Below, piece by piece: positions 1-64,000 of a stretch of 64,000 bases of DNA (its first letter is position 1; each line of letters begins with the position of its first letter). This DNA comes from Synechococcus sp. PCC 6312 (lineage in GTDB: Bacteria; Cyanobacteriota; Cyanobacteriia; Thermosynechococcales; Thermosynechococcaceae), in the NCBI RefSeq assembly GCF_000316685.1, contig NC_019680.1, positions 2,295,501 through 2,359,500 of the forward strand. Direction: 5' to 3'. The notes beneath the pieces were generated by a model. That model searched no databases and was not told the DNA's origin. It worked only from the letters and a program-made list of their open reading frames with translations. A program made the position numbers and the translations under genes.

Positions 1-1707
1 GCCATCACAAGGGAAGGCATAGCCGAAGTCTTTTTTGTCGGGCATTAACTTGGAACCACGGGCATCCAAGGCACCTTTAACCAAGATCAAGGTGGTGGTG
101 TGCAGACCCAAGGCAATCGCATGGTGAACCAAGAAGTCTCCCGGCCCAATGGTCAGGAACAACGAGTTCTTGCCACTGTTAATCGCATCCAACCAACCAG
201 CTAACCAGACATTCCCGTAGTTCGGCCAGGCCGTAGCGGCAATGCTTTCTGGATTAGACAGGAGGGTATCGAAGCCGTAAAGGAGTTTCCCGTGGGCGGC
301 CTGGATGAACTGGGCAAAGACCGGCTCAATCAGGATTTGCTTTTCGGGTGTGCCAAAGGCAACGACAACATCGTTATGGACATAGAGACCCAAGGTGTGG
401 AAGCCCAAGAAGAGGGACACCCAGCTTAAGTGGGAAATAATCGCTTCTTTGTGCTGCAACACCCGATCCAAGACATTGCCTTTATTTTGCACCGGGTCAT
501 AATCCCGAACTAGGAAAATAGCACCGTGAGCAAAGGCCCCGACCATAATGAAGCCAGCAATGTACTGGTGGTGGGTGTAAAGGGCGGCCATGGTTGTGTG
601 GTCTTGGGCAATGAAGGCATAGGGAGGCAGCGAGTACATGTGCTGCGCTACCAAAGAGGTGATCACCCCTAAGGAAGCCAATGCCAAGGCCAACTGGAAA
701 TGCAAGGAGTTATTCAGGGTGTCATACAGACCTTGGTGAGGCAGGTTGAACTGACCTTCACTCTTAGCCGAAAGCAATCCAGCTTTACTGTCGAGCATTT
801 CCTTGATGTTGTGACCAATGCCGAAGTTCGTCCGGTACATATGCCCGGCAACAATAAACAAGACCGCAATGGCCAAGTGGTGGTGAGCCATATCCGTCAA
901 CCAAAGGGATTCGGTTTGGGGATGGAAGCCACCTAAAAAGGTCAAGATTGCTGTTCCAGAACCCTCGGCTGTGCCAAACAAATGACCAGCAGTATCTGGA
1001 TTTTGAGCATAGACCCCCCAGTTCCCGGTGAAAAAGGGCTGTAAACCCGCCGGGTGAGGCAATGTCGAAAGGAAATTATCCCAACCCACATGCTGTCCCC
1101 GAGATTCGGGAATGGCGACGTGAATTAAGTGTCCGGCCCAGGCCAAGGAACTGACCCCAAACAAACCAGCCAAGTGGTGGTTGAGACGAGACTCAGCATT
1201 TTTGAACCAAGAGAGGCTCGGACGGAATTTCGGTTGCAAGTGCAGCCAGCCAGCAAATAAAGCCAAAGAGGCTAAAACAATCAAGAAGATAGCGCCTTGA
1301 TAGAGGTCGCCGTTGGTGCGCATACCGATGGTGTACCACCAGTGATAAACGCCAGAGTAGGCAATATCAACGGGGTTAGACGCACCGGCTTGGGTAAAGG
1401 CATCGACCGCGCCCTTACCAAATTGGGGATCCCAGATCGCATGGGCGATGGGACGAACATTGAGTGGGTCTTTAATCCACTGCTCAAAGTTGCCTTGCCA
1501 GGCCACGTGGAACAAGCTACCCGATGCCCACAGGAAAATGATTGCCAGATGGCCAAAATGAGAGGCAAAAATCTTTTGATAAAGATTCTCTTCCGTCATA
1601 CCATCATGGGTTTCAAAGTCATGCGCAGTGGCAATCGCGTACCATATCCGCCGTGTGGTCGGATCCTGTGCGAGGTCTTGGCTAAACTTAGGAAATTTAG
1701 TTGCCAT
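1..1707 (-). CDS. psaB: Photosystem I P700 apoprotein A2 (partial, C-terminus outside window)
   Basis: One of the two large core subunits of photosystem I. With PsaA it binds P700, most antenna chlorophylls and the Fx iron-sulfur cluster in the thylakoid membrane. The reading frame is open for 569 codons and runs off the left edge just after FPCDG, the start of the loop that supplies cysteines to Fx, so about 170 residues are missing. His-rich membrane segments such as [11 protein letters not shown] and [13 protein letters not shown] are typical of the family. The start [16 protein letters not shown] is the conserved PsaB N-terminus. It lies 23 bp downstream of psaA with a GGAG ribosome site, so the two are surely co-transcribed. 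Identity is as good as certain. Confidence 0.97.
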
Positions 1708-1730
1708 AGTTAGGTAAAGTCTCCTCGCCC

Positions 1731-3998
1731 TTATCCTACTGAGATGATGCGAGCCAGGAAGAACGCCCACGTCGTGGCAATCCCTCCCAACAAGTAGTGG
1801 GCAACCCCAACGGCCCGGCCTTGAATAATGCTCAAAGCACGGGGTTGAATTGCCGGAGCGACTTTCAGCTTGTTATGGGCCCAAACAATGGACTCAATCA
1901 ATTCTTGCCAGTAGCCGCGACCACTGAACAGGAACATCAAGCTAAAGGCCCAAACAAAGTGAGCACCGAGGAACAGCAAGCCGTAAGCCGACAGAGCCGA
2001 ACCATAGGAACCAATCACCTGCGAGGCCTGGGCCCAGAGGAAGTCTCGGAGCCAGCCATTAATCGTAATCGCACTTTGGGCAAAGTTCCCACCGGTAATG
2101 TGAGACACCGTGCCATCGGGCGCAACCGTTCCCCAAACATCCGACTGCATCTTCCAACTGAAGTGGAAAATCACGACTGAGATGCTGTTGTACATCCAGA
2201 ACAAACCGAGGAAAACGTGATCCCAACCAGAAACCTGGCAAGTACCACCCCGGCCTGGGCCATCGCAGGGGAAACGAAAACCTAAATTCGCTTTATCAGG
2301 AATCAGGCGAGAACTGCGGGCAAACAACACACCCTTGAGCAGAATCAACACCGTCACATGAATGGTGAAGGCATGGATGTGATGCACCATAAAGTCAGCC
2401 GTTCCCAAGACAATCGGCATCATTGCCACTTTGCCACCGACGGCAACAATCCCACCGCCAAACGCATAGCTAACTGGAGCTGCTGCATTGGGAGCGGTCG
2501 CACCAGGAGCCAAGGTATGGATATTTTGAATCCATTGGGCAAAGACCGGCTGGAGTTGGATGCCCGTATCCGAGAACATATCTTGGGGACGACCAAAAGC
2601 CCGCATCGTGTCGTTGTGGACGTAGAGGCCGAAACTGTGGAAGCCCAAGAAAATACAAACCCAATTTAAATGGGAAATAATGGCATCCCGATGACGTAAG
2701 ACCCGATCCAAGAGATTGTTTTGGTTCATCGCTGGATCGTAGTCCCGCACCATGTAAATTGCCGCATGGGCCGCACCGCCGACAATAAAGAAGCCACCGA
2801 GCCACATATGGTGGGTAAACAGTGACAGTTGAGTCGGATAGTCCGTTGCCAAGTAGGGATAAGGCGGCATGGCATACATGTGCTGAGCCACGATGATGCT
2901 CAAGGAACCGACCATGGCCAAGTTGATCGCCAATTGGGCATGCCAAGAGGTGGTGAGCACTTCATAGAGACCTTTGTGGCCTTCGCCAGTAAAGGGCCCT
3001 TTATGTGCTTCCAACAATTCTTTGATGCTGTGGCCAATGCCCCAATTGGTGCGGTACATGTGCCCCGCAATGATGAAGAGGACAGCAATGGCCAAGTGAT
3101 GGTGGGCCGTATCGGACAACCACAGGCCACCGGTGACGGGGTTTAAACCACCTTTAAAGGTCAGGAAGTCAGAATAGGCTCCCCAGTTAAAGGTGAAGAA
3201 GGGAATCACCCCTTTAAAAACACCCCAGTCCACCTTGGGATAGAGTTCCGTCATCAAGCTGGGATTGAGAATAAACTCATGGGGCAAGGGAATATCTTTG
3301 ATCGGTACTCCAGCATCCAACAACTTGTTGATCGGTAAGGAGACATGGATCTGGTGTCCGGCCCAACCCAAAGAGCCTAAGCCAAAGAGGCCGGCCAAGT
3401 GGTGGTTAAGCATGGACTCCACATTTTGGAACCATTCCAACTTGGGTGCTTTTTTGTGGTAGTGGAACCAACCAGCAAAGAGCATTAATCCAGCCATAAC
3501 CAGGCCACCGATGGCAGTGACATAAAGCTGAAATTCGTTGGTGATCCCAGAAGCCCGCCAGAGTTGGAACAGGCCCGAGGTAATTTGAATGCCATGGAAG
3601 CCGCCGCCGACATCGCCATTCAGAATGCCTTGACCAACAACGGGCCAAACCACTTGGGCACTGGGTTTAATTCCAGTCGGGTTGGCTAACCAAGCCTCAT
3701 AGTTAGAAAATTTTGCGCCGTGGAAATACATCCCGCTCAGCCAGACGAACACAACAGCCAGGTGGCCGAAGTGGGCACTGAAAATTTTGCGAGATACGTC
3801 TTCCAGGTCGCTGGTATGGGTATCAAAATCATGGGCAAGAGCATGGAGGTTCCAAATCCAGGTTGTGGTTTGGGGACCTCTCGCCAAGGTACGGTCGAAG
3901 TGTCCCGGTTTGGCCCACTTTTCAAAGGAAGTAGGAACCGGATCGCTATCAACAACGACCCTGACTTTTTTCTCTCGCTCCGGTGGACTGATTGTCAT
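1731..3998 (-). CDS. psaA: Photosystem I P700 apoprotein A1
   Basis: PsaA is the partner of PsaB in the photosystem I reaction centre, an 11-helix thylakoid membrane protein that ligates P700, A0, A1 and the Fx cluster. The 755-residue product has the usual length. It contains the Fx loop [12 protein letters not shown] and the His-rich helices [20 protein letters not shown] and [15 protein letters not shown] chose the ATG at 3998 ([17 protein letters not shown]) because it is the conserved N-terminus and has a GGAG ribosome site 8-9 bases upstream; a start 8 codons earlier is also open but unlikely. First gene of the psaA-psaB operon, divergent from the lipoprotein gene at 4361. Confidence 0.98.
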
Positions 3999-4360
3999 CG
4001 AGTCTCTCCTCTCTTTAGACAAAGAAGGAACGAGTTCACTCTCTCCCCAGATACGGAACCTATCAATAAATCAATCAAGACTAAAAGTAATCTTCAATGA
4101 TCATGACAGACTAAGAACAATGAAGCCCTCCGGGGGAGGAATGCTCACTCTCAGAATTATAGAAGCCTGTTCCTCAGTTTGCCGATAGTTAACAATATTT
4201 AAGATGCCTCAATATTCAAGGCTAGTCAGGCTTCGGGCCGTTTCCAAAATGCAGGTTTTGGGCCGAGATTGAAGTTCTTTATCAAGAATGTAACAAAACT
4301 TTATAATTGTGCAGTCTCGGAATTGTAAATTGGTAAAAGTGGCTACATTAGGGGCAACTA
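3999..4360. promoter_or_regulatory. Divergent control region between psaA and the lipoprotein gene
   Basis: This 362-bp gap has no credible gene. For the rightward gene a TATAAT hexamer at 4302-4307 would place transcription start near 4314. Two single copies of the half-site WWTGWAAM recognised by the high-light regulator RpaB (HLR1 element) are visible at 4287-4294 (AATGTAAC) and 4322-4329 (ATTGTAAA), but neither has a good second half at the required 10-base period. psaA promoters in other cyanobacteria are controlled by RpaB through HLR1; whether these half-sites matter here is uncertain. Confidence 0.35.
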
Positions 4361-5914
4361 ATGAATCAGTTATGGGATTTGTTAACATCTAGCCGTTTTC
4401 GTCTTTTCTGGACAAATTTGTGCAGGATTGGCTTAATTCTCGGCTTGGTTTGTGGTTTTGGCTTGGCAGGCTGTCAAGGCCAACCCCAGGTCTCGCAGAT
4501 GGCTCCGGTTGCCCCGATTGTTAAGGCTAATCTCAGTGAAGTCTCCCCCCCCTTGGCTATTGAAGAACTTAATGAATGGTTTGACCAGTACCAGCCCCAG
4601 GTGGAAATTCTCAGTCCCCGCCCTAATGAAATCCTGGCCGATACCCAAGTCATTTTAAAGATTGGGGTCAAAAGTCTGCCCATTTTTCGAGACTTGGCCA
4701 CAGGGTTGGGCCCCTATCTTCAGGTGACATTAGATAACCAGGCCAGCCGCCCTGTTTATTCCCTAGATAAGCCAGTCATTATTGAAGACCTCCCTCCCGG
4801 AACCCATACCTTACGAGTCATTGCCGTCCGCCCCTGGGGTGAGAGTTTTAAAACCGCTGGAGCTTTTGCTCAAGTTACGTTTCATACCCTTGTTGAGAGC
4901 GATCAGACCAGTCCCCAGCCCCAACGTCCCCTTTTAACCTATAACCAACCCCAAGGTTTTTATGGTGGTGAGCCATTCCTCCTCGACTTCTATCTATCCA
5001 ATGCCCCGTTGCTGTCCCTCGGAAAGGCCAGTGATCTCGATGCGTTCTCCGATTGGCAGGTGCGCTGTACCATTAACGACATCAGTTTTACAGTCGATCG
5101 CTGGCAAGCTTTTTATCTAAGTGGATTGAAAGAAGGCAAAAACTGGGTACGTTTGGAACTCTTGGATGGGCAAGGGCGGCTGATCGAGAATGGCTTTAAC
5201 CCGACAACTTGGGTCGTAGATTACCAACCTGGGGGCCTAGATGCCCGTTCTCGCCTGCTCCGGGGAGAATTAACAGCAGCGGACGTGAAGGGAGTTTTAA
5301 GCCCGAAATTTGCATCTACCCTTCCCCCAGTTTCGGAGCCGGAACCACTACCCACGTTTTCCCCCACTCCAACAGAGCCGCTTGACGCAAGTCCAATCCC
5401 GCCCCCAGAATCAGACGCACTCACTGTACCTATTGAGTCTGAGGTCAGTCTGCCCAAAGCCTCTGGTCTAGAAACGTCCCAGGCCTTGGAGTCAAACCCA
5501 GCCACGCCAGCTAAGCCTGAAAATCAGGTCACAAAACAGGTTCCTCCCACGCCCAAAGGATCAGAACGGTCTTGGCGTAATTTCTTCAGACAAAAGCCCC
5601 AGCCTTCTGTAACTCTCCCAGGCCTGGAGGAGGAAACACCATCTCAACTCCAACCCAATTCTGAAGTGACGGAACCAGCGGCAATCCCAGAAATGGCATC
5701 CACCGAGCCAGTTACAGCCAGCGAGCCTGAACTAGAGACCCCCTCCTCTGAGCCAACAGATACTCGACCAAATTCTGCACCGGGTCAAGAAGTTGAGGCC
5801 TTGAAAAAACGGTGGCAAGATTATCTTTCTCGTCCTCGGTCAGCCACTTCACCCAGTCCCAACACGGCTAGTACACTAGAAGCAGAAGAACCTATCGGAG
5901 ATCGAGTTGAGTAG
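4361..5914 (+). CDS. Predicted lipoprotein with Pro/Ser/Glu-rich tail, function unknown
   Basis: A 517-residue protein of unknown function. The N-terminus has a charged stretch, a hydrophobic segment and the lipobox LAGC (cysteine near residue 38), so it is predicted to be lipid-anchored outside the inner membrane. Residues about 75-300 look like a folded beta-rich region: VEILSPRPNEILADTQVILKI and TLRVIAVRPWG resemble the Ig-like/big-domain strands of exported proteins. Residues about 320-510 are low complexity, dominated by Pro, Ser, Thr and Glu, probably a disordered spacer. Transcribed divergently from psaA. I do not recognise a named family. Confidence 0.8.
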   Translation: MNQLWDLLTSSRFRLFWTNLCRIGLILGLVCGFGLAGCQGQPQVSQMAPVAPIVKANLSEVSPPLAIEELNEWFDQYQPQVEILSPRPNEILADTQVILKIGVKSLPIFRDLATGLGPYLQVTLDNQASRPVYSLDKPVIIEDLPPGTHTLRVIAVRPWGESFKTAGAFAQVTFHTLVESDQTSPQPQRPLLTYNQPQGFYGGEPFLLDFYLSNAPLLSLGKASDLDAFSDWQVRCTINDISFTVDRWQAFYLSGLKEGKNWVRLELLDGQGRLIENGFNPTTWVVDYQPGGLDARSRLLRGELTAADVKGVLSPKFASTLPPVSEPEPLPTFSPTPTEPLDASPIPPPESDALTVPIESEVSLPKASGLETSQALESNPATPAKPENQVTKQVPPTPKGSERSWRNFFRQKPQPSVTLPGLEEETPSQLQPNSEVTEPAAIPEMASTEPVTASEPELETPSSEPTDTRPNSAPGQEVEALKKRWQDYLSRPRSATSPSPNTASTLEAEEPIGDRVE

Positions 5915-5940
5915 TAAAAATTTTTTCAAAAATTGATGGT

Positions 5941-6105
5941 TCAATATGGTTCAATAGCGTCATCTGAAAAGGGCCTCTTGGGCTTTAAAAGGATACCATC
6001 GCCGACATCAATAGCAATCAGTTGCTGACCAATCTCCCAGGGATGAGCAATGCGTAAAGCTTCTGGAAAATAACTTGTCCTTATACTTGACAGACGGGTT
6101 ACTTC
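5941..6105 (-). pseudogene. Decayed AbrB/MazE-type antitoxin gene
   Basis: The product from ATG 6105 begins MEVTRLSS and contains EIGQQLIAIDVGDGILLKPK, the second half of the swapped-hairpin AbrB/SpoVT DNA-binding domain common in cyanobacterial antitoxins. The usual SSKGQ(V/I)IIPKALR hairpin reads SSIRTSYFPEALR. The DNA explains this: one extra T followed about 17 bases later by one missing A scrambles about six codons and restores the frame. The reading also ends early, at 54 residues, where a 10-base tandem repeat (GGTTCAATAT, GGTTCAATAG) puts in a stop. No VapC/MazF partner follows. Probably a dead remnant; a rapidly diverged functional protein cannot be excluded. Confidence 0.6.
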
Positions 6106-6210
6106 CATAAAATTCGGCGGCAAGAACAGTAATAAATATGTAGAAATTCTAGAATCGGCATCTTGCAAGCGGTTGGGGTAGCGGAACCTTGGGGATCACA
6201 AAAACCCTGG

Positions 6211-6669
6211 CTAGCCCCGTTTCATGGCCCGTTCCATATCCCGTTTATCCTGCTTTTGTTTGAGGTCTTCTCGTTTGTCGTGGAGTTTTTTCCCGCGGGC
6301 TACAGCAATCTCTACTTTGACCCGGCCGTTTTTGAGTTTCATCCTTAAGGGGACAAGGGTTAAGCCTTTTTGCTCTACTTTGCCAATCAGTTTACGAATT
6401 TCTTCCTTATGTAGCAATAATTTTCGATTCCGGCGGGGATCATGGTTGTAGTGGGTATTGGTGGTGTCATGGGGGGAAATATGGACATTCATTAGCCAAA
6501 CTTCGCCATCGCGTACCCGCGCAAACCCATCCCGGAGATTAACTTTGCCTGCCCGAATAGATTTGACTTCCGTCCCTTGGAGGACAATGCCCGCTTCATA
6601 GGTATCTAAGATTTCGTAAAGAAACCGGGCCTGGCGATTATCGCTGACCAGTTTGTAGCCATCATCCAT
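6211..6669 (-). CDS. smpB: SsrA-binding protein SmpB
   Basis: SmpB binds tmRNA and delivers it to stalled ribosomes for trans-translation in the cytoplasm. The 152-residue protein has the family signature throughout: YEILDTYEAGIVLQGTEVKS, RAGKVNLRDGFARV, the HYNHDPRRNRKLLLHK segment that contacts tmRNA, and a basic C-terminal tail (KLHDKREDLKQKQDKRDMERAMKRG) that enters the mRNA channel. Full length. The next gene downstream on this strand is the AbrB remnant, so smpB is effectively monocistronic here. No tmRNA gene is seen in the window. Confidence 0.97.
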   Translation of the reverse strand: MDDGYKLVSDNRQARFLYEILDTYEAGIVLQGTEVKSIRAGKVNLRDGFARVRDGEVWLMNVHISPHDTTNTHYNHDPRRNRKLLLHKEEIRKLIGKVEQKGLTLVPLRMKLKNGRVKVEIAVARGKKLHDKREDLKQKQDKRDMERAMKRG

Positions 6670-6711
6670 TGCTGATTGTCCCTAAACTCCAGAGAGGATC
6701 CTTCAGCTTAA

Positions 6712-6970
6712 CCTGTTCTGAGCTATCTTGAGGGCGGAAGCCCGAGCCATACTCTACAATATACCTCTAGAAAATTAATTACGGTCTTGGATGCCGACTT
6801 TACCCCCTTTGAAGACCTCTTGACTCGTACCGTGGGCTTCTTTGAAAATCTGAATATTTCCCTGATGCTCCCCAGAATTTTGATCACCCCGATTACCATT
6901 CCCAAAACCTAGGTCTGGGCTGTATTTTGAGCAAGGGTATGGATTACTGTTTAACCATCGGGGGGTAAAG
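6712..6970 (+). pseudogene. Remnant of a GT2 (cellulose-synthase-like) glycosyltransferase
   Basis: No intact gene fits the 457 bp between smpB and fumC. One frame (6712-6912) without a start codon reads KLITVLDADFTPFEDLLTRT then VGFFENLNISL. This closely resembles the DADF...FL.RT.GFF segment of family 2 glycosyltransferases of the bacterial cellulose synthase type. Right after it a neighbouring frame reads APQNFDHPDYHSQNLG, matching the TPQ.FYNPD block that follows in that family, so a frameshift separates them near 6868. A third open stretch (to 7111) ends LDVFWAMLARRFDVSSLFTA; its relation to the same gene is unclear. Family assignment is from memory of the motif. Confidence 0.45.
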
Positions 6971-7126
6971 CTACTGGGGCTAGTTTTCTATGGTAGTTTG
7001 ACTGGATGGAATGTCCCGAAAAGTCCCAGCGGTCTGGATGTTTTTTGGGCAATGCTGGCCCGACGCTTTGATGTTTCTTCGCTCTTTACCGCTTACTCAT
7101 CTTGCACCTAAGACAAGCCCAACCCT

Positions 7127-8521
7127 ATGCACCAAACCCGGACAGAATCTGACACGATGGGGCCAATGGAAGTCCCGGCTGATCGCTATTGGGGGGCACA
7201 AACGGCCCGTTCACTCCATCATTTTGCCATTGGCGGTCAAACCATGCCGCGGGAAATGATCCAGGCCTTGGGGATTCTTAAACAAGCGGCGGCGATGGTC
7301 AACCTGGAATTAGGCGAACTAGAGGCTGAACCGGCCAACCTGATTATCCAGGCCGCACAGGAGGTCATAGAGGGGACGTTGGATGATCACTTTCCCCTGC
7401 GAATTTGGCAAACGGGCAGCGGCACCCAAACCAATATGAATGCCAACGAGGTGATTGCAAATCGGGCGATTGAACTGGCCGGCGGTGTGTTGGGTAGTAA
7501 GCATCCGGTGCATCCCAATGATCATGTCAATTGCAGCCAATCCTCCAATGATACGTTTCCAACCGCGATGCACATTGCTGCCGTCCAGTCTCTCCAGCAA
7601 CGGTTAATTCCGGCCTTGTCCGAGATGGAACGGGTGTTGGCCGAAAAAGCCCAGGCCTGGAAAGGTGTGATTAAAATTGGTCGCACTCACCTGATGGACG
7701 CGGTGCCGTTGACCTTTGGGCAGGAGTTTTCCGGGTATCAGGCCCAATTAATGCAAAACCTTGGCCGGATTCAGTCCGTTCTGCCCCATTTAAGTGAATT
7801 AGCCATTGGTGGGACAGCGGTCGGGACAGGCTTAAATACCCATCCTGAATTTGCCATCCGGGTGGCCGCTAAAATTGCCGAATTGACGGGATTACCCTTT
7901 GTCTCGGCTCCGAATAAGTTTGCGGCCTTGGCGGGACATGATGCAATGGTCATGGCCAGTGGGGTATTGAGAACCTTGGCCGGCTCCCTGATGAAATTAG
8001 CCAATGATATTTCCTGGATGGGATCGGGGCCCCGCTGTGGCCTGGGCGAGTTAATTTTGCCCCCCAATGAACCAGGGTCTTCGATTATGCCCGGAAAAGT
8101 TAACCCCACCCAGTGTGAAGCCCTAACGATGGTCTGTGTTCAGGTTATGGGTCTAGATGCGGCCATTGGTTATGCGGGTTCCCAAGGCAACTTTGAGTTG
8201 AATGTCTTTAAGCCGATGATCATTTACAATCTCTTAACCCAAATTGAACTATTGACGGATGCCTGTCGCTGTTTTACGGAGTTTTGTTTGACGGGTTTGG
8301 AGATCAATTATCCGCAGGTGGAGCAGTATGTGGAAAACTCGTTGATGTTGGTGACGGCTCTCAATCCCCATATTGGGTATGACAAAGCCGCCCAAGTAGC
8401 CAAAAAAGCCTATGCCGAAAACCTGAGTTTGAAACAAGCTGCCGTGGATTTGGGCTTTTTAACAGCAGAACAGTTTGATGAATGGATTCAACCCGCTGCC
8501 ATGACCCAGCCCCATTCTTAA
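7127..8521 (+). CDS. fumC: Fumarate hydratase, class II
   Basis: Catalyses reversible hydration of fumarate to malate; iron-independent homotetramer of the cytosol. 464 residues, normal for class II. The N-terminus ([20 protein letters not shown]) aligns with other FumC proteins, which supports the ATG at 7127. The superfamily signature [16 protein letters not shown] lies near residue 322, and the substrate-binding stretches [13 protein letters not shown] (near 103) and [14 protein letters not shown] (near 143) are present. Related aspartase and argininosuccinate lyase differ in these stretches, so fumarase is the best call. No co-directional neighbour close enough to form an operon. Confidence 0.96.
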
Positions 8522-8574
8522 ACCCCTATCTATACTAAGAGAAATGAGCTTAATGCCTCCTAAAAGAAGTCGCA

Positions 8575-8852
8575 ATGGTTAGACAATTAGAAACTCAACC
8601 TATTTTGGCTCAAGACCTAGCTGCCGTGATGCCCTCGGCCCAAGGCCTGTTAAGCGATGAACTGATCTATAGTCCCGTTTGCGATATTTCACCGTCAATG
8701 GTGAGCTAGTTCCCACACCTGAAGAAGCGGCGCAGCAGTCCCAATTAGAACTCCAAGCCACCCAGGCCAAGTTAGAGGCAGCCCAACAAAAGCAGCAATT
8801 GTTAGCAGCAAAATTACGAGAGCTAGGAATTGATCCGGATCGCCTCCCCTAG
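8575..8852 (+). pseudogene. Uma2/DUF820 nuclease-fold gene with a large internal deletion
   Basis: The first 25 or so codons from ATG 8575 read MVRQLETQPILAQDLAAVMP and continue SAQGLLSDE, the start of many cyanobacterial Uma2-family proteins. They end soon at a TAG (8707). Overlapping in another frame from about 8677 is LRYFTVNGELVPTPEEAAQQ, then a Gln/Ala coiled coil and LAAKLRELGIDPDRLP, the standard C-terminus of the same family. The whole catalytic PD-(D/E)XK core (about 150 codons) is absent, so one deletion fused the two ends out of frame. Uma2 proteins are abundant in cyanobacteria with unproven function. Its last 30 bases overlap the aminotransferase gene on the other strand. Confidence 0.7.
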
Positions 8853-9986
8853 GGCCTGGGTAATTTGGGCAATTTGTGCAGGGGCAAGTTCCGGCCAGAG
8901 GGGCAAACTCAGGACTTCTGTGGCTAATTGATCGCTGACGGATAGGGGGGGATAGTGATTGTCATAGACGGTCAATCGGTTCTGGGGAATGGGGTAATAA
9001 ATCATGGTGCTAATCCCCAGGCCCGCCAAATGGTGAATCACCTGATCTCGCTTATTATCCAAAACTCGCACAGTATATTGATGAAACACATGGCCTGGAG
9101 TCACTTTTGGGGTGATGATTCCCGGAATATCTGCTAGGGTTTGGTTGTAGGTTTGGGCGATCTGTCGGCGTTGTTCATTCCAGGACTTTAGATGGGGCAA
9201 CTTCACCCGTAAAATAGCCGCTTGAATGCTATCCATCCGGGAGTTATAGCCAATCATTTCGTGAATATAGCGTTGGCGAGAGCCATGTACCCGCAGCATT
9301 TTGGCCAGTTCAGCTAACTCTGGATCGTTGGTCGTAATTAACCCACCATCCCCATAGGCCCCTAAGTTCTTGGTTGGGAAAAAAGAAAACGCGCCCATAT
9401 CTCCAATGCCGCCGACAAATTTACCTTGGAGTTGCTGTTGGGTTCCAGCTTGGCATTGACAATCTAAACACGTTCCAAAATACTGTGCCCCAATGGCCTG
9501 GGCGGTGTCTTCAATCACTTTTAGATCATGGGCCTGGGCAATCTCAAGAATTTCTCCCATCCGAGCCGGTTGGCCAAAGAGATGAACAGGCATAATCGCC
9601 TTAGTACGGGAGGTAATGGCTGCGGCAATCAGGGTCGGGTTGATATTAAATGTTTCTGGGCAAATATCGACAAAGACGGGCCTGGCTCCAACTAGGGTAA
9701 TGGATTCAGCCGTTGCGAAAAAGGAAAAGGGAGTTGTAATCACCTCATCCCCAGGCCCAATCCCCAAGGCTCGCAAGCTGATAATCAGGGCATCGGTTCC
9801 CGAGTTAACGGCAATGGCAAACCTGACTCCTAAAAATTGCGCCAACTCGTTTTCTAAGGCGGTGACATCCGGCCCCAAAATAAACTGTCCTGACTCTAGA
9901 ACCCGATCAATGGCGGCCTGGATTTCGGTTTTGAGGGCCTGGTACTGAGGCTTGAGGTCAAGAATGGGGATTTTAGAGGGTTGCAT
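8823..9986 (-). CDS. DegT/DnrJ/EryC1/StrS-family PLP aminotransferase
   Basis: A 387-residue PLP-dependent enzyme of the sugar aminotransferase family, which transfers an amino group to keto-sugars bound to nucleotides during surface polysaccharide synthesis. Visible features: NSGTDALIISLRALGIGPGDEV (cofactor phosphate region), DTAQAIGAQY (Asp contacting the pyridine ring) and SFFPTKNLGAYGDGG with the Schiff-base lysine. A CxxCxC-like insertion (TCLDCQCQAG, near residue 175) is unusual for the family. The conserved start MQPSKIPILDLKPQY fits. It stands alone here, without other sugar genes, so the product sugar cannot be predicted. Confidence 0.9.
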   Translation of the reverse strand: MQPSKIPILDLKPQYQALKTEIQAAIDRVLESGQFILGPDVTALENELAQFLGVRFAIAVNSGTDALIISLRALGIGPGDEVITTPFSFFATAESITLVGARPVFVDICPETFNINPTLIAAAITSRTKAIMPVHLFGQPARMGEILEIAQAHDLKVIEDTAQAIGAQYFGTCLDCQCQAGTQQQLQGKFVGGIGDMGAFSFFPTKNLGAYGDGGLITTNDPELAELAKMLRVHGSRQRYIHEMIGYNSRMDSIQAAILRVKLPHLKSWNEQRRQIAQTYNQTLADIPGIITPKVTPGHVFHQYTVRVLDNKRDQVIHHLAGLGISTMIYYPIPQNRLTVYDNHYPPLSVSDQLATEVLSLPLWPELAPAQIAQITQALGEAIRINS

Positions 9987-10148
9987 TCAAACTTACTTAA
10001 GCCAGGTGAAATATTCATCAGTAATGGCACAGTCATTTTACGGGATGCCAGGCCGGATAGCTAGGAAGATTTCTCAAAATTCGGGCATGAAGGGGCCAGA
10101 AAATGAGTATTATCAGGGGTGAAACGGTGTTTTATCGAGTGGGGATCT

Positions 10149-12124
10149 ATGGTTGAAGCAGCATATACCAAGACACCAGCGGCTGGATTACCCCAAGATG
10201 CCAAGCTCCCCCAGGCCTGGGAAGAATATAAAAAATTGCAAGCACTACCCCAAATTTGGAGTCTTTTGTCCCAGCGTTATCCCGAGATTATTGCTCTAAA
10301 TGCCCCCTACGAAGAACCCACCGCTGCCATTGCCTACAGTGAACTTTATCGCCAAATTCAACGGTTTGCCGCCGGAATTCAGGCCTTGGGGATTGAACCC
10401 GAAGAACGCATTGCCCTCTTTGCCGATAACAGTCCCCGCTGGTTAATTGCCGATCAAGGGACAATGCTGGCTGGTGCTGTCAATGTGGTTCGCAGTGGGA
10501 CGGCCGAAGCCCAAGAATTGCTCTACATTCTCAAGGACAGTGGCTCAAGCCTATTGATTATTGAAGACCTGGCCACCCTCAAAAAAATCGCCCCCGGCCT
10601 AGAGTTTATTCCCCTCAAAGCAATTATTCTTCTCTCAGCCGAGCAACCCCAAAATCCTGCCTTAGATATTCCTTGTCGCCTCTTAAACTTTGCTCAAGTC
10701 TTTCAAGAAGGTAAATATGGCCCCGTGCGCTCGGTTCCCTTTAAAAAAGATAACCTTGCCACCTTGATGTACACATCCGGCACCACAGGACAACCCAAGG
10801 GCGTGATGATTACCCATGCCGGCCTCCTCAGTCAGATCATTAATATCTGGGCCGTAGTCCAACCAGAACCAGGGGATCGGGTCTTAAGTATTTTGCCGAT
10901 TTGGCACGCCTATGAACGGGTTTGTGAATATTTTCTCTTTGCGAGTGGATGCAGCCAAACCTATACCAACATCCGCCATTTCAAAAACGATCTGAAAAAA
11001 CACAAACCCCAATACATGATTGCCGTGCCTCGGATTTGGGAAGCGATTTATGAAGGAGTCCAAAAACAACTCCGAGAAGCCCCAGCCAGTAAACGCCGTT
11101 TAGCCGAATTTTTCCTCAACATTGGCACCCACTATGTCAAAAGCCGCCGGATTATCCAGGGATTGAGTTTAGAGCAGCCGAATCCTTCCGGTGCTGATAA
11201 ATTTTGGGCTAAAGTCCAACTCTTTTGCTTAAAGCCCCTCTATGGCCTGGGAGAGAAAAAGGTTTACAGCACAATCCGTGGGGCAACTGGGGGAGCCTTG
11301 AAGCAAGTGATCAGCGGCGGTGGAGCCTTGGCCGCCCATTTAGATACCTTCTACGAAATGATTGGTGTGGAAGTCTTGGTGGGCTATGGCTTAACCGAAA
11401 CGGCTGTAGTCTTGAGTGGGCGGCGATACTGGGGGAATTTACGGGGTTCCTCCGGGCGGCCCTTACCGGATACAGAATTGAAAATTGTTCACCCTGAAAT
11501 TAAGGAGCCAGTTGGGTTTTGGCAAAAGGGCCTGGTCATGGCGCGGGGCCCCAAGTCATGCAGGGCTATTACAACAGACCAGAAGCCACCGCCAAAGTTC
11601 TCAACTCCGAAGGTTGGTTTGATACAGGGGATTTGGGCCTACTGACCCCCGCGGGAGATATTGTCCTCACTGGCCGGCAAAAAGACACGATTGTCCTCAG
11701 CAATGGCGAAAATATCGAACCCCAACCGATTGAAGATGCCTGTATTCGGAGTCCCTATGTGGATCAGATCATGCTGGTGGGACAGGATCAAAAAGCCCTA
11801 GGAGCCTTGATTGTCCCCAATGTCGAGGCCTTGCAACTGTGGCTGACAGAATCCGGGTATGCCTTAGAACTCCCAGGCCAGTCCCCGTCTGGTGGCAAAA
11901 AAGTGACCCTCGAAAGCAAGGTCATCCAGGATTTATATCGCCAAGAGCTTGTTCGGGAAATCAAAAACCGGCCGGGCTATCGTCCTGATGACCGGATTGC
12001 TGACTTTCGGTTTATTTTGGAACCCTTTACCATTGATAATGGTCTGCTCACCCAAACCCTAAAAATCCGCCGCCATGTTGTGATGGAACGCTACCACGAT
12101 ATGATCAACGGGATGTTTAGTTAA
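10149..12124 (+). pseudogene. Long-chain acyl-CoA/ACP synthetase interrupted by a -1 frameshift
   Basis: AMP-forming fatty acid ligase of the kind cyanobacteria use to reactivate free fatty acids. The first part from ATG 10149 (MVEAAYTKTPAAG) holds the AMP-binding signature LMYTSGTTGQPKGVMITHAG and the GYGLTETA block. After KGLVMARGP the frame slips and stops at 11645. In another frame the protein continues QVMQGYYNRPEATAKVLNSE, GWFDTGDLG, the hinge LTGRQKDTIVLSNGENIEP and a normal C-terminus. Joined, they give about 658 residues, the expected length. One base is missing in the GGGGCCCC run at 11546-11553. Everything else looks intact, so a sequencing error or a very recent mutation is likely. 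An upstream start at 10119 lacks family similarity. Confidence 0.85.
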
Positions 12125-12140
12125 GGTTCCCCTGCTTTTT

Positions 12141-12590
12141 ATGGAGACTACTGTGGATCCACTCCTGTTACGCCGCCAAATTAACATCAAGGCCGTAGTC
12201 ACGCCCCTGTGGAAAGAAGATGCCCAACGCCAACTCCAGGCCCAGATCAATCAACTGGATGGCCAACTCCAACAGCTTGACGGGCAACTTCAGCAGGTCG
12301 TGACAGAACTCCGGAAACAGAAAACTGAACTGAATAGTGATGCCGTAGAAACCAAAATCCAAGAAGTCCAATCCCAGGCCAATGGTCAAAAAAGCGAACT
12401 GCTTCAACAAAAAAATGTGATTCTTCAGCAACTTAACCAAGTCCAGCAACTAGAGTTTGAACAGGAAGTAGATCAGGGGCAAATGGATAACTTTTTTTAT
12501 GTTAAAAAGGGAGATAACCTGGTGCAAAAAATGCAGGTGGAAATCTTGCTCCGAGATGGTGTAATCGAAGATATCCGCGGCATACTCTAG
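12141..12590 (+). CDS. YlqD-like coiled-coil protein, function unknown
   Basis: 149 residues, cytosolic, dominated by a Gln-rich coiled coil (residues about 28-108, repeated QLDGQLQQ) and ending with a small beta region, FFYVKKGDNLVQKMQVEILL then RDGVIEDIRGIL. This layout fits the YlqD family known from Bacillus and cyanobacteria, whose role is not established. It begins only 16 bp after the acyl-CoA synthetase stop, so the two are probably one transcript, which suggests a link to fatty acid activation but does not prove it. Confidence 0.7.
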   Translation: METTVDPLLLRRQINIKAVVTPLWKEDAQRQLQAQINQLDGQLQQLDGQLQQVVTELRKQKTELNSDAVETKIQEVQSQANGQKSELLQQKNVILQQLNQVQQLEFEQEVDQGQMDNFFYVKKGDNLVQKMQVEILLRDGVIEDIRGIL

Positions 12591-12593
12591 ACC

Positions 12594-12620
12594 AATCAGA
12601 CGTCCTGATTCAGGGTTTTT
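12594..12620 (+). terminator. Weak hairpin after the YlqD-like gene
   Basis: A 6-bp stem AATCAG/CTGATT with a 5-base loop is followed after five bases by a run of five T. Stem is short, so the call is tentative. Confidence 0.3.
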
Positions 12621-12701
12621 GAGTTTTGCCCAAGCCTTTTCCCTGAGCCTGTCTCACCTTCACTTACCTCCGTTCTTCTCTAGCTTGTTGGAAACTGCCC
12701 C

Positions 12702-13994
12702 ATGATTCGCGAAGTGTTTATGCCGGCCCTAAGTTCAACCATGACTGAAGGGAAAATTGTTGCTTGGGTCAAAGAGCCTGGGGATAAGGTGGAAAAGGGC
12801 GAAACAGTTGTCATTGTTGAGTCAGATAAGGCCGATATGGATGTGGAATCCTTCTATGAGGGGTTCTTAGCCGTCATTACGGTTCCCGCCGGATCTTCCG
12901 CCCCTGTGGGTGCCACCATTGGCCTAGTTGCGGAAACCGAAGCCGAAATTGCCCAAGCCCAGGCCCAAGCCCCCAGTTCACCCGCCACCTCGCCCCCAAC
13001 CCCAAGCAGTAATGGAAATAGTCAAAGCAGCAATGGTAGTTCAGTCGCTCCCCCGATCATCACGATTTCAACTCCCGTGGCCAGTGGTCGTTTAGTGGCC
13101 TCGCCCCGGGCTAAAAAGCTAGCTAAAGACCTGAAGGTTGACCTAAAAACCCTCGAAGGCAAAGGGAGCGGCCCCCATGGTCGGATTACGATGGCTGATG
13201 TGGAAGCTGCGGTAGGGAAAGTTGTCACACCGACCATCCCTCAAGTCCCCCAGGCCCCGGTTACTCTCCCCACTCCTGCAAATATTACTCCAACCCCAAC
13301 CGTCAGCCCCGCTGCCTTAGCCGGAGAAGTTCAACCCCTGACGACTCTCCAAAATGCGGTTGTGCGGAATATGAACGCCAGCTTGCAAATTCCTGACTTC
13401 CACGTTAGCTACACCATCACCACCGATGGCCTGGATGCCCTCTACAAGCAGATCAAGTCCAAAGGTGTGACGATGACGGCTCTCTTGGCCAAGGCAGTTG
13501 CGCTCACTCTCCAAAAACACCCAATTATCAACGCCTGCTACACAGAACAAGGCATCCAATACAAGCCCAACATCAATATTGCCATTGCAGTGGCCATGCC
13601 CGGCGGTGGTTTGATTACCCCTGTGTTGAAAGATGCGGACAAAGTAGATATTTATACTCTCTCTCGGACTTGGAAGGATTTAGTCGAGCGGGCCCGGGCC
13701 AAGCAACTGCAACCAGATGAATATAACAGCGGCACCTTTAGCCTCTCTAATTTGGGTATGTTCGGTGTAAACGGGTTTGATGCAATTCTCACCCCCGGTC
13801 AAGGGGCAATTATGGCGGTGGGCGGCTCAAAACCCACGGTCGTGGCCACAAAAGAGGGGTTAATTGGAGTGCAATCCCAGATGGAAGTGAATATTACCTG
13901 TGATCATCGAGTCATCTATGGGGCTGATGCCGCTGCTTTTCTCCAAGACCTGGCCAAACTCATTGCCACCAATCCCCAGGCCTTGACGTTATAG
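12702..13994 (+). CDS. pdhC: Pyruvate dehydrogenase E2, dihydrolipoamide acetyltransferase
   Basis: E2 core of the pyruvate dehydrogenase complex; accepts the acetyl group from E1 on its lipoyl arm and passes it to CoA. Domains in the 430 residues: one lipoyl domain (1-75) with the lipoylated Lys43 in ESDKADMD; an Ala/Pro/Ser linker; a peripheral-subunit-binding domain (about 127-162: ASPRAKKLAKDLKVDLKTLE); a Pro-rich linker; and the acyltransferase domain from about 200 with the catalytic motif DHRVIYGADAA. A single lipoyl domain and the MPALSSTMTEGKIVAW start are the plastid/cyanobacterial type. E1 and E3 genes are not next to it. Confidence 0.95.
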   Translation: MIREVFMPALSSTMTEGKIVAWVKEPGDKVEKGETVVIVESDKADMDVESFYEGFLAVITVPAGSSAPVGATIGLVAETEAEIAQAQAQAPSSPATSPPTPSSNGNSQSSNGSSVAPPIITISTPVASGRLVASPRAKKLAKDLKVDLKTLEGKGSGPHGRITMADVEAAVGKVVTPTIPQVPQAPVTLPTPANITPTPTVSPAALAGEVQPLTTLQNAVVRNMNASLQIPDFHVSYTITTDGLDALYKQIKSKGVTMTALLAKAVALTLQKHPIINACYTEQGIQYKPNINIAIAVAMPGGGLITPVLKDADKVDIYTLSRTWKDLVERARAKQLQPDEYNSGTFSLSNLGMFGVNGFDAILTPGQGAIMAVGGSKPTVVATKEGLIGVQSQMEVNITCDHRVIYGADAAAFLQDLAKLIATNPQALTL

Positions 13995-14340
13995 TGCTCT
14001 AGACACTGCCGGAAGCCTTAAATATCTTTGATGCTTAATATAAGTTAGGTTAATCCCAAGCTTTCCCTGCCCTAGTTCAGTTTGCCAAAACCGAAGACTA
14101 GATGGTGCTTGCGGATTCTACCCTGGGGACATAGACCATCTTGGGGTGATAAATCCTTGATTCCCGGCCGTTGTTTTTTGTGACTAGAATCACTAGATAT
14201 CTGTGAGCTAAATCACCAAGATGCCGGGGACACCTCGTTATCATTTGCCAATACCAGAAATAGGCGATCTTAGGTATCGAATAAGTTTTGTTGCTGGTGT
14301 CCTTGAGATAGTATTTTCACTCCCAAGAGCAGGCCAAATC
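13995..14340. other. Gap with no gene supported
   Basis: The 346 bp hold no convincing gene. The frame of the next gene stays open back to an ATG at 14221, but those 40 residues look unlike folded protein, so I start that gene at 14341. A mirrored A/T-poor stretch gives no clear terminator for pdhC. Confidence 0.4.
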
Positions 14341-15597
14341 ATGAACACCATGAATCTGTGGATGCAGCAAAATGATCAACAAGTGATTTATGACCACCTG
14401 CTGGACTGTGTGCAGAAGGAAACACCTCACCAAGTCATTGAGCGATTTCGGACGTTATTCCTAACGGGCTATAACTATCCAGATCGGGAGATTCAACTCA
14501 TTCTGGATCAGATCGTAGCCAGTCCCCAAGGGCAACAAACCTTCAAGTTATTCTTTAACCGCTGTTGTCATATTTTAATTAACCGTTGGCAGTCTCGCCC
14601 ATTTCTCCAGGCCGCAGTACAGGACTTTTTGGCCATGCTCTCTAGTCCGATTATGGTTCCAGCCCCAGGCCTGAGTCGTGCGGATGCAGTGCGGCGGTTA
14701 CGACAACTGGTTAAAAGCTACATTCAGAGCGAATATTTTCAAAAATTACGCCGCCTCATCGAGTTTTACTGTGAAGATACCTTGGATGTTCGGGAAGTCC
14801 GCCGCCACACAGAACGCCCCCTTGTAACCCTAATTCGCCGCTATCCCTATCTCTATGATCACTGCCTCCTCAGCCAGGGAAATACCCCCGAAGAAAAAGA
14901 GTATATCCGTAAATCACAACAGGAAACCCAAGGCCTGTTTGAGCGGGATATTTCTAAGTACCTGACGACAGAGTTTCGCCGGGCCCAAGGGAGTCTTGTC
15001 CAGCAGCCCAATCCGACCCTGCTAACGGATCAAGAACTCAAAACCGCATTACGGCATTATGTCGGCAAGCCCAACGGCAAAAATACCTTTCGACAGCAGG
15101 CCCTCTCGCTCCAAAGCCGGGTCATCACCAGTAGTGCGCCGCAAAATTTTCAGCAGGATTTTCATCGGTATTTGACGGATATTCCCGGCCTGGATCAACG
15201 GAACAGTCGCTTTGGTCAACGGTTGCAGCACTATCTCACCACTTTACCCAGCCTCCAACAGGCCCCGGCGATGAATGAGTTTCTTTTGGTGCGTACCTGT
15301 TGCCAAACTTTGAACTACTTGGTGGTGGAACATCCCGATAATCCCAATCATGCTGTGTTTATGGATTTGTTGAATACGATTGGCACAACGGCGACTGTGG
15401 GCCTGTTACTGAAAATTATTTTGATCTGCAAAAAAGCCAGAACCCATTTAGAGCAACGCTTGGCAATTTTATTTAATCACTATCAGTCTTGCCAGCGGCA
15501 GCAAGTTGATTGGTTAATTAACTGTTTAGAGCATACGAACCTGGCCTTAACACTCCACTTTGGGACTCGTGATTTCTCGCTTTTTAGCAGTATTTAG
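14341..15597 (+). CDS. Conserved-looking cytosolic protein of unknown function
   Basis: About 418 residues, helical, no signal peptide or membrane segment. Arg and Gln are frequent, and one half-way segment is strongly charged (YCEDTLDVREVRRHTERPLV). The C-terminal third has a hydrophobic helix (NTIGTTATVGLLLKIILICK) that looks buried rather than transmembrane. I do not recognise a family. Start at 14341 (MNTMNLWMQQNDQQ) is preferred over the upstream ATG at 14221, but neither has a strong ribosome site. Flanked by gaps on both sides, so probably a single-gene unit. Confidence 0.75.
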   Translation: MNTMNLWMQQNDQQVIYDHLLDCVQKETPHQVIERFRTLFLTGYNYPDREIQLILDQIVASPQGQQTFKLFFNRCCHILINRWQSRPFLQAAVQDFLAMLSSPIMVPAPGLSRADAVRRLRQLVKSYIQSEYFQKLRRLIEFYCEDTLDVREVRRHTERPLVTLIRRYPYLYDHCLLSQGNTPEEKEYIRKSQQETQGLFERDISKYLTTEFRRAQGSLVQQPNPTLLTDQELKTALRHYVGKPNGKNTFRQQALSLQSRVITSSAPQNFQQDFHRYLTDIPGLDQRNSRFGQRLQHYLTTLPSLQQAPAMNEFLLVRTCCQTLNYLVVEHPDNPNHAVFMDLLNTIGTTATVGLLLKIILICKKARTHLEQRLAILFNHYQSCQRQQVDWLINCLEHTNLALTLHFGTRDFSLFSSI

Positions 15598-15819
15598 AAT
15601 GAGGAATTGCCTTTTAATGATCCTTGAGGGCTGAATGAAAACAAGCCAGGAAATATATTGTTGGTTAAGCTTTTAGGCTTTCTAGTCCCCAAAAGCGAAC
15701 TGTGTCACCCGGTTGCAAGACCTAATTTGGCTTAAATCGGCTTAAAGAGGTCTTAAGACTACATCGGCATAATTCCATCAGGGATCAGATGGTTCTCAAA
15801 GAAGATTTAGGGCAGGGCA

Positions 15820-16758
15820 ATGACGGCTAGTCTGGCGGAAAAATTGGTGATTGGGGTGGCCTCCAGTGCCTTATTTGACTTGACAGAATCCCATCAAATC
15901 TTTATCGAGAAGGGAGCCGCCGCCTATCGCCATTTTCAACGGGAGAAATCTTGGGAACCCTTACCGTTGGGAGTTGCATTTCCCTTTGTGCGCCGATTTT
16001 TGGGGATTAACCAGGCCTACCCCGATCAGCAGCCCGTAGAGGTGATCCTCCTGTCCAAAAACGATCCTGATACCGGTCAGCGAGTCTTTAACAGCATTAA
16101 ACATTATGGCCTGGGGATCACACGGGCTGGTTTTTTGAATGGTAAATCTCCCCATCCTTACATTCCGGCCTTTAATATTGCCCTATTTCTCTCGGCCAAT
16201 GAACAGGATGTGCGCCAGGCCATTCATGCAGGTCATCCAGCCGGAATTGTTTTGCCCTCCCAAGTCCATGATGAAGAAACCGACTCTGAATTGCGGATTG
16301 CCTTTGATTTTGATGGGGTTTTAGCCGATGATGAAGCCGAAGCGGTTTACTATGCTGGCAACTTAGATTCTTTCCAGGCCCATGAAATTGAAAAGGCCCA
16401 TGTTCCCCACAATCCTGGCCCCTTGAGTAACCTATTTAAGAAATTAGCTGCCTTTCAACGCTTAGAAAGTGAACGGGCCGAAGTAACAAGTCAGTACACC
16501 CGCATTCTCCGCACCGCCATCATTACAGCCCGCAATTCCCCCGCCAGTGATCGGGTCGTGACCACCTTAAATGCTTGGGGGGTAAGGCCGGATGAAACTT
16601 TCTTTTTAGGGGGCCTGGAAAAACGCTCTATCCTAGAAGTGATGAAACCCCACATTTTCTTTGATGATCAAATGACTCACCTTTCCTCAGTCGCCCAAAA
16701 TATTCCCTCGGTTCATGTTCCCTTTGGCATTCGTAATGTGGCAAGGGCTGAGGTTTAG
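15820..16758 (+). CDS. 5'-nucleotidase of the cytosolic NT5C1 type
   Basis: 312 residues matching the family typified by animal cytosolic 5'-nucleotidase 1, which removes phosphate from nucleoside monophosphates such as AMP. The HAD-type nucleophile motif is split late in the chain: RIAFDFDGVLADDEAEAVY (near residue 160), followed by TAIITARNSPASDRVV (HAD motif II, Thr) and PHIFFDDQMTH (motif III/IV acidic pair). The N-terminal half carries GVAFPFVRRFLGIN and LSKNDPDTGQRVFNSIKHYG, typical of this family. Followed after 42 bp by the hicB-hicA pair. Confidence 0.85.
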   Translation: MTASLAEKLVIGVASSALFDLTESHQIFIEKGAAAYRHFQREKSWEPLPLGVAFPFVRRFLGINQAYPDQQPVEVILLSKNDPDTGQRVFNSIKHYGLGITRAGFLNGKSPHPYIPAFNIALFLSANEQDVRQAIHAGHPAGIVLPSQVHDEETDSELRIAFDFDGVLADDEAEAVYYAGNLDSFQAHEIEKAHVPHNPGPLSNLFKKLAAFQRLESERAEVTSQYTRILRTAIITARNSPASDRVVTTLNAWGVRPDETFFLGGLEKRSILEVMKPHIFFDDQMTHLSSVAQNIPSVHVPFGIRNVARAEV

Positions 16759-16800
16759 ACCTGGGATACAATCTTAATGACTTAATTAAACGTAGTCAGA

Positions 16801-17046
16801 ATGCTGTATAAGATTCCAATTCTCCTCACTCCCCAACCAGAAGGCGGTTTTACTGTTACATCTCCGTTGTTTCCAGAGTTGATTACTGAAGGCGATTCTA
16901 TGCCAGACGTGATTGCGAATGTCCGAGATGCTTTTACATCGGTCTTAGAGCTTTATGAGGATTTTGGCAAACCCCTGCCTAATGGTTTAGAAATTATTGA
17001 TCAAAAAACACCTGCTTTGATCGAGACAATTATTTCTACTTCATGA
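16801..17046 (+). CDS. hicB: HicB-family antitoxin
   Basis: 81 residues with the partial RNase H fold of HicB antitoxins: IPILLTPQPEGGFTVTSPLF then PELITEGDSMPDVIANVRDA, a pattern in which the short strands precede EGGFTV. No C-terminal helix-turn-helix or ribbon-helix-helix domain follows; the chain ends IETIISTS. It should bind and silence the HicA encoded next, and usually represses its own operon. Its last four bases (ATGA) are shared with the hicA start, so the pair is translationally coupled. Order here is antitoxin first. Confidence 0.85.
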   Translation: MLYKIPILLTPQPEGGFTVTSPLFPELITEGDSMPDVIANVRDAFTSVLELYEDFGKPLPNGLEIIDQKTPALIETIISTS

Positions 17047-17255
17047 AGTATCGAGATGTTGCCAGAAAACTATCTAAGCTCGAATGTCACGAAATTCGTC
17101 AGCGTTCTGGTGGGTCTCATCGCAAATGGTTTAATCCTGAAACGAATAAAACAACTGTGATTCCAGATTGGGGTAGTCGTGACATAAAGTTAGGAACACT
17201 CAAGGCAGCAATTAAGCAACTCGGAATTGACTGGACTATCTTCGAGCAAGTATAG
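17043..17255 (+). CDS. hicA: HicA-family mRNA interferase toxin
   Basis: 70 residues with the double-stranded-RNA-binding-like fold of HicA: MKYRDVARKLSKLECHEIRQ, then RSGGSHRKWFNP carrying the catalytic His (SGGSH), then TVIPDWGSRDIKLGTLKAAI and KQLGID. HicA cleaves mRNA independently of translation when free of HicB. Both key Gly-Ser-His and the IK.GTL.AI.KQ.G signature are present, so it looks functional, in contrast to the other toxin-antitoxin locus at 22.2-23.0 kb. It overlaps hicB by 4 bp. Confidence 0.88.
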   Translation: MKYRDVARKLSKLECHEIRQRSGGSHRKWFNPETNKTTVIPDWGSRDIKLGTLKAAIKQLGIDWTIFEQV

Positions 17256-17336
17256 TAATCATCCGTCTAATTCTGACATTCAAAACAACTGCCGCTAAAT
17301 TTTACTCTCATTACTGCTAATAAAAAATTTTCCTAT

Positions 17337-17978
17337 ATGCCAAGATTTGTTTATCCTAGTCCCAATTCTGTTCATCCACTACCAGAGTTTCCCCAAGTTT
17401 GTTTTATTAAAAATACAGTCACTAATCCAAACATTATGATTGAGGACTATACCTATTACGATGATCCAATTGACTCCGAAAATTTTGAACGAAACGTCTT
17501 ATATCATTTTCCCTTTGTTGGTGACAAGTTAATTATTGGGAAGTTCTGTGCCTTGGCCTGTGGGGTGCAGTTTCTTATGAACGGGGGAAATCATAAAATG
17601 TCGGGATTTTCGGCCTTTCCCTTTGAAATTTTTGGCCAGAGTTGGCAGCGGATTACCCCCCAGGCCAGTGACTATCCCTATAAAGGCGACACGGTGGTAG
17701 GCAATGATGTTTGGATTGGTTATGGGGCGACGATAATGCCAGGGGTTCAAATGGGTTCAGGCGCAATTATTGCCGCAAAATCTGTCGTAACAAAAGACGT
17801 ACCAGCCTATGGAATTGTTGGGGGAAATCCAGCCCAAGTGATTCGGTCTCGTTTTGCCCCAGAGGTGATTGAACGGTTGTTAGCCTTGGCCTGGTGGGAT
17901 TGGGATATCGAGAAAATTACCCGTAACCTAGAGTCTATTGTTAGTGCTGATCTGGATGCCCTAGAAGCCTGTACTTAA
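17337..17978 (+). CDS. Vat/CatB-type hexapeptide-repeat acetyltransferase
   Basis: 213 residues of the left-handed beta-helix acetyltransferases related to streptogramin (Vat) and chloramphenicol (CatB) acetyltransferases, which move acetyl from acetyl-CoA to a hydroxyl. Hexapeptide-type repeats cover about residues 60-165: [20 protein letters not shown], then [20 protein letters not shown], then [20 protein letters not shown]. The His of [15 protein letters not shown] corresponds to the catalytic His of the family. Most chromosomal members have unknown natural substrates, so antibiotic resistance should not be assumed. 22 bp ahead of the DUF29 gene. Confidence 0.87.
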
Positions 17979-18000
17979 TCACTAAATTCTGTGGAAATGT

Positions 18001-18453
18001 ATGAAAACGAATCTCTACGAAACCGATTTCTACGCCTGGACAGTTCAACAAGCTGATCTTTTACGGGAACGCTGTTTAGAACAACTAGATTTTGTCAACT
18101 TGATTGAGGAAATTGAGTCTTTGGGTAAACAACAACGACAAGAATTATGTAACCGATTAGTCATCTTAATTGGGCATCTCCTCAAATGGGACTATCAACC
18201 AGAAAAGAGAAGTAAAAGTTGTTTTGTTAGCATTCGCAATCAACGTCGACAAATCAAAATCCTCCTAAAACTAAATCTCAGCTTAAAGCCGTTCATCCAA
18301 GAAGCCCTAGAGATTAGCTTTCCATTGGCAGTTGATTTAGTCGTGTCTGAAACACCCTTGCAGAATCGAGATTTGCCTTCCTACTCTCCATATACCTGGG
18401 AGCAACTTTTAGACCCATCTTTTCCATCGAGTCTGGCTGAAGCGGATTTTTAA
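18001..18453 (+). CDS. DUF29 family protein
   Basis: 150 residues matching DUF29, small helical proteins very common in cyanobacteria with no known function. Diagnostic segments: LYETDFYAWTVQQADLLRER, LDFVNLIEEIESLGKQQRQE, LLKWDYQPEKRSKSW-like (here RSKSCF) and a C-terminal SPYTWEQLLDPSFP. The usual Trp in KSW is Cys here. It follows the acetyltransferase by 22 bp and precedes the lyase-like gene by 29 bp; all run in one direction and may share a transcript. Confidence 0.88.
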   Translation: MKTNLYETDFYAWTVQQADLLRERCLEQLDFVNLIEEIESLGKQQRQELCNRLVILIGHLLKWDYQPEKRSKSCFVSIRNQRRQIKILLKLNLSLKPFIQEALEISFPLAVDLVVSETPLQNRDLPSYSPYTWEQLLDPSFPSSLAEADF

Positions 18454-18482
18454 CCCCACATTGTTCTTTTGTCCTCAATCCC

Positions 18483-19709
18483 ATGACCCATCCCCTCATT
18501 ACCCAGGCCCTCACGACCCTCAGCCCCACCTTTTACGAGATTGATCTACTGGTCAAAGAAAACTTAAGTCGCGTCTTAACTGCATTTCGACAGCATCGGT
18601 TGGGGAGTCACCATTTCAGTAGTGTTTCGGGCTATGGACATGGAGATCTGGGGCGAGACCTGTTAGACAAAATCTTGGCGGATATTTTAGGCACTGAAGC
18701 AGCCCTTGTCCGAGTCCAGTTTGTCTCTGGAACCCATGCCATTGCCGCGGCCTTGTTTGGGATCTTGCGGCCTGGGGATGAATTGCTCTCGGTGGTCGGT
18801 AGCCCCTATGACACCCTGGAGGAAGTGATTGGTTTACGGGGTGAAGGACAAGGCTCTTTACGGGATTTTGGCATTAGTTACCGCCAAATTGAATTAACTC
18901 CAGCCGGAAGACCCGATTCGTCTGCGATTGCCCAGGCCTTGCGCCCTCAAACCAAAATGGTCACGATTCAACGCTCCTGTGGCTATAGTTGGCGGCCCAG
19001 TCTCAGCCTAGAGGATATTGGTAAAATCATTGGCCTGGTTAAGCAACAAGACCCCAATATTGTTTGTTTCGTAGATAACTGCTACGGGGAATTAACCTCA
19101 ACCCAAGAACCCAGTGCGGTTGGCGCAGACTTAATGGCCGGTTCGCTCATCAAAAACTTAGGGGGAACGATTGTCACGGCTGGGGGTTATGTGGCGGGGC
19201 GACAAGATTTAGTCGAGGCAGCGGCCTGTCGGTTAACAGCTCCCGGAATTGGCAGTGAGGGTGGGGCAACCTTTGATCAAAATCGGTTGTTGCTACAAGG
19301 CTTATTTTTGGCTCCACAAATGGTTGGGGAAGCTCTCAAAGGGAATTATCTAACCGGCTATGTGTTTGATCAATTAGGCTATCCCGTCAATCCAGGCCCC
19401 CTCGCTCCTCGCTGTGATGTAATCCAGGCGATTCAGTTGGGCAGTCCCGAAAAACTCATTGCCTTTTGTCGTGCTTTACAAAAAATTTCCCCTGTCGGAT
19501 CGTACCTTGACCCGATTCCCGCCCCGATGCCTGGATATGAATCAGAGTTGGTGATGGCCGGTGGGACATTTATTGATGGCAGCACCTCAGAATTTTCCGC
19601 CGATGGCCCGTTGCGAGAACCTTATATTGTCTTTTGTCAGGGGGGAACCCATTGGACTCATGTGGCCCTGGGCCTGGAGGCTGCCATCCCTGCATTAGAA
19701 CTTGTTTAA
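18483..19709 (+). CDS. Methionine gamma-lyase-like PLP protein (aluminium-resistance family)
   Basis: 408 residues of the Cys/Met-metabolism PLP fold, in the branch often labelled aluminium resistance protein; no activity is established for it. Seen: SSVSGYGHGDLGRDLLDKIL, VQFVSGTHAIAAALFGILRP (cofactor phosphate region), VCFVDNCYGELTS (Asp to the pyridine ring) and GSLIKNLGGTIVTAGGYVAG with the Schiff-base Lys. Full length. Its last 15 bases overlap the end of the convergent MFS gene. Confidence 0.85.
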   Translation: MTHPLITQALTTLSPTFYEIDLLVKENLSRVLTAFRQHRLGSHHFSSVSGYGHGDLGRDLLDKILADILGTEAALVRVQFVSGTHAIAAALFGILRPGDELLSVVGSPYDTLEEVIGLRGEGQGSLRDFGISYRQIELTPAGRPDSSAIAQALRPQTKMVTIQRSCGYSWRPSLSLEDIGKIIGLVKQQDPNIVCFVDNCYGELTSTQEPSAVGADLMAGSLIKNLGGTIVTAGGYVAGRQDLVEAAACRLTAPGIGSEGGATFDQNRLLLQGLFLAPQMVGEALKGNYLTGYVFDQLGYPVNPGPLAPRCDVIQAIQLGSPEKLIAFCRALQKISPVGSYLDPIPAPMPGYESELVMAGGTFIDGSTSEFSADGPLREPYIVFCQGGTHWTHVALGLEAAIPALELV

Positions 19710-21032
19710 TTTGATCTCATTGGATGAGGTATCGGGTTGCTCATGATCCGGGCCTGGCCAAACTAACCCCAAAAAAATCATCACCGCCAGGCCAGTCAGG
19801 ACAATTTTCAAGCCCCAGAGGGTTTCCGCAATTCCCGCCACCGCCAAGGGTAGACTGAGGGCAATGTTAATGAGGTTATTTTGGAGTCCAAAGATTTTTC
19901 CCCGCAGGTCTTCTGGGGTTTGTGTCTGCACCGTCGTTTGCATGGGAATTGCAATTAAGGCGGCAAAGGCTCCCATCCCGGCAATCACCAATAAACTTAA
20001 CCAGAGGGAGCGACTTGTCTGGCCCAGGCCTAGGAGCATGACCGCCATTCCTCCACTGCCAATCCGACTCCACTGACTGTGGCTGAGGCGATGCCCAACC
20101 GTATTGAGAACTAACACACCCCCCCCAAGACCGATAGCCCCCGCTACCAGGAGAAACCCAAATTGATCTGTCTCTAGGCTCGGCATAACCTCGGCAATTC
20201 GCACCAAAAGCACCGCCAAGGCCGCCATGACTGAAAACAACAGGACGAGTCGCAGCAAGGCCATCCGTAACAGGGGTTGCCCCTTGAGAAAATTCATCCC
20301 TTCCCGTAAGTCGGCCCAAAACTGCTGAGGTGTGGCCTGGATCACCTGACATTGTTCTTCTGACTTGAGGGACAGTAAGGCCAAAGCCGCCAACCCATAG
20401 CAACCACTGACAATGGCCGGCCCACCGACAAAGCCCCCCCATTTACCGGCCAAGGACAAGAGTGGCTCCCCAATGGCAAACCCCACCACCAAAGCCCCCA
20501 TCATCGTCAAGGTATAAAAGGAATTGGCACTCAGGAGTTGATGTCTTTCGACGAGTAAGGGAATGGCGGCCTGCTCGGCGGGGGCAAAAAACTGAGTCAG
20601 GGTTGAAATCCCAAAGGTAATTCCCAAAATCAAGGCAAATCCCCGCTCATCCCCTGCCCAAAGCCAAACACTGAGGGGCAACAGGATCACCAGGCCGGCC
20701 CGCCATAAATTGGTGAGAATCAGAACCCGTTTTTTTGACCAGCGATCCACAAACACCCCAGCCAAGGAGCCAAATAGCACCGCTGGAATGGTAAAGACCA
20801 CCATAATGGTCGCCACCCAAGGGCTAATACTAGCTGTGGCTGATTGAAAATATTGGGTTGTTAGGGCAATCACCAACACCAAATAAACCTTATCGGCCAA
20901 CTGGGAAAATACCTGGGCGATCCACAACCAGAGAAAGGCTTGATTATGGAGCACAGCCCAAGGAGTTGGGGGAGCGTTTGGGATAGGCGGCAGATCAGCG
21001 TTCAAGGGTTCAGGGGCAAGGGGACGGGTCAT
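19695..21032 (-). CDS. MFS transporter (drug/siderophore exporter type)
   Basis: About 445 residues with twelve or so hydrophobic segments, Major Facilitator Superfamily. The loop LFGSLAGVFVDRWSKKRVLI between helices 2 and 3 is the G-x-x-x-D-R-x-x-K/R motif, and a second copy-like loop is at the C-half (RLSHSQWSRIGSG). Overall closest to EntS/MdtH-like exporters and the cyanobacterial MFS group; substrate unknown. I chose ATG 21032 (MTRPLAPEP) because the upstream 28 codons overlap recO and do not look like protein. Gap to recO is 16 bp, so they may be co-transcribed. Confidence 0.85.
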   Translation of the reverse strand: MTRPLAPEPLNADLPPIPNAPPTPWAVLHNQAFLWLWIAQVFSQLADKVYLVLVIALTTQYFQSATASISPWVATIMVVFTIPAVLFGSLAGVFVDRWSKKRVLILTNLWRAGLVILLPLSVWLWAGDERGFALILGITFGISTLTQFFAPAEQAAIPLLVERHQLLSANSFYTLTMMGALVVGFAIGEPLLSLAGKWGGFVGGPAIVSGCYGLAALALLSLKSEEQCQVIQATPQQFWADLREGMNFLKGQPLLRMALLRLVLLFSVMAALAVLLVRIAEVMPSLETDQFGFLLVAGAIGLGGGVLVLNTVGHRLSHSQWSRIGSGGMAVMLLGLGQTSRSLWLSLLVIAGMGAFAALIAIPMQTTVQTQTPEDLRGKIFGLQNNLINIALSLPLAVAGIAETLWGLKIVLTGLAVMIFLGLVWPGPDHEQPDTSSNEIKLNKF

Positions 21033-21048
21033 AGGGAAGGGATGGTGC

Positions 21049-21861
21049 TCAAGTCGAAGCGGGGATTGGCGAAAAACAACTATCCAACAATGATGCTGCC
21101 TTGAGGGGATGTTCAAGATGAAACTGCATATATTGTCGCAACAAACGCTCCACCCCTAACCAGGCCGCCAGAGGTTGAATTGGCCGCCGCTCCATTTCCC
21201 CCTGCCTTGCTTCGACCGGCGCGGCAATCCAGGCCAAGATTTGAAATTCACCTGCACTCAACAGAGGAAACCCATGAGTTCCCCTGACATAGAGGCTGGA
21301 CAATGGCTGTGAGAGGGGGACTAAGGAACCAGCCCCAAGGTTAAACCCAATCCGCCAATCAGGGTTCAGGAGATCCTGATTATCCGGCAGCCAAGATTCA
21401 TCCCACTGAGGGGTAATACCAGCCCAGGCCAAGATTTGCCAAATGGATTTTAGTAAGGTTTCCATCACCGCTCGTCCCTGTACCTGCTCTAAATCCTGGA
21501 GGGACTGGCAAAATAAATCAAACAAGTCGGCCTGGGTTTGCTGTTGCCGGGCTAGGTACAAGATAATTTCTGCTAGATATTGACCGGCCGCCAAGGTTGT
21601 TAAATGCTGGCTTAAGCGGGGATAGGCATAGATTAATTCACACTGGGCAATTTTATCCAGGGTGCGGCCGGGGCGAATCAAAAGATGATTGACGACAAAT
21701 AAGGCCGTTCTCCCCCCCAATTTAGATTTGGGTTGGCGGGCCCCCGCGGCCACCAGCTTGAGAAGGCCTTGGTCACGGGTCAAGACAGTTAGCAGGCGGT
21801 CACTTTCTCCTAAAGGCATGGCTTTGAGATTGATTCCGACAGCCTTATAGGTTGGACTCAT
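21049..21861 (-). CDS. recO: DNA repair protein RecO
   Basis: RecO with RecR loads RecA on SSB-coated single strands in gap repair. 270 residues. The N-terminal OB-fold is clear (YKAVGINLKAMPLGESDRLL, then TVLTRDQGLLKLVAAGARQP), followed by the helical domain (AGQYLAEIILYLAR, LFDLFCQSLQDLEQ). The four-cysteine zinc finger of many RecO proteins is missing: the region around residues 155-200 has no CxxC. That is common in cyanobacterial RecO as far as I recall. Upstream gene for the MFS protein on the same strand. Confidence 0.9.
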   Translation of the reverse strand: MSPTYKAVGINLKAMPLGESDRLLTVLTRDQGLLKLVAAGARQPKSKLGGRTALFVVNHLLIRPGRTLDKIAQCELIYAYPRLSQHLTTLAAGQYLAEIILYLARQQQTQADLFDLFCQSLQDLEQVQGRAVMETLLKSIWQILAWAGITPQWDESWLPDNQDLLNPDWRIGFNLGAGSLVPLSQPLSSLYVRGTHGFPLLSAGEFQILAWIAAPVEARQGEMERRPIQPLAAWLGVERLLRQYMQFHLEHPLKAASLLDSCFSPIPAST

Positions 21862-22190
21862 TCTGACTCGCTTCTAGGGTGCAGTTCGTTGATGCAGTTG
21901 AAGCACCGATGCCTCAGCTATAAAATAACGTGAGTAGATCCTATAACATCCACGAGCTAGGATCGCTCTTATCACGGTGTTTTAGCTGCTTTTAGACTCG
22001 ATTGTCTAGATACTGACGAGCCATGATTTCTAGGGTAAAGTCAATTTCAAAATATTTGCTTTCTTGCTCGCTCATCATGTTTCGTTGAGAACAATTTTTC
22101 TTTGTTTTAAAGCCAAAATATGCCAGTCCTGCTGCATCTACCCTAAAGTGGGAAGGAATGTTAGGTTTCAGATCGATCCGACTCAAACAT
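21862..22190. other. Gap between recO and the toxin-antitoxin remnant
   Basis: No solid gene. A 64-codon minus-strand frame (21992-22186) ends QESKYFEIDFTLEIMARQYL DNRV and has protein-like composition, but no start with a ribosome site and no family match that I know. It might be the tail of another decayed gene. Confidence 0.35.
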
Positions 22191-22542
22191 ATGAATTATC
22201 CGACTCCCCTTCTGGATCAGAGCCAAGCCCAGCAACGCCAGCAACAAGAACAAGATCGGCTAACTACCCCGGCCAAAACTCTAAGAATGGCTAATAGAGT
22301 ATGCCCGGAATTACGGTATTTACCAGGCCTATTTAGTTGGTTCTCTAACCCGTCCCTATCAGTTCACATCCCGATCCGATGTGGATCTTGCCGTTGAACA
22401 AATCAACCCCGACTTATTTTTTTCCGCCATAGCGCATCTGTCGGAGTTCCTAAAACGGGATGTGGATATTATTAACCTGGCCCAATGCCATTTTAGTGAT
22501 CGCCTGCGGCAGGAAGGAATATCATGGACAGCGGTCAACTAA
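22191..22542 (+). pseudogene. MNT-domain nucleotidyltransferase antitoxin, frameshifted
   Basis: From ATG 22191 the frame reads MNYPTPLLDQSQAQQRQQQE and is a plausible N-terminus. Around 22280 one base is gained or lost, and the gene continues in another frame as EWLIEYARNYGIYQAYLVGS, then LTRPYQFTSRSDVDLAVEQI. The GS...SDVD pattern is the catalytic signature of minimal nucleotidyltransferases (MntA type), which neutralise HEPT toxins by attaching AMP. The rest (FLKRDVDIINLAQCHF...) is intact to the stop at 22542. It overlaps the HEPT gene start by 19 bp, the normal arrangement for the pair. Confidence 0.75.
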
Positions 22543-23024
22543 TTTTATTCCAAGCCGACATTAACCAACAACAGACGATTGATCGAATTTTTATTCTGCT
22601 CCAAAATCGTGCCAAAGGCCTGGAGTCTGATAATGTCGAGAAGCTTGAAAGCCTGGCCTACTAAATCCATAACTTTTACTGTGCAGTGGAAGAGTTACTC
22701 AAGATAGTCGCAATTTACTTTGAAAATAATATTAGTGACAGCCCCCAATGGCATACCCAATTACTCGAACGCATGATGCAGTCTGTTCCTGGGGTTCGCC
22801 CTTCACTGTTATCCTGGGACAGTTACGAACAACTCAACAGCTTGTGAACCTTCAAGCACTTTTTTTGCCATGCTTACGATGTTCCTCTAGATTTTTTACA
22901 GTTAGAAGCTCAGTTCAAGAAAGTACTAGAAGTTAAGCCAATCCTGGATCAAGAGATCCTAGAGTTTTACTGCGAATGTAAAAATATTAAGCCACAATCA
23001 AAGCTCATGAGTTTCGATCCATAG
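22524..23024 (+). pseudogene. HEPT-domain toxin with two in-frame stops
   Basis: One reading frame from ATG 22524 stays aligned to the HEPT family over about 165 codons: MDSGQLILFQADINQQQTID, KLESLAY(stop)IHNFYCAVEEL, DSYEQLNSL(stop)TFKHFFCHAY, then DVPLDFLQLEAQFKKVLEV. The stops are TAA where a Gln codon CAA is expected and TGA where CGA (Arg) is expected. The conserved R-x(4-6)-H-x-Y active site reads as FKHFFCHAY, with Arg replaced by Cys. All three changes fit C-to-T transitions. HEPT toxins of this group are RNases. The 3' end abuts the IS630 element, whose insertion may have cut the last codons. Confidence 0.75.
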
Positions 23025-24119
23025 CAACCCTAATTGGTTTTGGGAACTAGAGCAAACAGTAATAATTGATGAGAAGATACCATACATATTAAGCTGCGCA
23101 GAACGCAAAATAAAATGATTAATAAACGATTGAAATAACCACTTGACAGTTTTAAATGTTTTAAACAGATGCCAGACTTTTCTCAAGAAGTTTTTAGCTT
23201 GTAGCCACATCGCTTTAATTGGATTTTGTTCAGGCACATAGGGAGCTAGTTTAATATAATAAAGTGGCCAATGATGTTCAGGTTTATCTCCATTGACTTC
23301 ACTTAAATAATTGCGAAACTCTTGACTGTCATGATAAGTAGCACCATCCCAAATCAGAATCAGTTTTTGATGGGGGTGAATTGTTCTCAGGGTCTCTATA
23401 AATTTAATCGTATTCACACTATTTCCTTTCGTATAAGCTCTCATAATGATCTGCCCTGTTCGGTAGTTAATTTCGCCATAATAGGTTTGTCTTTGTTTTG
23501 GATTAGAAATAGGAATGTGTACCCTGGTATCGATTTTTCCCCAGGTATATCCGCAGGTATCTCCCCAGACCAGATGACTCAATCCCTCCGGGAGACTACG
23601 CCAAAATCCAGGCAATAGACAACAGTTTCTTCAGATTCAATACTGGGACGATGTGCGTCTAAATACTGACAAATTTCCTTTTTTTAACGCCACTTTCTCA
23701 GGGTCTTTCTAAGGATAAGTCACTTGGGCTTTTTGCCAAGACAGACCTGCTTCATACAATAGGTTATAATAACTTGATTTAGCCGCACAAATGATATTAG
23801 AAGTTTCTAATATATACTCTTCTAGTTCTTCAAGATTACAATGATTCTGTTGTTTTAACCAATGAATAACTTGTTGTTTTTCAAAATTTGATAAATATCT
23901 AGCCTTGCCTTTGTAACCCAGTTTCAATGCGTTGATACCAGACAATAGAAAGACTTGTTTCCACTTCGTAATAAATCCTGACGAAACCTGGAGTAGAGTC
24001 ATAATTTCTGAGTGAGTAAATCCTTGCAATGTCATCTTTACAGCCAAGGCACGCTTCATTTCTCTTGAATCTAGACAAGTCTCTATAAATTGATTTAATT
24101 CATCCATCAAATTATCCAC
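22998..24119 (-). pseudogene. IS630-type transposase, broken
   Basis: The N-terminal part (23709-24119) encodes the helix-turn-helix: MKRALAVKMTLQGFTHSEIM, LLQVSSGFITKWKQVF. It ends at TAG after QKAQVTYP, where these transposases normally read on as xKDPEKVALKK. A second frame, joined at a run of seven A (near 23668), gives EICQYLDAHRPSIESEETVV and YCLD with the first catalytic Asp. A further shift leads to the C-terminal part (22998-23615) with VWGDTCGYTWGK and LILIWDGATYHDS (second Asp). The third catalytic residue, Glu in the usual NPIEAMW, is Lys here (NPIKAMW). So one stop, two frame changes and a lost catalytic residue. The C-terminus reads a few codons past the element. Confidence 0.8.
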
Positions 24120-24157
24120 CGAATATTAATATTGTCTCATATATAAAAACGGAATGC
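23024..24157 (-). mobile_element. IS630-family insertion sequence (inactive)
   Basis: About 1.13 kb. The right end is GGAATGC at 24151-24157 followed by TA, as expected for IS630/Tc1 elements that duplicate a TA target. The left end is best placed after the TA at 23022-23023. The stretch GCAA...ACAGTAATAATTGATGAGA there matches the left end of the nearby MITE except for an insertion of about 27 bases bounded by GCAA repeats. The two ends form imperfect inverted repeats (about 18 of 27 positions). The transposase inside is dead. The element sits against the 3' end of the HEPT gene remnant. Confidence 0.7.
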
Positions 24158-24188
24158 TATATATAAATATTTGTTGGTTAACTCCATA

Positions 24189-24327
24189 GCAAACAGTAAT
24201 GATTCGTGAGATTAGTACGGAATTATTTGTACTTGCAAACTTTTGATTCCAGCCTAGACTTAATGAGGGGGTATTCCTTGTCAGGGCCTACGATGATCAA
24301 TCATTCTCACAAATCAAGACGGAATGC
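24189..24327. repeat. MITE-like 139-bp element related to the IS630 copy
   Basis: Flanked by TA on both sides (24187-24188 and 24328-24329). The left end GCAAACAGTAATGATTCGTG and the reverse complement of the right end GCATTCCGTCTTGATTTGTG match at 18 of the first 25 positions. The right end GGAATGC and the left ACAGTAAT block are the same as in the IS630 element 31 bp away. No coding capacity. It ends 12 bp from the stop codon of the ABC transporter gene and might serve as part of its 3' end. Confidence 0.7.
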
Positions 24328-24339
24328 TATATGTATTTT

Positions 24340-26103
24340 CTAGAGATTAGATTGCATTTGATGCCGTTGCCAAAGCTCTTGATACAGGCCTGGGGTTTGA
24401 ATCAGTTCTGCATGAGTTCCAAATTGAACAATTGTGCCCCGATTCATCACTAAAATCCGCTGGGCTAGAGCGGCGGCTGAAAGTTGGTGGGTAATGAAAA
24501 TAATCGTTTGCTGAATGGGTTTACTTTGGAGATTTTGAAGAATTTGGGTTGCAGTCTGATTATCCACACTCGCCAAGGCATCATCCAAAATTAAAATTGG
24601 CGCATCTAATAACAAGGCCCTGGCTAAGGCGGTACGTTGGCGTTGGCCCCCTGATAAGGTAATCCCCCGTTCTCCTACCACCGTCTGATATTCATCGGGA
24701 AAGTTAAGGATTTCATGGTGGATTTGGGCAGCTTGGGCAGCGGTTTCAATCTCTGGAAGCTCGGCCTGGGGATTACCGTAGCGAATATTGTTTTTGAGGC
24801 TTGTACTGAATAGAAAACTATCCTGGGGAACATAGGACATACAGGCCCGCAAATCCCTAACCCGAATTTGGGTAATATCCATCCCATCTAAGAAAATTTG
24901 CCCCGCACCAACATCCAACAGTCGGGGAAGCGCATTCGCCAGGGTTGATTTACCAGACCCAATTGGCCCGACAATGGCGACCGTTTCCCCTGGTTCAATC
25001 CGAAAGTTAACGTCCTCTAGGGCTGGGCGCGGGGCCTGGGGATAGGTGTAGTTGAGATGTTTAACCTCAATTTTGCCCTGAACTTTTTTTGAGGTTAAGG
25101 GAATAGCAGTTGGATCATCTTGAATTTGGGGATCCACCGCCAAGATAGCCTCAATTCGATCAATACTCACTTCTCCCCGCTGATAGGCTGTAATCGTAAA
25201 CCCCAACAAGGCAGTCGGAAAAATCAACCGTTCAATGTAGAGCAACAGGGCGACGAAATCCCCAACTTGAATCGTATTGGCCGCAATCATCCGGCTGCCG
25301 AACCAGAGGAGAATCAACAGGCTTAAACTCACCATTCCCCCCAGCATCGGAAAAATCACGTTCCGGGTTTTGGCCAGGTTCAAGTTGGCGGCTAACAGGT
25401 CTTGATTCAGTCGGCTAAATTGCTGACGTTCATTTTCTTCTTGGGCATAGATCTTGATAACGGCCATGCCACTCATATCTTCTTGAATTAAATCACTGAG
25501 GTCTGCTAAAGCTTCCTGGGTTTCCAGTTGTTCAAGGCGCATTTGATTACTAAAGCCCATGACAATTAGTAACACTAACGGATAGACCGAAATCGCCCCC
25601 AAACTCAGGCCGGGATGAATCGCTAACATCACAGGTAAGGTCAAGGCATAGGCAAAAATGGTATTGACAAAACTGAGAACAGCAAAACCAACTAGGCGGC
25701 GAATATTATCCACATCACTGGTGGAGCGACTAATCAAATCTCCGGCCGAGTTCCGGGCAAAGTAGGCCGGATCCATCTTCAGAAGATGTTCAAAAATCTG
25801 TTGTTTGAGGTCAAATTCCACTTGACGGCCTGTGCCAAACAGCCAAATTCGCGAGGCCATCCGAATAAACCACATGATCGAGGCCATCCCCAGGAGGGCA
25901 AACACATAAAACAGAACTCGTTGATATTCAAACTGATCTTGGAGTTCATCAATGGCCTGGCCAATCAGCAGGGGTAAATAGGTGCCTAGGATGTTGACCA
26001 CCAGCAGGGCCAGAATTCCCGCCAAGGTAACGCGCCAATGGGGCCGCAGATAGGTAAGGAGTTTTTGGAAACTGGACTGTTTACGGGGTGCAGAATATTT
26101 CAT
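24340..26103 (-). CDS. ABC exporter (fused membrane and ATPase, MsbA/MDR type)
   Basis: About 587 residues: six-helix exporter membrane domain (residues about 20-310) followed by the ATPase. Walker A GPIGSGKST, Q-loop YVPQDSFLFST, signature LSGGQRQRTALARALL, Walker B ILILDDALASVD and the switch His in FITHQLSA are all intact. Half-transporters of this type work as dimers exporting lipids or drugs; the substrate cannot be told. I chose ATG 26103 (MKYSAPRKQSSFQKLLTYLR) over a start 30 codons earlier whose extension is Pro-rich and unlike the family. No partner half-transporter next to it, so probably a homodimer. Confidence 0.92.
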   Translation of the reverse strand: MKYSAPRKQSSFQKLLTYLRPHWRVTLAGILALLVVNILGTYLPLLIGQAIDELQDQFEYQRVLFYVFALLGMASIMWFIRMASRIWLFGTGRQVEFDLKQQIFEHLLKMDPAYFARNSAGDLISRSTSDVDNIRRLVGFAVLSFVNTIFAYALTLPVMLAIHPGLSLGAISVYPLVLLIVMGFSNQMRLEQLETQEALADLSDLIQEDMSGMAVIKIYAQEENERQQFSRLNQDLLAANLNLAKTRNVIFPMLGGMVSLSLLILLWFGSRMIAANTIQVGDFVALLLYIERLIFPTALLGFTITAYQRGEVSIDRIEAILAVDPQIQDDPTAIPLTSKKVQGKIEVKHLNYTYPQAPRPALEDVNFRIEPGETVAIVGPIGSGKSTLANALPRLLDVGAGQIFLDGMDITQIRVRDLRACMSYVPQDSFLFSTSLKNNIRYGNPQAELPEIETAAQAAQIHHEILNFPDEYQTVVGERGITLSGGQRQRTALARALLLDAPILILDDALASVDNQTATQILQNLQSKPIQQTIIFITHQLSAAALAQRILVMNRGTIVQFGTHAELIQTPGLYQELWQRHQMQSNL

Positions 26104-26525
26104 GGGTGTTGGTGCTGGCCCTCCCTCTCCCCATTCTAAGATGATTGGCCAGGGGGAACTTGGGTTCAGAGACTTGTGAGGGGGTGGCGACAATAGTGAG
26201 GCCTATGCCCTATCTCTCCCATAACCGGCCTGGATCTACGCGATGAATTGTCCCCAGGCCATACAGTCCGCTTGAGAATTGAGGATGAATTCCTATGTCT
26301 AGCCCAGCCCAAAAGATGATGCAAAGTTATTGACTGGCAGTCCAACTGTTTTACTGATGCTCCCTCGTCAAACAGTCGCACCAAAGGGACTATTTCCAGG
26401 CCGGGAACGTTTTTCTGGAAGTTTTGATGGCAAACCGATTCTGACTGCACCTAAGCTAACCCAGAGAATATCGGCCTGGAGCAATATCTCTATCCCTGCA
26501 AGCTCATCTCCCAAAAACTGGGGAT
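26104..26525. other. Gap with possible gene fragments
   Basis: No intact gene. Plus-strand pieces with protein-like composition appear in different frames: GLDLRDELSPGHTVRLRIED (about 26225-26300), then DDAKLLTGSPTVLLMLPRQT (from about 26315), then ENIGLEQYLYPCKLISQKLG ending at TAA near 26528. This may be one decayed gene with frameshifts, but I cannot name a family. Confidence 0.35.
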
Positions 26526-26729
26526 TTAACCGAGGTAACTTTGGCGAGAAATATGCTTTTCAAAGGTGGCCTGGGTTTGCTGCAAGAGTTGCTCGCGACT
26601 ATCGGGAGAGTTCTTGAGAGAAGGAACTAAATTCCGGGCCTGGAGTGCCATGTGAAGTTGAAGGTGAGCAACGTAATCACTCAAATCTTCCCGAAGGCTG
26701 GAAGCTGAGGCGGAAGTGTGGGACTGCAA
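26526..26729 (-). CDS. Possible small protein with TTG start
   Basis: 67 residues from a TTG codon at 26729 that has AAGGAG six bases upstream, a strong ribosome site. Sequence starts MQSHTSASASSLREDLSDYV, continues AHLQLHMALQARNLVPSLKN and ends with a Gln-rich helix. Soluble, helical, no family recognised. An open frame continues upstream to an ATG at 26840 but that part looks non-coding. Lies between the ABC exporter and the DUF2993 gene on the opposite strand to the latter. Confidence 0.45.
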   Translation of the reverse strand: MQSHTSASASSLREDLSDYVAHLQLHMALQARNLVPSLKNSPDSREQLLQQTQATFEKHISRQSYLG

Positions 26730-26991
26730 CGTGTTCTCCTTGATTAACACTCGACAAAAAAACCAAATTAACCAACGGCAGGTGGGGTATGAAACTTGGT
26801 TTAACGGTGTTGGCGTAGTTGCCATATTAGAAGTTAACACTTGCGGCCCTCAGATCTAAATTTCGCAATCATCTGTAACGTCAGCTTCACAGCCAGAATT
26901 TTACCGAGGGGCTTAACTTGCGAAAATCCGATCTCCAGGATCTCCAAACCCCCTATGATGGGACAGACCTTTTGGCTGGTGTTCTGCGTCC

Positions 26992-27786
26992 ATGACTCGT
27001 TTTCCGGTAACGTCTGATCTGTCTAATCTTGGGCAACCTGCTCCCATTGCCCCAGAGGAAGCCCCGACCACCCAGGCTGATTTACCCCAAGCTCAGGATG
27101 TTCCCAGAGGTCAGCAGCGATTGATTCGGCGGGTCCTCACTCCGGCTTTGCGATGGTGGCTCCAAACCCAAGTAGAAGCAGTTACAGAGTTAGAAATAGA
27201 CCTACAGGCCAAGGATCAACAGGTTTTGGCCGGCTATTTACCCTTAGTGCGAGTGTTGGCTGTGGGGGTAATTTTCCAAGGACTTTGTTTAACCCAGGCC
27301 CGACTCCAGGCGGAAAATATTCGCGTCAATCTGGGCCAAGTGCTGCGGGGGAAACCCTTAAAGCTTCTCGAACCCATCCAGGCCTGGGGTGAACTTCACT
27401 TGACCTCCGCCGATTTTCAACAATCCTTGGACTCAGACCTGATGCGTTCGGCTCTGCGGGATTTGATCTGTATTCTCTCCAAAGAATTAAATCAGCCCTT
27501 ACCCACTGCATTAGCCACCCTCCAAGTTGCGGAAGCCACAGTCAATTTTGGTCATGGGGCCTTAGACTGCACCTTAAATTTGCTGGGAGAACAGCCCTTC
27601 ACCATCAGCTTTGCCTCAGAAATTGGTTTGGCCAGTCCCCAATGTTTAGAGTTTCGGCAACTGCGGGCCTTTGGCTTAGAGCCCCAAACCATTCAGATTA
27701 ACCTGGGGGAGGATGTCCATCTGGAGTCTCTATGCTTAACTCCCGAAAAACTGACCTGCGAGGGTGGGCTAACGGTTTTCCCCTAA
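26992..27786 (+). CDS. DUF2993 (LmeA-like) protein
   Basis: 264 residues. After a disordered Pro-rich start (1-42), the rest follows the DUF2993 pattern: LTPALRWWLQTQVEAVTELE, QAKDQQVLAGYLPLVRVLAV, GLCLTQARLQAENIRVNLGQ and a long beta-rich C-terminus (FTISFASEIGLASPQCLEFR). The family is a lipid-binding-like beta fold related to mycobacterial LmeA; in cyanobacteria its role is unknown. No signal peptide is visible with this start, so location is unclear. 12 bp before the end of the convergent nuclease gene. Confidence 0.8.
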   Translation: MTRFPVTSDLSNLGQPAPIAPEEAPTTQADLPQAQDVPRGQQRLIRRVLTPALRWWLQTQVEAVTELEIDLQAKDQQVLAGYLPLVRVLAVGVIFQGLCLTQARLQAENIRVNLGQVLRGKPLKLLEPIQAWGELHLTSADFQQSLDSDLMRSALRDLICILSKELNQPLPTALATLQVAEATVNFGHGALDCTLNLLGEQPFTISFASEIGLASPQCLEFRQLRAFGLEPQTIQINLGEDVHLESLCLTPEKLTCEGGLTVFP

Positions 27787-27798
27787 TCACCTGGGCCA

Positions 27799-28971
27799 TT
27801 AGGCAATACTCTGGCGTTTGCGACGTTCTTTCGGGGAAGGGGCAACCTGCTTTAGGCCGGCTTTAATCAGTTCTCGCTCCAAGAGGGCAAAAAAACGGGC
27901 CCGATCCCCACTGCGAATCACCGCTTGATTATGGGCTTCAGCGAGGGCAACGGGATAGCCATAGCCTTTTATCACTTGGGCCATCGTCAGACTGAGAGCC
28001 TGGGTTAACAGTGTTTGATCCTCAACGACCCAACGGGGAAACTCCACCCGCACGACTTCTGACCCCACATGGAAATAGCAAAAGAAAATTCGCTGCTGGC
28101 CATAGTCCTCTAAGATGCGGGCACGACTTTGCCAGAGGGGTCCGCGCTGACCCGAAGATAGTTGGGTTTCCCACAGGCCAGGATCCTGAAGGCCCGTAAA
28201 AATTTGGCAGGGTGGGCGGGTTGGGGCGGGGCAATGGTCTTGACAGTGGGGGAGAGGATAGGGGCAGGCCTGGAGGCGGAGGTAATTCAGGGTTTCACTA
28301 CTGCGGGAAGCACTCAGGTAGCCAACAATCGGAATTCTGGCAGTTTCAAGCCGGCCCCAGGCCTGGAGAATAGGCTCTAGCAACACCTGCCGGGCCGCAT
28401 TAGGCAAAGATTCCCAGGCCCAGTGAATCAAGGAACCATCCAGCATCAGCACTGTCGGTAGATTGACCGGATCAGCCAATGCGAGTTCAACTAATTGCAA
28501 AATTTCTAACTGTGTGCGTTTGTGGCGCATCCATTCTGCCGGTGTAATTCCCCAGGCCTGGGCGGCATAAACCTCGGCTTGAGTATAGAACACCTCCGCC
28601 ACGCTATCCAGCAAGGGATAAAGATTGCTGCCATAGTCCAAACGCACTCGCCCTACGTTAATTAGATAACAAAAAGCAATTTCGTGATGACTCGGGGCAA
28701 TTTGGGAGCCATCCGTAGCCATAACCCGATGTTGAACTGGAGCTGGGGGAATCGTAACTCTTTCGGTGAGCGGCGTTGCTGGCCAGGCCGGGGTAAACCG
28801 CAACTGGTTCTCATGGGCGGCCAGGGACTCGCTAAATTCAGTCTCTTGGCCTTGGGCCTGGGCCAGATAATCACCGGCCAGTTGTAATTTTAAGGCGCGG
28901 GCCTGGGCTTCCTGGTAAAAATGCTGGCCTAGGGCGGTGACTTGCTGGGCCACTTGATTGAGGTTCAACAT
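27799..28971 (-). CDS. NurA-domain nuclease
   Basis: About 390 residues, NurA family (RNase H-like 5'-3' DNA nuclease fold). The core begins HRVMATDGSQIAPSHHEIAF with the catalytic Asp in ATDGS, then CYLINVGRVRLDYGSNLYPL, LMLDGSLIHWAWESL (second Asp) and FFCYFHVGSEVVRVEFPRWV. In archaea NurA works with the HerA pump in end resection; no HerA gene is adjacent here and the cyanobacterial role is not known. Start at 28971 (MLNLNQVAQQVTALG) has GAGGAGG at ideal spacing; longer frames upstream are unlikely. Confidence 0.8.
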   Translation of the reverse strand: MLNLNQVAQQVTALGQHFYQEAQARALKLQLAGDYLAQAQGQETEFSESLAAHENQLRFTPAWPATPLTERVTIPPAPVQHRVMATDGSQIAPSHHEIAFCYLINVGRVRLDYGSNLYPLLDSVAEVFYTQAEVYAAQAWGITPAEWMRHKRTQLEILQLVELALADPVNLPTVLMLDGSLIHWAWESLPNAARQVLLEPILQAWGRLETARIPIVGYLSASRSSETLNYLRLQACPYPLPHCQDHCPAPTRPPCQIFTGLQDPGLWETQLSSGQRGPLWQSRARILEDYGQQRIFFCYFHVGSEVVRVEFPRWVVEDQTLLTQALSLTMAQVIKGYGYPVALAEAHNQAVIRSGDRARFFALLERELIKAGLKQVAPSPKERRKRQSIA

Positions 28972-29170
28972 CTTCATCCTCCTCAGAAACATCTGCAAGC
29001 CAAACCGCCAAAATTGGGCCATGACCCCGCCGGGCCTGGAATATTCTCCAATAATAAGGACTCTAACCCAACTCAATCCTGAGAATACTTGGCAGCCGCT
29101 GATCTATTTCTTTGAATCAGCCCCGTCATTTGTAAACTAGAAGCAGTATTAAAAATTGATTCATGCCATT

Positions 29171-29590
29171 ATGCGAGTCTATGTGTTGCTGTTTAATCCG
29201 GGCACTGAAAATGAAGGAATTCACTCCTTACAAATGGGAGATCGGAACCTGATTCTGATGTTTGCCGATGAAGATGATGCCACCCGCTATGCCCTGCTCC
29301 TCGAAGCGCAAGATTTTCTCACCCCCAGTATTGTGGGTGTAGATGAGCGGGAAATTGAAGAATTCTGCCAGGCCGCTGACTATGATTGCCAAGTCGTTCC
29401 CGCTGGATTTATGCCGACCAATGATGCCGAACGTTTATTCCTCAGCCCTCCAGAGCGGAATGTGGCAGAAACCGACTGGGAAACGGAGCAAAGTCACGAT
29501 CATGATCCAGAACTCTCTGACTACGAAACCTTGGAAGTTGAAAATCCCGAACTCGATGCCCTCCGCCGCCGTCTTGAGAAATTGCTCTAA
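29171..29590 (+). CDS. DUF3110 protein
   Basis: 139 residues. MRVYVLLFNPGTENEGIHSL then GDRNLILMFADEDDATRYAL LLEAQDF is the DUF3110 core, a small ferredoxin-like fold found in cyanobacteria and plastids without a known function. The acidic C-terminal tail (residues about 95-139) is variable. Start at 29171 matches the family; an ATG five codons earlier is possible. Followed 47 bp later by dusB in the same direction. Confidence 0.85.
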   Translation: MRVYVLLFNPGTENEGIHSLQMGDRNLILMFADEDDATRYALLLEAQDFLTPSIVGVDEREIEEFCQAADYDCQVVPAGFMPTNDAERLFLSPPERNVAETDWETEQSHDHDPELSDYETLEVENPELDALRRRLEKLL

Positions 29591-29637
29591 ACCAAGCCTA
29601 AATTTTTTTGATCATTGAGTTTTGCCAGGCCCCAGTC

Positions 29638-30651
29638 ATGCTAACCCTTCCCCCTGAATTAAAAACCCGTCTGGCGGCTCCCCTGATGATTGGATCATTG
29701 CCTGTCTATAGCCGCGTCTTGCAATCCCCCCTCTCTGGAGTCACTGACCTGGTTTTCCGGCGACTAGTCCGGCGATATGCCCCAGAATCCATGCTCTATA
29801 CCGAAATGGTCAATGCCACTGGCCTGCACTATGTCAAAGACCTGCCCCAGATCATGGAAGTAGAAGCCCAAGAACGCCCCATCAGTATTCAGTTATTTGA
29901 CTGTCGCCCCGATTTCTTGGCAGAAGCGGCGGAAAAAGCCGTTGCCGAAGGAGCCGATACGGTGGACATCAATATGGGCTGTCCGGTGAATAAAATTACC
30001 AAGAATGGCGGTGGTTCCTCTCTCCTGCGACAACCTGAGGTGGCGGCGGCCATTGTCCGGGCGGTAGTGGCGGCCGTAGATGTCCCGGTTACGGTCAAAA
30101 CTCGGATTGGTTGGACGGATCAAGAAATTAACATCCTCGACTTTGCCCAACAGATGCAGGATGCTGGAGCCGCGATGATTACGGTTCACGGCCGTACCCG
30201 CGCCCAAGGCTACAATGGCCCAGCCCGTTGGGAGTGGATCCGGAAAGTTAAGGAAAAACTGACGATTCCCGTCATTGCCAATGGCGATATTTTCTCGGTT
30301 GAAGCCGCAGTTCAATGCCTCCTGGAAACAGGGGCCGATGGGGTAATGTGCTCGCGGGGAACCTTGGGCTATCCCTTCCTAGTGGGAGAAATTGATCAGT
30401 TTCTTAAAACCGGACAAGCCAAACCAACCCCCACTGCCATTGAACGCCTCCAGTGCGCCCGTGATCACCTGATTGCCCTTTGGGAGTACAAAGGCTTGAG
30501 TGGCATTCGCCAGGCCCGGAAGCATCTTACCTGGTATGCCAAAGGATTTAGCGGCGCGGCGGATCTGCGGGGCGAACTCTGTTTAATTGAAACCGTTGAA
30601 CAGGGTACTTTCCTTCTAGACCAGGCCATTGCCCGACTTGGCCCAGCTTAG
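29638..30651 (+). CDS. dusB: tRNA-dihydrouridine synthase (DusB type)
   Basis: FMN enzyme that reduces uridine to dihydrouridine in tRNA D-loops. About 337 residues: TIM barrel with LQSPLSGVTDLVFRRLVRRY (FMN site), DINMGCPVNKITKNGGGSSL with the catalytic Cys, VKTRIGW, ITVHGRTRAQGYNGPARWEW and GDIFSVEAAVQCLLETGADG, then a C-terminal helical tRNA-binding domain (IRQARKHLTWYAKGFSGAAD). The GCPVNKITKNGGGSALL-like motif fits the DusB group. Start at 29638 (MLTLPPELKTRL) is taken over one ten codons upstream. Confidence 0.92.
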   Translation: MLTLPPELKTRLAAPLMIGSLPVYSRVLQSPLSGVTDLVFRRLVRRYAPESMLYTEMVNATGLHYVKDLPQIMEVEAQERPISIQLFDCRPDFLAEAAEKAVAEGADTVDINMGCPVNKITKNGGGSSLLRQPEVAAAIVRAVVAAVDVPVTVKTRIGWTDQEINILDFAQQMQDAGAAMITVHGRTRAQGYNGPARWEWIRKVKEKLTIPVIANGDIFSVEAAVQCLLETGADGVMCSRGTLGYPFLVGEIDQFLKTGQAKPTPTAIERLQCARDHLIALWEYKGLSGIRQARKHLTWYAKGFSGAADLRGELCLIETVEQGTFLLDQAIARLGPA

Positions 30652-30766
30652 GCTCAAGAGGCCGCTGTCTTATTTGATCGGCTTTTGATGTTTTTGAGGA
30701 GACAAAATAGAATTCACTCCCTAAAATGAGGCCAACAGGTCAAAACCGAATTTCGGAGGTGACTGG

Positions 30767-32662
30767 ATGGATCACAACCTACAAGTTATGGTGCTGGTGG
30801 TCTTGGCGGTGGTTGCTGGGATCGGGGCCCAAGTCCTGGCCAGTGTCTTGCGGTTGCCTAGTATTGTCCTCTTGCTGACGGTGGGGATTGGCCTTGGCCC
30901 GAGTGGCTTAGACTGGCTGCACCCTCAACTCTTAGGAGATGGCCTGGAAGTCCTAGTCCCGCTCTCTGTCGCCTTGATTTTATTTGAAGGGGGGTTAACT
31001 CTCGAACTCCAACGCAGTGAAGCGGAAGTGACCCGGAGTATTCGCAATCTTGTCACCATCGGGGCAGTTATTACCTTGGTGGGAGCAACCTTAGCGGCCC
31101 ATTGGAGTGGGGAATTTCCCTGGCCCATTGCAGTTCTCTATGGATCCTTAGTCGTGGTGACAGGACCAACGGTGGTCGGGCCCTTATTACGGCAAGTTGG
31201 GGCCGAGCGGAAACTAGGGGCCATCTTGGAAGGAGAGGGGATTTTAATTGATCCCTTGGGGGCCATTTTGGCTGTAGTCGTCCTCAATTTGGTTCTCAGT
31301 CATGATCTTGATCCCTGGAGTGGGGTGATGAGCTTAGGCATCCGCTTGGGAGTTGGGACGCTAGTTGGCTGGACAGCAGGTTGGGGATTGAGTTGGTTTC
31401 TCCGCCAGGCCCAGTTTCTCTCGGATGAATTACGCAATCTCCTGGTCTTGGCCTGTGTTTGGGGCACGTTTACCCTCTCCCAAGTCCTGGTGAGTGAGTC
31501 GGGCCTAATGACAGCGGTGATGTTGGGGATTACCCTCCGCTGGGCTGAGATTCCGGGGGAGCGGGTTTTACGGCGGTTTAAGGGACAACTGAGTACTCTG
31601 GCCATTTCTGTTTTGTTTGTCCTGTTGGCGGCAGATTTATCCGTCTCCAGTATGTTTGCCTTGGGTTGGGGAGGGCTGGGTACAGTTCTATGTTTGATGT
31701 TTATTGTCCGCCCCCTGAGTGTGTTTGTTGCAACCTGGAAGAGTGGCCTGAGATGGCAGCAAAAGGCATTTTTGGCCTGGATTGCCCCGCGGGGGATTGT
31801 GGCGGCTTCCGTCGCTTCTTTATTTTCGATTAGTTTGACCAATGGGGGTATTAACGGGGGAGATGCAATCAAAGCCCTTGTCTTTTTGACCATTCTCTTA
31901 ACTGTCTTTGGCCAAGGCTTAACGGCAAAACTCTGGGCAGACTTTCTCCAGGTGCGGGCCCACGGGAAGAGTGGCGTGATCATTGTTGGTTGTAATCCTC
32001 TAGGGCGGTTATTAGGGCAACTCCTCCATCAATGGGGCGAGCTAGTAGTCATGATTGACAGTAATCCAACCTATTGTCACCAAGCCCAGGCCGAGGGGTT
32101 AACGGTTTTTGTCAGTAGTGCCTTGAACTCAGAGGTTCTCCGTCAGGCGGGTATCGAAAATTTGGGTACCTTTTTAGCCATCACGAGTAATCCCGAAGTG
32201 AATCGTGTCTTGAGCCAACGGATCCGGGAAGAGTTTCAGCCCCCACGGGTTTTGGCGGCATTTTCCAGGGTAGATCAGCCCAGCAATGAGATCACAGAGC
32301 TATCCCAAGGGATTGACACGGCCCTGAGCCAAAGCCTGAATGTGAAAGATTGGAATGAGTATATCACCGCCGATTCCATCCGCCTGGGGGAAGTCACCTT
32401 GACCGCCGAACGTCTGGATATGCAATTGGCCCATCTATTGGCCCTAGTCAAGTCGGAAAAGCTCTTACCCCTGCTGTGGATTCGCGCCGAGACCGTGCGG
32501 GTTGTTCAAGGGGATATGGAATTTCAAGCTGGGGATCAAGTTGTTTATCTCCTCCACACCCCTAAACCCGACTTTCTAATGCCCAGCCCAGTCACCCGCC
32601 CCTTAGAAATCAAAACCGTCTTGGCCAATGCCCATCTCTCCTTTGTAGAGCCAAAAACCTAG
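30767..32662 (+). CDS. Cation/proton antiporter with TrkA-N regulatory domain
   Basis: 631 residues. The first 400 are the CPA-type antiporter membrane domain with about 12-13 hydrophobic segments; PTVVGPLLRQVGAERKLGAI and LEGEGILIDPLGAIL carry the acidic ion-binding residues of the NhaP-like group. Residues about 402-520 form a Rossmann TrkA-N/RCK domain (GVIIVGCNPLGRLLGQLLHQ, VVMIDSNPTYC), and a TrkA-C-like part ends the chain. It should exchange Na+ or K+ for H+ at the plasma membrane, gated by nucleotide. GGAGGTGACTGG before the ATG is a good ribosome site. Ends 54 bp before tRNA-Leu. Confidence 0.9.
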   Translation: MDHNLQVMVLVVLAVVAGIGAQVLASVLRLPSIVLLLTVGIGLGPSGLDWLHPQLLGDGLEVLVPLSVALILFEGGLTLELQRSEAEVTRSIRNLVTIGAVITLVGATLAAHWSGEFPWPIAVLYGSLVVVTGPTVVGPLLRQVGAERKLGAILEGEGILIDPLGAILAVVVLNLVLSHDLDPWSGVMSLGIRLGVGTLVGWTAGWGLSWFLRQAQFLSDELRNLLVLACVWGTFTLSQVLVSESGLMTAVMLGITLRWAEIPGERVLRRFKGQLSTLAISVLFVLLAADLSVSSMFALGWGGLGTVLCLMFIVRPLSVFVATWKSGLRWQQKAFLAWIAPRGIVAASVASLFSISLTNGGINGGDAIKALVFLTILLTVFGQGLTAKLWADFLQVRAHGKSGVIIVGCNPLGRLLGQLLHQWGELVVMIDSNPTYCHQAQAEGLTVFVSSALNSEVLRQAGIENLGTFLAITSNPEVNRVLSQRIREEFQPPRVLAAFSRVDQPSNEITELSQGIDTALSQSLNVKDWNEYITADSIRLGEVTLTAERLDMQLAHLLALVKSEKLLPLLWIRAETVRVVQGDMEFQAGDQVVYLLHTPKPDFLMPSPVTRPLEIKTVLANAHLSFVEPKT

Positions 32663-32716
32663 CTTGCTCCAGCCCACGGAAAATTCAGGTGAATGGGTTA
32701 AAATGGGAAGACATCA

Positions 32717-32798
32717 GCGGACGTGGCGGAATTGGTAGACGCGCTAGATTTAGGTTCTAGTACTGCAAGGTGTGTGGGTTCAAGTCCCTCCGTCCGCA
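32717..32798 (+). tRNA. tRNA-Leu (anticodon UAG)
   Basis: 82 nt with the acceptor pair GCGGACG/CGTCCGC, D-arm TGGCGGAATTGGTAGACGCG, anticodon stem CTAGA/TCTAG around loop TTTAGGT (anticodon TAG), a long variable arm (TACTGCAAGGTGTG) and the T-loop GGTTCAAGTCC. A long variable arm with this anticodon is class II tRNA-Leu. CCA is not encoded; the discriminator base is A at 32798. The last 19 bases overlap the stop codon region of the gene on the other strand. Confidence 0.97.
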
Positions 32799-34747
32799 TT
32801 TATAAGTAAACGACAAACAACCGGGTCATGATCGCTAATCTGGGGGCTAAATTCAGCGTTGAGATGGACAATATCCACAGCCGCTGAGGTTGGGTTCGTT
32901 TGCACCACATTTTGACTGACCCAGATGTGATCTAACTGTTGGGAATTACCTTCGTAAATGTAACTGTATTGCTCCACCTCTGGTAAACGCATTTGGGTCA
33001 GGTTGGCGAGGTTAGCCGGGGTCTGGCTGAGTTGTTGTAAAGGCAGAGAGAAGGCAAAATCATTCATATCCCCAAGGAGAATAATTCTGGCCTGGGGTTG
33101 GCGTTGTTGAAGTTCCCCAATGAATTGCTGCAAAATTTGGGTTTGGGCCATCCGCATCTCCTGACTACCCAGGGTTGGTGGCTGATTCAGTCCCATCAGT
33201 GGTTCATCACCTCGCTTTGATTTGAGATGGACATTGATGGCATAAATTGTTTGATCCTGCCAGTGGAATTGGGCAATGAGGGGTTTGCGGCCCGCCCGCC
33301 AGGCCGGATCTTGTGGACGAATCCGCCCCGGATTATGACTGAGGCCGGTCGTTGAAATTTGAACGGGAGTTTGACTCTGGCCTCGGCCATTCGGACTATT
33401 CACCAATGTTAGGCGTTCGGGGTTGTAGAGAAAGGCGGTACGAATATTCCCACCGGACTGGCCACCATCTTGATTGTTGATTGGGGCAATGTCTATGTAG
33501 TTATATCTGGGGCCACCTTCTTGATTGATCTGTTCCACCAGCAGTTGGGCCGTTTTTGTTGCGCTGACAATCCCATCATCAAGGCTGCCACTATCATCCT
33601 GAATTTCTTGGAGGGCAATCAAATCAGGGCTATTTAAATTCTGATGAATGGCCTGGGCAACTAGGTTGATCCGTTCTGGTTCTTGGGCACTCAGGTTTTC
33701 AACATTGAAGGTGGCTACGGTTAAATGGGTCTGATCACCTTTGAGGCGAGTGGTTTCCGGCATGAAGTTGCGAGAACTAATGGGTTTGAGGGATTGCTTG
33801 GGGTCAAGGAGAACTTCGTAGTTGCCCAAGTTATAGGTGAGGATTCCGGTTAAGTTAGGGAGACGATCTCCGACTTGGAGGGCTGGGTGTTGTTGGGGCT
33901 TGCTCAGGAGTTTGGGGTTAATCCGCATCCGTTCCGGGTTAAAATCACCATCCAAATAGGGACTCTGACTCAACGCTCGAATGGTAATGCCGCCCCGTGA
34001 GTTCATGCCGGTGGCCTGCTGCCCCCCTTGACTCACGACAAAAAACTGATTGCGGAAATTTTGAGGGCCGACCACTTGCGGTTGGAGAATAGTGACCCGC
34101 ATTCCTTCTAAAGATTCGTAAAAGTCTAGCCCCCGGGCCTGGGGATTGAGTTGAACCGGGGTATTTTTCAGTTTTGTGGCCGGGCGATAAATAATTTCTG
34201 TGGGTGGGTTACTCAGGGCAATTGGAGTGGGTAAAGGCTGGTTTTCGCTCAGGACTTGAATTTCACCCTGACAACTGATTTGGGTCAAGGGCAACTCCCC
34301 AGGGGCTTGTTCTGGCTGATATTCTTGAGCGCGACCCCGCACCGCGACTCGGTTCCCAGGCCTGACTGTGGGGGCAACATTCGTAAATACAAAGAGTCCC
34401 TCTGAAGTCCGGGGGGTAGAATCAGGTCGCTCAGATTGGAGATAAAAGCCCCGCTGATCCAGGCCCGTGACAATACCAGTTGTGGTAACAATTTGTCCAA
34501 CTTTGCGAGAAAAATGCTCCTCTCCTTGAATTTGATGAATAGGTGTGATTTCTCCAGATAGGGTAATAACCGGACTGGAGAGACCATTTGCGCCCAACCA
34601 ATGCCCGCAGCCAATCACCAGGCCAGCTACGAGAATCCCTAAACTGCCATAAAGCCACTTTTTTTTGCCTATGGCTTGAGCTGTCGGCCAAATATGAGAC
34701 AACAGGTGATGAAAAAACGTTTCGCCGCTTCGTAACTTCCCCATCAT
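32780..34747 (-). CDS. Exported endonuclease/exonuclease/phosphatase-family nuclease
   Basis: 655 residues. One N-terminal membrane segment (about 30-50, KKWLYGSLGILVAGLVIGCG) suggests an anchored or secreted protein. Residues about 60-330 look like an OB-fold region as in extracellular nucleases of the ExeM type (TGIVTGLDQRGFYLQSERPD). The EEP catalytic domain follows: LTVATFNVENLSAQEPERIN, LIALQEIQDDSG, INVHLKSKRGDEP, RIILLGDMNDFAFSLPL and ISDHDPVV at the very end, all with the expected Asn, Glu, His and Asp. It probably degrades extracellular DNA, perhaps for phosphate. The stop codon lies inside the tRNA-Leu T-arm on the opposite strand. Confidence 0.87.
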   Translation of the reverse strand: MMGKLRSGETFFHHLLSHIWPTAQAIGKKKWLYGSLGILVAGLVIGCGHWLGANGLSSPVITLSGEITPIHQIQGEEHFSRKVGQIVTTTGIVTGLDQRGFYLQSERPDSTPRTSEGLFVFTNVAPTVRPGNRVAVRGRAQEYQPEQAPGELPLTQISCQGEIQVLSENQPLPTPIALSNPPTEIIYRPATKLKNTPVQLNPQARGLDFYESLEGMRVTILQPQVVGPQNFRNQFFVVSQGGQQATGMNSRGGITIRALSQSPYLDGDFNPERMRINPKLLSKPQQHPALQVGDRLPNLTGILTYNLGNYEVLLDPKQSLKPISSRNFMPETTRLKGDQTHLTVATFNVENLSAQEPERINLVAQAIHQNLNSPDLIALQEIQDDSGSLDDGIVSATKTAQLLVEQINQEGGPRYNYIDIAPINNQDGGQSGGNIRTAFLYNPERLTLVNSPNGRGQSQTPVQISTTGLSHNPGRIRPQDPAWRAGRKPLIAQFHWQDQTIYAINVHLKSKRGDEPLMGLNQPPTLGSQEMRMAQTQILQQFIGELQQRQPQARIILLGDMNDFAFSLPLQQLSQTPANLANLTQMRLPEVEQYSYIYEGNSQQLDHIWVSQNVVQTNPTSAAVDIVHLNAEFSPQISDHDPVVCRLLINADGGT

Positions 34748-34824
34748 TTTCCCAGGCCTGGTCAGGTGTATCTCCTCCTACCCTTACCTTGAAAGCCAGC
34801 AATTCCCAGTTAACCAGAGCACTT

Positions 34825-35580
34825 TTAGGGATGTAAATGAAATTCAATTTGATCCCGGCGCAAACTGACATCAAACCGCTGGAGGAAATCTTGCCCTAAG
34901 AGGCCCACGCTCATTTCCGGCCCCGCCACGGCCACCGGAATTTGTTGCGTCACCAGCCCCCCCACATCCATACTACCGACAAAAACAATTGGCAAGCGGA
35001 CTTGACCATTGGCCGTATTAAAAATGGCGTAATCAACAATATTGGCGGGGGTAATTCCGAGGGCACTGGCCATCGGGCGCGTAATCACAGTCATGCTAGC
35101 CCCAGAATCAACCATCATTTCAAAGTCACGGCGGCGGTTAAATGTGACATTAATCACCGGAATCCCATTTTGTCGGCGTTGAATTTGCACCACACCCAAC
35201 AGGCTAGGATTAGGAGGAGTTGACCGAGTCGCCACAGGGGCAGAGGTTGGCGGCTTGGTGGGGCGGAATTGGCCCATCTGAACCAGTTCTTGGCGATATT
35301 GGCGCAGGGCTGATGCTTGATTTGGATTGGCCTGGATCATTAAATCCACGACCCGAATGGCCTGGGCCCAGTCTTGATTACCAATGGCCTGATAAAGCTG
35401 ATCTTGGAGGGAGCGTTGCCCTGGTTGGGTCAAGCCTGCCAGAGGAGTGAACGTTACCAGGCCAGTGAGGCAGGCATTTAAGAGGAGGGCCTGGGAAAAA
35501 CCAAAGGAAAAGCGCATGATGAGGGATGGGTTAGGAAAAAGAGCTTTAACCAGGGGACAAACCCACAACGTTTTCATCAT
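34825..35580 (-). CDS. Retropepsin-like aspartic protease, exported
   Basis: About 251 residues. A hydrophobic segment (SQALLLNACLTGLVTFTPLA) near residues 25-45 looks like a signal peptide or anchor. Residues about 46-100 are a helical repeat-like part (LYQAIGNQDWAQAIRVVDLM). The protease domain has the catalytic motif MMVDSGASMTVITRPMASAL, the flap region and LLGQDFLQRFDV, which together are the single-motif, dimer-forming clan AA type. Substrate unknown. Start at 35580 has GGAGAGG just upstream; a start at 35517 directly before the signal segment is an alternative. Confidence 0.85.
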   Translation of the reverse strand: MMKTLWVCPLVKALFPNPSLIMRFSFGFSQALLLNACLTGLVTFTPLAGLTQPGQRSLQDQLYQAIGNQDWAQAIRVVDLMIQANPNQASALRQYRQELVQMGQFRPTKPPTSAPVATRSTPPNPSLLGVVQIQRRQNGIPVINVTFNRRRDFEMMVDSGASMTVITRPMASALGITPANIVDYAIFNTANGQVRLPIVFVGSMDVGGLVTQQIPVAVAGPEMSVGLLGQDFLQRFDVSLRRDQIEFHLHP

Positions 35581-35833
35581 ATCCTCTCCTGCATATTGCC
35601 CCATAGAAGCGGAAATGAGCCGGCTGCTACAAATTAAGTCAGACTTTATAAGTCAGGCATTTAGCGGATTAAAATCATTCCTGCGCCTTTGAACTCAACT
35701 ATTGCCTTAGGCAGACGGTTTTGTCCCAATACTCTTTAAGTTGTTAACCTCTCCCCATCCCAGCCTTAATGGCGCAACCCAACACCCCCACCCTGAGATG
35801 CCATGGGCTGCGCGAAATTCTTGATCCTCCCTA

Positions 35834-36655
35834 TTACCCCCGCAACCACCCCAGGCCAACAGACAGCAAGAGGGCAATTCCCAGCCCAAACCGATACCAA
35901 ACAAAGACCCAGGCCGATTTCTTCCGCAGATATTGTAAAAGCCAGGCAATGGAAAGGTAGGAAAAAATAAAGGAGGAAATAATTCCCACCAGGAGGGGAA
36001 CCGCCATCGCCGTTTCTTGAAGGACATCCCTGGCCTGGACAAGCGTGGCAATGGTGAGAGTCGGAATCCCTAAGAGAAAGGAAAAGCGGGCTGCTGTATC
36101 TCGTTTAAGTCCTAAGAAGAGGGCTGTTGTCAGGGTTGAGCCGGAGCGGGAAGCCCCTGGTAAGAGCGCAATGGTTTGTCCCAGGCCAACCAGAACACCA
36201 TCAGACACCTCCAGGTGATCAAAATCCCGTTGGCGTTTTCCAACCTGTTCGGCCAGGCCGAGTAAGGCCGCCATCACTAAAGCCATGACTGCAATCAGCA
36301 CTGGAGATTCTAGGTCTATCCCGATTTTTTTGAGGAGAAAGCCCATCCCCAAGGCCGGAATTGTGCCAATGACAATCCCAATAAAAATTTTCCACTCCTC
36401 AATTTGCCAATTTTTTCCTTGCCAGGCCTGCCACGCACCCGCCAAGACTTGCCGAATATCCCCCCAGAAATACCAGAACACGGCCACGACACTGCCAAAT
36501 TGAATGGCATCCAAGGCCGGCTTACTCCAGACATTTTTCCAGCCAAAAATATCCGTAAAAATGATCAGGTGGGCGGTACTGCTAATGGGCAGAAACTCTG
36601 TAATACCCTGGACAAGACCCAAAATGATCGCTTGGAGCCAGCTAAATTCAAACAT
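35834..36655 (-). CDS. uppP: Undecaprenyl-diphosphatase UppP (BacA)
   Basis: Integral membrane enzyme that removes a phosphate from undecaprenyl diphosphate to recycle the lipid carrier of peptidoglycan and polysaccharide synthesis. 273 residues with about eight membrane segments. Both active-site regions are intact: the Glu-rich LGLVQGITEFLPISSTAHL near residue 12 and PGASRSGSTLTTALFLGLKR near residue 165. Full length with the normal start MFEFSWLQAIILG. Overexpression of this family gives bacitracin resistance. Confidence 0.96.
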   Translation of the reverse strand: MFEFSWLQAIILGLVQGITEFLPISSTAHLIIFTDIFGWKNVWSKPALDAIQFGSVVAVFWYFWGDIRQVLAGAWQAWQGKNWQIEEWKIFIGIVIGTIPALGMGFLLKKIGIDLESPVLIAVMALVMAALLGLAEQVGKRQRDFDHLEVSDGVLVGLGQTIALLPGASRSGSTLTTALFLGLKRDTAARFSFLLGIPTLTIATLVQARDVLQETAMAVPLLVGIISSFIFSYLSIAWLLQYLRKKSAWVFVWYRFGLGIALLLSVGLGWLRG

Positions 36656-36790
36656 ATTTGCAAAAACTCAAATTAAAGTATTAAGTTTAAATACCCCTGG
36701 GGGGGATAGCCTATTTAGACATTTAACTCTGTGATAACTTAGGGTAAGTATATACAAAAGTTAATATTCTCTCATCATTTACCCCCTTCA

Positions 36791-37528
36791 GTGCTGAATA
36801 CCTTGTCTGCCCTAATTTCTGCCGCTTCTCTAGCTACCCCGCTCCGCCCAGGCCTGGATGGCTCTCTTGCCTATCATCCCCGCTTACTGATGGCCGTGGC
36901 GGGTTTCTTAGTCTCAATTCCCGTGTTTTTCCAGGCCCCCCTTGTCCGGCTTTATCCTTGGGTAAGCTTGGGTTTGACACCGCTCTTGTGGGGATTGGCT
37001 GGGTGGTTGATCCTCTCAAAACGGGGGCCGGCCTGGGGGGATTTACTTTTCGGGTTTAGCTGTTGCTGGTTAGCAGGCTCCGTCTATTGGGGCTGGTTGC
37101 GGTGGGAACCCCTCTGGCATTTACCCATTGAAGCGTTTGCTGTTCCCCTCGTGACCTGGCTCCTATGGCGGGGGCAGTTAAAAATTGGGGGATTATTCTA
37201 CCTGGGTTCACTATTGGGAACGGCAATTACAGATTTATATTTCTATCTTATTGATGTGATCCCCCACTGGCGGTCGGTGATGCGGGTGGAAGCCGCCCCA
37301 GATCTGGTCATGGGAATTTTTCAAGATGCGGTCATTCAGGTTCAAACTTTTAACGGTCAGTTCTGGGCCATGCTCTTGGTTTTAATCCTCGTGGGTCTGA
37401 CCCTGGCTCCCTTTTTTGCCGTCAATCTCCAGCGGCGACAATCCCTGGCCTGGTGGGGGTTTATTGGGGCAGTGGGCAGCACCCTACTGGTTGATGGAGT
37501 ATTTTGGGTTGTTGTAGTTGTGCAGTAA
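36791..37528 (+). CDS. DUF3120 membrane protein
   Basis: 245 residues with about six to seven hydrophobic segments. Family DUF3120, restricted to cyanobacteria and plastid-bearing lineages as far as I know; function unknown. Recognisable stretch: WLAGSVYWGWLRWEPLWHLP IEAFAVPL and GSLLGTAITDLYFYLIDVIP HWRSVMRVE. Start is a GTG at 36791. It is followed by more than 300 bp without a gene. Confidence 0.85.
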   Translation: MLNTLSALISAASLATPLRPGLDGSLAYHPRLLMAVAGFLVSIPVFFQAPLVRLYPWVSLGLTPLLWGLAGWLILSKRGPAWGDLLFGFSCCWLAGSVYWGWLRWEPLWHLPIEAFAVPLVTWLLWRGQLKIGGLFYLGSLLGTAITDLYFYLIDVIPHWRSVMRVEAAPDLVMGIFQDAVIQVQTFNGQFWAMLLVLILVGLTLAPFFAVNLQRRQSLAWWGFIGAVGSTLLVDGVFWVVVVVQ

Positions 37529-37833
37529 TCGTAATTCCCGATATCTCTATCGCAATCCTGATGGAATTTGGACCATGGGGTATTGGTTTTGCTGGAGTCA
37601 CAGCCTTGAATCGTTCTTGACTCAGGTAAGATTGCTGTATTTCTTGAACAGGCCCTTTCATACACTCATCTTTTACCTGCTTAGAAACTCTTGAATCCTG
37701 TCTTTAAAATCAATTAACTCATACATTTTAATCCCCACCTAATACCTAATTTCAAGCATCTCTATGTCACGCTTACTTATATAGCCACTTGATCGAGTAA
37801 TCGGTCAAATTTGAAACCATTGAAGAGAAAAAT
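37529..37833. other. Gap, AT-rich, no gene supported
   Basis: 305 bp after the DUF3120 gene. One plus-strand frame without a start reads YLYRNPDGIWTMGYWFCWSH and may be a fragment of something, but I cannot assign it. The last 100 bases are AT-rich and probably hold the promoter of the small gene at 37834. Confidence 0.3.
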
Positions 37834-38007
37834 ATGCCAAGACTCGTAGGTAAACAGTCAAATGGTAATTGGTTTGCAGGAATAACTCTTATTTTGACAA
37901 TTGCAGCCTTGGGATACCTAGAATATGCTGGAGCAATCAATCTTATTACTGGCATCGGTCTAGATAATAAGCTCAATGATCAGCCCCAACAGCAGCTAAA
38001 TCCCTAA
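37834..38007 (+). CDS. Small single-span membrane protein, 57 residues
   Basis: MPRLVGKQSNGNWFAGITLI then LTIAALGYLEYAGAINLITG and a Gln-rich tail (NDQPQQQLNP). One clear hydrophobic segment from about residue 14 to 34. Protein-like composition, a GAAGAGAAA stretch before the ATG as a modest ribosome site, and position 78 bp ahead of the PRC-barrel gene in the same direction support a real gene, perhaps in the same transcript. I know of no named family. Confidence 0.6.
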   Translation: MPRLVGKQSNGNWFAGITLILTIAALGYLEYAGAINLITGIGLDNKLNDQPQQQLNP

Positions 38008-38085
38008 AGATTCGATCAACCTTCATCCGCATTCTAATCAATCTACATGATTCGATCACGACCTTAATTGATAGGAGTACTAGAA

Positions 38086-39264
38086 ATGTATAAGGGTAGA
38101 GATTTTATCGGTAAGCCCTTGGTTTGTTACGAATCAGGTGAAAAGTTTGATAAGATTGAAGACTTAATTTTTGATCAGAACAGTAATCAACTCTTGGGAT
38201 TTCTTGTTAATGAGTCCAAGTGGTTTTCATCGACTCAAATTTTATTGCTAAAGGACGTGCAGGTCATTGGCCCCGATGCCGTGATTACACCCTCTAAAAG
38301 TACCATTGTAGCTGCCAAAGAAATTCCCGAAATTCATTATGTAATGGAACGGAATAATATTCTCAACGGGACTCGAATTCTTACTGTTGATGGCCATGAT
38401 TTAGGCGTTATTGTTGACCTTTATTTTGATGAGAAAACAGGACAGGTAGAGGGCTATGAGGTTTCTGGAGGATTATTTGCCGATACCTATTCTGGACGTT
38501 CATTTGTGCCTGCGTTGCAAACCTTGAAAATTGGTCGAGATGTTGCTTTTGTCCCGACTCAGACGGCTCAATTGATGGAAGAGCAAGTGGGTGGCATTAG
38601 AGGAGCCATGCAGACTGTTACAGATAAGGTACAAGAAACGGCTCAAGGCACTGGTGATAAAGTTCAGGAGTTAACCGAACAGGTTGTCCATGCGGTGGCT
38701 GGTTTTACAGTTGAGCAGGCCCAAGGACGACGAAGCCAGCAGTTTGTCCGGGCCAAAGAAGGTTCAATTATTACGGCTCCAGGTCAAATTGTCACCGAAC
38801 TGATCATTGAGCAAGCTAAAGTTACGGGCAAAGAAAAGGAATTACTCGAGGCGGTTGGTTTGACGACTCAAGGTGCAATGCGAGATCAGGCTGGTCAATT
38901 TATGACTGAAGCTGGAGATCGCCTCAAGTCCACTGGTGAAAACACGGGTGAGACTCTGCAATCGGGGGCGAAAGGTCTCTGGAGTCAAATCAAAGATTCG
39001 GCTAAAGAGATACAGGAGATGGGAACTGAAGCAATTGAGAAAAAACGGATTCAAGGTGCTCTTGGCCGGGCCGTAAGCCGAGTGATTCTTGATCAACAGG
39101 ATAATGTGATTTTGAACGTGGGTGAGTTGATTACCCATCAAGCCATTGCAAGTGCTCGCCAAGCTCAAGTTCTAGAGTTATTACTTAGCTCAGTTTACAC
39201 GGATAAACCTAACCTTACCCTTGAAGATATGCGAGCTCCTCATGCTGGTAGAGATGCCCTCTAA
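38086..39264 (+). CDS. PRC-barrel domain protein
   Basis: About 392 residues. Two PRC-barrel domains at the N-terminus: GRDFIGKPLVCYESGEKFDK IEDLIFD (residues about 3-75) and LNGTRILTVDGHDLGVIVDL YFDEKTGQVEGYEVSGGLF (about 85-160). Then an amphipathic repeat-like region (VTDKVQETAQGTGDKVQELT) resembling LEA-type stretches, twice, and a C-terminal part with another PRC-like segment (GRAVSRVILDQQDNVILNVG). PRC barrels occur in the photosynthetic H subunit, RimM and cyanobacterial stress or sporulation-like proteins. The likely role is protein or membrane association under stress, by inference only. AGGAG precedes the ATG; a TTG six codons upstream is less likely. Confidence 0.85.
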   Translation: MYKGRDFIGKPLVCYESGEKFDKIEDLIFDQNSNQLLGFLVNESKWFSSTQILLLKDVQVIGPDAVITPSKSTIVAAKEIPEIHYVMERNNILNGTRILTVDGHDLGVIVDLYFDEKTGQVEGYEVSGGLFADTYSGRSFVPALQTLKIGRDVAFVPTQTAQLMEEQVGGIRGAMQTVTDKVQETAQGTGDKVQELTEQVVHAVAGFTVEQAQGRRSQQFVRAKEGSIITAPGQIVTELIIEQAKVTGKEKELLEAVGLTTQGAMRDQAGQFMTEAGDRLKSTGENTGETLQSGAKGLWSQIKDSAKEIQEMGTEAIEKKRIQGALGRAVSRVILDQQDNVILNVGELITHQAIASARQAQVLELLLSSVYTDKPNLTLEDMRAPHAGRDAL

Positions 39265-39351
39265 TCTTAATTACAGCCCATTTCATTAAGTTTATTGTCG
39301 AGTAATTTCCTTGCTTATTAGCCCATGCCTAACCCTAAATAGGTAACGTTC

Positions 39352-39405
39352 TATAGCGTTACGCAAACTGTTCTGAGAGAGTCAAAATCTTAAAAGGACT
39401 GCGCC
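39352..39405 (+). repeat. Interspersed repeat, copy A
   Basis: About 54 bp beginning TATAGCGTTACGCAAACTGT and including the stretch TTCTGAGAGAGTCAAAATCT. A copy in the opposite orientation lies at 62062-62114; the two agree almost base for base apart from a 2-base indel and five substitutions. TATA at one end and inverted similarity between its ends suggest a mobile-element end or MITE. It is in the gap after the PRC-barrel gene. Confidence 0.7.
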
Positions 39406-39523
39406 TAGAAAGGATTTTCTGACTGATCCCAATAAGGGCCCTAAATGAGTAACCCTATAACGGGTACTGGACAAGGAGTAAGGCGCATCAACCCATAGAC
39501 TAATACCTTTATTAAGCAAAATG

Positions 39524-39551
39524 AGGGACACCTAAACAAGACGATGTCCCT
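39524..39551. terminator. Hairpin 50 bp downstream of rne
   Basis: Seven-base perfect stem AGGGACA/TGTCCCT with a 14-base loop, in the 3' flank shared by the convergent PRC-barrel and rne genes. Only short T runs follow on either strand (TTT on plus, TTTT after CA on minus), so it may work weakly in both directions. Confidence 0.4.
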
Positions 39552-39601
39552 TTGCTACCGTGCTGACCATCTGTCAACGTTAAAACTTGAGGCTCTCGCA
39601 A

Positions 39602-41740
39602 CTAGCGAATCTCAGTTCCGAAAGAAAGCTGTTCATCCCCCCCAGTGGTTCGCCGCCGCCGCCGCCTGACTCCTACGGCCAAACTTTCCGGTGTTTCAGA
39701 TTCAAGGGATGTTTCAATAATTGGGGCTGATTCAGTCTCCAGGGCCTGGGGTAGCATCACATCTAATGCTGGGTTCATAACGGCTGGCTCCACCACTGAC
39801 AGGCTCTCCAGAGGAGACTTAACGGCATCATGAAATTCCTGAGAGGCCACTTCTTCAGGGGCATAACCACTGGCTGGCTCCTCTCCCCGTTGGCCGGGAA
39901 TAGCGGCTCGGCTGATGGCTGGGGGGGGAACTGGGGCCTGGCCTGGGGCGGCAACAGAGACAATTGTGTTACGAGGGGATTTAACATCTCCGGTGTAGAG
40001 CACAAGGGGTGAAATTCCCATCAAAGCGTAAACATCCTGCTCAACCGTTGTCATCGTCACATTAATATGTTCAGGCGGCTCAATGGTGCGGGGGCGGGGG
40101 GTGGGTTTCCGACTCGGACGGCTACCAGTTTCGCTGCGGGGAGTCTCTGGCAGGACAATCCGGGATGTTGTCGCGGGTGCGGCCTCAGTCCGGGCTGTTT
40201 TAGCCACCGTGGCCGTCACATCTAGGGGCGGAGTAGAGTCTGGGCGGCCGCGACGGGGCAAGCTCCGAGATGGGGTTGGGGCCTGGCCTGGGGGAGAGCT
40301 GATGCCATTACTAACCCGAGGCCGTGTTGATCGCCGCCGGGAACTGGATACTTCTTGGTAGCCAGGGTGGTTTGTTAATTGCAATTCAATCCCATTCCCA
40401 CTGCCTAATTCTGGACGGTTTTGCACCTCTAGGGGACGGGATCGAGTCTCAATAATCCGCGGTGGAATGACCCGCTCGACAATTTCCCCAGGACTGTCAT
40501 CGGGATAGCCGGGTAAATGGACTAAATGGCCTAAGCCCCCACAACTACGACAAGGACGACCAAACAACTCATAAATATTTTGCCCTTGGCGTTTGCGGGT
40601 TAACTCCACCAGGCCCAGTTCTGACAGTTGGGCAATTTGAGGACGTGCTTTATCAGCCCGCAGTGCCTTACTAAAATGCTCCAAAAGCTGCAACTGATCC
40701 CGGCGGGTATCCATATCAATGAAGTCAACAATGATCACCCCGGCCAAGTTCCGCAGCTTGAGTTGGCGGGCAATTTCTGTCGCGGCCTCACAGTTTGTCC
40801 ACAACACCGTTTCCCGAGCCGTTGCTGAACGAGTAAAGGAGCCAGAGTTGACATCAATAACCGTTAAGGCCTCCGTTGGCTCAATAATCACATATCCCCC
40901 GGAAGGCAAGTCCACTCGTGGCTTTAAGGCTTCGCGAATGGCCGCATTGACTCGGAAATAGTCCAAAATCGGAATCGCTTCTTGGTGGTAGTCAATTAAC
41001 ACCCCCACGGGTAACTTACTTTCGTTCCAGGCCATCAGGTTTTGCTTGACCCGCTTGACACTCTCCGGCACATCCACCACAATCCGGTTGACATCAGAGC
41101 TATAGACATCCCGTAAAACCCGCTGGACAAAGTCATCATCCCGTCCCAATAAGGCTGGGGCCCTGGTGGATTGGGCCTGTTGCTGAATCGTTTCCCATTG
41201 CCGTTGGAGAGCCTCTAGATCCTCAAGAATCGCCTCCTCGGCCACGCCTTCTGCTTCTGTGCGAACGAGTAATCCCATCCCCGCAGGTTTAACCAAAATA
41301 GCTAAAGCCCGTAAGCGATGCCGTTCTGCTTCACTAAGAATCCGCCGTGACAGGTTAACCCCGCGTCCAAAGGGCATCAGGACTAAGTACCGCCCCGGTA
41401 AGGAAATGTTCCCCGTCAGCCTGGGTCCCTTATTGCCCGTGGGTTCCTTCATCACCTGGACAAGCACTTTTTGCTGGGGAGTTAGCAGTTCTGTAATTGC
41501 CCCCGCCGACCGCCGTAACCGTAAGGGGCCGAGATCTGTAACATGAATAAATCCGTTTTGGGTGGCATCTCCAAGGTTGATAAAGGCGGCATCAATCCCG
41601 GGCAAGACGTTTTCGACAATCCCCAGGTAAACATCACTAATTTGATAACTACCTGAGGCAACAATGAGTTCTTGAATTTGATCTTCTGAAATCACAGCGG
41701 CCAGGCGATGCTGTTCCGCAATAATAATTTGTTTCGACAT
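39602..41740 (-). CDS. rne: Ribonuclease E/G
   Basis: Endoribonuclease that starts mRNA decay and processes rRNA. About 712 residues from the conserved start MSKQIIIAEQHRLAAVISED. S1 domain at about 35-120 (DVYLGIVENVLPGIDAAFIN), RNase H-like and 5'-sensor parts, then the DNase I-like catalytic region with EALTVIDVNSGSFTRSATAR and LAGVIIVDFIDMDTRRDQLQ holding the two metal-binding Asp residues, and the zinc-link CRSCGGLG near residue 400. The C-terminal 300 residues are disordered, Pro/Arg-rich and end with RRRRRTTGGDEQLSFGTEIR, like the Arg-rich tail that in other cyanobacteria binds partners. In-frame codons upstream of 41740 are untranslated leader. Confidence 0.95.
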   Translation of the reverse strand: MSKQIIIAEQHRLAAVISEDQIQELIVASGSYQISDVYLGIVENVLPGIDAAFINLGDATQNGFIHVTDLGPLRLRRSAGAITELLTPQQKVLVQVMKEPTGNKGPRLTGNISLPGRYLVLMPFGRGVNLSRRILSEAERHRLRALAILVKPAGMGLLVRTEAEGVAEEAILEDLEALQRQWETIQQQAQSTRAPALLGRDDDFVQRVLRDVYSSDVNRIVVDVPESVKRVKQNLMAWNESKLPVGVLIDYHQEAIPILDYFRVNAAIREALKPRVDLPSGGYVIIEPTEALTVIDVNSGSFTRSATARETVLWTNCEAATEIARQLKLRNLAGVIIVDFIDMDTRRDQLQLLEHFSKALRADKARPQIAQLSELGLVELTRKRQGQNIYELFGRPCRSCGGLGHLVHLPGYPDDSPGEIVERVIPPRIIETRSRPLEVQNRPELGSGNGIELQLTNHPGYQEVSSSRRRSTRPRVSNGISSPPGQAPTPSRSLPRRGRPDSTPPLDVTATVAKTARTEAAPATTSRIVLPETPRSETGSRPSRKPTPRPRTIEPPEHINVTMTTVEQDVYALMGISPLVLYTGDVKSPRNTIVSVAAPGQAPVPPPAISRAAIPGQRGEEPASGYAPEEVASQEFHDAVKSPLESLSVVEPAVMNPALDVMLPQALETESAPIIETSLESETPESLAVGVRRRRRRTTGGDEQLSFGTEIR

Positions 41741-42363
41741 TAAGATTTTCCTGCACGATGGGGAAAAAGCCAGGGATGACTGGGAAAGCGAGACTGTTAA
41801 CGCTACACAACTGGCTGCTAGGTTCTGAGTCTGGATCAATGGGGTGATGATCGTTGCCGTCAACCAGGCCAAGTCCGTGGCTTGGAAATGATCTACCTAA
41901 TAATGCTTTGGGGGAATTGCGAGTCAGCAAAAGCTAAGAAAGTCCAGGCCTAAAAGCCAGCCCAACAGCGATGTCCAGATAAATCTGTTAAGGAAGCTGT
42001 AGCAAGTGTCAGTGGTGACAAGTCAAGAGGTTACAGTTCCAAATTTTTATGGCTTTACCTAGGAGTCTCTAACCCAGGCCCGGAGTCTAAACAAAACCTT
42101 ACCCCGTCACCATAATCTCCAAAAACCAGAACGGGTGGCATAATCCAGTTATCCCGATTGAATCGAATTATAGCGATCTGGGGGGAACTTGGCTAGGGGG
42201 TGGGACGAAAAAATTAACTAGAGTAGTGTGCCAGTTCGCAAACCTGTTGGGACAGTTGCCCGGCTATTCAGATTAAGCGTCAGGATACTATATTTAAGCA
42301 ATGTGAACATTTGCAAATTTTGCCAACTAGTTCTGACCTGAAAGGGTGGAGGAGCACGGATCC
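41741..42363. promoter_or_regulatory. Long leader of rne and promoter region of hpnH
   Basis: 623 bp without a gene, between divergent rne and hpnH. On the minus strand a TATAAT hexamer lies at 42167-42172 with no strong -35 hexamer; starting there, rne would have a leader of about 420 nt. Long rne leaders serve autoregulation in E. coli and occur in cyanobacteria. On the plus strand TATATT at 42289-42294 is a possible -10 for hpnH, and GGTGGAGGAG just before 42364 is its ribosome site. Confidence 0.4.
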
Positions 42364-43377
42364 ATGGGTGTCACGATTAAGCAAGCCGTAGAAATTGCCA
42401 CATATATTATTTCCAAACGATTCCAGGGCCAAAAGCGTTTTCCCCTCACCTTAATGCTCGAACCCTTGTTTCGCTGCAATTTGGCCTGCACGGGTTGTGG
42501 CAAAATCCAACACCCCAATGAAATCCTTCGCAAACAACTTACTCCGGAAGAATGTTTCCATGCGGCCGAAGAATGTGGCGCGCCGGTGGTGGCCATTCCT
42601 GGGGGCGAACCCTTGCTCCATCCCCAAATTGATGAAATTGTCGCTGGCCTGGTGGCGCGGCGGAAGTTTGTCTATCTCTGTAGTAATGGGATTCTGCTGG
42701 AAAAAAATCTGCATCGATTCCAACCTTCCCCCTATTTGACCTTTAGTATTCACCTGGATGGCCTGCGAGAGTGGCATGACAAATGTGTGGATCGCGAGGG
42801 GGTTTTTGATACGGCCGTCCAAGCGATTAAAGCCGCCAAAGCCAAAGGGTTCCGGGTCACCACCAACACGACCATTTTTGAAGGGGCCAACGTGGCCGAA
42901 ATGCAAAAGTTCTTTGACTTTGTTTCGACCTTGGGTGTGGATGGGATGATGATTTCCCCGGGCTACGCCTATGAGTGGGCCCCAGATCAGGAGCATTTTC
43001 TCAAGCGGGACCAGACCAAGCAACTTTTCCGAGAAATTCTGGCTCCGTTGTACTCCGGGCAGAAAAAATGGAATTTCAACCATAATCCCCTGTTTTTAGA
43101 CTTCCTGATTGGTGAGAAGGATTATGAATGTACCCCTTGGGGAATGCCGAGTTACAGTGTCCTGGGCTGGCAAAAACCCTGCTACTTGCTGAATGAAGGG
43201 CATTACCAAACCTATAAGGAGCTTTTAGACGAAACAAATTGGGACAACTACGGGCGGGACAGTGGCAATCCCAAATGTCGTGATTGCATGGTACATTGCG
43301 GCTATGAACCCACGGCGGCTTTGGATGCCTTTAATCCGGCTAATATGGCTCGGGCAGCGGGGAGTCTCTTGGGTTAA
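42364..43377 (+). CDS. hpnH: Adenosyl-hopene transferase HpnH (radical SAM)
   Basis: Radical SAM enzyme that attaches a 5'-deoxyadenosyl group to diploptene, the first step towards extended bacteriohopanepolyols in the membrane. About 337 residues. The cluster motif is [15 protein letters not shown] (CxxxCxxC), followed by [18 protein letters not shown] and LCSNGILL; a C-terminal Cys group ([20 protein letters not shown]) is also typical of HpnH. Start at 42364 ([20 protein letters not shown]) with a GGAGGAG site upstream; an ATG 6 codons earlier overlaps that site. No squalene-hopene cyclase gene nearby. Confidence 0.95.
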
Positions 43378-43508
43378 CCTAATTTCCTCTCCAAGATTAC
43401 CCAAACGCTGGCTAATTCTTCTACACTAATGAGTACGCAAATGTCTTTCCCTAGAGTCACTCTGGCTGCTGGGGATTTTTACTTTTTTGGAATAAGTTTT
43501 TAGTAGGA

Positions 43509-45110
43509 GTGCGGGAATTTAAAAGGGTGGTAAGGCAGGACTGGCATTGGGAAGGACTTGGGCTAGCCGGGGGCTGTTTGGGCCTGGGATTGGCCTGGGG
43601 TCTGGTGGGCTGTGGGGCTGGGAACTCAACAGTGCGCCTCTCCAGTGGTCGTCCCGATAGTTTTTACCATCAGTTAGGAGAGAAAATTACCCAGGTCACC
43701 CAGGCCGAGGTGGGCTTGAATCTGGAAGGTCTACCGTCTTCCGGTTCAACGCAAAATTTAACCCGACTCCAGGCCCATCAGGTGGATTTTGCCCTGACTC
43801 AGTTGGATGTGGCGGTGGCGGCGATGGAGAAGCGGCAAATTAAGGCGGTTGCAGTTCTATCCCAAGAACCGATTCATGTGATTACGACCACCACATCTGG
43901 GGTGCGGAAATTAGCAGATTTACAAAATCGGCAAGTTGGGATTGGCCCGCCTGGGGGTGGCCCGAGTTATACTGCCAAGGTGATTTTTGCCAATCAAAAT
44001 ATCCAAGTTCAAGCGGATGAGAGTCCCCTCGACCAGGCCCTCGATAAATTAACTAAAAATCAACTGGCAGCCGTAGTCTATGTGGGCAGTGTGGGGGGAA
44101 ATTTAACCCTGCGGCAATGGTTCAAAACCCAGGCCAACCTGAAGCTCATCTCAATGCCCCCCAGTTTAATTAACTACCTCTCAATCCGGGAGCCCGATGC
44201 CTATTTTCCCACGCGGATTTTGCAGGGTTCCTATTCCGCTAATCCCCCGATTCCCCCTGAGGATATTGCCACCTTCAGCACCTCAACGGTCTTGGCTACT
44301 CGCGCAGATGTCAGTGATCAGGTTGTGGGGTTGGTGACTTGGGCAATTTTGGACTCGGCGCGGGAGTTTGCCCTGTTTTATCCCGAATTACAAACTGGGG
44401 ATGCAACCCGTTTATTGCAGCAGGGCCTGTTCTATGTCCATCCAGCGGCTAGTGATGTTTATAAATCCGGTGATCCCCGCAGTGCCTGGGTGCGCTATTG
44501 GGAAAATAATAATGATCTCCAGGCCGGGGTGATGATCCTGGTGTTGTCCAGTGTGGTGGGGATTGTCTTGCAGTATTGGCGATATCAGCGTTCCCAAAAG
44601 GTGATGGCAATTACGACCAAGCGGATTACGGAATTGAAACAACTCTTACCGGATTATCCTGACCAGGCCTTGCAAGGAATTGAAGAATTAAACCAAGAAC
44701 AGCGATTGATGTTTATTGATGGCAAAATTAATGCCGAAGCCTACGACCAGGCACAGCATCGCGCCCAACGGTTTTCGGAGCAGTGCCAAGTTTTAATTCA
44801 AGAGAAACGGAATCAGGCAATTTTGAAGACTTTACTGTTAGTGGATGACTGGCAAGCCACCCTACAAACCAGGCCGGAAGAGGCCTTAACAAAGCTCAAG
44901 GATCTGCGTCTGAGTTATCGACAAATGTTGATTGAGAATCAGGTGAATATTCAGGATTACATTGAATTAATGGAACTCACTCTGATGTCCTTAACCACCT
45001 TTGCGCCCACCTATGTGAGTGAATATCCCCTCATGGAGCCGCTCACTCATTTGGAGGGTGATTCCCGGCCGAGTCAAACACCGTCAGCAGTGATGAATGA
45101 GGATCGTTAG
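43509..45110 (+). CDS. TAXI-family solute-binding protein with membrane anchor and cytosolic tail
   Basis: 533 residues. N-terminal hydrophobic segment ending LVGCGAGNS is a lipoprotein-like signal. Residues about 40-315 match TAXI-type periplasmic binding proteins of TRAP transporters: VRLSSGRPDSFYHQLGEKIT, GSTQNLTRLQAHQVDFALTQ, RQVGIGPPGGGPSYTAKVIF. Then comes a membrane segment (LQAGVMILVLSSVVGIVLQYW, near 340) and a charged, helical cytosolic domain (QKVMAITTKRITELKQLLPD ...). Ordinary TAXI proteins lack the last two parts and sit beside a TRAP permease; none is here. A sensing or signalling role is possible. Start is GTG 43509, with AGGA unusually close. Its last 4 bases overlap dam. Confidence 0.8.
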   Translation: MREFKRVVRQDWHWEGLGLAGGCLGLGLAWGLVGCGAGNSTVRLSSGRPDSFYHQLGEKITQVTQAEVGLNLEGLPSSGSTQNLTRLQAHQVDFALTQLDVAVAAMEKRQIKAVAVLSQEPIHVITTTTSGVRKLADLQNRQVGIGPPGGGPSYTAKVIFANQNIQVQADESPLDQALDKLTKNQLAAVVYVGSVGGNLTLRQWFKTQANLKLISMPPSLINYLSIREPDAYFPTRILQGSYSANPPIPPEDIATFSTSTVLATRADVSDQVVGLVTWAILDSAREFALFYPELQTGDATRLLQQGLFYVHPAASDVYKSGDPRSAWVRYWENNNDLQAGVMILVLSSVVGIVLQYWRYQRSQKVMAITTKRITELKQLLPDYPDQALQGIEELNQEQRLMFIDGKINAEAYDQAQHRAQRFSEQCQVLIQEKRNQAILKTLLLVDDWQATLQTRPEEALTKLKDLRLSYRQMLIENQVNIQDYIELMELTLMSLTTFAPTYVSEYPLMEPLTHLEGDSRPSQTPSAVMNEDR

Positions 45111-46084
45111 CCAATTTGCTCAGGTAATGTTTCAACAAGATAGTTGAGGATCAACAGTTCACTGACCGGGCCGCGTTTGCTGGGGTTACTATTGATGGCC
45201 CGCTTGGCCTGGAGGCGGTAAATCTGAAAGGAATCATAGAGGGTTTCAAAAAAGTTATCCTCTGGATCTTTATTGTGGGGATCGGAGTTACTCAGGAGCA
45301 GTTTGGCCCCGCGCTGATCTAACTCTCGCGCAAAGGTTGCTAACCGGGTTTGTTCGTGATCCGTAAAGTTACCTTGGGCATAGGCTTTGAAGCTGGCAGT
45401 TTTGCTAATCGGGCGATAGGGGGGATCAAAGTAAACAAAGGTTTGAGGGTTGACAAAGGGGCGAATGAGTTCAAAGTCACCTCGCAAGATTTTTACAGAC
45501 GATAGGAGTTCGGCAACCCGTTGGAGATTGTCCGGTTGACAAATTCGCGGTCGAATATACCGCCCAAAGGGAACATTAAACTCACCTTTTTGATTCACCC
45601 GAAATAGGCCATTAAAACAGGTGCGATTCAAAAAAATTAATTGGGCTGTATGCTGAATTTCCGGGTCGGCTACACGGGCATAGTTAATCTTAGTTTGGGT
45701 TTGGTTAAAGGCTTGGCGAATGGCATAAAACATGGCTTCCCGCTCGGACTCAGGGGCCTGGAGATATTGGCTTTCTAGGATAGCTAAGGCTGAAATTAAT
45801 TCCCTAACTTGGGCTTGAATGACCCGATAGGCTAGGACAATTTCTGGGTTGACATCGGCAATGATTAGATTTTTGACAGGATAGTGTTGGGCAACTTCTA
45901 AAAATACGGCCCCACCACCGATGAAGGGTTCAATATAGGTTTCAATTTCACCGTTCATGAGTGCCAGGGGGAGGTAGGGAATGATTTGCCCGATGAGTTG
46001 GGATTTACCACCGGCCCACTTGAGAAATGGCCTGGCCTGGGGGTGTAGAGCTTTGCGGGTTCGTAGATGCAGAGGACGCGGCAA
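45107..46084 (-). CDS. dam: Dam-type adenine-N6 DNA methyltransferase
   Basis: 325 residues of the alpha-type adenine methyltransferases (Dam, M.DpnII), which methylate GATC. Order of motifs: RPFLKWAGGKSQLIGQIIPY (X), YIEPFIGGGAVFLEVA (I), NRTCFNGLFRVNQKGEFNVP FG (target recognition) and FVYFDPPYRP (IV, DPPY). Family members in cyanobacteria without a restriction partner are thought to be housekeeping methylases; no endonuclease gene is adjacent. The C-terminus shares 4 bp with the convergent TAXI gene. Confidence 0.92.
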   Translation of the reverse strand: MPRPLHLRTRKALHPQARPFLKWAGGKSQLIGQIIPYLPLALMNGEIETYIEPFIGGGAVFLEVAQHYPVKNLIIADVNPEIVLAYRVIQAQVRELISALAILESQYLQAPESEREAMFYAIRQAFNQTQTKINYARVADPEIQHTAQLIFLNRTCFNGLFRVNQKGEFNVPFGRYIRPRICQPDNLQRVAELLSSVKILRGDFELIRPFVNPQTFVYFDPPYRPISKTASFKAYAQGNFTDHEQTRLATFARELDQRGAKLLLSNSDPHNKDPEDNFFETLYDSFQIYRLQAKRAINSNPSKRGPVSELLILNYLVETLPEQIG

Positions 46085-46419
46085 TTGACTGCCCTAGAAA
46101 GCATTTTCATCATCCTATCTCACCTCTCTTGAGATGCAAACCATCGTCACTGGCCTGGGACTGAGTGAAGGAATCTAACTTAAAGCGCATTGATGTCGAT
46201 GTCTCGGCGGTAGTCTTAAAGAGGTCGCGATTAATTATCGAGTGGTATCCTTTAAGCATGAACTCATTTTCCTAAGCAAGATTCATTCCGAGGTAAATTA
46301 GGGGGATGTCTTTTTTAAGTCTCAACGGAAATCTTGATATATCAATATGTGTAGGCTGGGCTGGGATCTGTCCCATTGACAGTTGATTAAGCCTAGGTTT
46401 AGTCTGTTTGAATTGGGAA
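46085..46419. other. Gap before a membrane protein gene
   Basis: No gene, tRNA or repeat seen in these 335 bp. They separate dam from the next gene, which is divergent, so promoters for both are expected here but I cannot single one out. Confidence 0.3.
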
Positions 46420-47295
46420 ATGCCCTCTCAATTTCAAACCATAATTTTGAATCATGATCGCCGCTTTTCAGTCAAGATACGAGATAGTAAGATGCGGAAA
46501 TCAGTGCCTCTCCCCCTTAATCTTTTCAGGTTTAGGCCTTTACTGGACAGGGTATTTTTATTGCAACAAGCGAATCAGCGATTTTCATGGCGATGGCCAT
46601 TAACGCGACGGGGCACATTGGTTCTGGGCACTGCTCTTTTGGGGCTGGGGCTATGGGAGACAGAGCCAATTTTGTTGACGGCAACCATAAGTGGAATTGG
46701 GACATTACTCCTTGTTCACCGCCGCCACCCGGCCATTCCCGCTGTCCTCAACCAGGCCTGGCAAGTCTCCCATTCCCTCTGGCGATTGGGTCAACACCAT
46801 CCCTTGTTTTTAGCTGGAGTCTTAGCCAGTGGCGCAACCTTAGGTACCTATACAGCCCTAAAAATATGGCAAGATAGTCCGAGTCCGTGGATTGGTTTGG
46901 GTTTGGTCATCCAAGGCTTGGGCGTACTAGGAATTTTCTGGATATTGATCACCCTTAACCAACGTCAAACCGAGCAGAACAGCCAGACCCAGTGGCAAAC
47001 TCTCTTGACGGATTTGGCTGATCCTCAAGCTCTCAAGCGTTATTTGGCCATTCGGCAACTCCTGTCTTTGGCAACGGATCCCCAAAGAGTCAATATTTTC
47101 CAAGAGGCCTTGTTATTGCTGATCCCCCATGAACCGGAACCCAAGGTCAAACAAGCAGCGTTGGACGTTCTCACACACCTGCCTGGCTCTTTTCCCCAGG
47201 TGTCCAAGTCCTATTTCTCCCCTGCCTTACCTACTGCTGCTGCCCCTAAAATTGACAAGCTGCCCGTCCGCAAAACTGAATCCCAGTGGGTGTAA
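46420..47295 (+). CDS. Membrane protein of unknown function
   Basis: About 291 residues. Hydrophobic segments at roughly residues 60-95 and 125-175 (GTLVLGTALLGLGLWETEPI, LFLAGVLASGATLGTYTALK, IGLGLVIQGLGVLGIFWILI), then a soluble C-terminus with a HEAT-like helical stretch (ALKRYLAIRQLLSLATDPQR, KVKQAALDVLTHLPGSF). No family recognised. Start uncertain: ATG 46420, ATG 46492 and a TTG at 46408 are in frame and none has a strong ribosome site. Its last 50 bases overlap the end of sfsA, a long convergent overlap. Confidence 0.75.
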   Translation: MPSQFQTIILNHDRRFSVKIRDSKMRKSVPLPLNLFRFRPLLDRVFLLQQANQRFSWRWPLTRRGTLVLGTALLGLGLWETEPILLTATISGIGTLLLVHRRHPAIPAVLNQAWQVSHSLWRLGQHHPLFLAGVLASGATLGTYTALKIWQDSPSPWIGLGLVIQGLGVLGIFWILITLNQRQTEQNSQTQWQTLLTDLADPQALKRYLAIRQLLSLATDPQRVNIFQEALLLLIPHEPEPKVKQAALDVLTHLPGSFPQVSKSYFSPALPTAAAPKIDKLPVRKTESQWV

Positions 47296-47986
47296 TTTCA
47301 AACCGATAGGGTAAAACTTCTAAGCCCCGCTCGCGGGCCTGGCGCAGTAGTTCACCATAGGTTGGATCCGTTGTATCTCCAGGAGCAAAGTTGGGACAGT
47401 CGCCACGGTTAATGAAGTAGAGCATACAAACCCGCGCAGTTGGAATTAATGCCATCAATTCTCGGAGGTGTTTCTGCCCACGGGTAGTAACGGTGTCGGG
47501 AAATAAGGCCAGTTCCCCAGTGGCCCAGGTTGTACTTTTGACTTCCACATAGGTGGGGCGTTGCTTGGGGCTAGTTAAGAAAAAGTCAATCCGGCTGCGT
47601 TCTTGCCCATAGGTGACTTCTCGTTTAATCTCGGCATAACCCGCTAATTCCGGCAAAATTCCTGCGTCTAAGGCGGCGGCAACAACGCGGTTGGGGAGAC
47701 TGGTATTGACTCCGAACCAGGCCGGGCCATTGTCATTCACTTGAATCATCTCCCAGGTATAAGCTAACTTGCGCTTGGGGTCTGGATGATAGGAAACCTG
47801 CACCGGACTCCCAGGAGTCGAAATCCCCGTCATTGGGCCTGTGTTTGGGCAGTGAGCGGTAATTTCCTCCCCTGTTGTGAGTTGGATATCCGCAAAGAAA
47901 CGCTTGTATCGCCTCAGTAAAATCCCCGCTTGTAGGGGTGGGTAGGGATAAAGCCACGGATTAGGATTAGGGTGAGGTTGGGACAT
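47246..47986 (-). CDS. sfsA: SfsA family nuclease-like protein
   Basis: 246 residues. SfsA was first described as affecting sugar fermentation genes in E. coli and has a PD-(D/E)XK nuclease-like fold; its true role is unclear. Seen: RRYKRFFADIQLTTGEEITA HCPNTGPMTG (N-terminal OB-like part), RSRIDFFLTSPKQRPTYVEV KSTT with the Asp...Glu-Val-Lys nuclease signature, and PDTVTTRGQKHLRELMAL. Full length. The 3' end overlaps the convergent membrane-protein gene by 50 bp. Confidence 0.93.
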   Translation of the reverse strand: MSQPHPNPNPWLYPYPPLQAGILLRRYKRFFADIQLTTGEEITAHCPNTGPMTGISTPGSPVQVSYHPDPKRKLAYTWEMIQVNDNGPAWFGVNTSLPNRVVAAALDAGILPELAGYAEIKREVTYGQERSRIDFFLTSPKQRPTYVEVKSTTWATGELALFPDTVTTRGQKHLRELMALIPTARVCMLYFINRGDCPNFAPGDTTDPTYGELLRQARERGLEVLPYRFEITPTGIQFCGRAACQF

Positions 47987-48124
47987 GGATCAAGTATAAA
48001 TAGGGGCAGGCATCACCCGTTAGGGCTGGGGCATTGATCAGTCTGAGGCAACTTTCATGTTCACTTGAACGTCATAGGCGGTTGATATTCTGAAAGCAGC
48101 TTCTCACGCAGCGGGGATAAGATC

Positions 48125-48520
48125 ATGATTCAATCTTTAGGAAAGTTTGCTAAGCCAGCCCCTTGGGTTTGGGGCCTTAGCTTCTTGGGGGCCAGCACCG
48201 CAATCCTTGGCTTGGTTTCGCCGACTCTAGCCCAAACATCAGTTGTTTTTGGCCAAACGGGGCAAGTTGTGACGATTCCCAATACCTTTGGTCAACCCAC
48301 CTTTGTTGTGCCGCCTGTGTCAGCTTATCCGCCGCTGCTGCCCTTTCCAGTTCAAAATAATCAGCCGATCATCTACCAGGCCAATCCTTACAATCAACCG
48401 GTGCTCATTTATCCCCGCTCTGGATCAACCTATTCCGGTGGCAGTAGTCAACCGATTATCTACCAGGCCAGCCCCCATAACCAACCCGTGCTCATTTATC
48501 CACCGCGCTCTCGCTATTAG
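48125..48520 (+). CDS. Small exported protein with a 29-residue tandem repeat
   Basis: 131 residues. Signal peptide with cleavage expected after LVSPTLAQ (near residue 37). The mature part is rich in Pro, Gln, Tyr and Ile. The block QPIIYQANPYNQPVLIYP recurs as QPIIYQASPHNQPVLIYP 29 residues later (an 87-base tandem repeat beginning near 48362 and 48449). No known domain; the composition suggests an extended, surface-exposed protein. Its stop overlaps the end of the convergent protease gene by 4 bp. Confidence 0.75.
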   Translation: MIQSLGKFAKPAPWVWGLSFLGASTAILGLVSPTLAQTSVVFGQTGQVVTIPNTFGQPTFVVPPVSAYPPLLPFPVQNNQPIIYQANPYNQPVLIYPRSGSTYSGGSSQPIIYQASPHNQPVLIYPPRSRY

Positions 48521-50010
48521 CCAATCCCCAAGCGTCCGGCCAGGCCTGGGGCAAGGGGAATCAAGGTGGCCGCCATCAACAACAGAGCCAGTAACCCTAA
48601 GCCAGCCCGTGTATCATCGGGTTCAGTCATCTCTTCCAAGTTGGGACGTTCAATATCTCGCTGCAAGAAGATGATTAATAGGGCCCAATAGAGTGCCAGA
48701 GGATTTCCCAAGGCCACTAAGCCAAGGACGATCAGCGTAATCCAAGTTGATCGAGTGGCCACCTTTGGCCCATAGATGGCCTGGATAATGCGTCCCCCAT
48801 CCAATTGTCCCGCAGGCATTAAATTTAAGGCCGTCACCACCAGACCCAACCAACCAATAATTACGAAAGGACTAACATCCACTAACTCAGCTTGTAGAGC
48901 CTCTCCCAAAATTGCCTTAGCCAAAGTCCCCACTAGGATTGAACCTTGGAAAAATAGGCTAGGAATTTGAAAAACACTGCCGGGATGGGATAACAGTAAC
49001 CCGACAACTAAAACCGCCAGAGATAAAACTCCCCCCACCGCCGGCCCAGCTATGGCCAGATCAAACAAAACAGTTCGATTGGGTAGAAATGAATCAAAGC
49101 GGAGAATCGCCCCAAAGGAACCCAGTTGCCAGGCCGGGATGAAGAAGGGCCAACTCAAACGAATTTGATCCCGCTGGGGTAGGACTTGATTGTATTGATT
49201 CGCCATCCAACGATGTCCCAGTTCATGGGCAATCAAAATTAAAATGAGTCCCAAAGCCAAAGGCAAAGATTGGGAAATACGACCCGGTTCTTGATAAAAA
49301 CTAAACCCTTGGACTAAAGAACTGGCCTCTAAACTGGTGGCAACTGCGGCAATACCTAAGACCGTAGCCAGGATTTTCTCAGAGACGGCGGGTGGTTCCG
49401 GTTCCCGACGCGGCAAAATAATCACGACGGGTTTATTCTCTTGGTTCGGTACCATGAACAGGCGATATTTATCTGGCAAAACCGTTTCCAAGCGAGTTGT
49501 TAAGGTTTGATGAACAGTCTTTGTCTCTCCCCGTAAGTTCCCCCGGCAGATCAGGCCTTCTTTGTAGGGTTTAAGTTCGGTGGCAAAAAAGGTGTCAATT
49601 CCAAAAATTCCCTGTACCGCTTTGAAGTCTTCTCCTGGAATGGTGGCGATGGGTTCAGCCTCTAGGGAAACCTCCCCCGCCTTGGTTATCCCCCCAGAGT
49701 TTGGCTGATCCAAGGGCTGATCAGAGGCCGAGGAGATGGAGGGACTGAGGGGACTGGCGGCGGCTAATGCGCGTAACCAACGACCCAGGCCGATATAAAC
49801 CCCAACAGAAATCAAGAGAAAGCCCAGAATTGCGGCAAAACTGATATTGACCCCAACGCTCATTAAGCCAAACAGGAGCAACCAGGGCAGCATCAGCACC
49901 ACCGACTGCAACCAGGCCACGATGCCCAACTTCCCCATTGGTAACGCTCGGTACAACCCCCAACCCAGTATGAGGAGTGCGCCAATAATCGTTAGTCCAG
50001 TAAAAACCAT
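48517..50010 (-). CDS. Site-2 protease family (M50) membrane metalloprotease
   Basis: About 497 residues, similar to cyanobacterial and plastid EGY-type S2P proteases. Two or three membrane helices, a soluble domain (about 120-220, FKAVQGIFGIDTFFATELKP), then the catalytic membrane core: LILIAHELGHRWMANQYNQ (HExxH zinc site) and ALNLMPAGQLDGGRIIQ (third zinc ligand Asp). It would cut substrates within the membrane; substrates are unknown. Start at ATG 50010 (MVFTGLTIIGALLILGWGLY) has GAAGGGG upstream and fits the family better than the TTG 15 codons earlier. Confidence 0.88.
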   Translation of the reverse strand: MVFTGLTIIGALLILGWGLYRALPMGKLGIVAWLQSVVLMLPWLLLFGLMSVGVNISFAAILGFLLISVGVYIGLGRWLRALAAASPLSPSISSASDQPLDQPNSGGITKAGEVSLEAEPIATIPGEDFKAVQGIFGIDTFFATELKPYKEGLICRGNLRGETKTVHQTLTTRLETVLPDKYRLFMVPNQENKPVVIILPRREPEPPAVSEKILATVLGIAAVATSLEASSLVQGFSFYQEPGRISQSLPLALGLILILIAHELGHRWMANQYNQVLPQRDQIRLSWPFFIPAWQLGSFGAILRFDSFLPNRTVLFDLAIAGPAVGGVLSLAVLVVGLLLSHPGSVFQIPSLFFQGSILVGTLAKAILGEALQAELVDVSPFVIIGWLGLVVTALNLMPAGQLDGGRIIQAIYGPKVATRSTWITLIVLGLVALGNPLALYWALLIIFLQRDIERPNLEEMTEPDDTRAGLGLLALLLMAATLIPLAPGLAGRLGIG

Positions 50011-50257
50011 GCCATCTGCCCCTTCAAGTGTGCCTACGTCCAATTCGGCGATCAAACTGCCCCTTCGACAACCTTAACCAAATGGGTGATGACAGATCAA
50101 TTTATCAAGTGGCTAACACGGTAGGACTAGAGCTTAGAGATTTGAGATAGGCCTGGCTCATTGCCTAGTAAGTTAGTTGAAAAGGCAGGATCTCAGATAA
50201 TTGCTCGTGAATCTCCATGATTTCTACCCGAAATAACTTCAAAGAGTTGGGAATCTA

Positions 50258-52207
50258 CTATTTACTGGCCATCGCGGTTAAGCGGGTTAGGACGGAACTG
50301 GCTCGCTGGCTAAATTGTTTCATCCCCTCGGCATCCAGGCCCCGCTGCCCAATTAATGCCAGATCGTAAATGTAGGCACAGAGTTGGTCGGCCAATTCCG
50401 CTGAAGGTGACTGCCCAGAGGTTTGGACAATGCTGCCTTGACTGAGGCTGATCAGGTTTTGAACGAGGGGATGGGCGGTGTTGACTAGGAGGGTATGGTC
50501 ATTGGGCAGATCAATGCTGATTTTTTGCTGCATCATGGCCATCATTTCCTGCATCCGGCGGGTGGATTCCGGGAGCAAGATCATGGCCGGGGGCGCGCCT
50601 TCAGGGTTGTCAGATTTCAGCGGTTCAGTGCGAACAGTAACGTTGGGCTTGTTCAGAGCTTTGGTAAAGAGTTCTTGAATCAGTTCGCTGCGGGTTTTGT
50701 TGCTGCCCGGATCGACAATTTCGGCGGCCTTATCTTTATCAATTAGGGTTTCATCGAGTTCTGCATCCACCCGCGAGAATTTAAGGTCTTTATACTCTTG
50801 CTCTAACCAAGGGACAAAGTGAGTATCAAAATAGTTATCCATGAACAGGACTTCAATGCCTTGGCTCTGGAGCAAGTTGACATAGGTGGCCTGGTTGACT
50901 TCATCGGTGCAGTAATAGACCCGTTGCCCTTGTTTTTCCGAAGTCCGGCTGAGGTAATCCTTGAGGGTTGTGTAGGACTGCCCATCGACAACAAGGCTTT
51001 GCTCATCGGCCCACTCATCTCCAGCATCTTCGGGTTTGGTGGCGGCTAGGTTGGCAGAGGTGCGGAAGATGATAATTTCTTTGACTTGCTCTTTAAACTT
51101 GTCATCATTGATGGAGCCAAATTTGACAAAAGTGCCCAAGTCGTTCCAACTGCGGGCATAGGCCTGGGGATCATCCCGATAGAGTTCTTTGAGGCGATCT
51201 CCCACTTTCTTGGCAATGTAATCCGCAATCCGGCGGACGGTGCGATCATTTTGGAGGAAACTGCGGGAGACATTCAACGGGATATCGCTGCTATCAATCA
51301 CCCCCCGCAACGGTAACAGGAATTTGGGAATAACTTCTTCACAGTTATCGCTGACAAAGACTTGATTGCAGAAGAGCTTAATTTGACCTTTGGTGACATC
51401 AATATCGGGGCGCAATTTCGGGAAATATAAAATCCCATTCACCACAAACGGATAATCCGTGTTCAAATGCACCCAAAGGAGTGGCTCTTCTTGGAACGGA
51501 TACAGATAGCGATAAAACTCTAAATAATCTTCTTTGGTTAAACTGCTAGGGGACTCTTTCCAGGCCGCCTTTTGTTTGTTGATTTGCTCCCCATCCAGTT
51601 TGATCGACACCGGCAAGAAATCACAATATTTCCGTACCAATTCCTTAATCCGGGCGGGTTCGAGGTAGTCCAACTCCTCCTCTTGCATGGTCAGGGTAAT
51701 AGTGGTTCCGACTGCGGTACGATCCGATTCGGTGAGGCTGTATTCCGTGGAGCCATCACAATGCCATTTCACCGCGCTGGCCCCGGCCTGGTACGACAGA
51801 GTCTCGATTTCAACGGTTTTAGCCACCATAAACGAGGAGTAAAAGCCCAGGCCAAAGTGTCCAATAATCGCCTGATCCGCTTGATTTTTATACTTTTCGA
51901 CAAATTCCTCGGCACTGGAAAACGCGACTTGGGTGATGTATTTTTTGACTTCCTCGGCGGTCATCCCCAGGCCGGTGTCGGTAATTTTTAACTGCTTGGC
52001 TTCTTTATCAATGGCAATCGTAATTTCGGGATGATCGACATCGCCAGCATAATCCCCAGTTCGGGCAATCATCCGCAGTTTTTGAATCGCATCTACCCCG
52101 TTGGAGACTAATTCCCGCAGGAAAATTTCATGATCGGAGTAGAGCCACTTTTTGATGATCGGGAAAATATTCTCAGTATGGATCGAAATGGTGCCCTGTT
52201 CCAGCAT
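50258..52207 (-). CDS. htpG: Chaperone HtpG (Hsp90)
   Basis: Cytosolic ATP-dependent chaperone. 649 residues, normal for the family. N-terminal GHKL ATPase domain: LYSDHEIFLRELVSNGVDAI (Glu and Asn for ATP), TDTGLGMTAEEVKKYI and IIGHFGLGFYSSFMVA. Middle domain with FLPVSIKLDGEQ and RGVIDSSDIPLNVSRSFLQ, then a C-terminal dimerisation domain (HPLVQNLISLSQG). Start MLEQGTISIHTENIFPIIKK is the conserved one. Cyanobacterial HtpG also helps stabilise phycobilisome linkers; any such role here is inference. Confidence 0.97.
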   Translation of the reverse strand: MLEQGTISIHTENIFPIIKKWLYSDHEIFLRELVSNGVDAIQKLRMIARTGDYAGDVDHPEITIAIDKEAKQLKITDTGLGMTAEEVKKYITQVAFSSAEEFVEKYKNQADQAIIGHFGLGFYSSFMVAKTVEIETLSYQAGASAVKWHCDGSTEYSLTESDRTAVGTTITLTMQEEELDYLEPARIKELVRKYCDFLPVSIKLDGEQINKQKAAWKESPSSLTKEDYLEFYRYLYPFQEEPLLWVHLNTDYPFVVNGILYFPKLRPDIDVTKGQIKLFCNQVFVSDNCEEVIPKFLLPLRGVIDSSDIPLNVSRSFLQNDRTVRRIADYIAKKVGDRLKELYRDDPQAYARSWNDLGTFVKFGSINDDKFKEQVKEIIIFRTSANLAATKPEDAGDEWADEQSLVVDGQSYTTLKDYLSRTSEKQGQRVYYCTDEVNQATYVNLLQSQGIEVLFMDNYFDTHFVPWLEQEYKDLKFSRVDAELDETLIDKDKAAEIVDPGSNKTRSELIQELFTKALNKPNVTVRTEPLKSDNPEGAPPAMILLPESTRRMQEMMAMMQQKISIDLPNDHTLLVNTAHPLVQNLISLSQGSIVQTSGQSPSAELADQLCAYIYDLALIGQRGLDAEGMKQFSQRASSVLTRLTAMASK

Positions 52208-52466
52208 GATCGGTTCTTACTCGCTAGTGCTTGCGTTAAAGTCGTTAAGTCCTATTTTACGAGGGGTAGGGCCTGGGGCAGAGAACTCCAGACTTCGCAA
52301 TCTCCCTGCTTGTAGATACGGTTTTCCCTACCTTGTTCCCCACCAACCAGCTTTAGAGCAGGGGCAAGAGTAAATTCAGCGTGTACAGTAGGGATTAAAA
52401 TTTTCCGAAAAAGTCCAATAAAACCCCCAACCCATAGAAACATCCATTGGTTAAAAGGAGAACGCC

Positions 52467-52859
52467 ATGGCCTGGGTAGATGAAATTCAAACTCTGAAGT
52501 CAAAAATAAGCTTGGTGTTAGATCATCCCGCCTCAGTCAAACAGCAGGTAAAAGAAATAACGCTGGTACAAAAGCAACTGCGAGTGATTAAGCGGGAGAT
52601 TAATGCCCAGATTCAACAAATCAATCAAACTGTGGCTCAATCCCGCCCGGATAGCCTTGTTTCTGTTGGCCTGGATTTATTTGGCAAACGCCGGATGGCC
52701 GGAACTGTTCGCTCAATGACACGCCAGGCCATGCAACGGGAAAAACAGGAAGCCCGCCAACCCTATCTTGATCTCAAAAACGATGTGCATCAGTTAATCT
52801 TGGAGGGAGATCGGTTGAAATTAGCCGCCGAAAGTTATCTCAACAGCACGCAACCCTAA
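52467..52859 (+). CDS. Coiled-coil protein of unknown function
   Basis: 130 residues, almost fully helical and charged: KQQVKEITLVQKQLRVIKRE INAQIQQINQTVAQSR, a short non-helical middle (SVGLDLFGKRRMAGTVRSMT) and a second coil (LDLKNDVHQLILEGDRLKLA). No signal or membrane segment. AAAAGGAGAACGCC before the ATG is a strong ribosome site, so it is well expressed if transcribed. It resembles uncharacterised cyanobacterial proteins; no function can be given. Confidence 0.75.
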   Translation: MAWVDEIQTLKSKISLVLDHPASVKQQVKEITLVQKQLRVIKREINAQIQQINQTVAQSRPDSLVSVGLDLFGKRRMAGTVRSMTRQAMQREKQEARQPYLDLKNDVHQLILEGDRLKLAAESYLNSTQP

Positions 52860-52885
52860 CCCTGCACTCTTCAATTTGAACCGAA

Positions 52886-53947
52886 TTAAACGTCCCAAAA
52901 AGGTAGCGGTTGCATTTCAGAATAACCCCGTTCCTTGCAAAAATTAAACGCTTCAACTACGTGTGGAAATTCATTAGCAAAATCACTTTTCATTTGGCTC
53001 AGCAAATTTTGACCCAGTGACTTAGCAAACTTACCTCTTAAGCATTTTTCATACCAAGCAATCAGGTCAGACTCTTTCACAATGCCACGAACACGTTGCC
53101 CCCAGCTAATTTGCTGAATAACAGATTGAATCACAATAGCCTCAGCATCTTTACAGACTATAACTATATGATCACTTTCAACTTGATCAACAATTTTCTC
53201 AGCCAATTTTGGTTTTAGAGTGAGGTGTTTAACCTGAATAGCAGGGCCAAAATTAGCTCACATATCAAGTCCTCTATCTGCCGCATTTGTCACGCCAACT
53301 CGATAAATATGAGCTTGAGTCATTGATGTAGTATTTACAGCACTTACACCTAACAGAACCTGAGTCAAATCATTAAATTCTTCCAACAATTCAATATTTT
53401 TATCTGGTATTTTAACTGATACTTCAACTTCTAAGCTAGATACAATTGTTTCAAACAAACTATAAGTAATGATCTCGTAAACTTTATCAATGCTTCTTCT
53501 CAATCCTGTACTATCAGTAATCAAAGAAAGTAAGTCTTCTAATTTTAATAGTTCATAATTATCAATATCTAGTTTGCGCATAACAGATGCCACCAATTCT
53601 TGACGTTCTATAAACCGATAATATATATAACGTTCAATAGCTCCACCTAATCTCTTATTTTCGGTATCTAAGACTTTAAGATGACTTACTGGCATTGCAT
53701 TTTGATCCCAAAGATTATCTTGGAATCTGGCAGTCGAAGTACAAACTTTTCCTAATAATCGCCGAGTAACATTATCCCTCCATTGCTTTGATGTGTTTCG
53801 ATATGTTTCAACTTGACTGACATCAATATCTTGATTGATTCGTGAATTGTATAAAACCTCTGCAATTTGAATAGGCTTATACAAATCAGTTCGAGCAATA
53901 TTAATAATATTATCTAGCTTTCCTTTAGCTTCATCTATATCAATCAT
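52886..53947 (-). pseudogene. HaeII-like type II restriction endonuclease with an in-frame TGA
   Basis: Two pieces (53258-53947 and 52886-53206) lie in the same frame, separated by one TGA at 53258-53260. Read through, they form about 353 codons, the length I recall for HaeII-type enzymes (RGCGCY cutters). The start resembles that family: EAKGKLDNIINIARTDLYKP IQIAEVLYN. The stop falls in RGLDM(stop)ANFGPAIQVKHLTL, where Trp (TGG) is the simplest original codon. It separates an Asp from the QVK of the PD-(D/E)XK-like active site, so the truncated product lacks catalysis. No other damage seen. Lies 44 bp after the methyltransferase gene. Assignment to HaeII is by remembered similarity. Confidence 0.65.
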
Positions 53948-53991
53948 CTAAATTATTCTTGAATTAATTTGTTATGTAAAATATTCTAAAT

Positions 53992-54963
53992 CTAGAGAAA
54001 GGCTAGTTGTTTGATGTCATAGTTTAAAGATGAAGATATGTTTGGATTTTTCAAGGTAAGTAAGACTGCTTTGATGACGGAAAGAGCACATGGAACAACT
54101 ATAGAATTACCCGCCAACTTACGCATAATACTATAACCATAAATGATCTTAAATGAATCAGGAAAACCCAACAGTCTCAGCATTTCCCGCTCAGTAAGTC
54201 GGCGTTCACCATTGACAAGCAAGTAGTTGTAAGACGCTCCGGCTCTCATCGCACATGAGTAAGGGTATGCGCTAAGGTGTCCAGATTTATTTTCATGCCA
54301 AATAGTTGGTGGCTCTGGAAGTTTTCCTTCAAATTTCTCTAGGCGACTTTGACGAATTTTAGGGGAAGCATAATAAAAATCTGATACCTTGGTTTCAAGT
54401 AAATCTGCTAAGGACTGCATTGGAATCTTTCGGGTTGGCCAGTCAAAATTATACGGTTCCCTAAACCCAACTATAAAAATTCGCTCTCTTTTGTGTGGAA
54501 TACCAAAGTCTAATCCATTAAGAACCTTATAATCTGCGAAATATCCAATTTCATGTAGTATGTCTAAAATTCGTCTTAAGGTTTTTCCGTGATTATGCCC
54601 CACTAATTGCTTAACATTTTCTAAAACAAAAGCAACTGGGCGTTTTTCTCTCAATATTCTAGCGATCTCGAAAAATAACGTTCCACGAGAATCTTCAAAT
54701 CCCTTAAGGTCTCCACAAATAGAAAATGGTTGACAAGGAAATCCTGCGAATAATAAATCATGATCAGGGATATCTTTTGATTCTATCGTTGTAATATCAC
54801 TCTGAGGATAGTCTTCAAAATTTTCAAAGTATGTTTGTTGTGCATGACTATCTATATCGCATGAAAAAACCCATTTAAGATCAATACCTAAGTCTTTAGA
54901 CGCTTGATTTGCTGCAACCCTAAAGCCGCCAATTCCACAAAATAAGTCAATACATTTAAACAT
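53992..54963 (-). CDS. C5-cytosine DNA methyltransferase
   Basis: 323 residues with all main motifs of bacterial cytosine-5 methylases: CIDLFCGIGGFRVAANQASK (I, SAM), LFAGFPCQPFSICGDLKGFE (IV, catalytic Cys), VAFVLENVKQLVGHNHGKTL (VI), HKRERIFIVGF (VIII), a target region (about 175-255), then RRLTEREMLRLLGFPDSFKI (IX) and RKLAGNSIVVP (X). It appears intact. Its partner restriction gene follows directly and is broken, so this is now a solitary methylase. Low-GC, AT-rich codons compared with the neighbours suggest the pair was acquired. Confidence 0.92.
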   Translation of the reverse strand: MFKCIDLFCGIGGFRVAANQASKDLGIDLKWVFSCDIDSHAQQTYFENFEDYPQSDITTIESKDIPDHDLLFAGFPCQPFSICGDLKGFEDSRGTLFFEIARILREKRPVAFVLENVKQLVGHNHGKTLRRILDILHEIGYFADYKVLNGLDFGIPHKRERIFIVGFREPYNFDWPTRKIPMQSLADLLETKVSDFYYASPKIRQSRLEKFEGKLPEPPTIWHENKSGHLSAYPYSCAMRAGASYNYLLVNGERRLTEREMLRLLGFPDSFKIIYGYSIMRKLAGNSIVVPCALSVIKAVLLTLKNPNISSSLNYDIKQLAFL

Positions 54964-55088
54964 TTGAGAATTATATGATGAACATTTGAGGATTGCATGA
55001 ACCTTACTTTGTCGGAATTATAACATTGATAAGCTCAATTAGCCATAAGACTGGGACACAAGTTAAAACAGACATAAATTGCCGACCG

Positions 55089-55349
55089 TTAAGCATGATT
55101 CTCTTGTTTTGCCACTACTAATAAATCTGCCAGGGTTTGTGCTGCATCGTAAGCATCATAGGGCGACCAGACAACCGCTTCACTAGCTTCTAGTTGCTTG
55201 AGCATTTCGATTTCCGTTTCCCGAATATCAGAAGTATGCAAATCAAAGCCTTCATCTTTGGCCACTGCCATTAACAGCAAATGAATTAGGCGCAGTTTAT
55301 CTTGATGGGATAGTTGATTGACAACAGGGAATAATTCAGTGAGGAGCAT
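55089..55349 (-). CDS. Small cyanobacterial protein of unknown function
   Basis: 86 residues: MLLTELFPVVNQLSHQDKLR LIHLLLMAVAKDEGF, then EMLKQLEASEAVVWSPYDAY DAAQTLADLL. Similar small proteins are frequent in cyanobacteria, often near toxin-type genes, but I know of no assigned function. No partner toxin is adjacent here: upstream is the ndk promoter region and downstream the restriction-modification locus. Soluble and helical. Confidence 0.65.
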   Translation of the reverse strand: MLLTELFPVVNQLSHQDKLRLIHLLLMAVAKDEGFDLHTSDIRETEIEMLKQLEASEAVVWSPYDAYDAAQTLADLLVVAKQENHA

Positions 55350-55501
55350 AATTTTTATGGAAAAGATTGATTGACTAGGGTTGCAGCTATGCTAACTCAA
55401 AACGTCTGTTAATTCTTTAGTCACAACTCAGGTCGGCGGCCCCTCAACCAAACACAGGTAAAATGAGCTTGCATATCCATTCACATTGAGGAGACAGCAG
55501 C

Positions 55502-55951
55502 GTGGAACGGACATTCCTGGCCATTAAACCGGATGGGGTACAACGGGGCCTGGTGGGTGAAATTATCCAACGTCTAGAACAAAAAGGATTTACTCTTGTA
55601 GGTCTGAAACTACTTCAAGTCAGCAAAGAACTAGCCTCAACTCACTACGGCGAACATCAAGCCAAGCCCTTTTTTCCAGGCCTGGTGGAGTTTATTACCT
55701 CGGGGCCGGTGGTAGCGATGGTTTGGGAAGGTAAAGGTGTCATTGCCACAGCCCGGAAAATGATTGGCGCGACAAACCCCTTAAATTCTGAGCCAGGCAC
55801 AATTCGGGGCGACTTTGGGGTTGATGTGGGTCGCAATGTCATCCATGGTTCCGATGCCCCTGAAACTGCTGTCAAGGAAATTAGCCTTTGGTTTCAACCG
55901 GAAGAACTCGTGGCCTGGTCGCCTAGTTTAACTCCGTGGATTTATGAGTAG
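55502..55951 (+). CDS. ndk: Nucleoside diphosphate kinase
   Basis: Transfers gamma-phosphate between nucleoside di- and triphosphates through a phospho-His. 149 residues. [20 protein letters not shown] (start), [27 protein letters not shown], and the active-site motif [12 protein letters not shown] with the catalytic His (about 115). Start is GTG 55502 with GAGGAGA upstream. The last 29 bases overlap the end of the convergent TerC gene. Confidence 0.97.
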
Positions 55952-56717
55952 TTCCGGCGGATACGGGTTCTTGGGAGTCCTCTGCCATTGGCTCGACCGT
56001 TCCTAAGTTCAAAGATAAATCCGGGCCTGGGGTGATTGTTTCTGGTGGATTCCGCTGAGAAAAGCCCCAGGCAAAACATAGCCCAATCATCGAAAGCATT
56101 AACCAGTCAGGTAAAACAAATTGGGAGTCAAAGACCCGCAGTAGCAGCCGCAACCCCACCAGCGTCACCGTCAAATAGCCTGCATCTTGGAGGTGAGTAA
56201 ATTCTTTAAGTAGTCTGATAAATAACTCAGCCATAAACCGCAGGACAAGAATGCCAATCACGCCCCCGGTTAAAACAATCCAGCGTTCTTCTGAGAGGGC
56301 AATGGCTGTAGTCACACTATCCAGAGAAAAGGCTAAGTCCGTAATTGCCAAAAGCGGAATCGCTTGCCAGATGGAGTTAATGTCCAGGCCATGGTGATGA
56401 TGTTGCTCATCTTCCGGTGAGGAAAAGTACTTAAAGGATAACCACAGTAGATAGGCGGCCCCAGCTAGTTCAAATTGCCAGAATTTAATCACCCAAGTCG
56501 CAGTCAAAATCAAGGTAATCCGCAGCACAAAGGCGGCCACCAGGCCAAAATTCAAAGCCCGCTGTTGATACTTCAAATCTGGGATCCCTTGCACAAGGGC
56601 CGCCAGGGCAATGGCATTATCAGCAGATAGAACCGCCTCTAAGGCAACAAGGACCAATAGTAGAGAGACAGTTTCTAAGCCAAAGTCGGGAAAAAATTCC
56701 AGCAGTTGATCTAACAT
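55923..56717 (-). CDS. TerC-family integral membrane protein
   Basis: About 264 residues, seven or so membrane segments. Family signatures: [20 protein letters not shown] with conserved Asp, and [20 protein letters not shown] with another, which are thought to bind metal ions (manganese exporters in related proteins, tellurite resistance in TerC). In plants the homologue is needed for thylakoid assembly. Start at 56717 ([13 protein letters not shown]) fits the family; an upstream 37-codon extension (to 56828) is Ser/His-rich and unlikely. A His-rich loop (EDEQHHHHG) may bind metal. Confidence 0.88.
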
Positions 56718-57013
56718 TGGGACTCGGTCGAGGTCTCGGTAAGAAATAATGTCATCGAAATAATGACTAGAGCTACTTCCACCATACAGTGAATTTTCGG
56801 GAAGAGATTTGTGCCGCTGAGTGGGCAATTTGGGCTGGGCTTAATTTTGGCGATCCAGATTCCTGAAAAGCCCCAAGAAATTTACACCAATATCGCCTCG
56901 CTAATTCAGGGTTAAAGAGGAGCTAGTTAAACAGCCCCTGACTGGTCGGATGTCCCCGATTGAGGACTCACAGAGGGGTTAAGTCGGGGAATATTAATGA
57001 CCTGAGATGACAG

Positions 57014-57031
57014 TGTGTAACAATCTGTAAC
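57014..57031 (-). promoter_or_regulatory. HLR1-type RpaB site upstream of psaM
   Basis: On the plus strand TGTAAC occurs twice with a 10-base period (57016 and 57026). Read on the minus strand this is GTTACAGA, TT, GTTACACA. It matches the HLR1 consensus, two (G/T)TT(A/T)CA(A/T)(T/A) repeats spaced by two bases, at 14 of 16 positions. RpaB uses HLR1 to control photosystem I genes under changing light. It lies about 118 bp before psaM, which would allow activation from a start site with a leader of about 50-70 nt. Confidence 0.55.
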
Positions 57032-57148
57032 TGGAGTTGCCATCGGCCTGAGGATTATGAACTAATAGGAACAGCGGATTGGCCTGGCTTCTGGTCAATG
57101 GTGCTTTCATGATCTGACATTTTGGCTGTTTTAAGGAGAAATAAAACC

Positions 57149-57244
57149 ATGACTCTCACCGATACTCAAGTTTACATAGCCCTGGCAATTGCCTTAATTC
57201 CCGCTGTCTTGGCTTTCCGTCTTTCGACTGAGCTCTACAAATAG
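57149..57244 (+). CDS. psaM: Photosystem I subunit XII
   Basis: 31-residue single-helix membrane protein at the trimer interface of photosystem I: MTLTDTQVYIALAIALIPAV then LAFRLSTELYK. It matches cyanobacterial PsaM end to end; too short for ordinary gene finding. AAGGAG lies 9 bases upstream of the ATG. An RpaB-type site is found further upstream. The next gene begins 51 bp downstream in the same direction and may be co-transcribed. Confidence 0.93.
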   Translation: MTLTDTQVYIALAIALIPAVLAFRLSTELYK

Positions 57245-57295
57245 AGGGTTAGGTGAAATCGGCCAGGCCCCCCCTTGTTTGGAGATATTCCCCCG

Positions 57296-57730
57296 ATGAC
57301 TGCCACCGCGCCTAAGCCCTCTCCCCCTGTTCGTCCAAAGCGTAATCTGTCCTTGGCGGCCAAACACAGACAAATTGGGCGGGAAATTATCGTCAAAGTT
57401 TTGATTAACTTGGGGATTGTGACCGCAGGCCTGGTCGCTCTCACACAACTTCTCCCTTACTACCTAGCTCAACGGGAAAAGCTCACGAACTTAGAAGCGG
57501 CCCAAAAAGAAGCCCAGGCCCGGGTCAATGAACTCAAAGTCCACTATCAGCAGGACAATCAACCCCAGGCCATCGAACGAATTGCCCAAGAAGATGCTAA
57601 TCTCATTCGTCCCAATCAACGGCGAATTGTCTGGGTTAAACCTGGAGTCGCAGCCCACTCAGACCCGGCCCCACTCAACAGTCCCGTCCCCCAACCCAGT
57701 GATTCTACCAGCCCCCCGCCAATTCCCTAA
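57296..57730 (+). CDS. Single-span membrane protein with coiled coil (FtsB-like layout)
   Basis: 144 residues: basic Pro-rich cytosolic start (1-35), one membrane segment (IVKVLINLGIVTAGLVALTQ LLPYYLAQ, about 38-62), a coiled coil (REKLTNLEAAQKEAQARVNE LKVHY) and a Pro/Ser tail. The plan recalls FtsB/DivIC division proteins, but sequence identity to them is not evident; similar proteins in cyanobacteria are uncharacterised. Start at 57296 (MTATAPKPSPPV); an ATG 7 codons earlier is in frame. Follows psaM by 51 bp. Confidence 0.7.
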   Translation: MTATAPKPSPPVRPKRNLSLAAKHRQIGREIIVKVLINLGIVTAGLVALTQLLPYYLAQREKLTNLEAAQKEAQARVNELKVHYQQDNQPQAIERIAQEDANLIRPNQRRIVWVKPGVAAHSDPAPLNSPVPQPSDSTSPPPIP

Positions 57731-57786
57731 TTCTGGCGGTGGATAGCTTGGATCATGATCGTTTTTTATTTGATGATTACTAAACT

Positions 57787-58239
57787 GTGACTTTACCCCT
57801 CCTTGACACTGCCCTAAGCTCTGACAGCTACCTTGCCCTTGGCCTGGCGACTTGCTTCATTAAACGTGATGGTAAATTAACGCCTGTGCAGGTGTTAGAG
57901 CCAATTCCGTCTGCAGCCCTTGAAGCCATCATCAAAGGTATTCCCACCTCCTACAGTAAAATTCTTGGGGTCAGCCTTGGCCAGATGACAACGGATCCGC
58001 TCCAAGTTCCGCCTGACTTTGCCCCAGAGGCTCAACTCTGTGATGAATTTTCTGAGCGAGCTGTGGCGGCCACTCGGACTTACTGTGCGAAACCAGTTGC
58101 GGCTGAACATATTCCCCTGGGTTCTGTCTATACCGACTTAAATTTTTCCGTAGAACGCAAGCGGGTCTTAAATTCCGAGCGACTCGTCACGGCCGAGGAT
58201 AATGTGAAGCAGCACGCCTATACTCATCAAATTCTCTAA
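57787..58239 (+). CDS. Cyanobacterial protein of unknown function
   Basis: 150 residues, soluble, two cysteines (about 23 and 91) plus one at 103. Segments such as IPSAALEAIIKGIPTSYSKI, LGVSLGQMTTDPLQVPPDF and LNFSVERKRVLNSERLV look like a folded protein. No family recognised. Start is GTG 57787. It ends 98 bp before apcD in the same direction, so a link to phycobilisome function is possible but unsupported. Confidence 0.7.
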   Translation: MTLPLLDTALSSDSYLALGLATCFIKRDGKLTPVQVLEPIPSAALEAIIKGIPTSYSKILGVSLGQMTTDPLQVPPDFAPEAQLCDEFSERAVAATRTYCAKPVAAEHIPLGSVYTDLNFSVERKRVLNSERLVTAEDNVKQHAYTHQIL

Positions 58240-58337
58240 GGATGCGTGAGTCTGGCCCAGGCCTGGGATGTTAAGAACCATTAGCACCAGGCCCGCAGTT
58301 GGTTAAAATAAATAGCGTATCAAGCGGTGTAAATAAT

Positions 58338-58823
58338 ATGAGTGTGATTAGCCAAGTTGTTTTACAAGCAGACGATGAATTACGCTACCCGACCGCCGGG
58401 GAATTAAAAACCTTGAGTGAATTCTTCCAAACCGGGGAGCAACGGGTACGCATCGCCTCGACCTTATCTGAAAATGAAAAACGGATTGTCGAAAAAGCAA
58501 GTAAGCAACTCTGGCAAAAGCGGCCGGACTTTATCTCCCCTGGTGGTAATGCCTATGGCCAAAAACAACGGAGTCTTTGCCTACGGGATTACGGCTGGTA
58601 TATGCGGCTGATTACCTATGGTGTCTTGTCAGGGGATAAGGGGCCTATTGAGAAAATTGGCTTGATTGGTGTCCGGGAGATGTATAACTCCTTGGGTGTA
58701 CCGATGCCTGGGATGGTCGAAGCGATTCGCTGCTTAAAAGAAGCCTCTTTGGCTCTCCTCAGTGAAGATGATGCTGCGGCCACCGCCCCCTACTTTGACT
58801 TCCTAATTCAGGGCTTGTCCTAG
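58338..58823 (+). CDS. apcD: Allophycocyanin alpha-B chain
   Basis: Minor allophycocyanin of the phycobilisome core that passes energy to photosystem I and II. 161 residues. Signature: [40 protein letters not shown] with the chromophore-binding Cys81, [20 protein letters not shown] and [20 protein letters not shown]. The first residues [19 protein letters not shown] identify ApcD rather than ApcA. Start at 58338; a start 13 codons upstream is open but not conserved. A strong terminator-like hairpin is found 167 bp downstream. Confidence 0.95.
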
Positions 58824-58989
58824 GGTCGTCTGGGGTAGTTCTTGCTGGTATCTAGGTTGCTCGGCAGAGCGTTAAATTGAGATCATCCCCTAGGACAGAC
58901 GGTTCTGAGGACATAGAAATCTTAAAAGCCTTGCCTGAGTTGCCCTCATCGCCATCCTAAATCAGTAATGCTCTACATTTCATCCTTTT

Positions 58990-59023
58990 GGGTAAACTCT
59001 TCGGGGTTTACCTGATTTTTTTT
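58990..59023 (+). terminator. Rho-independent terminator with UUCG loop
   Basis: Stem GGGTAAACTC/GGGTTTACCT (10 pairs including two G-T wobbles at the edge and near the loop) closed by the very stable C-UUCG-G tetraloop, followed by GA and eight T (59016-59023). It ends plus-strand transcripts from apcD. It lies 16 bp beyond the stop of the convergent pstS gene. Confidence 0.8.
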
Positions 59024-59038
59024 GAAGATTTTTTGCAG

Positions 59039-60100
59039 TTATCGCAACGGGACATAACCCGCCTTGGCAATGGCCGCCTGTCCTTGATCTGTTAATAATA
59101 GGTTGGCATAGGCTTCCCCGGCCTGCTGATCACTTTGGTCATTTTGCTTGACGATAACAAATAATCGCCGGGTAATGGGGTATTCACCGCTTTGAAATGC
59201 AGCCTGGTTGAGTTGATTGCGCTGGCCTGGACATTGATTGGCAGGGACAAAGGGGGGTTGATAGGGCGGGATCCAGGCCCCGGATTTACTTTTTAACGGC
59301 AAGTAATTGACGGTGCATTGCCCCACAATCTCCGGCGCAGAGGCGTAGTAAATGCCCCCTGGGTTACTGGCCACCTTGCGAATTCCATCGGTTGTATCCC
59401 TGGCCATTTGCACGTTAGCCCCGAGGTTCTGCTGGCCCAATATCTCATCAATGAAATATTCCACCGTTCCCCCATCTTCCCGGCGGCGCGAGTAGGGCGT
59501 AATGCCTAGGTTGGGGCCTCCCACTTGACTCCAGTTGGTAATTTTTCCAGTGTAAATATCCGCAAGTTGAGATACCGCCAGGCCTGGGATTTGTAAACTG
59601 GGATGCACAGCAAAGGCAATCCCATCAATAGCGACTGGAATAGCGACCAACCGAAACCCGCGACTCTGGGCCTCTTGCAGTTCTTTGTCATTGAGCGGGC
59701 GTGACGATTGGGCAAAGGCTAACTGACCATTTAATAACATCCGAATCCCACTGCCAGATCCCGGTGTCCCGGTGGTCGGGTTGGTATAACGCAGGCGAAA
59801 ATCAGGCCAGGCCCCGGCAATTAAAGATTCAGTTTCCAAGCGAATGGGGGCCCAAGTGGTACTCCCACCGTAGTTGAACAATCCAGATGGCACAGCTTTA
59901 ACTTGGCTAAAGTTAGCAACCCCAGGGGTGGAAGAAGTACTACTATCCGTAAGACCTGTTTCCCCTGAAGTCGGTAAGGACATCATTGGGTTAACATTGC
60001 CCCCTTGGGAGCGAAAGAACCACCAGGCCCCACCCCCCAATAAGCCCAGCGTGACCACCAAGGAAGCCAGTAAAGGGCCAATATTATTATTTTGAGACAT
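59039..60100 (-). CDS. PstS-family phosphate-binding protein
   Basis: 353 residues. An N-terminal membrane segment (LLASLVVTLGLLGGGAWWFF) anchors it, with no lipobox Cys. Then a Ser/Thr linker and a two-lobed periplasmic binding domain: FNYGGSTTWAPIRLE, TPGSGSGIRMLLNGQLAFAQSSRPLNDKEL (phosphate-contact loops; quoted in parts: TPGSGSGIRMLL and FAQSSRPL), IPVAIDGIAFAVHP and ITPYSRRREDGGT. Closest to SphX/PstS-like cyanobacterial proteins that feed the Pst phosphate importer or act as sensors. No pstCAB genes here. Confidence 0.88.
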   Translation of the reverse strand: MSQNNNIGPLLASLVVTLGLLGGGAWWFFRSQGGNVNPMMSLPTSGETGLTDSSTSSTPGVANFSQVKAVPSGLFNYGGSTTWAPIRLETESLIAGAWPDFRLRYTNPTTGTPGSGSGIRMLLNGQLAFAQSSRPLNDKELQEAQSRGFRLVAIPVAIDGIAFAVHPSLQIPGLAVSQLADIYTGKITNWSQVGGPNLGITPYSRRREDGGTVEYFIDEILGQQNLGANVQMARDTTDGIRKVASNPGGIYYASAPEIVGQCTVNYLPLKSKSGAWIPPYQPPFVPANQCPGQRNQLNQAAFQSGEYPITRRLFVIVKQNDQSDQQAGEAYANLLLTDQGQAAIAKAGYVPLR

Positions 60101-60541
60101 GGTTTACCATCTTTCTGCTAGGGCGAGTAACGGATTTGTTGCCGCGATAATTCATTTCTCTAGGATTATAGGAGCTAATGCTCAGAACTCACGCGCATTA
60201 ATGCCCCCTCCCTAGACTCAAACCAAAGAACTGCGATAGGACCAAACCTCAGGCTAGCCGGAAATATTGAAAGTGACAATAATACTTTATTTTTCCCCTT
60301 TTTGTCTTTTCAGCTAACTTTTAACTCTTCTGGTTTAGCGCATGTTATGTCTTCCGCCAGATTACAAATTCATGAGACTCAAGAGATTCTGGGGAGAGGG
60401 GAGGGGGTCGTCAATTGAGTCTTAGGTCATTGCCCTAACCAAAGTCAGATGGTGAATCGGTAAGAATCCTACAGCCCCAGGCCTGGCTCACCTGAGACAA
60501 TGGGACAAAAGGTTTAGATCACATCAGCAATAGGGAAAAAC
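60101..60541. other. Divergent gap between PstS-like and MFS genes
   Basis: 441 bp, AT-rich in the middle, no gene or tRNA. Promoters for the two divergent genes must be here. I looked for a Pho box (tandem CTTAACCT-like repeats) on the PstS side and saw at best one half-site (TTTTAACTC near 60318), which is not enough. One CCAGGCCTGG palindrome is at 60477-60486. Confidence 0.35.
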
Positions 60542-61978
60542 ATGGCCGGTGCAATAGGACAACAGCGGAAATGGTGGATTTTAACTGGGGTGAGTTTAGG
60601 TATCTTGATGTTCACCATTGATTTAAGCGTGGTCAATATTGCCCTACCGACCTTGATCCGCGAATTTCAAACCAGCTTTACCGCTGTTCAGTGGGTCGTC
60701 CTCAGCTATCTTCTCGTCATGACCAGTTTGCAGTTAGGGGCATCACGCCTTGGAGATCTGTGGGGTAAGAAGTATCTATTTATCGGGGGCCTGGCAATCT
60801 TTACGATAAGTTCAGCCCTCTGTGGCATTGCCGGGACGGTGTGGGAACTAGTCGGCTTTCGAGCCTTAGAAGGCTTAGGTGGGGTTTTCATTGCCGGGTT
60901 GGCTGCAGCCATTGTCACAGAATCCTTTACACCCCAGGAGCGGGGAAAAGCCCTCGGAATCGTTTCTGGGTTAATGTCTGTCGGAGTTGCCTTGGGGCCA
61001 ACCTTAGGGGGAGTCTTAATTGCCTGGGTGAGTTGGCGGGCGATTTTTTGGATTAATATCCCCATTGGATTAATTGCCATGGGAATTATTCTGAAGTATT
61101 TACCCACCCAGGCCCGGCCTCGTAAATCTGAAACCTTTGATTATCTCGGTGCCGGGGTTATTGCCTTCAGTTTAGGTAGCTTTGCCTTGGGGATGACCAC
61201 TGGCCAGGCCCGCGGGTTTATAAACATGATTCCCCTGACTTTATTGGCCCTAGCCGCCCTTGGTATCGGTCTCTTCCTCTGGATTCAGACCCAGGTGAAA
61301 TATCCCACCCTCAACCTCCAACTATTTCGCGACTGGGAACTAAGCCGAAGTGTGATTCTCAACTGTATCGTTAGCCTGGTGATTGCTGGGGGTGTCTTTG
61401 TCCTGCCTTTTTTCTTTGAAATTGTTAAACAGTTTCCAACCCAACAGGTGGGAATGCTTCTAGCCGTGTGTCCCATTAGTAACGCCATTATTTCCCCGAT
61501 GGCCGGGCAGCTATCCGATCGCTGGGGAACCAAACGGATTCGAATCATTGGCCTGGGCCTGGTCATTGGCGTTTGTTTCCTGATCAGCCAATTTAACAGC
61601 AACTCGCCGATTATCCAGTTTATTTTGACCTTTATTCCCTATGGCATTGGTTTAGGCCTGTTTCAAGCTGCCAGTGTCACCGCCATTATGAGTAGTGTGC
61701 CCCCCACCGCCATGGGCATTGGCTCAGGCTTGATTGCCTTGGTTAGCACCCTGGGGCAGATGATTGGCGTGCCCTTAATGGGTAGTTTGTTTATTCTTTT
61801 GGGCGGCTTACCCCCCGGTTCGGAAATTAAATCAGCCCCACCCTTAGCCCTCACCCATGGCCTGGCAGGTTGTTTTATGGTGGCTGCGGGGTTGACAATT
61901 TTTGGCCTGGGCATCTTGCTGATCCAATTCCGACACCCCCCTAAGGTGGAAAAGCTGCAACAACCAATCCCATTTTGA
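60542..61978 (+). CDS. MFS transporter, DHA2 (EmrB/QacA) type
   Basis: 478 residues with about 14 hydrophobic segments, the DHA2 drug:proton antiporter group. FTIDLSVVNIALPTLIREFQ (motif D1, helix 1), LGASRLGDLWGKKYLFIGGL (motif A) and the helix-5 motif GVALGPTLGGVLIAWVSWRA (motif C of antiporters) are clear. Substrate unknown. No MFP partner (EmrA) adjacent. Start at 60542 (MAGAIGQQRKWWIL). Confidence 0.9.
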   Translation: MAGAIGQQRKWWILTGVSLGILMFTIDLSVVNIALPTLIREFQTSFTAVQWVVLSYLLVMTSLQLGASRLGDLWGKKYLFIGGLAIFTISSALCGIAGTVWELVGFRALEGLGGVFIAGLAAAIVTESFTPQERGKALGIVSGLMSVGVALGPTLGGVLIAWVSWRAIFWINIPIGLIAMGIILKYLPTQARPRKSETFDYLGAGVIAFSLGSFALGMTTGQARGFINMIPLTLLALAALGIGLFLWIQTQVKYPTLNLQLFRDWELSRSVILNCIVSLVIAGGVFVLPFFFEIVKQFPTQQVGMLLAVCPISNAIISPMAGQLSDRWGTKRIRIIGLGLVIGVCFLISQFNSNSPIIQFILTFIPYGIGLGLFQAASVTAIMSSVPPTAMGIGSGLIALVSTLGQMIGVPLMGSLFILLGGLPPGSEIKSAPPLALTHGLAGCFMVAAGLTIFGLGILLIQFRHPPKVEKLQQPIPF

Positions 61979-62061
61979 CAACTCACCCTTGGGTTACCCA
62001 GACTGCTCTATGGCGTTACTCATTTAGGCTTCTTATTGGGACAAGTCAGGAAATACTATAT

Positions 62062-62114
62062 GGGTGCAGTTCTTTAAAGATTTTGACTCTCTCAGAACAG
62101 TCTGCGTAACTATA
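62062..62114 (-). repeat. Interspersed repeat, copy B (inverted relative to copy A)
   Basis: Reverse complement reads TATAGTTACGCAGACTGTTC then TGAGAGAGTCAAAATCTTTA and ACTGCACC, nearly identical to 39352-39405. It lies in the gap between the MFS and FHA genes, both of which end here, so it may influence mRNA ends. Confidence 0.7.
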
Positions 62115-62210
62115 CCCCGGAATCTCCTGGCCAGTCAGACGCGTTTTCCCCTGCCCTTAGCTATCTCCGACGGATAAACCCAAGCGGTCAAAATCTTGGG
62201 ACTAGCCCTT

Positions 62211-62906
62211 TTAAGTTGTGGAGCTTTTGAAGAAATGAAAACTTGAGGGCGGGGCTGAGGGTTGAGGACTGGGCGGGGCTGATTGACTTAAAGCCCAAAT
62301 TAACAAACTCCCCAAAACAACTCCGGCTGCAATCCCTCCAACTCCCACTAGCCAGTATTTAGACAGTGATGGAGAACTTACATCTGGACTAGGTTCTACT
62401 AGGGTGACAACTGGCGGCGGCGGTAGAGAAGTATCTTTACGGACAACCGTTGGATCAACTTCAAAGGGTTCACCGACTAAAGTTTCGGTTCCGGTCAGGG
62501 GGATAGACTTAATGCTTTGGAAACGAATCTGCTCCAGATATCTAATAAACTCTGCCTTAGCCATGGTCAACACTTCATAGGCAATCTTGACATCGCTGCC
62601 CAGGCGAATCTGATCCCCATGCAACAAATTGTGGGTCTTAGAGCGGGTTCCATTGACAAAGACACCGTTAGCACTGAGGCGGCCACGGGCATTTCCATCC
62701 ACTAGACGATAGTGATATCCATCACCACCCTGTTTAGGCAGTCGTAAAAGGAGGGCGTGTTGTCGGGAGATATCGGGAGCCTCAACCACAATGGCATTAG
62801 ATTTATCTCTGCCAATAGAGTAGGTTGCGGACTGGAGGTGGAGGGTGCGTTTTCCCTTTAAGTCTTGAATGATTAACACATGATGTTCCGTTGCCGGCTG
62901 ACTCAT
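62211..62906 (-). CDS. FHA-domain protein with C-terminal membrane anchor
   Basis: About 231 residues. FHA domain at about 10-105: TLHLQSATYSIGRDKSNAIV (Gly-Arg phosphate contact), APDISRQHALLLRL (Ser-Arg-His core), GVFVNGTRSKTHNLLHGDQI RLGSDVKIAYEV. FHA domains bind phosphothreonine. A linker follows, then a membrane segment near the end (WLVGVGGIAAGVVLGSLLIW) and a Pro/Ser tail. Probably a tail-anchored signalling partner of a Ser/Thr kinase. Start at 62906 (MSQPATEHHVLI) is 16 bp after the upstream gene, likely co-transcribed. Confidence 0.87.
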   Translation of the reverse strand: MSQPATEHHVLIIQDLKGKRTLHLQSATYSIGRDKSNAIVVEAPDISRQHALLLRLPKQGGDGYHYRLVDGNARGRLSANGVFVNGTRSKTHNLLHGDQIRLGSDVKIAYEVLTMAKAEFIRYLEQIRFQSIKSIPLTGTETLVGEPFEVDPTVVRKDTSLPPPPVVTLVEPSPDVSSPSLSKYWLVGVGGIAAGVVLGSLLIWALSQSAPPSPQPSAPPSSFHFFKSSTT

Positions 62907-62922
62907 AATATTCTCAATGGGC

Positions 62923-63273
62923 TTATAGGCCTGACACGCTACCAATAAGCTCCCAGTTTCGTTCTTCAGTAAGGGCTTGCCGGACTTGACGATAAATTTG
63001 GGAACAATGATTATTACGGCTCAAGGGTAGTTCTTCATTCTTAAAGACAACGTTCACGCGAGTGATTTCTGGCTCAACCGGAACATCATTAATCAAGATT
63101 TCCACAGTTACCAATTGAGCAAGAGCCGAGCGGCCTGGAACTTCTCGAGCGACCAGATAATCTTTATCTTGATGCAATACTTCTAAATCACAGGCCCGTA
63201 AGGCATCGGCTAATTCGTCCTGAACTTGCTCCTTCGGAAGAGCGACTGTTAGGTTGTGGGTATAACGAGCCAT
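62923..63273 (-). CDS. Small conserved-looking protein of unknown function
   Basis: 116 residues, soluble alpha/beta: MARYTHNLTVALPKEQVQDE, LADALRACDLEVLHQDKDYL, TRVNVVFKNEELPLSRNNHC SQIYRQVRQALTEER. No family recognised. Ends 16 bp before the FHA gene on the same strand, so the two likely form one operon. Confidence 0.75.
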   Translation of the reverse strand: MARYTHNLTVALPKEQVQDELADALRACDLEVLHQDKDYLVAREVPGRSALAQLVTVEILINDVPVEPEITRVNVVFKNEELPLSRNNHCSQIYRQVRQALTEERNWELIGSVSGL

Positions 63274-63548
63274 AAAATAAGGAACTCAGAAGAACAGCGA
63301 TGGCATTGTTGAGACGGACTTGCAGCTAACTTAAATAATAACCAAGGTTACCGGAATTGGGTACTAAATCTAATGTCTAATTAGGTCGGCTTGTCAAGAT
63401 ACTTATTATTTATCCTCTAATCATTCTCTGGTGATTGTCCAGGCCTGATTGTGTTCTGCGTTACGCGTTTAAGAAATTTCAGTCTGCTCTGTGGCACTCT
63501 ATCATAGTTCAGTGAGTTGAACGGATATTTCAGGGATGCAGGATGACG

Positions 63549-64000
63549 ATGGGTAAACAGATTCCCGGTCGTTTTATTGTTTGGGAAGGGGGTGAGGGGG
63601 CGGGCAAAACGACTCAAATTGGCCTCACCCAGGCCTGGTTGCAGGAATCTGGCTGGTCAGAGGCCTTACAAACCCTTGTCCCACAGTTAACGCCAGTGAT
63701 TCTGCTGACTCGCGAACCAGGGGGAACCGCCCTAGGTCAACACCTGCGTCAACTGTTGCTCCATAGCCCCACGGATATTGCCCCGGCCTGTGAACTGTTG
63801 CTCTACGCTGCGGATCGGGCCCAACACTTAGCGGAAAAAATTATGCCCCATCTCGATGCCGGGGGATTGGTACTCTGTGATCGCTTTACGGATTCTACGG
63901 TGGCTTACCAAGGTTATGGGCGGGGCCTGGATTTAGGGATGATTCACCAACTCAATCAAATTGCTACTGCTGGCCGGCAACCGGATTTAACTCTCTGGCT
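63549..64000 (+). CDS. tmk: Thymidylate kinase (partial, C-terminus outside window)
   Basis: Phosphorylates dTMP to dTDP. 150 codons lie in the window and the frame is open at the right edge, so about 60-70 residues are missing. FIVWEGGEGAGKTTQIGLTQ carries the P-loop; LTREPGGTALGQHLRQLLLH is the DRX/TREPGG motif region; LVLCDRFTDSTVAYQGYGRG is the base-binding motif. An unusual extra loop (ESGWSEALQTLVPQLTP) precedes TREPGG. Start at 63549 (MGKQIPGR) is favoured because AGG lies seven bases upstream; ATG 63543 is the alternative. Confidence 0.93.
   Translation, partial: MGKQIPGRFIVWEGGEGAGKTTQIGLTQAWLQESGWSEALQTLVPQLTPVILLTREPGGTALGQHLRQLLLHSPTDIAPACELLLYAADRAQHLAEKIMPHLDAGGLVLCDRFTDSTVAYQGYGRGLDLGMIHQLNQIATAGRQPDLTLW

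Follow-up and report, generated by a model that had tools for sequence, protein, structure and literature searches.

A HaeII-Type Restriction-Modification Pair of Synechococcus sp. PCC 6312 with a TGA-Interrupted Endonuclease Gene and a Full-Length Methyltransferase Gene

Results

An endonuclease gene of the HaeII family is interrupted by a single TGA codon

The window, by which we mean the whole stretch of 64,000 nucleotides of Synechococcus sp. PCC 6312 DNA that was analysed, carries a gene for a C5-cytosine DNA methyltransferase (M) and, downstream of it on the same strand, a gene for a type II restriction endonuclease of the HaeII family (R). The features of the locus are collected in Table 1. 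The original prediction had described R as one continuous frame except for the TGA, and this is what we found: the 353 codons contain a single internal stop and no frameshift. The proposed kinship with HaeII was borne out in two ways, since PF09554 matched both halves of the gene in a profile search and R was 46.8% identical in alignment to the endonuclease of the Haemophilus aegyptius HaeII locus (L059). Residues 7-229, before the TGA, matched positions 1-223 of the RE_HaeII profile (E 1.3e-88, 297.9 bits), and the part after it matched positions 225-338 of 338 (E 5.1e-44, 151.4 bits; cut-off 25 bits in both cases). The two matches are in register, with exactly one profile position between them for the TGA, and together run the length of the profile, as is expected of a family member. 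An in-register match over 353 codons with a single stop is far beyond chance.

Table 1. Features of the HaeII-type locus, with positions counted in the window
Feature	Position	Strand	Remarks
HaeII-family type II restriction endonuclease gene (R), 353 codons, predicted pseudogene	52886..53947	-	PF09554 RE_HaeII, both halves
TGA stop, R codon 230	53258..53260	-	Mostly aromatic column: W or Y in 108 of the 113 rows
Presumed catalytic segment of R, Asp228 to Gln238-Val-Lys240	53228..53266	-	D228, Q238 and K240 invariant in the 113 rows
Possible C-terminal fragment of R, start TTG at codon 248	52886..53206	-	Lacks Gln238 and Lys240
C5-cytosine DNA methyltransferase gene (M), 323 aa, full-length, predicted RGCGCY (m5C)	53992..54963	-	PF00145, E 7.6e-80
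Open frame of 86 aa between the R-M pair and ndk	55089-55349		No Pfam match
Interval free of CCAGGCC/GGCCTGG that holds the R-M pair; outer bound for putative imported DNA	52731..55546	.	Longest gap

The stop had been placed between the Asp and the QVK of a likely catalytic motif. The TGA does sit between D228 and the pair Q238/K240, all three invariant in the alignment, and from this conservation they are presumed to be catalytic, as part of a putative PD-(D/E)xK-like core. The frame across D228, Q238 and K240 is therefore interrupted where a working enzyme would need it open, and R is best read as a pseudogene of the HaeII family, not as a working member. The alignment consists of 113 R rows with at least 300 matched residues each, a few genomes being present twice. 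At codon 230 the column holds W in 70 rows, among them that of the window, which was entered as W; 38 rows have Y, two F and one I, and the two rows with a stop are one genome, Chroococcus sp. FPU101 (L033 and L137). In the named-genome loci W is partly selected for, because the patterns of the search that gave them included DMW[AT]NFG; the loci that also hold YKPIQ, as most named-genome loci do, are free of that bias.

The product truncated at the TGA has 229 residues, ends directly after Asp228-Met229 and lacks Gln238 and Lys240. The first ATG, GTG or TTG past the stop is codon 248, beyond both of these residues, so they are encoded in neither fragment. An AlphaFold model of R (one job) had a mean pLDDT of 82.5, with residues 219-232 below 50, and a Foldseek comparison of this model, poor at 219-232, with the PDB gave no match at E up to 0.001. 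Sequence searches likewise gave no solved relative of R at E up to 1. Placing the stop in the active site from predicted structure was dropped, because pLDDT is low exactly at residues 219-232 and no PDB fold matched.

The methyltransferase gene and its predicted specificity

M lies just upstream of R (54963-53992), as had been stated. The further claim that it has every motif held in part. The match to PF00145 is full-length, and motifs I, IV (PCQ), VI (ENV) and X (GNS) are intact; motif VIII reads HKRER where the family has QKRER, with His for Gln at the first position. The names I, IV, VI, VIII (QxRxR) and X are those that we take to belong to these sequence blocks. The best solved relative of M is M.HhaI (chain 10mh_A, E 4.4e-58). 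L099 has the motif VIII His as well, and so does L141, where an open R is fused to the methylase. The activity of M is less certain than its intact frame would suggest.

Over 44 columns, the target-recognition block of M shares 79.5% identity with its counterpart in the H. aegyptius HaeII locus and 90.9-93.2% with those of L003 and L008, cyanobacterial methyltransferases beside an intact R. Because of this kinship and the conservation of the target-recognition block, M is predicted to modify RGCGCY to m5C.

We also counted RGCGCY in a 464-kb sample of the host genome, in which 44 sites were observed and 147 expected (O/E 0.30); it was the scarcest of the 16 R-palindrome-Y classes in this sample, and YGCGCR was likewise scarce (O/E 0.49). 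The O/E in four members of the family was 0.87 (G089), 0.83 (G398), 0.92 (G399) and 0.15 (G280). G280, which belongs to a sister genus (L189-L198), has 9 RGCGCY sites in 200 kb; no HaeII-family R was found in it, and its M match was only weak. The scarcity of RGCGCY is thus not specific, because the site is scarcer still in a genome without a HaeII-family R. The host has a BanI-like endonuclease gene (PF24447, E 8e-137) adjoining a C5 methylase gene, both open (L160:9928-12290, at about 2.126 Mb). By individual sequence, the O/E in the host was 0.09 for GGCGCC, 0.34 for AGCGCT and 0.44 for AGCGCC/GGCGCT. On the recognition site that we presume for BanI, the BanI-like system alone could thin GGCGCC, but not AGCGCT or AGCGCC/GGCGCT. 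Avoidance of RGCGCY was rejected as proof of past restriction, given that G280 avoids the site without the gene and that YGCGCR is scarce too; it is only suggestive of HaeII-type restriction.

An AT-rich gene pair within the longest gap of an iterated heptamer

The GC content of R (0.345) and M (0.369) is below that of the window (0.487), and third-position GC is 0.23 in R and 0.28 in M, compared with 0.46 in ndk and 0.58 in htpG. The heptamer CCAGGCC/GGCCTGG occurs at 206 sites in the window, and its longest gap, from the site at 52724 to that at 55547, encloses both genes; none falls in 52886-54963, and of 1239 sliding segments as long as this interval no more than 20 are empty. Because the pair is AT-rich and lies inside the longest heptamer gap, it was probably imported horizontally.

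The heptamer itself occurs 1403 times in the 464-kb sample (L149-L168), or 3.02 per kb, which is 29 times the zero-order expectation; in four family relatives its density is 0.04-0.32 per kb. HIP1 is nearly absent from the host, with 7 GCGATCGC in 464 kb, and CCAGGCC/GGCCTGG looks like an alternative highly iterated sequence. A study that covers cyanobacterial methylases and site abundance (PMC4390886) has no mention of '6312' in its main text.

An empty-site comparison was made at the ndk/htpG boundary in 11 relatives. In eight of them terC lies on the ndk side within the stretch examined, and it was not found in the stretches from the other three, two of which are short; none of ORF55089, ORF52467 and htpG was found across the boundary within about 1.5 kb in the 11 relatives. 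Synteny does not define the insertion point, because none of these three window genes turned up in the stretches from the relatives. A search of plasmid DNA gave only distant methylase matches (13% query cover) among the matches listed (20 of 51 records), and a phage search with R gave no match.

R is broken beside a full-length M in many relatives

Cyanobacterial genomes were sampled in two draws that overlap. The first, of 386 genomes, contained 16 with a match and the second, of 388, contained 36; together these are 38 distinct genomes. This tally was seeded with R, and methylases whose R has wholly vanished therefore fall outside the count. Classed by reading frame, an intact R with a full-length M was found in 18 of the 38 genomes (two of these have one fused M-R protein), and a broken R with a full-length M in 12, the host of the window included (G000, G048, G070, G087, G116, G234, G340, G432, G436, G565, G606 and G615). 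The reverse, an intact R with M missing or broken, was found in none. The 12 genomes carry ten genus labels, and the three that share a genus have different lesions; the R of G234 has an early stop of its own before a contig end cuts off the rest. In one genome M and R are both truncated in one frame (G637), and in another a fused M-R gene has an internal deletion in R and an altered motif VIII (G639). Three genomes have an R remnant without M (G143, G183 and G268), and three were left unclassed: G506 lies at a contig edge, and for G514 and G624 no locus was taken. The motif X pattern missed four methylases of the tally, in which the alignment shows GNT.

Ninety further loci came from other collections, 80 from named genomes (the best 80 of 225 relatives) and 10 from viral contigs. 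A single-protein scan of contigs found no loci, and a profile scan recovered the named-genome set. As the 90 are best-scoring relatives, they are biased toward an open R, and some repeat the tallied cyanobacterial genomes; in 81 of them R and M are each read in a single frame, with no fewer than 300 matched residues for R and 280 for M. Two loci, L031 and L033, have stops in R and a full-length M, and three (L026, L080 and L089) are cut by contig ends. In another three (L019, L048 and L078) R is open, there is no C5 M, and R overlaps a large frame of the N6/N4 methylase type, for which a swap of methylase partner is possible. The remaining locus, L081, from an Oscillospiraceae metagenome-assembled genome, has an open R and an M spread over two overlapping frames, the second of which is fused to R. 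The original prediction had called loss of the endonuclease before the methylase the expected safe order of decay, and the tally agrees with it, 12 to 0 in the 38 cyanobacterial genomes; L081, whose methylase may be frameshifted, is the one locus among the 90 that opposes this order, unless the split of its M is an assembly error or marks a two-part enzyme.

An in-frame deletion joins the truncated M to the truncated R in G637 (L144), and in G639 (L145/L036) an in-frame deletion takes out part of R inside the M-R fusion, with motif VIII altered. L008 (442-2547) and L141 each encode M and R as a single fused open frame of roughly 700 aa, in which we saw no lesion, and Pfam finds both domains in the L008 fusion. 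The two frames of L081 span 1367-2539 and 2131-4050. In the loci noted at L019:3935-6340, L048:3923-6265 and L078:2779-5124, the large frame that overlaps R has N6_N4_Mtase and DUF1156-like matches.

Stop-bearing R genes depart from conserved columns

We saw internal stops in six distinct full-length R genes: that of the window (TGA at codon 230), that of Chroococcus sp. FPU101 (TGA at codon 230 and a second TGA, Trp-aligned, near the C-terminus), those of G070 (TAA, codon 190), G565 (TAA, codon 133) and G436 (TGA, codon 244, at a Leu-aligned position), and that of Candidatus Cyanaurora vandensis (L031; TAA). We compared departures from the 75 R columns conserved to at least 95% and from 91 conserved M columns, after rows more than 97% identical had been removed, which left 98 of 113 R rows and 99 of 115 M rows. 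The six had on average 3.33 R departures and the remaining rows 0.62 (P below 1e-4, 20,000 permutations), an excess that holds after regression on distance. At the same loci the mean for M was 2.00, compared with 0.85 in the rows outside them (P 0.058 raw, 0.37 after regression). As all six genes are cyanobacterial, a control was run with cyanobacterial rows only; R then gave 3.33 and 0.79 (19 other rows; 1 of 20,000 permutations), and M gave 2.00 and 1.19 (26 other rows; 2136 of 20,000 permutations). As a group, the stop-bearing R genes are under relaxed constraint, and M is not clearly so. Within the window, R has 4 departures, the second highest residual of 98 rows, and M has 5, the third highest of 99; for this locus alone R is not worse than M, and the contrast between the two genes fails.

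Discussion

We consider it very probable that an imported HaeII-type pair lost its endonuclease through one nonsense mutation in a presumably catalytic segment and that its methyltransferase is still encoded in full. The comparison shows the lesion, the kinship, the order of loss across relatives and, for the stop-bearing R genes as a group, relaxed constraint; loss of R activity, the activity and specificity of M, and the import are what we infer from the sequence. In outline, a HaeII-type pair would have been acquired horizontally by a cyanobacterial chromosome, and a single nonsense mutation would then have hit the conserved, presumably catalytic segment of R. No cleavage would be expected, because the 229-residue product lacks Gln238 and Lys240 and a reinitiated fragment would begin past both. 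Loss of the nuclease first would be harmless, because the sites stay methylated, whereas a chromosome that lost the methylase first would be open to cutting. The decay seen here would leave a predicted solitary m5C methyltransferase for RGCGCY. Endonuclease-first decay is an ordinary and apparently common way for restriction-modification systems to die.

This reading can be extended, without conflict, to the case in which both partners are already non-functional, M drifting as well and no RGCGCY mark being left. M may itself be starting to drift, as its 5 departures from 91 conserved columns (mean 0.85 elsewhere) and the change of Gln to His in motif VIII would suggest. Against this stand its full-length open frame, the intact motifs I, IV, VI and X, the well-conserved target-recognition block, and the presence of the same His in L099 and in L141, where R is open, and we regard the loss of both partners as rather unlikely.

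A sequencing or assembly error at the TGA would mean that R is intact in the living strain and that the pair is a working restriction-modification system. There is one lesion in an otherwise open frame, and it is read from a single assembly. That assembly, however, has 3.72 Mb in 2 contigs at 99.99% completeness; R has its 4 departures at conserved columns, second highest in residual among the 98 rows; and relatives often have a full-length M next to a broken R (12 of 38 genomes, counting the host). Relaxed constraint in the stop-bearing genes favours genuine decay over a stray read error, although M of the window is divergent too, and we judge such an error improbable.

Low-level readthrough of UGA by tRNA-Trp is established in bacteria. 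If it occurred here, Trp would be put back at codon 230, a trickle of working R would be made, and the stop would act as a dimmer. Trp is the commonest residue in the codon-230 column, and the R of Chroococcus sp. FPU101 (L033:3676-3678, and L137), only 51.9% identical to that of the window, also reads TGA at codon 230; its frame is open but for this stop and the second, C-terminal TGA, again aligned with Trp. A dead ancestor common to the two genes is unlikely, because FPU101 R is 51.9% identical to window R and 64.5% identical to that of L003. Under simple mutation models, however, two nonsense events fall in one codon with a chance of 0.9-1.7% per pair, and about 0.13-0.26 such coincidences are expected over the 15 pairs of six stop-bearing genes, so the recurrence at codon 230 is unremarkable. 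In each of the other four genes the main stop is of another kind, TAA in three and a TGA at a Leu-aligned position in one, and both TGA-230 genes are under relaxed constraint. The shared TGA was accordingly rejected as proof of recoding, since chance can account for it and the other main stops differ.

Nor does the host show a general sign of reading TGA. TGA terminates 44 of 265 long ORFs sampled, and the median extension past the stop is 11.5 codons for TGA, 11 for TAG and 8 for TAA. One tRNA-Trp, with anticodon CCA, was among the 39 tRNAs found, and none of the 39 has a UCA anticodon (150 of 171 candidates scored). Genome-wide UGA recoding or a suppressor tRNA was rejected, as TGA acts as an ordinary terminator in the sampled ORFs and no UCA anticodon is present among these tRNAs. 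A tRNA-Sec search gave only sub-threshold matches in the host, and matches also in 14 of 14 control genomes, above the cut-off in five, so that the host does not stand out. Readthrough attenuation in the window thus appears highly improbable to us, and we give equally little credence to a recurrent dimmer, in which UGA at the same Trp position in two distant cyanobacterial HaeII systems would, by near-cognate readthrough, yield a little normal endonuclease next to a fully expressed methylase and so keep restriction low and safe. A split enzyme, put together from separate products of the two open frames (229 and 106 codons), is scarcely credible, with codon 248 beyond Q238/K240, so that neither fragment holds the conserved pair, and R in one frame in all 18 intact relatives.

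Several known systems are close to this locus. The H. aegyptius HaeII system shares with it the Pfam family of R, the order M then R and a sequence identity of 46.8% for R and 49.8% for M; it differs in that the window has a stop in the conserved core of R, an altered motif VIII in M and a cyanobacterial host. Gonococcal records hold an R that is 46.9% identical to that of the window over 95% of its length, presumably the gene of NgoAI. The table row for NgoAI of Neisseria gonorrhoeae in PMC6789123 gives RGCGCY, 5mC, 'Yes' and 25/25 strains and, unlike the window, reports no loss of this kind. M.HhaI, the closest solved relative of M, differs in that the HhaI site is the GCGC core without the R and Y flanks; in the HaeII protection assay of PMC6332214, M.HhaI modification blocks HaeII. 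The FPU101 locus likewise has a full-length M and a TGA at the same R codon; it differs in its extra TGA near the C-terminus and in being only about half identical in R.

Solitary (orphan) methyltransferases are a known class in which the methylase is kept and the endonuclease disrupted, and PMC6789123 describes methylases that are functional beside a disrupted or absent endonuclease. In the host genome only the window locus matched the HaeII family, and its R is broken, so no working cognate endonuclease of this family accompanies M. At this locus, as a point of difference, the dead endonuclease gene is still adjacent and nearly full length, and the loss therefore looks recent. Among the articles listed in our searches of open-licence literature, none reports this HaeII-type locus. 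The pair is a good, clean example of a dying restriction-modification system, not a new kind.

The HaeII-type loci of cyanobacteria form a natural series, from both genes intact, through a dead R beside M, to R remnants without M. Our tally puts figures, 12 against 0 among 38 genomes, on an order of loss that has long been assumed to be the safe one, and the freshly orphaned m5C methylases in this series are testable cases.
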